Assembly (NCBI GenBank): GCA_009841075.1
Contig: VXMP01000085.1
Location: 1-42,692 of the forward strand
Direction: 5' to 3'
DNA length: 42,692 nucleotides
Origin: Acidimicrobiia bacterium
GTDB lineage: Bacteria > Actinomycetota > Acidimicrobiia > Spongiisociales > Spongiisociaceae
Positions 1 through 42,692 of this stretch are shown piece by piece. The notes beneath the pieces are model-generated. The model had not been told where the DNA came from and did not search any database. It worked only from the letters and a program-made list of their open reading frames with translations. Positions within the stretch are counted from its first letter, which is position 1; each line of letters starts with the position of its first letter. A program made the position numbers and the translations under genes.

Positions 1-155
1 TCGGCTGTCGCTCCATACAAATATGTTCCCTCAACTGCCGGGGATCCGATCGGGACTCCATTCCTCTTTACCCGGCCTTCGGTGCTTGGCAACCCCCTAC
101 GTATCATGGAACACGGACAAATTCAACCCCCTTGTTTGAGAACGCGAAAAAACGC
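1..155 (-). repeat. Interspersed repeat R1, copy A (cut by the window edge)
   Basis: The reverse complement of this segment matches 12320-12472 almost end to end. Positions 71-108 are identical to 12367-12404 over 38 bases, and further shared blocks surround the GATCGGATCC core and the GAGGGAACATATTTGTATGG block. The end nearest the helicase gene carries CGCGAAAAAACGC. The two copies are inverted relative to each other and about 12.3 kb apart. The left part of this copy runs off the window. Function is unknown: it could be a non-coding mobile-element remnant or a dispersed repeat. No transposase is visible. Confidence 0.8.
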
Positions 156-217
156 GCCAATAACGTCGAATCCCCCCATTATCGATGCTGATTCAGGTAA
201 ACCTGGACGAGGTCCGG

Positions 218-2491
218 CTAGCCCATAGACTTTTGGGCCGCTATCAGTAGTACCCGGGCTCCTCGTTTTGATAGGGGCTCGTTGAAGTTGCCGCATTTGG
301 GGGACTGGACGCAGGAGGGGCAGCCGGATATACAGGGGCATCGCTTTAGGGCTGCCACGGTCGCCTCCACCAGTTCTTTCCCCACCTCGTAGGCGACCGA
401 AGAGATTCCGGCACCGCCCGGGTGGCCCTCGTGGATGAAGATGGTGGCCTTATCCGTAAAGGAGTGGTAATTGGTGGAGACGCCTCCGATGTCGGAGCGG
501 TCGCAGATGGCGAACAAGGGGAGCATTCCGATCATGGCATGCTCGGCGGCGTGAAGGGCACCGGGGACTTCCTTGGGGTTGCGGATGGCCTTTCTCAGGA
601 GCCGGTTGGGAAAGGTGAACCAAAAGGCATCCGTATCGATATGGGTCGGAGGTAGATCCAGCGGAATCGTCCTTCGGCCGTTGGACTGACCTTTTCCCCA
701 ATATTTACGGCGGTAGCCCGTGACGTGGGCCGCTACCTTGACCGTGCCCAGGGCATGGCCCGTAGCGCCCACCCGGCCCTGACTTTTCTGCTCGATCACC
801 TCGATGGTCTTGACGACCTGCGGTTCGGTATGGAAGACGGCCTTGGTTCGGCGGGCGCGGATCTCCAGGCGATCGATATCAAGCTCCTCGATTAGATAGG
901 TCTGGCCTTTGTGGAGGTAGATCGCCCCTTCGTGGGCGTCCGTGAAGGCCCGCTCCCAGTCCAGGTCCCCGATCGGGCGGCGTCGCCTGGTGTCGAATAT
1001 CGAAAACGATTTGGAGCTGGAAGAGCGGATGCTTCTGCCATGGGCGGGTGATTTGCTGCGGGCCGTTCTGAGCAGCTCACCATCGAGGTCCAGGTCACCT
1101 TCCGCTACCAAACGGGCACCGGATTCTGACAGTTCCTCTCCGAAAAACCGGCTGTCCGACTGCCGAAGGGGTAGCTCGAAGGCGGCGCAGTTCACGTGAT
1201 AGTCCATGATCTTGGGGTTGGTCGGATTGATCACCGCCGCTTCTGGTTTCCGGCTGAACAGCTCGGAGGGATAGTGGACGAAATACTGGTCAAGGGCGTC
1301 TGCGCCGGCTACCAGCACCACCAGGGCCATATCCTGGGACCGACCCGCCCGCCCCGACTGCTGGCGAAACGAGGAGATGGTGCCGGGGAAGGTGCATAGC
1401 AGGGCGGCGTCCAAACCTCCGATGTCGACACCCAGCTCCAGGGCATTGGTGGCCGACACCCCCACCAACTGTCCCGAGAAAAGCCTGGACTCGATATCCC
1501 GCCGGTCGGCGGCGGTATAGCCCGCTCGATAGGGCGAGATCAAACCGGCCTTTCTTCCCAGTTGGGAGACGGCATTGATATGGATCAGCTCGGTGGCCCG
1601 CCTGCTACGACCGAAGGCGATGGTATGGACGCCCCGGTTAACCAGGTCCACATACAGGTCGGTGGTTTCGCTTACCGGCGAACGCCGGGCACCGGACTGT
1701 TTATCCTCAAGCGGGGGATTCCAAACCGCCACAATCCGTTCCCCGGTGGGCGATTCGTCCTTATCTACCAGCGCAACGTCCGTCCCGCACAAGCGCCGGG
1801 CCAGATCCACCGGGTTGCCGATAGTGGCGGAGGTCAGCACAAAGGTGGGGTCGGCACCGTAGTGGGCGGCCAGCCGACGAAGGCGGGAGATTATCTGGGC
1901 GGTGTGGCTGCCGAACACCCCCCGCAGATAGTGCATTTCGTCGATTACCACATGCTGAAGCCGCGCCAGAAAACCGCTCCAGAGAGGGTGGTTGGGCAGG
2001 ATCCCGTAGTGGAGCATGTCCGGATTGGTCAAAATGACATTGGCCTGTTCCCGCACCCGGGAGCGCTGATTCCGGGGGGTGTCGCCGTCGTAGGTCGAGA
2101 CCACCATTTCCGGGAGCCGAAGGTCGGAAATGGAACCCAGCTGATCCTGGGCCAGGGCTTTGGTCGGGAAGATGAGGAGAGAGGTGCCGGTCGGGTCCTG
2201 CAGCAACCGTTCCGCTATCGGGATCTGATAGCAAAGCGTCTTCCCGGAAGCGGTACCAGAGACCACTACCGTGTTGTTGCCCTCCCGGATCAGCCGGATC
2301 GCCTTGGTCTGATGGCCATACAGCCGGCGGATACCGTTGTGGGCGAGTTGGCGGGCGAGGTCGGGATCCAGGGGAGGATCCAACCTGCCGAAAGCAGCCG
2401 GGCGAGCCGGAAAATGACGAATGAGGGCCGGCTCTCCCAGGAACCTGCGGCTCTTCTCCCAATCCGAAACCAGCTTACGGAAATCCGTCAT
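218..2491 (-). CDS. DEAD/DEAH-box helicase with C-terminal zinc-binding DUF1998 domain (MrfA/YprA-like)
   Basis: A 757-residue superfamily 2 helicase. The N-terminal core has a Walker A variant (SGTASGKT), a DEMH-type motif II (VIDEMHYLRG), motif III-like LTSATIGNP, and the RecA-2 motifs GVSATNALELGVDIGGLDA and RQQSGRAGRS. The C-terminus has a four-Cys cluster (CPCISGCPSC...KCGN) typical of DUF1998, which in MrfA binds zinc. The family unwinds DNA 3'-5' and acts in excision repair of crosslinks such as mitomycin C damage; that role is transferred from the family. The ATG at 2491 is supported by GGAAGG about eight bases upstream. The gene lies downstream of the NYN gene on the same strand with a 94-bp gap. 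Length is normal and no damage is seen. Confidence 0.9.
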   Translation of the reverse strand: MTDFRKLVSDWEKSRRFLGEPALIRHFPARPAAFGRLDPPLDPDLARQLAHNGIRRLYGHQTKAIRLIREGNNTVVVSGTASGKTLCYQIPIAERLLQDPTGTSLLIFPTKALAQDQLGSISDLRLPEMVVSTYDGDTPRNQRSRVREQANVILTNPDMLHYGILPNHPLWSGFLARLQHVVIDEMHYLRGVFGSHTAQIISRLRRLAAHYGADPTFVLTSATIGNPVDLARRLCGTDVALVDKDESPTGERIVAVWNPPLEDKQSGARRSPVSETTDLYVDLVNRGVHTIAFGRSRRATELIHINAVSQLGRKAGLISPYRAGYTAADRRDIESRLFSGQLVGVSATNALELGVDIGGLDAALLCTFPGTISSFRQQSGRAGRSQDMALVVLVAGADALDQYFVHYPSELFSRKPEAAVINPTNPKIMDYHVNCAAFELPLRQSDSRFFGEELSESGARLVAEGDLDLDGELLRTARSKSPAHGRSIRSSSSKSFSIFDTRRRRPIGDLDWERAFTDAHEGAIYLHKGQTYLIEELDIDRLEIRARRTKAVFHTEPQVVKTIEVIEQKSQGRVGATGHALGTVKVAAHVTGYRRKYWGKGQSNGRRTIPLDLPPTHIDTDAFWFTFPNRLLRKAIRNPKEVPGALHAAEHAMIGMLPLFAICDRSDIGGVSTNYHSFTDKATIFIHEGHPGGAGISSVAYEVGKELVEATVAALKRCPCISGCPSCVQSPKCGNFNEPLSKRGARVLLIAAQKSMG

Positions 2492-2585
2492 ATATGTACC
2501 TTCCCATCGGCTTCCGGTATATGGGGATCAATATGCAACCGATCAGCCGGGGTTTCAACCCCCTTGAAAGGTGGGAAATTAGGGG

Positions 2586-3260
2586 TTAATCCGGGTGGGG
2601 AAGTCTCGGCGGGAGCATCAGGCGCAGGTCGTCCTGGTCGAATTCGATTATTTCGTCGGCTAGACGGTTCAGCTCACGCGAAATGCTTTGGCGGTCGGGC
2701 GTGGCTATAACCACCCGAACCCCGTATTCCTGGGCGGTTCGAGCCGCTTCGAACAGGTCCCGATCCCCCGAGCACAGGATGGCGGTATCAAACGCCTGCC
2801 GACAGGCCAACCGGATCAGGTCGGCGCACATCAGCACGTCCACTCCTCGTTGTCTGCGTTCCGGGCGAAAGGTCCACTGGCGATCGAACTCGTCCATCAG
2901 ATCCTGCGGTTCGATCTGCAAGGCCGAGGCGGTACGGTTCAACGCCTCCCGGATGCCGGGCTCGAACCAGGGGCGATGCTCTACGATAGTTCCCAGGCGA
3001 AGCTGGATCCCGGGGGTTTGGGTCAGGGCGGTGAAAAACCGGCGCTGCCCTTCCTCTAAGACATGTCCGCTTTCGAACCGGGCGTCGTACCAATAGGTAC
3101 GCAGAAAGCGCGCTTCCCGTTCATAGGCCAGTTCCTGGAACCAGTGGATTACCGCTTGGCTGTTGATGCGCAGGTTACGGGGCTTTTGGTCCTGGGCGCG
3201 GGCCCCTTCGGCTCGGAAAAAACCGGCGTTAACAAAACCGACATAAGCAGGAAGGGTCAT
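2586..3260 (-). CDS. NYN domain (LabA/DUF88-type) protein, putative nuclease with altered first Asp
   Basis: 224 residues with the NYN/PIN-like pattern. An N-terminal strand reads YVGFVNAGFF where relatives usually have F(I/V)DAG, then GVDVLMCADLIRLA near the middle and ILCSGDRDLFEAA, the SGDxD motif that supplies acidic metal ligands. NYN proteins are metal-dependent RNases or have lost catalysis. Here the usual first Asp is Asn, so activity may be weak or absent (inference). The ATG is well placed, with GGAGG about seven bases upstream. The gene is divergent from the membrane protein at 3357 and co-directional with the helicase. Substrate and partner are unknown. Confidence 0.75.
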   Translation of the reverse strand: MTLPAYVGFVNAGFFRAEGARAQDQKPRNLRINSQAVIHWFQELAYEREARFLRTYWYDARFESGHVLEEGQRRFFTALTQTPGIQLRLGTIVEHRPWFEPGIREALNRTASALQIEPQDLMDEFDRQWTFRPERRQRGVDVLMCADLIRLACRQAFDTAILCSGDRDLFEAARTAQEYGVRVVIATPDRQSISRELNRLADEIIEFDQDDLRLMLPPRLPHPD

Positions 3261-3356
3261 TTCAATACCTCCGATAAAAAAGAGCTTACAATGTTAGCTA
3301 TCTTAGCTTAATACAATTCGGAAGGCTTAGGAGATTCGGGGCGCTTAGGAATTGTT

Positions 3357-4082
3357 GTGCAGAACCAGGCTAATCGGAAAAAACTCGGCGTGGCGGCCGA
3401 AACCGTACTAACCGGAGGAGCAGCGGCGGGTCTGGCCGGGGTGCTGCTGTCGAATATTGCCTGGATACCGGACTATTTGGCCGGATCAGGGGCATTTATA
3501 GCGGGAATGAACGGGGCTTTCAGCGGTTACCGGGGTGTTTACGACTGGCGTCGGCTGCTCGGGTGGTGGGCATGGGCCGCCGATACCACCTGGGGATTGA
3601 TCGGTGGGGCGGGCGGGGTTCTGATCCATTTTGTCAACCTCTTCTACCCCTCTTCCTCCTATATGGCGGAGATGAGCCTGCGGTCCAACCGCCATGTATA
3701 TGAGGGAGGCCTCACCTTCCGCCGCGGATTCGCCATCGCAATGGGGAACGTGGTCTCCTCGGGAGGCGGTACAACCGGGTTACGAGGGGATTCGCCTCAG
3801 GTGATAAGACGTAGGCGGCTCATCGACGTCCATGAAGGCACCCACATTCTTCAGAACCGTCTGTTCGGGCCTTTCTACCCGGTCGGATACCTTATCTGGA
3901 TGGCCGGGGCCGGTTTGGTAGGTCTCCTTGTGGCTCTGGCCACGGATCGATCCGGTTGGCGGTCGGTGGTGGAAACCTGGGCCTATTACAACAACCCCTT
4001 CGAATATTGGGCCTATCGCCGCGATGATTACTGGCCTCCGCGGGGTGCCCACCCCCGATTCGTTTGGAAGAAAAAGGGCTAG
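3357..4082 (+). CDS. Hypothetical membrane protein with HExxH motif
   Basis: 241 residues starting at GTG, with AGGA six bases upstream. Hydrophobic segments lie near residues 18-40 and 55-105, and a further one follows the motif (YLIWMAGAGLVGLLVAL). Around residues 159-165 is VHEGTHILQNRLFGPFYPVGYL, which contains HEGTH, the zinc-metallopeptidase HExxH pattern. The C-terminus has NNPFEYWAYRRDD, resembling the third-ligand region of uncharacterised HExxH proteins that carry H-E-x-x-H-x-x-Q followed by NPFE. I do not know a named function; a membrane-anchored peptidase-like protein is the best guess. It ends 10 bp before the FMN oxidase and may be co-transcribed with it. Confidence 0.6.
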   Translation: MQNQANRKKLGVAAETVLTGGAAAGLAGVLLSNIAWIPDYLAGSGAFIAGMNGAFSGYRGVYDWRRLLGWWAWAADTTWGLIGGAGGVLIHFVNLFYPSSSYMAEMSLRSNRHVYEGGLTFRRGFAIAMGNVVSSGGGTTGLRGDSPQVIRRRRLIDVHEGTHILQNRLFGPFYPVGYLIWMAGAGLVGLLVALATDRSGWRSVVETWAYYNNPFEYWAYRRDDYWPPRGAHPRFVWKKKG

Positions 4083-4092
4083 CCTTTAAATC

Positions 4093-5319
4093 ATGGGTAT
4101 GTACGAATCGGTCAGATCGGTGATGCGATTCCGATCCTTCGAGCGGGATGCGGATCTTCGCCGAATACAAGCCGCCGCCAACCTCGATGACCTGCGCCGG
4201 ATCGCTCGAAGGCGACTGCCCCGGGGGGTGTTTGACTATGTGGACGGGGGAGCGGAGGATGAGGTCACCTATCGGCGTAACAGCTCCGACTATCACAACT
4301 GGGAGTTCGTGCCCTCTGTCCTTAAAGATGTAGGCCATATCGACACCTCCTCCAGCCTGCTGGGCCGCCCCATCCCTTTGCCGGTGGCCCTCGCCCCCAC
4401 CGGTTTTACCCGTATCGTGGAACCTCAAGGGGAGCTGGCGGTGGCTCGGGCCGCAGCCCGGGCCGATCTTCCCTATTCGCTTTCCACTCTGGGTACCCGC
4501 TCCATCGAAGAAGTGGCCGAAGCCGGTGCCGGAGGCCGACATTGGTTCCAGGTCTACGTCTGGAAAGACCGCGGGCTGGTACAAAACATGGTGGAGCGGG
4601 CGGCGGAGTGCGGCTACGAGGCCATTGTTATAACGGTTGATCTGGCTGTGCCGGGTCGCCGGGAAAGGGACATCCGAAACGGACTGACCCTGCCGCCCCA
4701 GCTAGGTCTCCAAATGGTTCTCGAAGGGGCCCGAAACCCGCTTTGGACCTGGCGGCTGCTGCGTTCGGAGCCTATAACCTTTGCCAACGTTATAGGTCGC
4801 ACCGACCAAGACGGAACCACGGCGGTGGCCCTGTCAAGCCTGGTAAACAGGCAGTTCGACACCAGCCTGTCCTGGCGTGACATCGAATGGTTCCGCTCCA
4901 TATGGGACGGTCCGATCATCATCAAAGGAATCCAGTCGGTGGCCGACGCCCGACTCGCTGTGGAGCACGGTGTGGAGGCCATCGCCATTTCCAACCATGG
5001 TGGCCGCCAGCTGGAAGGTGCCCCCACCCCGATCGAGTTGCTGGAACCTATCGTGCAGGAGGTGGGTGACTCGCTGGAGGTCATCTGCGATGGCGGAGCA
5101 AGGCGAGGATCCGACATCCTGAAAGCCTTGGCCCTGGGGGCGCAGGCGGTGATGGTGGGGCGGGCGTATTTGTACGGGTTAGGTGCCGCCGGAGAAAAGG
5201 GCGTGGATTGGGTGCTGGACTTTCTGGGCCATACCATGCGCTCTACTATGGCTCTGGCCGGGGTGAGATCGATCTCCGAGGTCGGCCGCGACCTGGTAAA
5301 GCGTCGGCCTTACACCTAA
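4093..5319 (+). CDS. FMN-dependent 2-hydroxyacid dehydrogenase/oxidase (glycolate or lactate type)
   Basis: 408 residues of the FMN alpha-hydroxyacid dehydrogenase TIM barrel. Visible features are [11 protein letters not shown] (active-site Tyr region), the FMN-binding [10 protein letters not shown], the QVYVWKDR segment, IIIKGI (flavin N1 Lys), and [14 protein letters not shown] with the catalytic His and substrate Arg, then [20 protein letters not shown] for phosphate binding. The family oxidises L-lactate, glycolate, mandelate or long-chain hydroxyacids to 2-oxoacids. The specific substrate cannot be read directly. Malate synthase G starts 28 bp downstream and consumes glyoxylate, so glycolate is the contextual favourite (inference). 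The ATG at 4093 lacks a clear Shine-Dalgarno sequence, and ATG 4099 is an alternative. Confidence 0.88.
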
Positions 5320-5347
5320 GCAAAACCCATTTCGAGGAGTGTGCGTC

Positions 5348-7510
5348 TTGGAAATCGACGGCCTGACAGTCAGCGACGAGCTACACCGATTCATTGAACA
5401 CGAGGCCCTTCCCGGTAGTGGCGTGGAATCAGACCGTTTCTGGCAGGGCTTCTCCGCACTGATCAACGATTTCGGCCCTCGAAACCGGGCTTTGCTGGAA
5501 AGACGGAGCGAGCTTCAGGATCAAATCGACGGCTGGCATCGGGCCCATCGGGATCAACCCTTCGACAAGGGTGAATATCAGGCGTTCCTGGAGGAGATCG
5601 GCTACATCGAACCGTCCGGCCACGAGTTTTCTATCACCACCTCCAACGTCGACCCGGAGATCGCCGAGATCGCCGGCCCGCAGCTGGTGGTCCCGATCAT
5701 GAACGCCCGCTTCGCCCTCAACGCCCTCAACGCCCGGTGGGGATCGCTATACGACGCCTTGTACGGCACCGACGCGTTGGGCGACCCGCCGCCGTCCGGC
5801 CCCTATGACCCGTCCCGTGGCCGGCGGGTGGTGGCATGGTGTCGGAACTTTCTGGACGAGGTGGCCCCGATGTCCTCCGGTTCCTATTCCGAAGTCGTCC
5901 GCTATCGGGTGGCGAACGGGCGCCTGGTGTGTCGGCTTTCGTCCGGCCAAGCGGTCGGTCTAGCCCGACCGGACCAACTGGTGGGCTATCAGGGCGTACC
6001 AGATAATCCCTCCGCCGTGCTGCTGAGAAACCACGGTCTCCATATCGCCATCCAAATCGACCCGGGCCACCCCATAGGTAAAGACGATCCCACCGGAGTG
6101 TCGGACATCCGGATGGAGGCGGCGGTCAGCACCATCCTCGACCTGGAGGACTCCATTGCCGCGGTCGACGCCGAGGACAAGGTGGTGGCCTACCGCAACC
6201 TGCTGGGCCTGACCCAAGGCGACCTGACCGCCGAGATAACCAAAAACGGCACCACCTTTACCCGCCGTCTGGCCTCGGATAAGACCTATATTTCGCCGGA
6301 CGGGTCCGAGTTTGAGTTATCGGGACTTTCCCTGTTCCTGGTCCGCAACGTGGGCCATCTGATGACCACCCCGGCCGTGCTCGACCGAGCCGGAAACCAG
6401 GCCTACGAAGGCCTGGTGGACGCCATGATCACCACCTTGGTAGCCTGCCACGATCTGCGGGGATCCACCGCCGGAAGAAACTCCACCACCGGATCCTTTT
6501 ACGTGGTTAAACCCAAGATCCATGGACCGGTCGAGACCGCCTTCGCTTCCGAGGTGTTCGACCACGTTGAAGAGGTGCTGGGCCTGCCGATCAACACCGT
6601 CAAGATCGGGCTGATGGACGAGGAGCGACGCACCACCCTCAACCTGAGGCAATGCATCCGGGCCGCCCGGTCTAGGATCGCCTTCATCAACACCGGCTTT
6701 CTGGATCGCACCGGAGACGAAATCCGAACCTCCGGCGAAGCCGGGCCGATGGTGCCCAAGACCAGGATGAAATCTCAGCCCTGGCTGGAGGCCTACGAGG
6801 ATTGGAACGTGGATGCCGGTCTCTCCTGCGGGTTTCGTGGGAAGGCCCAGATCGGTAAGGGGATGTGGGCGGCTCCCGACCTGATGGCCGACATGCTCGC
6901 AGAAAAGATTGGCCATCCTCTGGCGGGTGCCAACTGCGCCTGGGTTCCCTCACCGACCGCCGCCACCCTCCACGCCACCCATTATCACCGGGTGGATGTG
7001 GCGGCCCGTCAGGAGGAGATCGCCAAACGCCCGGCCCGTACCCTGGACGAGCTGTTGGACATTCCGCTTGCCCCCCGAACCGACTGGACGCCGGAGGAAA
7101 TCGCCGCCGAGTTACAAAACAACGCCCAGGGAATACTGGGCTATGTGGTCCGCTGGGTGGATCAGGGGATCGGGTGTTCCAAAGTACCCGACATCAACGA
7201 CGTCGGGCTGATGGAAGATCGGGCTACTTGTCGCATTTCGTCCCAGCATATGGCCAACTGGTTACGTCATGGGGTGGTGGATCAGGATCAGGTCATGGAG
7301 ACCATGAAGCGGATGGCCTTGGTGGTGGACAGACAGAACGCCGCCGACCCCAACTATCGTCCTATGGGGCCGGATTTTGAAGGCCTCGCCTTCCAAGCCG
7401 CCTGCGATCTGGTGTTCCAAGGTGTCGAGCAGCCTTCCGGCTACACGGAACCGATTTTGCACGCCCGGCGGTCAGAGGCCAAACAAATGGAGGTCGAGGA
7501 TGCCGGATGA
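5348..7510 (+). CDS. glcB: Malate synthase G
   Basis: About 720 residues, the normal length for monomeric malate synthase G. It condenses glyoxylate with acetyl-CoA to malate in the cytoplasm. Characteristic stretches are [17 protein letters not shown] (catalytic Arg), [47 protein letters not shown] and [18 protein letters not shown] (catalytic Asp near the C-terminus). I place the start at TTG 5348 because GAGGAG at 5334-5339 sits eight bases upstream; the in-frame GTG at 5339 overlaps that ribosome binding site. The preceding gene encodes a possible glycolate oxidase, so the pair would turn glycolate into malate. Confidence 0.95.
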
Positions 7511-7582
7511 CCAGGTGCCCAAAGTCCACCGGTAAGTCCCATATACTCCAATAACCCCGAGATAGAACCGAGGTTCAGGTAA

Positions 7583-9646
7583 ATGTCTTCAGACACTGTG
7601 TTGGTTACGGCGTTGGTGGCCGGTTTGGCCGCCCTTGCCCTGTCGGTCTACTACGCCCGGGCGGTACTGGCCGCCGACTCGGGCAACGACCGCATGAGAG
7701 AGCTTTCGGCCGCCATCCGCGAAGGCGCCGACGCCTTTATGAAACGGGAATACACCTGGGTGGCCGTCTTCGTGGTGATATTGGCCGTTCTGATATCGGT
7801 GGTCCTCCCCTGGGGGGCACCCTGGGGATCGGTCGCCTATATTTTCGGGGCGGCCCTGTCCGCCGCAGCCGGATTTGTGGGGATGCGGATCGCTACCGCG
7901 GCCAACTCCCGCACCGCCGAAGCCGCCCGACAAGGTGGGGTTAAGCAAGCCCTGCCGGTGGCCTTCCGTGGGGGTGCGGTGATGGGTTTCAGCGTGGCCG
8001 GCCTGGGTCTGCTCGGGGTGGTGATCGGGTATCTCCTGTTCGTCAACGTGCTGGACATAAGCGATTCGGATCAGTACAACATCATCGCCGCCATCGGCCT
8101 CGGCGGGTCTTCTATTGCCCTTTTCGCCCGGGTGGGCGGGGGTATTTACACCAAGGCGGCGGATGTCGGTGCCGATCTGGTCGGGAAGGTGGAAGCGGGC
8201 ATACCCGAGGACGATCCCCGTAATCCGGCGGTGATCGCCGACAACGTGGGCGACAACGTGGGGGACGTGGCCGGAATGGGTGCCGACCTGTTCGAATCCT
8301 ATGTGGGGTCGATAGTTGCCCCCATCGCCTACGCCGCCATCGTCTTCGCCTCCCGCTCCTACTCCACCGAAACCATCATCTTCCCGATAGCGGTGGCGGC
8401 CATCGGCATGTTCGCCGCCATCATCGGCTCCTTTTTCGTCCAGGTTAGAGGCGATAACCTGGCCAAAGCCCTGCATCGCGGCAACAACGTGGCGGTCGTC
8501 CTTACCTTGATCGGGGTGCTGATTCTCACCAATGTGGTGTTCGGGTCCGACAGCGGGGTGGAGAACCCCTTCGGCCTATCCCTGGCGGTGCTGGTCGGCC
8601 TGGCGGTGGGCATCCTGGTCGGCAAGATTTCGGAGTTCTTCACCTCGGATCACTATCGGACGGTGAAAGAAATCGCCCGCCAATCCGAGACCGGTCCGGC
8701 CACGGTGGTGCTGGCCGGGATCGCCGAAGGGATGCGGTCGGCGGCTATTTCCGTGGTGGTGGTGGCAGCCGGAATCGCCGGGGCCTACGCTGCCGGTGAC
8801 TGGGCCATCGGAGATGGGGGAGGGATCTACGGTGTGGCCATCGCCGCCATCGGCGTGCTTTCCACCCTGGGCATTACGGTGGCCGTGGACGCCTACGGCC
8901 CGATCGCCGACAATGCAGGCGGCATAGCCGAGATGGCCCATCTGCCGCCCGAGGTTCGGGAGGTCACTGACGAGCTGGACGCCCTGGGGAACACCACCGC
9001 CGCCCTCGGCAAGGGCTTCGCCATCGGTTCGGCGGCGGTAACCGCCCTGGCTTTGTTTGCCGCCTTCACCCAGGCGGTGGGGCTCGATGCCATCGACATC
9101 ACCAACGTGGGGACCACGGTTGGCCTGTTCCTGGGGGCTATGTTCCCCTTCCTGTTCGCTGCTCTGACCATCAAGGCGGTGGGGAGAGCCGCCTTCCGCA
9201 TGATCGAAGAGGTCAGGCGTCAGTTCCGTGAGATACCCGGCTTGCTGGCCGGAGATCCGGACGCCCGCCCCCAATACGCCCGGGCGGTGGACATCGCCAC
9301 CGGTTCGGCGCTTCGGGAGATGGTGATACCGGGTGCTATGGCGGTGGCTCTGCCTCTGGTGGTCGGCTTCGTTGACGTAGAGGCATTGGGAGGGTTGCTG
9401 GCCGGAGCCCTGGTGACCGGATTCCTTTTGGCGATTTTCATGGCCAACGCGGGAGGAGCCTGGGACAACGCCAAGAAGCTGATCGAGAGCGGTGCCTTCG
9501 GGGGCAAAGGTTCCGAACAGCACAAGGCGGCGGTGATCGGCGACACGGTAGGTGACCCCTTCAAGGACACCTCCGGTCCGGCGATGAACATCGTCATCAA
9601 GGTTATGACCATCGTCTCCCTGATCTTTTCGGCCGCGTTTATCTGA
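7583..9646 (+). CDS. hppA: Membrane-bound ion-translocating pyrophosphatase, K+-dependent type
   Basis: 687 residues with about 15-16 membrane segments. The enzyme hydrolyses pyrophosphate and pumps H+ or Na+ across the membrane. Family motifs are present: DVGADLVGKVEAGIPEDDPR, DNVGDNVGDVAGMGADLFES, DAYGPIADNAGGIAEM and the C-terminal GDTVGDPFKDTSGPAMN. The segment GNTTAALGKGFAIGSA has Ala and Gly where K+-independent enzymes have Lys and Thr, so I assign the K+-dependent class. The pumped ion is not decided by this. A histidine phosphatase gene starts 11 bp downstream on the same strand. Confidence 0.95.
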   Translation: MSSDTVLVTALVAGLAALALSVYYARAVLAADSGNDRMRELSAAIREGADAFMKREYTWVAVFVVILAVLISVVLPWGAPWGSVAYIFGAALSAAAGFVGMRIATAANSRTAEAARQGGVKQALPVAFRGGAVMGFSVAGLGLLGVVIGYLLFVNVLDISDSDQYNIIAAIGLGGSSIALFARVGGGIYTKAADVGADLVGKVEAGIPEDDPRNPAVIADNVGDNVGDVAGMGADLFESYVGSIVAPIAYAAIVFASRSYSTETIIFPIAVAAIGMFAAIIGSFFVQVRGDNLAKALHRGNNVAVVLTLIGVLILTNVVFGSDSGVENPFGLSLAVLVGLAVGILVGKISEFFTSDHYRTVKEIARQSETGPATVVLAGIAEGMRSAAISVVVVAAGIAGAYAAGDWAIGDGGGIYGVAIAAIGVLSTLGITVAVDAYGPIADNAGGIAEMAHLPPEVREVTDELDALGNTTAALGKGFAIGSAAVTALALFAAFTQAVGLDAIDITNVGTTVGLFLGAMFPFLFAALTIKAVGRAAFRMIEEVRRQFREIPGLLAGDPDARPQYARAVDIATGSALREMVIPGAMAVALPLVVGFVDVEALGGLLAGALVTGFLLAIFMANAGGAWDNAKKLIESGAFGGKGSEQHKAAVIGDTVGDPFKDTSGPAMNIVIKVMTIVSLIFSAAFI

Positions 9647-9657
9647 TCAGTCGTCCG

Positions 9658-10890
9658 GTGACCAAGCGTGTGGTTCTGGTCCGGCATGGAGAGTCCGAGG
9701 CCAATGCCGGGGAGCTCTGGCAGGGGGCTACCTCCTCGCCCCTGACCGAGGCAGGTAGAGACCAGGCGGAGTTGCTGGGGGCTCGCCTCCAACATCGGAA
9801 GTTTGACATGGTGGCAAGTTCCGATCTGGAACGGGCACTTCATACCGCCCGGCTGGCCGGCTATCCGGTTCCTCTGGTTGATCCCGGCTGGCGGGAAGGT
9901 TATCTGGGCGAGTGGGAGGGTCGTCCCACCGAGTGGGTGGTAGACCATTGCGGCGACGACCTGATGCGGCTTCAGTACGACTACGACCTGCCCATGGGAC
10001 GAACCGGCGAAACCCCTCGTCAGGTGGCGGAGAGGAGCTGGAAGTCCCTCACCTCGCTGTTAGAAAAAATTGATGAGGGTGGATCCGGTCTGGTGTTCGC
10101 CCACGGCGGGGTGATCGACATGATCTTATGGCGGATTACCAGGCTCACCCCGGGTCGGCGGCGGTCCGGTTTCTTGTCTAACGGTTCGCTCTGCGAGCTG
10201 AGCTTCAAAGGCGATAAAGCAAGCATCCTGCGCTACAACGACGCCACCCATCTGAGCCCGATAGCCCCCTGGTCTGAGGCCACCCGAACGGAAGGCGGTA
10301 CGGTCATCGACCTGATCCGTCACGGGGTTACCCACGCCAACCTTGATGGTCGGGTACAGGGTCGGCTGGACAGCGATCTCCATCCGAACGGAAAGCGGCA
10401 AGCCCGGCGTCTGTCTTCCTGGGTTGGGGATTTCGATGAGATATATTCTTCCCCGCTGGCCCGGGCCTCTTCCACGGCCGAGATAGCCTTCGGGCAGGCA
10501 CCGAGGTTGGCCGATGACCTGATGGAGATCAGCTTCGGAGAGTGGGAGGGGAACCGTTGGCAGGACCTGGCCGCCCAAGGTCGTCTGGATGAGTACCAAA
10601 AAGGCCATGACGTGCGAAGAGGCCGAACCGGCGAAACCTGGGCGGAAGCCCAGGCCCGCATAGAGGGGTTTATCAACCACCTGGCCCGCACCCACCCGGG
10701 GAAGCGGGTAGCCGCCACCTCTCACGGCGGGGTGATCCGAGCCTATGCCGCTCGGGTCCTAGGGCTCCCCTACGAAAAGATCGGCCTGCTAGGACACCTG
10801 CAGAACACCTCGGTCACCCAGATAGCCATCGCCGAGGACGGCTTCCCCACCCTGGCCACCTATAACCTCGCCCCCCATCTGGAGGACTGA
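9658..10890 (+). CDS. Tandem two-domain histidine phosphatase family protein
   Basis: 410 residues with two phosphoglycerate-mutase-like (histidine phosphatase) domains. Domain 1 begins at VVLVRHGESEAN (His about residue 10) and has the late motif FAHGGVIDMIL. Domain 2 begins at DLIRHGVTHANLDGRVQG (His about residue 222) and has ATSHGGVIRAYAARVLGLP. Both keep the RHG catalytic His and the second His, so both may be active. Substrates in this family range from phosphosugars to cobalamin and cell-wall intermediates and cannot be assigned. The GTG start lies 11 bp after hppA, suggesting an operon. A 17-codon copy of a related C-terminus is present at 12652-12702. Confidence 0.85.
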   Translation: MTKRVVLVRHGESEANAGELWQGATSSPLTEAGRDQAELLGARLQHRKFDMVASSDLERALHTARLAGYPVPLVDPGWREGYLGEWEGRPTEWVVDHCGDDLMRLQYDYDLPMGRTGETPRQVAERSWKSLTSLLEKIDEGGSGLVFAHGGVIDMILWRITRLTPGRRRSGFLSNGSLCELSFKGDKASILRYNDATHLSPIAPWSEATRTEGGTVIDLIRHGVTHANLDGRVQGRLDSDLHPNGKRQARRLSSWVGDFDEIYSSPLARASSTAEIAFGQAPRLADDLMEISFGEWEGNRWQDLAAQGRLDEYQKGHDVRRGRTGETWAEAQARIEGFINHLARTHPGKRVAATSHGGVIRAYAARVLGLPYEKIGLLGHLQNTSVTQIAIAEDGFPTLATYNLAPHLED

Positions 10891-10905
10891 TCCCTCAATA
10901 AGTTG

Positions 10906-12117
10906 TCAGGCCTGGTGGTCGGAGGCAGGGATGGAGGGAGCCTTGAGGATTTCTTCGTTCGATTTCCAGCCCCCACCTGCTCGGACCATCAGTTCCGCTT
11001 CTGCCAGGCGGTTTAGGTCGCGGCTCAGGGTTCTCGGACCCACCTTGGCGTAGGCAGCCGCAACTTCGGGGGTAAGGCCGGGCAGGGCGGCCTGGGTGAC
11101 AACCCGTCCGGAAGGCAACGCCAGGGCCAGGGCGAGTTGACGGGTTCGGTTGGAACCCTTGGGGAACCGGTTGATGGTCTCGTGAACGTAGTTGACCCAG
11201 GTAATCCGCTTCTGATGTTCGGTTACCAGCTCGGTCTGCTCATATAGCCCGTCGATAAGACCTTGGGCGGCGTAAACCACAAATCCGGTAATGGATTTGG
11301 TTCGGCCGGCCCGGGCCAATTCCCTTTGGTACTGATCGCGGGTGAGGTTGTAATGGTTGGAAAGCACATGGGCGGCGGGCAGCGGAACCAAGCCGGTTCG
11401 GGCTAGCAACACGAACTCCAGTAGGCGGGCAGTCCGTCCGTTTCCATCGCCGAAGGGATGTATCCAGGCGATGTAGAGATGGGCACAGACGGCGCGGGCT
11501 ATGGCGAGGGCGAAAGCGATTACGGGATCTTCGGATTCGAAGGTGTCGCTTTCGAGCCAGTCGGCCAGACGGCCCAGCAGATAGTCGCAGTCCTCGGCCG
11601 GTGCGCCTCGGTATCGCCCGACTCCCACCGAGTGGCGGCGTACCTCACCGGGGACGGCATCCTCCTCGTACTCGGTGTTGACGAGGATTTGACGGTTGAA
11701 CTCACAGATCAACACGGGCGTTATACGCAGTTCCTGACCACCCACCAGCTGGTCAGCTATCAGGTTGAGCGCATCTATCACGTTGCGTACCTCCCGCTCC
11801 TGGTAGGCACGGGAGGGAGGTGCGGTGTAGGTGCCCTGTAGGATGCCGCTGATCTGTTCCTCGGTCAGGGTGTTTCCTTCGATGGCGGTGGTGCCCTGGA
11901 CCCCTTTTACCAGGGCGACCTGGTAAAGCTGTTGGGCAGTATCAGGCGGAAGAGGAGCCTCTGCCAGCTGTCGGCACATCGCCCGTGCTTCTCCCAATCC
12001 AATCCAGGTGGCGGGGAGAAGGTCGTTCAGGTCGGATGCCGAAAAGGATATCCAAGGATGGGATTCCTTGGTAGGTTCGCATAGATTGTCAGTGTAGTTG
12101 ACTTTTAGCTTGTCCAT
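10906..12117 (-). CDS. Fic family protein with N-terminal inhibitory helix (class II)
   Basis: 403 residues. The Fic core motif HPFGDGNGRTAR starts at His about 220 and is complete, as expected for AMP transfer from ATP to a target hydroxyl. The N-terminal TTAIEGN places the inhibitory Glu at about residue 80, the class II arrangement with an intramolecular autoinhibitory helix. The C-terminal third (RVVTQAALPGLTPEVAAAYAKVG and following) resembles a winged helix-turn-helix domain. Such proteins are often solitary regulators or toxin-like enzymes with unknown targets. It is convergent with the phosphatase gene (15-bp gap). A repeat-rich non-coding stretch lies upstream, and the gene may have arrived with it. 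Confidence 0.88.
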   Translation of the reverse strand: MDKLKVNYTDNLCEPTKESHPWISFSASDLNDLLPATWIGLGEARAMCRQLAEAPLPPDTAQQLYQVALVKGVQGTTAIEGNTLTEEQISGILQGTYTAPPSRAYQEREVRNVIDALNLIADQLVGGQELRITPVLICEFNRQILVNTEYEEDAVPGEVRRHSVGVGRYRGAPAEDCDYLLGRLADWLESDTFESEDPVIAFALAIARAVCAHLYIAWIHPFGDGNGRTARLLEFVLLARTGLVPLPAAHVLSNHYNLTRDQYQRELARAGRTKSITGFVVYAAQGLIDGLYEQTELVTEHQKRITWVNYVHETINRFPKGSNRTRQLALALALPSGRVVTQAALPGLTPEVAAAYAKVGPRTLSRDLNRLAEAELMVRAGGGWKSNEEILKAPSIPASDHQA

Positions 12118-12319
12118 TTATATGTCTATAGAATTGTCTCCAAATCTGTCCCAGCGATATCGCACCTTCTCTACACACCCAAGAAGAAGCGCGGAAACCC
12201 AGGATTCGTTCGGAAAACTGGCCCGGTCTGTCATCACGAACCCGCTTGAACGTATCATTCGGGGCCACTCCCACTGAAGACCACACCTTTCATATAGGTA
12301 GTTTTGAGGTACTTCGGGA

Positions 12320-12472
12320 GCGTTTTTTCGCGTTCTCAAAATTAGGGGTTGAATTTGTCCCCAAGTCATGATACGTAGGGGGTTGCCAAGCACCGAAGGC
12401 CGGGCAAGAGGTAGGTACCCCGATCGGATCCCCGGCATTTGAGGGAACATATTTGTATGGAGCGAACAGCCG
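12320..12472 (+). repeat. Interspersed repeat R1, copy B
   Basis: This is the second copy of the repeat at 1-155, in the opposite orientation. Identity is highest at 12367-12404 (38 of 38 bases) and remains high from GATCGGATCC to GTATGGAGCG. The copies differ by scattered substitutions and small indels, so they are not a recent duplication. It starts with GCGTTTTTTCGCG, a short palindrome around a T run. In both copies one frame stays open across the unit, but the unit has no recognisable protein family. Confidence 0.8.
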
Positions 12473-12483
12473 TACCGCAGTCT

Positions 12484-12500
12484 CCCGGCTTCAGTCCGGG
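12484..12500. other. Short hairpin adjoining repeat R1
   Basis: CCCGG at 12484-12488 pairs with CCGGG at 12496-12500 around a CTTCAGT loop. The arrangement GCAGTCTCCCGGCTTCAGTC followed by a GGTTGAC-like sequence recalls the right-end hairpin of IS200/IS605-type elements. No tnpA or tnpB is present, so the resemblance is only suggestive. Confidence 0.25.
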
Positions 12501-12547
12501 CATGGTTGACCACGCTCCGAATCAGGTGGTGTGAGGCGGGGGCGGGG

Positions 12548-12580
12548 ACCCGGCGTAGCCGGGTGAAGTGTGTGGTTTTT
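12548..12580 (+). terminator. Possible weak terminator hairpin
   Basis: ACCCGGC (12548-12554) and GCCGGGT (12558-12564) form a 7-bp stem with a GTA loop. A run of five T occurs at 12576-12580, which is further from the stem than in a classical intrinsic terminator. It lies in a non-coding interval with no clear upstream gene on this strand. Confidence 0.3.
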
Positions 12581-12651
12581 GGCTTTCGAGAGGGTGTCTT
12601 CCCAGCTTATAGGCTTTTCCTACGTTCTCCCTCCGATAGTATCGTCTAGGC

Positions 12652-12702
12652 AGCTTTCCCAATCTGGCCGCCTATAACCTCGCTCCTCGTATGGAAGGCT
12701 GA
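12652..12702 (+). pseudogene. C-terminal remnant of a histidine phosphatase gene
   Basis: Read on the plus strand, these codons give SFPNLAAYNLAPRMEG and a stop. The end of the intact phosphatase at 10890 reads GFPTLATYNLAPHLED and a stop. The match continues a few bases past the stop codon (TGATC...CAATAA). An in-frame TAG at 12637-12639 closes the frame upstream. The remnant brackets the Fic gene and repeat R1 between two related gene ends, suggesting either a decayed tandem copy or an old duplication accompanying an insertion. Confidence 0.7.
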
Positions 12703-12736
12703 TCGCCAATAAAGGGGGTTTCGGATAGGTGGGGTT

Positions 12737-13471
12737 TTATCCTTCGCAGCCTTGGGCGTTGTCTACCGCCGGTTTTAGGCCCAGTCGATAATGGGCTACC
12801 TCACCGTTTTCTACGGCGAAGTAGATGCGGTAGTCGGCGTCCGCTTCATCGTTGGGGACAAAGGCCCAGGCCGGGCCCTCCAACAGCACACCGGAGACCT
12901 GCTGGATATTGGCGGAGTAAACCTCGCGCAGGCTGGATTCCGAGGTGCCGATCCTGACGCCTGAGCGGGTAGCCAGGGTACTGGGGGAGTGGATTTCGAT
13001 TCTCACCACCTCGCCATCAACCACCATGAAGGCCACTCCGGGAAGGGCGGTTAAAGCGGTCATGTAGAAACAGCTGTCGGTGGAGGCTCGTCCGAAGTCC
13101 TGGGTTAGTTCCAATCCCGAGGCCGTGACCGCCTCATCTACGGTCATCCCCAACGTGACCGGGCCAATCCCTCGGAGAATCACCACATCCTCTTCAGTTA
13201 ACTCCGGAGTGGGAGCCGAATCGGCTGCGGTAGTGGTAGTGGTGGGATAGGGCTCATCTGCGGTTGCGGGGTCGGGCTCGTCGGTGGGGTCCGGCTCATC
13301 AGCGACAGAGACCGTGGTCTCGGTTACGGAGGTGGTCGTAGTGGAGGTCACCAAAGTTATTTCCGCCCCGTTTTCTTCGATGGGATCAGGGGTATCGGTA
13401 GGTTCCTCATCCCCTCCGCATCCGGCCAGCACCAAAGCCAGGACTGCTGTTATCAACACCCGCTTTTTCAA
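12737..13471 (-). CDS. Putative lipoprotein with acidic Thr/Pro-rich linker
   Basis: I place the start at TTG 13471, giving 244 residues beginning MKKRVLITAVLALVLAGCGG, because GGAG lies just upstream; a TTG at 13528 would put extra residues ahead of the signal peptide. LAGC is a lipobox, so the protein is probably lipid-anchored outside the membrane. Residues about 22-95 are a low-complexity Glu/Asp/Pro/Thr linker with repeated EPDPT/TADEPYPT-like units. The C-terminal part (about 95-244) is globular, starts LRGIGPVTLGMTVDEAVTASG, and contains two Cys that may form a disulphide. This resembles uncharacterised actinobacterial lipoproteins; the function is unknown. Confidence 0.75.
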   Translation of the reverse strand: MKKRVLITAVLALVLAGCGGDEEPTDTPDPIEENGAEITLVTSTTTTSVTETTVSVADEPDPTDEPDPATADEPYPTTTTTAADSAPTPELTEEDVVILRGIGPVTLGMTVDEAVTASGLELTQDFGRASTDSCFYMTALTALPGVAFMVVDGEVVRIEIHSPSTLATRSGVRIGTSESSLREVYSANIQQVSGVLLEGPAWAFVPNDEADADYRIYFAVENGEVAHYRLGLKPAVDNAQGCEG

Positions 13472-13624
13472 GGCTTCTCCTTCGGACGGCGCGATTTTCG
13501 CGTTCTTGCGCCTAACGCTACCAGTCAAAACCCCCTAACAGGTACCTTTTCTCAAGCGATACGGCAGTAAGCCCAAAAAGCTTCATGGCTGGACAGGTCC
13601 GAAGTTCTTGACCACAATAGTTTT

Positions 13625-13786
13625 ATGACCCAAGCCACTGTCTCGGAGCTTGAAGCGAATCTTTCTCATTATTTGCGGCAGGTACGCCGTGGTGGAGAGA
13701 TTGAAATCTTAGACCGAGGTCGGCCGGTAGCAAGACTGAATCCCACTTTGACAGAAAAGGGGTTCTGGCCCGGACAGGTTGGTTAG
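13625..13786 (+). CDS. Phd/YefM-type antitoxin, short and without a toxin partner
   Basis: A 53-residue ORF beginning MTQATVSELEANLSHYLRQV and continuing GGEIEILDRGRPVARLNP, the conserved DNA-binding N-terminal fold of Phd/YefM antitoxins. Normal members have about 75-90 residues, so the toxin-binding C-terminal tail is shortened. No Doc, RelE or PIN-type toxin gene follows; the next ORF is convergent and ends two bases away. No clear Shine-Dalgarno sequence is visible. It is either an orphan regulator or a remnant of a toxin-antitoxin locus. The Fic protein 1.5 kb away is not of the small Doc type and is unlikely to be its partner. Confidence 0.65.
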   Translation: MTQATVSELEANLSHYLRQVRRGGEIEILDRGRPVARLNPTLTEKGFWPGQVG

Positions 13787-13787
13787 C

Positions 13788-14045
13788 TCAGGAATAGTCA
13801 CCCTTGACCCTTCCGGTGAGTATCTCCGAAGCCTTGGAAGACGAGAGGGCCGACCGGGTTTGAGGTACCGGGCCTAGCCAGTCAAAGTCGTCAGATACCC
13901 CGATAGTTCCTTGCAGCTGACCGAGGTGCCGCTTTTCAAGGGGTAGTTCGTTTATAACCTCATCTAAGGTTTGGCCTGACTCTCCCAAGGCAATCTGTCG
14001 GGTTGGCTCATAGATCCTTTCATCCATCGAAATAATGATACGCAT
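13788..14045 (-). CDS. Hypothetical 85-residue protein, possibly antitoxin-like
   Basis: It reads MRIIISMDERIYEPTRQIAL near the start, then ESGQTLDEVINELPLEKR. The N-terminal pattern of a short strand followed by a helix resembles ribbon-helix-helix antitoxins such as VapB, but the match is loose. The C-terminal half is Ser/Gly-rich with no recognised motif. It is convergent with the Phd-like gene and divergent from the ATPase at 14242. No toxin gene follows. The assignment as a real gene is moderate and its function is unknown. Confidence 0.4.
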   Translation of the reverse strand: MRIIISMDERIYEPTRQIALGESGQTLDEVINELPLEKRHLGQLQGTIGVSDDFDWLGPVPQTRSALSSSKASEILTGRVKGDYS

Positions 14046-14160
14046 CTTTTTCTTCGTACTCGTAACGAACAGCTTAGAATACCATTTCTAAATCATTTTT
14101 ATTATTCTAGATTGGGATTATCTCCAATGTGTTAAGTCAGCAAGGCGGGCCTCATTTTCT

Positions 14161-14196
14161 ATAAAGTGGCACATCATATGCCGATAAAGTGGCACA
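14161..14196. repeat. Two 13-bp direct repeats upstream of the ATPase gene
   Basis: ATAAAGTGGCACA occurs at 14161-14173 and again at 14184-14196, 23 bp apart start to start, about two helical turns. This fits an operator bound by a dimer on one DNA face. An alternative is a remnant of an insertion-sequence end with repeated transposase-binding sites. Confidence 0.5.
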
Positions 14197-14220
14197 CTGT
14201 AGTACCATATAGATGATTTA

Positions 14221-14244
14221 CCTCCTGCCTGGAGGCTACAGATG
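14221..14244 (+). promoter_or_regulatory. Shine-Dalgarno site inside a small hairpin
   Basis: GGAGG at 14231-14235 lies six bases before the ATG at 14242. The perfect complement CCTCC lies at 14221-14225, giving a 5-bp stem with a TGCCT loop. Folding would hide the ribosome binding site, so translation of the ATPase may be kept low or be conditional. Confidence 0.45.
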
Positions 14245-15525
14245 AGTCCCAACAGCCTTACACCGGACGGATATCTGCCCCGCATTGCGGACGGACAGAT
14301 GCGGTCGGCCCTGGAGACCATGCCGGCCGTGTTAATTGAAGGTCCTCGAGCCTGCGGTAAAACCTGGACAGGCAGAAGGTTTGCCGCTAGTGCACTTTTC
14401 CTGGACGAGCGGGTCGATGACGTCCTTTCAGCCGGAATGGACCCCGGCGGGATACTGTTTGGTGACGCCCCTCGACTCCTGGACGAATGGCAGCTTGCGC
14501 CCCGCATCTGGAACCCGATGCGTCGGGCGTGTGACGAGCGAGCTATGCCCGGCCAATTTATCCTGACCGGTTCGGCCAATCCGCCCGACGACATCACCCG
14601 ACACACGGGTGCGGGCCGGATTATCCGGGTTCGTATGAGCCCGATGAGCCTGTACGAGTCCGGTGACTCCAGCGGAGCGATCTCATTTGGTGGGCTGATG
14701 CAGGGCGACAACATTCCAGCTAGGGAGGAGACCCATTCGCTTGACAAGGTAATGGGGTTGGCTTGCAGGGGCGGGTGGCCGCAGCATATCGGCTCCAATG
14801 TCACCGTGGCGGGTCGGGCAGCCCGGGCCTATCTGTCCGAGATAACCCGAACCGACATTTCAAGGGTCGATGGCGTGGAACGTAACCCACTAAAGGTGGA
14901 AAAGCTTCTCATATCTTTGGCCCGAAACGTGGCAACGGAAGTGCGGGTAGCTACCTTGGCTTCCGATATCGCCGCATCCGGAGGAAATAACCACCTGGAA
15001 CGGCGTACTCTGGCCCGCTACCTCAACGCCTTGGAACGCCTGTTCGTGCTTCAAAAGGTACCGGCCTGGAGTCCTCACCTGGCCTCTCGGGTTCAGATTC
15101 GCCAGGCACCCAAGCTTTCTCTGGTTGACCCTTCCCTGACCGTTGCGGCCCTTGATGCGACGCCGGAGTCGCTGATCAGAGACCTGCCGTTCGCCGGACG
15201 ACTTTTCGAGTCGATGGCCATCCGTGATCTTTCGGTTTACGCCGCCGCACACGGGGCGGGTTTGTCACATTACCGTGACAGCGTTGGACTGGAGGTGGAC
15301 CTGGTAATCAACCTTAAGGCGGGGAGGTGGGCGGCGGTTGAGATCAAGTTGGGCGGACGGGCCGGAATCGAACAAGGTGCACGTGCCCTGCTGCGCCTGC
15401 GCGACAAAATAGACCAGGAGGTGCACGGACCGCCCGCTCGCCTGATCGTCTTAACCGCCACCGGATACGCATTCGAACGTCCCGACGGAGTGGGTGTCGT
15501 CCCGATCACCGCACTAGTGCCCTGA
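14242..15525 (+). CDS. AAA-type ATPase with C-terminal DUF4143 domain
   Basis: 427 residues. The Walker A motif is GPRACGKTW (about residues 34-42), and Walker B-like LLDEWQ is followed by ILTGSANPP, the sensor region of this family. The C-terminal part has SVGLEVDLVI and WAAVEIKLGG, the D...ExK pattern of a PD-(D/E)XK nuclease-like fold (DUF4143). Such proteins are frequent in accessory regions and often sit alone; their biological role is not established. The ATG start has GGAGG at ideal distance, partly masked by a hairpin. Codons and length look intact. Confidence 0.85.
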   Translation: MSPNSLTPDGYLPRIADGQMRSALETMPAVLIEGPRACGKTWTGRRFAASALFLDERVDDVLSAGMDPGGILFGDAPRLLDEWQLAPRIWNPMRRACDERAMPGQFILTGSANPPDDITRHTGAGRIIRVRMSPMSLYESGDSSGAISFGGLMQGDNIPAREETHSLDKVMGLACRGGWPQHIGSNVTVAGRAARAYLSEITRTDISRVDGVERNPLKVEKLLISLARNVATEVRVATLASDIAASGGNNHLERRTLARYLNALERLFVLQKVPAWSPHLASRVQIRQAPKLSLVDPSLTVAALDATPESLIRDLPFAGRLFESMAIRDLSVYAAAHGAGLSHYRDSVGLEVDLVINLKAGRWAAVEIKLGGRAGIEQGARALLRLRDKIDQEVHGPPARLIVLTATGYAFERPDGVGVVPITALVP

Positions 15526-15587
15526 TAGAAAATCCCGCAGTCTTCTATGTAAGAACGGAAAACGTGACCTGCAGTAGAGCTTCGGAT

Positions 15588-16898
15588 TTAATCCGCTTCT
15601 TCTTTGGGCTGATCTTCGGAGCGGTTCCGTTTGCCGAGGCCGGCCGGGGGGCGGATTCGGCGGGCCATGTGTACCAGAACGCCGCTGGCCCGGGTGGGTA
15701 TGGCCACGAACGGTCTTCTGCGGCCGGCAGGTACCCCTTCCCGGGCGAAGATGCGCACCAGGCCGAGCAGGGCCATGATCAGGAACACCAACCCGATCAG
15801 CCAATAAAGTGCCTCGGGACCGCCGGATGCCATGACCGGGCCTCCCGCCAGCGGGCCAAGAACCGAGCCGACTCCCGCCAGCCGAGCCACCATGCTGCTC
15901 ACCCCGACCGCCGACCCGGGCGGAACCCGGTCGTTTATATGACTCAAGGCCAACGGATACATCGACAGGGAGAATCCTCCCACCACGAAAGACACCAACA
16001 AGGCCGACCAACCGAGCGGGTCGGTGTTGATCATCACCAGGCAGGCGGCGGCGCAAATCAATCCGGTGGCGATTATCAACCTGCGCCTTCCTAGCCGGTC
16101 CGACAATATCCCGATAGGGGGTTGCAGCACCACGCTTCCTATCAAGGCGATGGAGGTAAACCAGGCCACCCGATCGGCGCTCATCCCGGATTGAACTGCG
16201 AACACCGCCCCCATGGTGACTAGGGCACCAGACCCGATTCCCTGGCCGAAAGAAACCAGCACCCCCAGTGGAGCCGCCCTCCAAACCTGGCCGAAAGGGA
16301 GTTTGTCGTGGACTATCAGGGTGGGAGCAGCCGAAGGTGCCAAGGTGATGGGGATGACGGCGATGGATAAAAGGATGGAGGCGGCTACGAAAAGGGCAAA
16401 CCCCGAAGGATCACCGAATAAGATCAGCATCTGTCCGGACGAAAGTCCCCCCATCAGCACCACAAAATAGATCGACAGAAGCCGTCCCCGGGTGCGATTG
16501 TTGGCTATCTCGTTCAGCCAACTCTCGCCCACAATACCGAGACCGCCGATGGCGAAGCCGTTGATCAGCCTGGCCAGCGACCAGACGCCGGGGTTGGTGT
16601 TGAGGATGTACAAAAGAGTGGAAGTCGAGGCCAGCGAGGCCAAGGCGGCGTACACCCGGATATGGCCCACATCAACCACCATCCGCCGGGTCACCCAGGC
16701 TCCGGCCAGCAGCCCGATGTAGAAGAAAGACAGGACGATTCCGGTGGTAGTAGTGGAAAAGCCCTCCAGCTCGGCCCTTAATCCGAGCAGAGGGTTCATG
16801 ATTCCGTTGCCCATCATCACGAACAGGACCGCCAGGAGCAGCCCGTGGGAGCCGGTCAGAACTCGGGAGGAAGAGGGGGTTGATGGGGTGGAACTCAC
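15588..16898 (-). CDS. MFS transporter
   Basis: About 436 residues from the preferred GTG at 16898 (AAGG seven bases upstream); an earlier GTG at 16964 has no ribosome binding site. Twelve hydrophobic segments are apparent, with the MFS loop 2-3 motif degenerate (GAWVTRRMVVDVGHIRVY) and the loop 8-9 copy clear (GILSDRLGRRRLI). The C-terminus has a basic tail of about 45 residues. It resembles YcaD-like drug/sugar efflux transporters, but the substrate cannot be predicted. It is convergent with the ATPase gene and lies downstream of the MttB-family gene on the same strand, so it may export or import a compound of that pathway (weak inference). Confidence 0.8.
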   Translation of the reverse strand: MSSTPSTPSSSRVLTGSHGLLLAVLFVMMGNGIMNPLLGLRAELEGFSTTTTGIVLSFFYIGLLAGAWVTRRMVVDVGHIRVYAALASLASTSTLLYILNTNPGVWSLARLINGFAIGGLGIVGESWLNEIANNRTRGRLLSIYFVVLMGGLSSGQMLILFGDPSGFALFVAASILLSIAVIPITLAPSAAPTLIVHDKLPFGQVWRAAPLGVLVSFGQGIGSGALVTMGAVFAVQSGMSADRVAWFTSIALIGSVVLQPPIGILSDRLGRRRLIIATGLICAAACLVMINTDPLGWSALLVSFVVGGFSLSMYPLALSHINDRVPPGSAVGVSSMVARLAGVGSVLGPLAGGPVMASGGPEALYWLIGLVFLIMALLGLVRIFAREGVPAGRRRPFVAIPTRASGVLVHMARRIRPPAGLGKRNRSEDQPKEEAD

Positions 16899-17053
16899 GT
16901 CTCGGCCTTCATGCAAGAGGTCAAAAGTAATTGGCGTGGGATTCCTAAAGAACGACCTCGCCACCGAAAGGGGGAAGGCAACCGAACGGCACCTTCGATA
17001 CTGCGGTTAAACGCGGGCCCCATGATAGCGGAGTGCGTTATAAGTTCTGTTTG

Positions 17054-18616
17054 CTACCAGCGGGTTCCCTGGCCGGTCACCTCTTCCACCGGAAGGGCGA
17101 TAGGCAAGCGGGACCGGATCCACTCGTCCTGGGCCCGGCTGATATGAGTGGGGAAATAGGTTTTCATCACCTCTTTCACATATTCATGGGCTCGCTCGGC
17201 CGAACTCTTTGCCCCGGCATCCCGCCAATCATCCGGGCTGTTACGGTCGCCGATGGCCGGATAGATGTATTCCCGTTGCATCAGGTGGAGGGTTTGGTCG
17301 CTCCCCAGAAAATGCCCGGGACCCTCAACGGTTTCCCGAATCACGTCTTTCGACAGGGTGTAGTCGTTGATGTCCACCCCCCGAATGGTGCGGATTACGG
17401 CACCGAGCATGTCGTTGTCGATCACCAGCGCCTCATGCGAATAGCCCAGCAACGACCCCAGCATCCCCGCCGACTCATACACAAGATTGGTTCCCGCCTG
17501 GCCGCACAGCAAGGTGGTCATACCCTTTTCATAGCCGGCCTGGTTGTCGGGGAGCTTGGAATCGGCCATACCTGCCGCCACACACGAAGGAAGGCCCAGC
17601 CAGTTGGCTATCTGTCCCGCTGCGGCGTTGAGGACACCCGATTCACCCGACCCGCCGGTCATGGCACCGGTACGCAGGTCCGACACGAACGGCCAAAGCC
17701 CCATGGCGCAGGGGTGCCCGGGTGAGATCAGGTTCACGTTGGTCAAACCGGCCAAACACTCCGCCACGGCCTGAACCAGCGAGCCGCCCAGCGCCGCCGG
17801 CGAGGTGGCACCTGCTTGACCGGCCGACAAAATGTTGATCGGCATGCCGGCTTCTATCTGGGCGACCATGCACTCGTTAGATTCATAGGCGAAGCGAAGG
17901 GGAGGCACCACGAAGGTGTTGTTGGCGCACACGAAGGGTCGCTTCCGGTACTCCCCCTCACCGCCCAGGACATAGTCGTACATCTCGACTACCTCATGGA
18001 CGTTTTGGGGTTGGAAAAAGGAGGTCCCCTGCGGTTTGTCGGTTCCCATCATGGTGATGTAGGCGGTATTGATATCCACATCCCGAGCCTCCTGTAGGTC
18101 ACGGGTCACCAGGGTGCGCACGAAAAAGTGGATGTTCTCCAAGGTGTTGTTAAGGCGAGCGGCATCGTATAGATCAGCGGTGGTACTGGGGTTGAACACC
18201 CGCTTTTGGTAGTCGAGCACCAGGACCGCGGCACCTGCCGTTCCGAAGTGGGTCTTGTTGCCGGAGAGTTCGATGCTCTTGTCCTCGTCTAAACCGAACC
18301 AAACCCACTCTTTGGCGGCCTTTTCCTCGACCACTCTTTGGACCACCGAACGGGGATAGTGCAGGCGGTTGTTGTCGTCCAGATGGCCACCGGCGTTGGT
18401 AACCACCTTGGTGAATTCGGGGATGGGATCGCCCATACCGATTTCTTCGATGAGGTCCAGGGCGGTTTCATAGACCCGTTCCATATCCGATTCGGTCAGA
18501 GGGCGGTAGGCACCACCTTCCATTCCCGGCCAGATAGCCCGTTCTTCCTCGGTGGGCCCTCTTTGCCGGGCGGCTATTCGAGCGGCCCGGCCGCCGCCTC
18601 GCTTTCGCCTGGCCAT
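17054..18616 (-). CDS. MttB-family (trimethylamine/betaine) methyltransferase lacking pyrrolysine
   Basis: 520 residues of the trimethylamine methyltransferase (MttB) superfamily, a TIM-barrel enzyme that moves a methyl group from a quaternary or tertiary amine to a corrinoid protein. Family-like stretches include GTAGAAVLVLDYQ, NILSAGQAGATSPAALGGSL and MTGGSGESGVLNAAAGQIA. No in-frame UAG occurs, so this is the non-pyrrolysine branch, whose characterised member MtgB uses glycine betaine. The N-terminus is rich in Arg/Lys. The ATG overlaps the stop of the upstream flavoprotein by one base (TGATG), indicating translational coupling. No corrinoid protein or corrinoid activator gene is present here, so an unlinked or different acceptor must be used. 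Confidence 0.85.
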   Translation of the reverse strand: MARRKRGGGRAARIAARQRGPTEEERAIWPGMEGGAYRPLTESDMERVYETALDLIEEIGMGDPIPEFTKVVTNAGGHLDDNNRLHYPRSVVQRVVEEKAAKEWVWFGLDEDKSIELSGNKTHFGTAGAAVLVLDYQKRVFNPSTTADLYDAARLNNTLENIHFFVRTLVTRDLQEARDVDINTAYITMMGTDKPQGTSFFQPQNVHEVVEMYDYVLGGEGEYRKRPFVCANNTFVVPPLRFAYESNECMVAQIEAGMPINILSAGQAGATSPAALGGSLVQAVAECLAGLTNVNLISPGHPCAMGLWPFVSDLRTGAMTGGSGESGVLNAAAGQIANWLGLPSCVAAGMADSKLPDNQAGYEKGMTTLLCGQAGTNLVYESAGMLGSLLGYSHEALVIDNDMLGAVIRTIRGVDINDYTLSKDVIRETVEGPGHFLGSDQTLHLMQREYIYPAIGDRNSPDDWRDAGAKSSAERAHEYVKEVMKTYFPTHISRAQDEWIRSRLPIALPVEEVTGQGTRW

Positions 18617-21033
18617 CAGGCCCTCAACCGTTCGCTCGCAGGATCCCAGACCGCCTCTTCCAGCACGGTGGCCGTCCTTCGGCGGTTCATCACCCCCACC
18701 TCAAAAGTCGAGCCGGGTGCCTCAAACCTCGGGTCTACATAGGCGAACAGGATGCTTTTGCCCACCGAATGCGCCCAGGCACCGCTGGTGGTTATCCCCA
18801 TAATCCGGTCGCCGTCGTAGGTGGGTTCGTTGCCCAGACAGTCGGCATCACCGTCATCCAACTCGGCATACACCAGCACCATACTTAGGGGCTCGGCCTG
18901 GTCACGGCGGGACAGGGTGGCGGCCTTGCCCTGGAAATCCTTGCTGTAATCCACGAAGCGTCCCAGTCGGGCCTCGACCGGGGTGATTTCGGTGGTCAGC
19001 TCCGACCCGTGTGCCTTGTAGGCTTTCTCCAGCCGCATGATGTTCATCGCCCGGCTTCCGAAGTCCACCATCCCGTGAGAATCGCCCACCCCCCGGATGG
19101 CCTGATAGGCGTCCATCATGCGATCAAGAGGTAGGTGGAGTTCCCAGCCCAGCTCCCCCACATAGGAGACCCGCAGGGCGATGGCGGGTACGCCTGCCAC
19201 CTCGATCTCCTGGCCGGTCAGCCAAGGGAAATTCCGATTGGAAAGGTCGGTGTCGCATAAACCGGCCAGAACGTCTCGGGCCTGGGGTCCGGTGACGGCC
19301 AGGATGCCGGTCCGGTCGGTCACATCCGTAACGGTGACCTCCTCCCCGTCCCGAATATGGGAGGTGAGCCAGTCGTAGTCGTGCCATTGGGCGGTGATAG
19401 CCGAGTTCAGATAGAAGCGCTCCGGCCCCAAACGGGTAATGGTCATCTCCGATTCGATACCCCCCAAAGAGGTGAGCATATGCACCAGCCTGATACCACC
19501 GTCACGGGCGGGTAGCCGGTTGGCCGACAACCGATCCAGCAGGCCAGACGCATCGGGACCGGTAACCTCGAACTTGGAAAAGGCGGTGAGGTCGGCTATC
19601 CCGACCCGATCACGGATCGCCCGGACTTCCACTCCCACCTCGTCATGGGCCGAGGAGCGCCGGAAGGAGTAGACCTCGGGGTTAGGGGAGAAGTACATGA
19701 CCCGTTCCCAGCCCCACACCTCCTGCCATTGGGCACCTTTGGCATCAAACAGGTCGTAGAGAGGGGTTTTCTTCATGGGGCGTCCGGCGTCCCGATACTC
19801 GAAGGGCATACGAACCTGATACATCTCGTGGAACTCGTCTATCGAACGCTCGTGGGTGTAGCGTCCGGGAGCGTAAGGGCCGAACCGGCGAGGGTCCATG
19901 CCGGCCACGTTGATCTCGGTCTGGCCGTGCACCATCCACTGGGCCAGATATTTACCGGCCCCGGGGCCTTGGGTGATGCCGATCGAAGCTCCGGCGCAGT
20001 ACCAGTAGTTGCGTAGGCCCGGGGCCGGTCCCATCAGGAAACCGGCGTCCGGGGTGTGGGTAATCGGCCCGGACACCACCTGTTTGATACCGGCCCCGGC
20101 GAAGCAGGGGAGACGCTGTGCGGCCAGATCAAGCCAGGGGAGCAACCGGTCGAGCTCCACCGGAGTAAGGTGGAAGGTCAGGTCCCAGTCGATCCCTTCC
20201 ACCCCGTATTCCTTGGCGTCCTCCCGTTCGTATGGTCCGATCACCAGACCGTTGTGTTCCTGCCGGTAGTAGCAGGACGCCCGCGGGTCTCGGACTACGG
20301 GGTGTTCCTTTTCGAGGGCGGCCACCTCTTCGATGTCTTCGGTGACCAGATATTGGTGGATTACCGACTCGATCGGCACATCCAAGCCCACCATCGCCCC
20401 TAGTTGGGGGGTGTAGGAACCGGCTGCGTTCACTACGTGCTCGGCCACGATCCGGCCCTTCTGGGTGATCACCTCCCAGCGACCGTCCTCCGTCTGGTTC
20501 ATGTCGGTGACCCGATTTTTCCGACTGATCTCAGCTCCCAGGTTGCGGGCACCCACCGCCATGGCGTTGGTAGCGGCGGAGGGATCGGTCCAACCATCGC
20601 CCGGGGTCCAAAGGCCCAGATTGACGTCGGGTTTCAGGTCGAGCAGAGGTGCCACCTCGGGTATCTCGTTCGGCCCCAGCAGATGCGCCTCCACCCCGAT
20701 CGCGGCCAACATTCCGGCCACGTAGTAGAACCAGTCCACCTCGTCGGGGCTGCGGGCCAGGCGTACCGCCCCGCAGCCGTGCCATCCGGCGTGCATGCCG
20801 GTCTCCTCGTGGATTTTCTGGTAGAGGTCGGCGGTATCACGGTGTACCTTGGCGGTGTTCAGGTCGCCGATGAAGTGGGGGATAAGCCCGGCGGCGTGCC
20901 AGGTGGATCCGGAGGTGAGCTCGTCCTTTTCGATCAGGAGGGTGTCGGTCCATCCTTCATGGGCGAGGAAATAGAGCAGACCCACCCCCATGGCCCCTCC
21001 GCCGACGATCGCTACCTGGACCTCTTCACGCAT
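18616..21033 (-). CDS. Dimethylglycine/sarcosine dehydrogenase-like FAD-GcvT protein
   Basis: 805 residues with two parts. The N-terminal half is a DAO-type flavoprotein: AIVGGGAMGVGLLYFLAHEG (dinucleotide fold) and SGSTWHAAGL, where the His corresponds to the covalent FAD site of mammalian dimethylglycine dehydrogenase. The C-terminal half (about 430-800) is an aminomethyltransferase (GcvT-like) domain with tetrahydrofolate-binding features, including YVGELGWELHLP and MNIMRLEKAYKAHG. The family oxidatively demethylates dimethylglycine or sarcosine and passes the one-carbon unit to tetrahydrofolate. Its downstream partner is the MttB-like gene, and a betaine transporter lies upstream. Exact substrate is inferred from context only. 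Confidence 0.87.
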   Translation of the reverse strand: MREEVQVAIVGGGAMGVGLLYFLAHEGWTDTLLIEKDELTSGSTWHAAGLIPHFIGDLNTAKVHRDTADLYQKIHEETGMHAGWHGCGAVRLARSPDEVDWFYYVAGMLAAIGVEAHLLGPNEIPEVAPLLDLKPDVNLGLWTPGDGWTDPSAATNAMAVGARNLGAEISRKNRVTDMNQTEDGRWEVITQKGRIVAEHVVNAAGSYTPQLGAMVGLDVPIESVIHQYLVTEDIEEVAALEKEHPVVRDPRASCYYRQEHNGLVIGPYEREDAKEYGVEGIDWDLTFHLTPVELDRLLPWLDLAAQRLPCFAGAGIKQVVSGPITHTPDAGFLMGPAPGLRNYWYCAGASIGITQGPGAGKYLAQWMVHGQTEINVAGMDPRRFGPYAPGRYTHERSIDEFHEMYQVRMPFEYRDAGRPMKKTPLYDLFDAKGAQWQEVWGWERVMYFSPNPEVYSFRRSSAHDEVGVEVRAIRDRVGIADLTAFSKFEVTGPDASGLLDRLSANRLPARDGGIRLVHMLTSLGGIESEMTITRLGPERFYLNSAITAQWHDYDWLTSHIRDGEEVTVTDVTDRTGILAVTGPQARDVLAGLCDTDLSNRNFPWLTGQEIEVAGVPAIALRVSYVGELGWELHLPLDRMMDAYQAIRGVGDSHGMVDFGSRAMNIMRLEKAYKAHGSELTTEITPVEARLGRFVDYSKDFQGKAATLSRRDQAEPLSMVLVYAELDDGDADCLGNEPTYDGDRIMGITTSGAWAHSVGKSILFAYVDPRFEAPGSTFEVGVMNRRRTATVLEEAVWDPASERLRA

Positions 21034-21166
21034 TTAGTTCTCCGGATTCGGAAGTAGGAGAGATTGGTTTCCCGGGCAATGGTAGTAACCCGGTTTCAAA
21101 ACTGCTGAAAATACTGGCCGGTCGGATTCCTGCCGGTGGGGCCGGGATTTCTGGTTACGGATAGAA

Positions 21167-21196
21167 GAAAGGGGCCCCACCAAGGAGGCCCCTTTC
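21167..21196 (-). terminator. Strong intrinsic-type terminator after the betaine-binding gene
   Basis: GAAAGGGGCC (21167-21176) pairs perfectly with GGCCCCTTTC (21187-21196) around a 10-base loop. On the minus strand the stem is followed by TTCTAT, a modest T-rich tail. It lies 44 bp after the stop of the substrate-binding protein and separates that operon from the flavoprotein-methyltransferase pair. Confidence 0.8.
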
Positions 21197-21239
21197 GGTC
21201 TAAGTTCTTTGTTTACGGTTGGTCCGGGTCTGTGCGGGT

Positions 21240-23570
21240 TCAGCCGATCAGGCGAGCGGCGTAGAGCCAGGAGTCCGCGAGATCGCGGTTTTCGGTGATC
21301 CATTCGGCGGCGTGGCGTTTGATGTCGTCTTCTGTGTTCTCGCCGGTTTGCATGCGGACGTTTTGTAGGGCGACGTCGACCGGGCTGATGGTGAACAACT
21401 CGAACAGCCTGGCAGCGGCCGTGTTGGCGGCCAGGAAGTCGTTGTTGGCGATCACCGCGATATCAGCCGCGTCCCAACCCAGCAGACACGGGTCGGTAGT
21501 ACACCGGTTACCGATGGACGTAGGACCCTCGATCTGGGTTGGCGAGACCGACGGATCGGTATGGATCGAGACCCACACCGCGTTATCGCCCGGACGCAGA
21601 TCGCTCACATAGTGAGATGGCGCCCAGGTGTAGACCAGGTAGGGCTCACCCGCAGCGTCCTTGGCGATAGCGTCGGCGATCATCGCGTCGTAACCACCGA
21701 TATCGAACTGCTCGATGTTGTCCCATCCGGCATTCTCAAGCCAGGCGTTGATATTGGCGTGGCATCCCCATCCTTCCGGGCAGCCGTATATCTGGAGCAC
21801 ACCGTCACCCGGCGAAGCATCAGCCGACTCATACGCGGCGAACACCTCAGGATCGGACAACATGGCATCCAGAGTGGTCAACCCGTTCGCGTCAGCGAAG
21901 GCCTTGTTGGTGATCAGCCCCTGCACACCCGCTCTGGGCATCTCCCTGCCCAAGCGGGTGACATGGTCACTAACCACCGACCCGTCGGGCATCTCAGCAA
22001 CCAAGAACTGGTCATGGTTCGGGAGCCACGAGTTAACCCAGAAGTCAAACTCGCCGGTAGCCATCGACACATATGCATTAGACGGTGCCAACTCCAGGTC
22101 AGCCGGGTCGCTCACCTCATAGCCCAACTCGCCCAGCAACGCCGCATAGATAGCAGCCTGCATATAACCAGTCGACCAATTAGCCCGCGCCATCGTCACC
22201 GAAACCCCCGACCCCGGCGTATCGTCAACCGGCAGGGCGGCTATAGCCAGCCATTCATCAACGGTGGAACGGTTTTCGGTGATCCATTCGGCGGCGTGGC
22301 GTTTGATGTCGTCTTCTGTGTTCTCGCCGGTTTGCATGCGGACGTTTTGTAGGGCGACGTCGACCGGGCTGATGGTGAACAACTCGAACAGCCTGGCAGC
22401 GGCCGTGTTGGCGGCCAGGAAGTCGTTGTTGGCGATCACCGCGATATCAGCCGCGTCCCAACCCAGCAGACACGGGTCGGTAGTACACCGGTTACCGATG
22501 GACGTAGGACCCTCGATCTGGGTTGGCGAGACCGACGGATCGGTATGGATCGAGACCCACACCGCGTTATCGCCCGGACGCAGATCGCTCACATAGTGAG
22601 ATGGCGCCCAGGTGTAGACCAGGTAGGGCTCACCCGCAGCGTCCTTGGCGATAGCGTCGGCGATCATCGCGTCGTAACCACCGATATCGAACTGCTCGAT
22701 GTTGTCCCATCCGGCATTCTCAAGCCAGGCGTTGATATTGGCGTGGCATCCCCATCCTTCCGGGCAGCCGTATATCTGGAGCACACCGTCACCCGGCGAA
22801 GCATCAGCCGACTCATACGCGGCGAACACCTCAGGATCGGACAACATGGCATCCAGAGTGGTCAACCCGTTCGCGTCAGCGAAGGCCTTGTTGGTGATCA
22901 GCCCCTGCACACCCGCTCTGGGCATCTCCCTGCCCAAGCGGGTGACATGGTCACTAACCACCGACCCGTCGGGCATCTCAGCAACCAAGAACTGGTCATG
23001 GTTCGGGAGCCACGAGTTAACCCAGAAGTCAAACTCGCCGGTAGCCATCGACACATATGCATTAGACGGTGCCAACTCCAGGTCAGCCGGGTCGCTCACC
23101 TCATAGCCCAACTCGCCCAGCAACGCCGCATAGATAGCAGCCTGCATATAACCAGTCGACCAATTAGCCCGCGCCATCGTCACCGAAACCCCGGCACCTG
23201 GGCCCTTGGCTGCTTCCTCCAGCGCCATCTGGGCCTCTTCTGCGGCCATCTGGGCCTCTTCTGCAGTCTTCTGGGCCTCTTCTGCGGCCATTTGGGCTTC
23301 TTCTAGCGCCATTTGGGCTTCTTCGCCGCCCGCTGCTGCAGCCTCCTCGGCCTCCTCCAGCGCCATCTGGGCCGCCTCCAACTCGGCTTCGGCATCAGCC
23401 AGTGCCGCATTGGCCGCCGCTTCCGCGGCCTCGGCTGCTTCCTGGGCGCTTCTGTCCACGACAGTGGCAGGAGGCTGGGTGTCGGTCGTCGCCGGTTCAT
23501 CATCCCCGCACGCAACGGCCAGCAGTGCGAACACGGCCAGCAGCGCCAGTACCTTTCTTGCTCTAGTCAT
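21240..23570 (-). CDS. Betaine-type ABC substrate-binding lipoprotein with two identical ligand domains
   Basis: 776 residues from the ATG at 23570, chosen because AAGGAGAGG stands about nine bases upstream and the signal peptide then starts at once (MTRARKVLALLAVFALLAVACG; lipobox AVAC). Residues about 22-125 are an Ala/Glu/Gln-rich helix with heptad repeats, likely an extended stalk. Two OpuAC-type binding domains follow, each about 310 residues, with FDFWVNSWLPNHD and YLVYTWAPSHYVSD stretches typical of quaternary-ammonium binders. The two domains look identical in protein and DNA, with only the linker and last residues differing. The upstream permease and ATPase indicate glycine betaine, proline betaine or choline uptake. 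A tandem two-domain version is unusual. Confidence 0.88.
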   Translation of the reverse strand: MTRARKVLALLAVFALLAVACGDDEPATTDTQPPATVVDRSAQEAAEAAEAAANAALADAEAELEAAQMALEEAEEAAAAGGEEAQMALEEAQMAAEEAQKTAEEAQMAAEEAQMALEEAAKGPGAGVSVTMARANWSTGYMQAAIYAALLGELGYEVSDPADLELAPSNAYVSMATGEFDFWVNSWLPNHDQFLVAEMPDGSVVSDHVTRLGREMPRAGVQGLITNKAFADANGLTTLDAMLSDPEVFAAYESADASPGDGVLQIYGCPEGWGCHANINAWLENAGWDNIEQFDIGGYDAMIADAIAKDAAGEPYLVYTWAPSHYVSDLRPGDNAVWVSIHTDPSVSPTQIEGPTSIGNRCTTDPCLLGWDAADIAVIANNDFLAANTAAARLFELFTISPVDVALQNVRMQTGENTEDDIKRHAAEWITENRSTVDEWLAIAALPVDDTPGSGVSVTMARANWSTGYMQAAIYAALLGELGYEVSDPADLELAPSNAYVSMATGEFDFWVNSWLPNHDQFLVAEMPDGSVVSDHVTRLGREMPRAGVQGLITNKAFADANGLTTLDAMLSDPEVFAAYESADASPGDGVLQIYGCPEGWGCHANINAWLENAGWDNIEQFDIGGYDAMIADAIAKDAAGEPYLVYTWAPSHYVSDLRPGDNAVWVSIHTDPSVSPTQIEGPTSIGNRCTTDPCLLGWDAADIAVIANNDFLAANTAAARLFELFTISPVDVALQNVRMQTGENTEDDIKRHAAEWITENRDLADSWLYAARLIG
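21286..22208. repeat. 923-bp direct repeat, copy 1
   Basis: This segment appears identical base for base to 22270-23192, offset 984 bp (328 codons, in frame). I compared the copies by eye through most of their length and saw no difference; the encoded proteins are the same. It encodes the C-terminal ligand-binding domain. The copies end at 21285/22269 and 22209/23193, where the sequences diverge. Confidence 0.9.
22270..23192. repeat. 923-bp direct repeat, copy 2
   Basis: This is the partner of 21286-22208 and encodes the N-proximal ligand-binding domain. A 61-bp non-repeated linker (22209-22269) separates the copies. Confidence 0.9.
23221..23325. repeat. Five tandem 21-bp units encoding heptads
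   Basis: Five units of about 21 bp (AGCGCCATCTGGGCCTCTTC type) encode, on the minus strand, EEAQMAL/EEAQMAA/EEAQKTA-like heptads in the stalk of the binding lipoprotein. A diverged further unit lies just beyond. Copy-number changes would keep the frame and alter stalk length. Confidence 0.85.
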
Positions 23571-23628
23571 TCTGGATTCCTCTCCTTCGTTTGGTTGTTT
23601 TCTCGGTAGTTTACTGCCGCGCTTGTCC

Positions 23629-25815
23629 TCACGTCCGAGTGGTGGGCGCGGCCAACTCGCTGCCACTGGCCTTCGTCTTATCTTGTGTATCTGATCGATC
23701 GGGCTCGTGTTCCCCTTGGTAAACCTTCGTCCTCTGGAACTCCCTTAGAACCCCGCGCGCCGATGCAAAGAATAAGAACCCGGCCACCAGACACAGGAAC
23801 GCGCCTGGCCCGCTGACGAAATTGGGGTCGGAGACGCGAACAAGCGAGCTGATCCATCCCGCCGCCACCAGCATCACCCCCACCCCGACAGCCGCCACCC
23901 CTATGCTCCATCGCCAGCGTAGTTGCTCGTCCCGCCCGAACAATCCGGCTGCGGGCAGAGTGAGCAGGAGAGCCGCCACTCCCAGCCACAGAGTTAGGTA
24001 TCCGAGGCGGGGTCCCGCCCCGGAGAAACCGTCGGTACGCACGGGATTCTTCTCTTGCGCCTTGGCGGACAGCGCCGCGATCTGGGTGGCATTCTCCGCA
24101 GCTTTGGAGGGATCATCCTGTGCTTCTTGCTTCAGGCGGTCTAGTTCGGCCTGCACCTCGGGGGTGATTATCAACTCAGCCCGTTCGTCGACCGACCAGG
24201 ATGAGAGTCCGGCCACCACCAGCAACGCGAGGATCACAGCCGAGATGGTGATGCGGGTGATCGACACGGTGGACGGCAGCGGACGCAGCGGGCTGTAGGG
24301 GGCGTTTCGTGTCCATATCACGGCACCTGCCACGGCGATGATCCCGCTACCCAGAGCCACCCACGCTCCGATGCCGTGGCTGTAGGACACGACGCCTGCC
24401 GGCGAACCGATCCACACATATGCACCCGCCGACGCCAGCAGGCCGGCGGCGGAGATCAGAGCACCGTCGGCACCGAACCAGCGGGCCACCCGGCCCGGTC
24501 TCGTGAGCGTGGTTAGCGCCGAGGCCGCAATCACCAGACCGGCTGCGAGCACGGCCATCCCGAAGAAGCTACCCCCCTCGGCAGCCAAGCCGTTGAAGCT
24601 CGACCCGCTCAGGTCCAGGTCGGCCGCTCGGCCGTATGCCGAGACATGGCCCGCATCGTGTCCCCACGGTAGGAAGATGGAGATCACTGCCAGTAAGGAT
24701 GCAGCCAGACCGATCAGTACCCCTGCCCGCTCTGCGCTCCCCACCGCCGCCGGAGTCCCTTCATCGGCTTCGTCGGCCTCATCGGTGACGGTGTCCTCGG
24801 CGGGGCTCTCGTCCAGCAACGCCTCCGGATCCCGCCGGTGCACCCAGGCCTGGCGGATGCGGGCGAACAGGTTCGTACCATCTCCCGCCTCGGTCTGGGT
24901 TAGGCGGTCCAGGACCACCGCCACGATGAACAGGCCGAGCCCGGAGGAGGTCGACAGTGGTGTGTCAAGGTTCAAAACTGCCCTATACACGAGCAGGCCT
25001 AGCCCGCTGGCCCCCATAATGGCTGCGATGCCGATCATGGAGATGGCGAGGAGGAGGGTTTGATTGATGCCGGTCATGATGGCCGTACGGGCCAGCGGTA
25101 GCTGGACGTCAAAGAGGACGCGGACTTCGGATGCTCCGTAGGCGCGAGAGGCTTCGACTACGTCGGCCGGGACTTGGCGGATGCCGAGGTTGGTGAGGCG
25201 GATCAAGGGGGGAACAGCGAAAACCATGGTCACGATCGTGGCCGGCTCGGGCCCGAGGCCGAAGAAGAAGATGAATGGGATGATGTAGACGAAAGCGTGG
25301 ACGACCTGCATGGCGTCAAGGATTGGACGCACCACCCTCCAAACGCCGTCCACCCGCCCGCAGACGATGCCGACCGGGATCCCGATTATCACGCAGAGGG
25401 CGACGGCCACGCCGATCAGCCCGATGGTGGTGGTGGTCTCCTCCCAGAACTCGTTGCCCAGAAGCCCGCATAGCGCTAGCAGCACGGCAAGCCCGAATCC
25501 AACCCGCACGTTGCGGGTGATTATTCCCACTACCAGCACCCCTCCGCACACCAATATCCAGGACATGTCCGTGATCTCCCACCACGGGTGGTAATCGGGT
25601 CCGTCGACGAAGTTGCGGAACAGGAACGAGAAGGGCCATTCGATGATGTCGAACAGGATCCCGAAGTTGAGGATGATCCAGTCGATCATCTCGTCCATCC
25701 AGGATCCGAACGGTATCTCCCAGGAGTCGAGGGTTGCGTTGTCCCAGAACGGTGGGTTCTCCTCCGTAGCAGGACCCTGGGCGAGGGTGGCGGCCGCCGG
25801 GTTCAGGCCATTCAT
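23629..25815 (-). CDS. Betaine-type ABC transporter permease with extra C-terminal membrane region
   Basis: 728 residues, far longer than the usual ~280-300 for ProW/OpuAB permeases. Residues about 1-330 form the permease proper. The EAA loop reads VVEASRAYGASEVRVLFDVQLPLA, followed by GINQTLLLAISMIGIAAIMGASGLG. After an acidic linker (about 340-370, rich in DEADEAD) comes a second region with roughly seven or eight hydrophobic segments and, near residues 540-595, a soluble loop predicted helical (EVQAELDRLKQEAQ). I do not recognise this added region. The stop precedes the binding-protein start by 58 bp, and the ATG overlaps the ATPase gene by four bases (ATGA), so the three genes form one operon. 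Confidence 0.87.
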   Translation of the reverse strand: MNGLNPAAATLAQGPATEENPPFWDNATLDSWEIPFGSWMDEMIDWIILNFGILFDIIEWPFSFLFRNFVDGPDYHPWWEITDMSWILVCGGVLVVGIITRNVRVGFGLAVLLALCGLLGNEFWEETTTTIGLIGVAVALCVIIGIPVGIVCGRVDGVWRVVRPILDAMQVVHAFVYIIPFIFFFGLGPEPATIVTMVFAVPPLIRLTNLGIRQVPADVVEASRAYGASEVRVLFDVQLPLARTAIMTGINQTLLLAISMIGIAAIMGASGLGLLVYRAVLNLDTPLSTSSGLGLFIVAVVLDRLTQTEAGDGTNLFARIRQAWVHRRDPEALLDESPAEDTVTDEADEADEGTPAAVGSAERAGVLIGLAASLLAVISIFLPWGHDAGHVSAYGRAADLDLSGSSFNGLAAEGGSFFGMAVLAAGLVIAASALTTLTRPGRVARWFGADGALISAAGLLASAGAYVWIGSPAGVVSYSHGIGAWVALGSGIIAVAGAVIWTRNAPYSPLRPLPSTVSITRITISAVILALLVVAGLSSWSVDERAELIITPEVQAELDRLKQEAQDDPSKAAENATQIAALSAKAQEKNPVRTDGFSGAGPRLGYLTLWLGVAALLLTLPAAGLFGRDEQLRWRWSIGVAAVGVGVMLVAAGWISSLVRVSDPNFVSGPGAFLCLVAGFLFFASARGVLREFQRTKVYQGEHEPDRSDTQDKTKASGSELAAPTTRT

Positions 25816-26936
25816 AGGTATGTTTCTCGTTCGAAGCCGTCGATGAGTTGTTCGACTCGTCCCATTTCCTCCATGATGTGGCGGGGGTCGAGGTCTCCTA
25901 CCAATTTGCCGTTTTGGTCTATGACGGCGATGGGTAGTCCTCTGCCGGCTGCGGCGTATACGTCGTTGAGGGTTGTTTGGGGGGTGGCGGTGTCGAAGTC
26001 GTTACGGAGGGCGGCTGTCATGTCGGTGGAGCCGGTGTCGGCGGCTTTGACGCAGTCTCCGATGGTGAGGAGCCCGGTGGGCCGGCCGTGGGTGTCGGTG
26101 GCGAAGGTGCCACTACGGTCGCCGATGTGGGCCAGGGCTTCGGAGAGGGACATGTCAGGGTCGATGGGTTTGGGTTCCAACATGATTTCACCGCATTCGA
26201 TCACCCGGCCCTGGTCTACGTCTTGGACGAACTCGGCTACGTAGGCGGTGGCGGGCTCGGTGAGGATTTCTTCGGGGGTTCCGATCTGGATCACCGCGCC
26301 GTCTCGCATTATGCAAACCCGGTCGCCGATCCGCAGCGCCTCGTTGAGGTCGTGGGTGATGAACAGGATGGTTTTTCGAAGTTCGTTCTGGATTTCCATC
26401 AACTCGTCCTGCATCTGGCGGCGAATGAGCGGGTCAAGGGCGGAAAAGGCCTCGTCCATCAGGAGGATGTCGGGATCGGAGGCGAGCGCCCGGGCCAGCC
26501 CCACCCGTTGCTGCATCCCTCCCGACAATTCTCTGGGGGAGTAGCGGGCGTAGGGTTCCAGGCCCACCAAGGACAGTGCCCGTATAGATGCGGAGTCACG
26601 GTCGGCTTTGTCGACTCCCTGGACCTTCAGACCGTAGCCCACGTTGTCTATCACGTTACGGTGAGGGAAGAGGGCGAAATGCTGGAAGACCATCCCCATT
26701 TTTTCGCGGCGGAAGGCCTGGAGCGGGGCACCTTGGAGGGTTTGGACATCCGTGCCGTCCACCAGAACCTGGCCGGATGTGGACTCGAACAGTTTGTTGA
26801 CGGTGCGCAGGGCGGTGGACTTGCCGGAACCGGACAGTCCCATCACCACAAAAATTTCTCCTTGGGCGACCGAAAAGGAGACATCCCTGATCCCTATTAC
26901 GTGGCCTGATTGTCGCAGAACATCGTCCTTGCTCAC
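25812..26936 (-). CDS. Betaine-type ABC transporter ATPase with CBS pair (ProV/OpuAA-like)
   Basis: 374 residues from GTG 26936. The nucleotide-binding domain shows Walker A GLSGSGKST, signature LSGGMQQRVGLARAL, Walker B ILLMDEAFSALDP and the switch His in LFITHDLNEAL. The C-terminus (about 265-365) contains two CBS-like units (GLLTIGDC and PIAVIDQNGKLVGDLDPRHI), which in OpuA sense ionic strength. The substrate class is proline/glycine betaine or choline. The true N-terminus probably extends upstream: in-frame codons to 27044 encode ELIRLQSVYKIFGPQP, a hallmark of ProV starts, but no ATG, GTG or TTG is found there before the in-frame TGA at 27060-27062. Confidence 0.9.
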   Translation of the reverse strand: MSKDDVLRQSGHVIGIRDVSFSVAQGEIFVVMGLSGSGKSTALRTVNKLFESTSGQVLVDGTDVQTLQGAPLQAFRREKMGMVFQHFALFPHRNVIDNVGYGLKVQGVDKADRDSASIRALSLVGLEPYARYSPRELSGGMQQRVGLARALASDPDILLMDEAFSALDPLIRRQMQDELMEIQNELRKTILFITHDLNEALRIGDRVCIMRDGAVIQIGTPEEILTEPATAYVAEFVQDVDQGRVIECGEIMLEPKPIDPDMSLSEALAHIGDRSGTFATDTHGRPTGLLTIGDCVKAADTGSTDMTAALRNDFDTATPQTTLNDVYAAAGRGLPIAVIDQNGKLVGDLDPRHIMEEMGRVEQLIDGFERETYL

Positions 26937-27044
26937 CCCCGTCCGGGCCAGGTCAAAGGCCCTTCCATGCGGCTGAGGGCCGAAGATCTTGTAGACGCTC
27001 TGTAGGCGTATCAGCTCATCACCGATTTCCGCGATGGCATCGAT
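26937..27044 (-). other. Conserved N-terminal extension of the ABC ATPase without a standard start codon
   Basis: The translation in frame with the ATPase reads IDAIAEIGDELIRLQSVYKI, then FGPQPHGRAFDLARTG, joining the GTG at 26936. Known ProV/OpuAA proteins begin with just such a segment. Candidate starts are CTG at 27014 or ATC at 27044 behind GAAAGG. An ATG at 27040 is out of frame and encodes only nine residues. An assembly indel is another possibility. Confidence 0.5.
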
Positions 27045-27219
27045 CCTTTCCGGCCGCCGTCAGGCCACAGGTACGGTCTGGAAGACTCCAGTAAAGGATA
27101 ACCCTACATTATTTGAGCGCAGGACTGATATCCTGATCCGAGTTTTACGGGGACCCACACTTTTCTTTGGTAGGATCAATGCCCGCAAGACTGTTATTAG
27201 ACCTCTAACCGAGTCAGGT

Positions 27220-28989
27220 ATGAACGCTTCCGGCCGATGGCCAACCGATCTGGAGATAGCCCAGGCCGCTTCCGTTAAACCCATCTCCGACATTGCCGAA
27301 TCGATCGGTATCCTCGCCGAAGAGCTGATTCCTTACGGCTCCACCAAGGCCAAGGTTCACCTGGACATCCTCAAGCGGATCGGTTCCAACCCACCTGGCA
27401 AATACATTGACGTAACCGCAGTCACCCCCACCCCGCTCGGAGAGGGGAAGACCACCACTACGGTCGGCCTGGTACAGGGTCTGGCCAGGATCGGTAAGCA
27501 ATCGATCGCGGCTATCCGCCAACCCTCTATGGGTCCCACCTTCGGGATCAAAGGCGGCGCAGCAGGCGGCGGCTACAGCCAGGTCATTCCCATGGACGAG
27601 TTCAACCTGCACCTGACCGGTGATATGCACGCCATCAGCGTGGCCCATAATCTGGCGGCGGCGGCTATGGATGCCCGCTGGTATCACGAAGGGCGGATGA
27701 GCGACGCCCAGCTGGAGGCGGTCGGTCTGGAGCGGCTCGATATCGACATGTTCAGGGCTCAGTGGCGGCGGGTAGTGGACGTCAACGATCGGGCGCTTCG
27801 CAACGTGATCGTCGGCCTGGGCGGTCGGATAGACGGGCGACCTAGAGAGGCCGGCTACGACATCACGGTCGCCTCGGAACTGATGGCGATCCTGGCGCTT
27901 ACCGACGGCCACGACTATGCCTCGGCCCTGCAGGATTTGCGGGCCAGATGCGGGCGGATCGTGGTGGGTGCGGACACCCGAGGCAACCCGATCACCCTGG
28001 ATGACCTGCAGGTGGGGGGTGCGGTGACCGTTTTGATGAAAGACACCCTGCATCCCACCCTGATGCAGACCCTGGAGGGCGGGGCGGCGTTCGTCCATGC
28101 CGGGCCTTTCGCCAACATAGCCCACGGAAACTCCTCGATCCTGGCCGATCGGGTGGCCCTGCATCTGGGGGAATATGTGGTTACCGAGTCGGGTTTCGGT
28201 GCCGACATGGGGATGGAGAAGTTTTTCAACATCAAATGTCGGGCGTCCGGCCTGAAGCCTGACGCGGTGGTGATGGTCGCCACGGTCCGAGCCCTCAAAA
28301 CCCACGGCGGCGGTCCCAAGGTGGTGGCCGGTAGGGGGTTGGCATCCGAATACACCGAGGAGAACCTGCCCCTTCTGGAGGCGGGCCTGGTCAACCTGGT
28401 CGCCCACATCGAAAACGCCCGCCGTTTCGGGATCGAGGTGGTCGTGGCGGTCAACGCCTTCCCCACCGATACGGCTCGGGAGCATGAGATGATCAAGCGC
28501 GTGGCTATGGAGGCGGGTGCGTTGTCGGCGGCGGTGTCCAGCCACTGGGCGGATGGGGGAGGCGGGGCGATCGAGCTGGCCGAAGCGGTGGTGGAAGCCT
28601 GCGAGAACCCGGTGGATTTCCGGTTCCTATATCCGTCGGATCAGCCCATCAAAACCAAGATCGAGACGGTCTGTAGGGAGATCTATCGGGCGGAGGGAGT
28701 GGACTATTCTGCTGCCGCCGAGCGCCAGATCAAAGACTTCGAGAAGGCCGGAATGGGTGACCTTCCCATCTGCATGGCAAAGACCCCTCTTTCCATCTCC
28801 CACGACTCCTCCCTAAAGGGTGTCCCAAGCGGCTTCACCGTGCCGGTGCGGGAAGTCCGAGTGTCGGTAGGTGCCGGTTTTCTGGTGGTGCTGCTGGGCG
28901 AGGTCAGGACCATGCCCGGCCTAGGCGTCCGCCCCGCCTATATGAACGTTGACCTGGACGAAGAAGGCAAGGTAGTCGGCCTGTTCTAG
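27220..28989 (+). CDS. fhs: Formate-tetrahydrofolate ligase
   Basis: 590 residues from ATG 27220, near the family norm of about 560; the longer open frame upstream shows no conserved sequence. The enzyme makes 10-formyl-tetrahydrofolate from formate, ATP and THF, or runs in reverse to yield ATP. Typical motifs are VTPTPLGEGKTTTTVGL (P-loop), RQPSMGPTFGIKGGAAGGGY, and EFNLHLTGDMHAI. It is divergent from the betaine transporter and sits near the demethylating flavoprotein, so it probably helps balance the one-carbon units released from methylated amines. No clear Shine-Dalgarno sequence is seen. It is convergent with the PKS gene across a 34-bp gap. Confidence 0.94.
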   Translation: MNASGRWPTDLEIAQAASVKPISDIAESIGILAEELIPYGSTKAKVHLDILKRIGSNPPGKYIDVTAVTPTPLGEGKTTTTVGLVQGLARIGKQSIAAIRQPSMGPTFGIKGGAAGGGYSQVIPMDEFNLHLTGDMHAISVAHNLAAAAMDARWYHEGRMSDAQLEAVGLERLDIDMFRAQWRRVVDVNDRALRNVIVGLGGRIDGRPREAGYDITVASELMAILALTDGHDYASALQDLRARCGRIVVGADTRGNPITLDDLQVGGAVTVLMKDTLHPTLMQTLEGGAAFVHAGPFANIAHGNSSILADRVALHLGEYVVTESGFGADMGMEKFFNIKCRASGLKPDAVVMVATVRALKTHGGGPKVVAGRGLASEYTEENLPLLEAGLVNLVAHIENARRFGIEVVVAVNAFPTDTAREHEMIKRVAMEAGALSAAVSSHWADGGGGAIELAEAVVEACENPVDFRFLYPSDQPIKTKIETVCREIYRAEGVDYSAAAERQIKDFEKAGMGDLPICMAKTPLSISHDSSLKGVPSGFTVPVREVRVSVGAGFLVVLLGEVRTMPGLGVRPAYMNVDLDEEGKVVGLF

Positions 28990-29023
28990 GCGGGTGATGG
29001 ATGGCTGTTATCTGGAGCGGGGG

Positions 29024-39184
<10,161 letters not shown>

Positions 39185-39231
39185 GGAACGGGCAAGATTC
39201 GAGCTACATGCTACCGAACCGGTCGTTCCCC

Positions 39232-39261
39232 ATTATACGAAACCGCGTTCACCCGAACCAA
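39232..39261 (-). promoter_or_regulatory. Candidate promoter of the PKS gene
   Basis: On the minus strand a perfect TATAAT lies at 39232-39237, with TTGGTT at 39256-39261 separated by 18 bases. This would start transcription about 40 bases before the PKS ATG at 39184. The -35 match is weak, so the call rests on the -10 and position. Confidence 0.4.
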
Positions 39262-39295
39262 AGGTTTGAGAGTGCAGTTTGGATGCTGTGATCCT

Positions 39296-39949
39296 TTAGG
39301 ACGGGGGAAAGGGTTGGGCCAGGGCGGCGGCGAAGGGCTGATTTTCCAGGTTGTCGAGCCGCCAGGTGGTTCCTGGCATCTGAGGGGTAGCGAAAGTGGC
39401 GGTCGGCTCTCCCTTGCGCATGGGTTTTGGTACCTGGAGTCGGGATACGTCTAGGGTGTGGCCGGTGCCGAAGGCCTTGATGATGGCTTCTTTAGCCGTC
39501 CAGAGACGGAGGAACCGGTCTAGCTTCTGATGGTCGGGTGAGGAGGCCAACTCGGCGCGTTCGGCGGGGGTGCACACCGTGGAGGCCAGCTCGTCAAGAT
39601 TGCGGCGGGGGGTACGCTCTTCGACATCTATGCCGACCGGTCGTCCGGTGGTGGAGATGGCGATCAGGCCGTGGTTGCCGCTGTGGCTGAGGTTGAAACC
39701 GACCGGTACCGGACGGCCTTCCAAACAGGCGTAAGGCTTGCCCTGTTCGGTAGCAGCAAAGGTGATCTGATCGGTGCGGCATCCGAGCTTGTCTGCCAAA
39801 ATGGAGCGGAGAGCCGCCCGGCAAAGGGAGAACCGGCGGCGGGGTCCTGGATACAGATAGGCTTTCAGGCGGGAAAGTTCCAGTTCGTCCAAAACGGCCA
39901 AGGCGGCCTGCTCGTTCCCCTCATCGGCCGACAGGTCGACATGCAGCAC
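39296..39949 (-). CDS. Sfp-type 4'-phosphopantetheinyl transferase
   Basis: About 217 residues from GTG 39949, preferred because GGGGAG lies six bases upstream; a GTG at 40003 would give 235 residues but has no ribosome binding site. Motifs of the Sfp class are present: RRFSLCRAALRSIL, FNLSHSGNHGLIAI, VGIDVEERTPRR and LWTAKEAIIKAFG (W-x-x-KEA). The enzyme loads coenzyme A phosphopantetheine onto carrier proteins. It lies 111 bp upstream of the PKS on the same strand and beside the free-standing ACP, so both are likely substrates. A four-codon ATG frame ending TAG overlaps the chosen start (TAGTG). Confidence 0.9.
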   Translation of the reverse strand: MLHVDLSADEGNEQAALAVLDELELSRLKAYLYPGPRRRFSLCRAALRSILADKLGCRTDQITFAATEQGKPYACLEGRPVPVGFNLSHSGNHGLIAISTTGRPVGIDVEERTPRRNLDELASTVCTPAERAELASSPDHQKLDRFLRLWTAKEAIIKAFGTGHTLDVSRLQVPKPMRKGEPTATFATPQMPGTTWRLDNLENQPFAAALAQPFPPS

Positions 39950-40104
39950 TAAGGTCTCCCCATATTGCCCCTCCTGATAGGGCGACCACCAAGTTCCCTC
40001 CACTATTACCGACCGGATTTACCAGGAGTCATGCGAATCGGCCTTCCCGGTTCCATACCCTATACTCCAGGCAATTACCTAGCTTAAGAAAGGCGGTAAA
40101 CACA

Positions 40105-40350
40105 ATGCCCTCCATCTCCCAGCGTATCAAGACGGTGGTAGTTGAGAATGTCGAGGTCGACGGCCAGGCTCTGGACGTCCCGGATGACTTGAATATCAGC
40201 CTTACCGATGCCGGCGTGTCATCTATGGACATAGTGGCCTTGGCCAAGATGATCGCCCAGGAGTTCGACATGGAGTTCTCCGCCGAGGACTGTGTCCAAC
40301 TCGGTAGCCTGAGGGCGGTGGCAGAGGCACTGGAGAGCCGGTCCGCCTAA
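40105..40350 (+). CDS. Free-standing acyl carrier protein
   Basis: 81 residues with an ACP fold. The attachment region reads DAGVSSMDIVALAKMIAQEF, with the second Ser aligned to the phosphopantetheine Ser; the usual Asp before it is Ser. The ribosome binding site AAAGGCGG precedes the ATG. A TATACT at 40061-40066 could be its -10 box. The gene is divergent from the transferase and its stop overlaps the stop of the hydrolase (3 bp shared space). Because the second PKS module lacks an ACP, this protein may serve that module in trans (inference). It could instead belong to fatty-acid synthesis, but no FAS genes are nearby. Confidence 0.85.
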   Translation: MPSISQRIKTVVVENVEVDGQALDVPDDLNISLTDAGVSSMDIVALAKMIAQEFDMEFSAEDCVQLGSLRAVAEALESRSA

Positions 40351-41261
40351 GATTTCGATCCCTTGGATGAGGCGGGTAAGGAGTCGATAAAGTCGGCCAC
40401 CATCTCGGCGCATTTCACCGGGTCCTCCAACGGGAGGAAATGGGTGGCATCGGGCAGGAAATCGTAATCTACGTTGACAACCTCGCTTAGGTCAAGGGTG
40501 GGTAGATAGGAGAACGGCACCAACGGATCCGACCCGATCACCTTTATCGGGCAGCCCAGCTCACCGAAATCCACCAGCACCGAATAGGAACTGGCGTAAT
40601 CAACGATGCGAGCCTCGTATTCCGGCGGGCAACGTAGCCGAAAGCCATCCCCGGATTCGGCCCGACGTAGGGTGGTTCTGGCTACCAGATCCATAACGCC
40701 GGGAACCACCCGGCGGTAGAGCGGTGCAAACCCCATTAGTTCCACGAATTGTTCGGTCGTCTTGAACCGGTCGGTCCGAGAGCGGGCGGCGGTGGCCAAC
40801 CTTTGGGCGGAGGCATCAAATTCTTGATAACTCCTGCCTGGCTTGCACAGCGGCGGATCCAAGAGAACCAAGCCGGAGAAGTTGCCTCCTTTGGTGGGGG
40901 ACAGAAGGCTTACCAGGCCCGATATGGAATGAAACACACCCACCTTCGGCTCCGGCCCGAAAGCTTCGTCTACGGCCCCCATGATGAGATCATGATCTCG
41001 GAAAAAGTCGGGCAGGGTGTGGTGTTCGATCGACCCTATGTCATTCCAGCCATGATTCCTCAGGTCGTAGACGACCACGTCGAAGTCATCCAGGAAAAGC
41101 GACCAGAAGGGGAAGTAGGCGTCGATCGCCAGCCCGTTGCCATGGCTGAGCACCATCCGGTGGCCGGACGGGTCCCCGTATCGCCGCAGAAGGGTAACGG
41201 TTCCATCCTCCAGCACTACTTCGAGAATCTCGTCCGGCTCGGGAACCTGCCAGTTAGCCAT
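40347..41261 (-). CDS. Alpha/beta-hydrolase, possible product-releasing or editing enzyme
   Basis: 304 residues with an alpha/beta-hydrolase layout. VLSHGNGLAIDAY provides the oxyanion-hole HGN, DLRNHGWND follows, the nucleophile elbow is VFHSISGL (Ser in a non-classical F-H-S-x-S), the acid is probably in VIGSDPLVPF, and the His is in DATHFLPLEDP. All triad residues can thus be located. It has no signal peptide and probably acts in the cytoplasm. It ends tail to tail with the ACP gene. The PKS lacks a thioesterase, so this may release the chain, but a haloalkane-type or esterase role is equally possible. Confidence 0.75.
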   Translation of the reverse strand: MANWQVPEPDEILEVVLEDGTVTLLRRYGDPSGHRMVLSHGNGLAIDAYFPFWSLFLDDFDVVVYDLRNHGWNDIGSIEHHTLPDFFRDHDLIMGAVDEAFGPEPKVGVFHSISGLVSLLSPTKGGNFSGLVLLDPPLCKPGRSYQEFDASAQRLATAARSRTDRFKTTEQFVELMGFAPLYRRVVPGVMDLVARTTLRRAESGDGFRLRCPPEYEARIVDYASSYSVLVDFGELGCPIKVIGSDPLVPFSYLPTLDLSEVVNVDYDFLPDATHFLPLEDPVKCAEMVADFIDSLPASSKGSKS

Positions 41262-41305
41262 GTAGGCAGGTTAGACCGCTCGCGGCCGACGGTGCCCGCC
41301 GTTAC

Positions 41306-41988
41306 TTAGGCTGATCCCGCTCCTGGGTCAATCCTGAGATCGGGGAGCTGACCGTTTTGGAGATGGTCGAAGGCGGTCAGGACGTAGCGTTGGGTGCGGT
41401 ATTCGCCGAAGCGCTTGATTTCGTTTCGTTTCAGGGCGGGGAAGGAGGCGCTGGGGGGAGGGGCGTCGAGGATGTGTTCCAGGTCGGAGCGGTCCAGCCC
41501 GTACATCCGGGCGTAGATGGCGTCCAGCTCGCATTTGAGGCGATGGCGGCGCTCCTCGTCCCATTGGAAGGGAGGGCCTTCGTAACCGAGATCGCGGGCG
41601 AAGGGTTCCAGTTCCCAGGCGGTGAAGGTCAGCTCCAGAACCTTGGGGGCGATGATCTGGGCATAGGAGGGTTGGCCAGGAGAAGGGGACTCCAGGTAGG
41701 CCTCGGGCGGAAGAACGGGGAACTGTTTGACCAGGTAGAAGTTGAGGTTTGCGCCCCCTACCGAGAGGCGAGCCGCCCAATCCAGAGGGAGGCTGTTCAT
41801 GTTGGCCATTACCAACAGGGTGGCGAAGGCACGGGCTTCTGTGTAGTCCATAGTGGGTGAGCTATTACCGACCCCGCTCTCGGGTAGTGAGCTAGTGATG
41901 ATGGTGCGTTCGTTGGTGGCGTTGGTGATGCTGCGGAAGGCTTGGATCCATTCGGTCGGCTCCAGTTTGAGTAGAGGGGCCATATTGC

Positions 41989-41992
<4 letters not shown>
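41306..41992 (-). CDS. C-terminal part of a restriction-modification methylase-like protein (ORF C)
   Basis: 228 residues resembling the tail of large Eco57I/type IIG-like DNA methyltransferase-restriction proteins: FRSITNATNERTII, GGANLNFYLVKQFPVLPP, LTFTAWELEPFARDLGYEG and RFGEYRTQRYVL. The family length is well above 1000 residues, so this is only the target-recognition and C-terminal region. The GTG at 41992 overlaps the stop of ORF B as GTGA. The N-terminal FRSITNATNER segment repeats one already present in ORF B. It may be a coupled fragment or a decaying gene piece. Confidence 0.6.
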
Positions 41993-42551
<559 letters not shown>

Positions 42552-42555
<4 letters not shown>

Positions 42556-42692
42556 TCCCCAGGGGTTTCGCGTACGTAGATGTTGCCCTCCAGTCGGAAG
42601 CCCTCGGCTTCCAACGACTCTTTCGTCTTGAACAGGTGCGCGTCGTTTGCCATGTGGAACATAGTCTGGAATCGAACCCCCCACGGATTCCC
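42552..42692 (-). pseudogene. Upstream fragment of the methylase-like gene (ORF A, cut by the window edge)
   Basis: Forty-six codons are visible, beginning NPWGVRFQTMFHMANDAHLF and ending EGNIYVRETPGE with a stop at 42552-42554. The same motif (NPWGV-FQ-MF-MANDA-LF) recurs at the start of ORF B at about 60% identity, so the two are homologous segments in tandem and in different frames. The 5' part, probably the methyltransferase domain, lies outside the window. Confidence 0.55.

Follow-up and report, generated by a model that had tools for sequence, protein, structure and literature searches.

A conserved set of PKS, discrete ACP, PPTase and hydrolase genes, with an unusual terminal PKS module, in an Acidimicrobiia bacterium

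Gene content of the locus

The stretch of DNA analyzed (the window) comprises 42,692 nucleotides of contig VXMP01000085.1 (assembly GCA_009841075.1) from an Acidimicrobiia bacterium. It encodes a large PKS, a discrete ACP, an Sfp-type 4'-phosphopantetheinyl transferase (PPTase) and an alpha/beta hydrolase, as follows.

29024-39184, minus strand: PKS, very probably of Sup type, 3386 aa, with the Pfam domain order KS1-AT1-DH-CMT-ER-KR-ACP-KS2-AT2 (AT2 dead)
39296-40003, minus strand: Sfp-type PPTase, 235 aa (ACPS superfamily, Pfam E-value: 5e-19)
40105-40350, plus strand: discrete ACP, 81 aa, pantetheine attachment residue Ser40 in G-V-S-S-M (PP-binding, Pfam E-value: 3e-8)
40347-41261, minus strand: alpha/beta hydrolase, 304 aa (Abhydrolase_6, Pfam E-value: 1e-13)

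The first-pass annotation had called the three smaller genes as neighbors of the PKS. All three ORFs are confirmed at these positions with significant Pfam matches and the neighborhood is present, but its layout has to be corrected: the ACP gene lies on the strand opposite to both of its neighbors and to the PKS. It is divergent from the PPTase gene and convergent with the hydrolase gene, which it overlaps tail to tail by 4 bp, and its start is preceded by a plausible Shine-Dalgarno sequence (AAAGGCGG). Because of this orientation, the window ACP does not share an operon with the PKS, which is itself flanked by the PPTase gene and a formate-THF ligase-like ORF. The window genome encodes a full type II FAS including FabD, and its own AcpP is found elsewhere in the genome, within a FabD-FabH-FabG-AcpP-FabF operon.

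The window carries several further features. Genes for a trimethylamine methyltransferase family protein, an FAD/GCV_T oxidoreductase and a betaine ABC transporter stand in a row at 17054-26936, and to judge by their sequences they may serve methylated-amine use. Within this stretch, a glycine-betaine-binding protein made of two near-identical halves (21240-23666, minus strand) is encoded by a direct DNA repeat whose two copies match without a difference over at least 900 bases (900 of 900), which is either a very recent duplication or an assembly artefact. Two ORFs adjoin the hydrolase gene at the contig end (41306-42690, minus strand). The first has a weak match to the C-terminus of a type IIG restriction-methyltransferase and the second contains an ERERERERE run; the pair probably represents a restriction gene that is broken or frameshifted.

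Relatives of the PKS, searched in one genome per species, are encoded at 18 loci (54-71% identity), all of them in MAGs. These belong to Actinomycetota, Chloroflexota, Gemmatimonadota, Acidobacteriota, Spirochaetota and other phyla and are labeled Acidimicrobiia, Caldilineaceae, Gemmatimonadota, Spirochaetaceae, Vicinamibacteria, Deltaproteobacteria or plain 'bacterium'. The window genome and the relative MAGs other than the jk18x bins are presumably also of sponge origin, an attribution that is partly inference. The bin names jk18x, carried by some of the relatives, trace to Ircinia sponges (PMC9531527).

Domains of the PKS and its relation to known systems

The domains of the PKS, all encoded on the minus strand, are as follows.

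37835-39124: KS1, with Cys, HGTGT and NIGH intact in all relatives
36545-37519: AT1, with the active-site motifs GHSVGE and AFHS intact
35465-36394: DH domain (Pfam)
34265-34984: C-methyltransferase (CMT), with LEIGAGTGS
32615-33544: ER domain (Pfam)
32045-32614: KR domain, with the catalytic Tyr replaced by His (GQANHAAAN)
31535-31774: PKS-internal ACP (Pfam), with LGMDSLM
30215-31459: KS2, with Cys and both His kept and HGTGT eroded to HATGS
29027-30004: AT2 remnant, with the catalytic Ser replaced (GHGSGG) and the small subdomain carrying the catalytic His deleted

The PKS is most similar among NCBIfam models to NF045894 (type I PKS), followed by Pks2 (phthioceranic acid synthase). The AFHS motif in an AT domain marks the use of malonyl-CoA. 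As AT1 has this motif, the methyl branch of the product would derive from the CMT. Solved KR structures shown in the alignments have Tyr at the catalytic position that is occupied by His in the window, and His is found in all aligned Sup copies except that of Vicinamibacteria L017, which has Tyr; this substitution makes full reduction questionable. The L017 PKS also lacks an ER, its KR following directly after the CMT linker (L017:14878-15617).

The domain order bears out the earlier observation that the terminal module has no ACP of its own. This module also contains a second AT, which the first-pass annotation did not mention and which is catalytically dead. The catalytic Ser and the His-bearing small subdomain of AT2 are missing from every copy that could be aligned or read, ruling out a working AT, and in L005, L013 and L065 the domain is pared down to linkers. 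KS2 retains its active Cys in every copy. The HGTGT motif is invariant in KS1, but no KS2 has kept it unchanged (the window has HATGS and other copies have HGVGT, HGPGN, HGAGS or NGVGS); its His is retained in the window and most relatives and replaced by Asn in two Gemmatimonadota loci, L008 and L018. Among the relatives KS2 is under strong purifying selection (omega [dN/dS] 0.06-0.14), similar to that on KS1, and AT2 evolves faster (0.27-0.36). Even in the pair with Asn, KS2 is still constrained (dN/dS 0.137). KS2 is thus not a dead remnant, and since it is constrained in spite of having neither AT nor ACP of its own, it must have some useful role. The KS2 domains form a single clade across phyla (support 100/100), which fits one old module duplication.

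The cluster very probably represents a Sup-type system, and so one already known as a kind rather than a new one. Sup PKSs are very abundant in sponge metagenomes, with methyl-branched fatty acids as their predicted products (PMC4245539, PMC3908369, PMC6151786); in many sponge microbiomes their genes are reported to dominate among the PKS genes, and in 2014 the organisms that carry them were described as unresolved (PMC4245539). The KS motifs DPQQ and HGTGT have been used to recognize them (PMC4245539, PMC3908369), and KS1 of the window has both DPQQR and HGTGT. Like SupA, the window PKS is a small single-polypeptide type I PKS, and its CMT and reductive domains suit methyl-branched fatty acids, with the caveat of the altered KR. 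The assignment rests on architecture, sponge context and KS motifs as described for the family. A sup clone has been recorded with a permease, SupE, in the range of 557 aa (PMC3908369). Relatives encode a 577-aa permease next to the PKS, which may correspond to SupE. The window genome lacks this permease, whereas every same-genus relative has it, and in L003 and L004 it is found by the PKS, ACP and PPTase genes. In the literature searched, to which the founding Sup papers do not belong, no paper mentions supB or supC alongside sponge PKSs.

A second sponge-symbiont system, Swf, was considered and ruled out on the basis of both domains and neighbors. SwfA is a single-module PKS (KS-AT-DH-ER-KR-ACP) whose ACP requires an Sfp-type PPTase (PMC3908369). 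It lacks the CMT, the second KS and the DPQQ motif that are all found in the window PKS, and it is accompanied by swfB (reductase and sulphotransferase) and sometimes swfC, whereas the neighbors of the window PKS are not swfB. Mas and Pks2, the mycocerosic and phthioceranic acid synthases, likewise make methyl-branched lipids and are reducing type I PKSs; they are the best solved relatives of the window KR and are among the best NCBIfam matches. These enzymes use methylmalonyl-CoA instead of a CMT, and they are not known to have a KS2 or a discrete ACP.

The discrete ACP, PPTase and hydrolase and their conservation

The attachment-site Ser is present in all 16 aligned discrete ACPs. It is preceded by Ser, Ala or Pro, whereas AcpP and the PKS-internal ACP have the Asp of a DSL motif there; this Asp occurs in none of the discrete copies. 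NCBIfam acyl carrier models score the discrete ACP far below cut-off. A tree was built with 16 FAS ACPs (15 from 14 genomes and E. coli AcpP) and eight PKS-internal ACPs for comparison. One branch (84/100) sets off the FAS ACPs and another (100/100) the internal ACPs, so that the discrete ACPs remain together with a genus-specific paralogue, apart from both groups; deep branching within the discrete ACPs is poorly supported. Grouping with housekeeping FAS ACPs, which would have counted against the first-pass annotation, is thus not seen for the discrete ACP. Seven genomes of the window genus carry another discrete ACP from this family, encoded away from the Sup PKS (for example at L077:351-593, at L078:7089-7331 beside a methyltransferase gene, and at L079:7526-7768); the window genome does not.

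The PPTase is of the two-part Sfp/AASDHPPT type (PF22624 and PF01648) and matches Sfp (PDB 1qr0) with an E-value of 2e-11. In several Sup-bearing genomes among G138 and G140-G146, the hosts of L005, L007-L011, L013 and L014, a single PF01648 protein was found, and in some of them it is the Sup-linked PPTase. Such a lone PPTase may also serve the housekeeping AcpP.

The catalytic triad of the hydrolase (Ser112, Asp245 and His274) is invariant across 21 homologues. The enzyme matches no recognized thioesterase family in Pfam or NCBIfam, and a sequence search of the PDB gave one weak match. A structure model of moderate quality (pLDDT 68) is most similar by Foldseek to the acyl-CoA hydrolase MpaH, PA1622 and the curacin thioesterase (TM about 0.5), matches that are weak because the model is only fair. 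Cleavage of an acyl thioester is plausible. In some genomes the hydrolase is present in two copies.

The arrangement of the four genes at related loci is as follows.

L005, L007, L010, L013: PKS-ACP-PPTase-hydrolase in a row on one strand
L003, L004, L016: PKS-ACP-PPTase on one strand, with permease and hydrolase nearby in L003 and L004
L008, L018, L019, L020 (Gemmatimonadota): hydrolase and ACP after the PKS, on the other strand
L015 (spirochaete): ACP and PPTase upstream of the PKS

In the one-strand loci L003-L005, L010, L013 and L016, the ACP gene lies directly behind KS2-AT2. In the window genus, hydrolase and ACP stand tail to tail, mostly on a different contig from the PKS, and the PPTase is mostly beside the permease. 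Gene order therefore varies across loci while gene content is constant.

Co-occurrence was assessed in 138 genomes of the window's order, with a hydrolase orthologue defined by at least 42% identity (the next matches are at about 30%). The ACP is found in 14 of the 138 and the PPTase in exactly those 14; hydrolase orthologues are found in the same 14 and in one more, G108. The PKS CMT is present in 12 of the 14, and in the remaining two (G022 and G032) the PKS KS1 is at or near a contig edge. Co-occurrence of the four genes is significant by Fisher's test, with p = 2e-19 by genome and 3e-5 by genus, the latter being fairer to relatedness; if only CMT matches are counted, the values are 1e-15 and 2e-3, respectively. 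In genus g45, all four genes are present in three genomes and absent from two, and G108 has a truncated PKS and neither ACP nor PPTase. The Sup PKS of G108 (L070:7292-10246) is reduced to KS1 and a piece of AT beside a truncated permease, which may be true decay or misassembly. Among the Sup-bearing genomes of the other loci, which belong to other phyla, all 14 encode a hydrolase relative (best match 49-55%) and all 14 a PPTase.

The conservation of the four genes that the first-pass annotation called for is thus upheld, its refuting condition (absence of the ACP or the hydrolase from related PKS loci) did not hold, and the four genes are well supported as a real conserved unit. The description of this unit as self-contained was not strictly right: the genome encodes a complete type II FAS, FabD included, relatives have a permease, and in most same-genus relatives the genes are scattered over several contigs.

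Proposed chain transfer by the terminal module and alternatives

In the model that we favor, to which we assign a probability of roughly 55%, the finished branched chain would pass in trans from KS2 to the discrete ACP, and its release would fall to the hydrolase. Module 1 would make a C-methylated, reduced acyl chain on the internal ACP, with malonyl units supplied via AT1 and a SAM-derived methyl group via the CMT. The chain would then shift to the Cys of the terminal KS2. The dedicated Sfp-type PPTase would convert the discrete ACP to its holo form, and KS2 would transfer the chain onto it. Finally, the hydrolase would cleave or transfer the acyl group off the ACP, yielding a free branched acid or passing the chain to FAS or lipid synthesis. 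We infer the direction of chain flow, the contact between KS2 and the ACP, the hydrolase substrate and the product.

The discrete ACP is the obvious partner for KS2, since it is encoded right behind it in some genomes, and erosion of the condensation motif with the Cys fixed favors a hand-off over further condensation. The findings are consistent, if indirectly, with the first-pass proposal of an ACP acting in trans with KS2 and a hydrolase releasing the chain. A precedent is offered by algal type I PKSs, in which a terminal KS0 with altered HGTGT precedes a hydrolase-like domain and has been proposed to act in chain release or transfer (PMC4661987). In the algal KS0 the His is lost and the Cys shifted, whereas KS2 always keeps the Cys and mostly the His, and its ACP and hydrolase are separate genes. 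The pattern of a non-elongating KS0 (Cys kept, HGTGT His lost) is not seen in the window KS2, the His being lost only in L008 and L018.

Some observations stand against this model. The window ACP is encoded on the strand opposite to the PKS, and genomes of the same genus mostly have ACP and hydrolase off the PKS contig. The hydrolase matches no recognized thioesterase family, and its structure model is of moderate quality. In addition, to judge by the retained His, KS2 of the window and most relatives could still condense. KS2 and the discrete ACP might then carry out one extra condensation, with malonyl loaded in trans by AT1 or FabD and the beta-keto-acyl-ACP passing to type II FAS or hydrolysis. 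An AT-less module of this kind would resemble those of trans-AT PKSs, which likewise combine a KS with an AT remnant or linkers and need an AT in trans; the reduction of AT2 to linkers in L005, L013 and L065 and the complete FAS with FabD fit such a module. Unlike trans-AT PKSs, however, the window PKS has an intact cis AT1 in module 1, and the window cluster lacks the discrete AT gene expected of a trans-AT system. Moreover, no KS2 has an intact HGTGT, and selection on the domain persists in L008 and L018, where the His is gone. On balance, we regard an extra condensation as unlikely.

The discrete ACP could instead act upstream, bringing a starter acyl group (e.g. from FAS) to KS1, with KS2 in some other role. 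The ACP gene is indeed near the KS1 end of the PKS gene in the window and in L057 and L065, and in the tree the discrete ACPs are closer to type II ACPs than to the PKS-internal ones. A starter role is nevertheless improbable, as it would leave a conserved ACP-less KS2 without a partner and does not suit the loci in which the ACP directly follows KS2-AT2. That the ACP is simply a housekeeping carrier or a chance neighbor, as its opposite strand in the window might suggest, is almost certainly wrong: the tree and the separate AcpP in the full FAS operon rule out the former, and co-occurrence across the order genomes rules out the latter. The hydrolase might be an editing enzyme (type II thioesterase-like) or an unrelated lipid hydrolase rather than the release enzyme, given its two copies in some genomes, its usual position outside the PKS operon and its failure to match a thioesterase family. 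That the triad never varies and that the hydrolase co-occurs almost perfectly with the PKS make this somewhat unlikely.

If chain transfer by KS2 is indeed its role, the terminal KS of Sup systems might, more tentatively, be seen as a condensing domain converted to chain transfer, through death of the AT and decay of the condensation motif after duplication. It would off-load the branched chain to a dedicated trans-acting ACP that belongs to a separate family and lacks the DSL Asp; this ACP would be activated by its own PPTase and cleared by its own hydrolase. If true, such off-loading would be distinct from the use of a cis thioesterase, reductase or condensation domain, and an unusual terminal module in a known Sup-type system merits a biochemical test. 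The terminal step is testable and the gene set is defined in assembled genomes of several phyla, so that PKS, ACP, PPTase and hydrolase form the set to co-express; in a heterologous host that lacks the trans ACP and the PPTase, such a PKS could stay silent.
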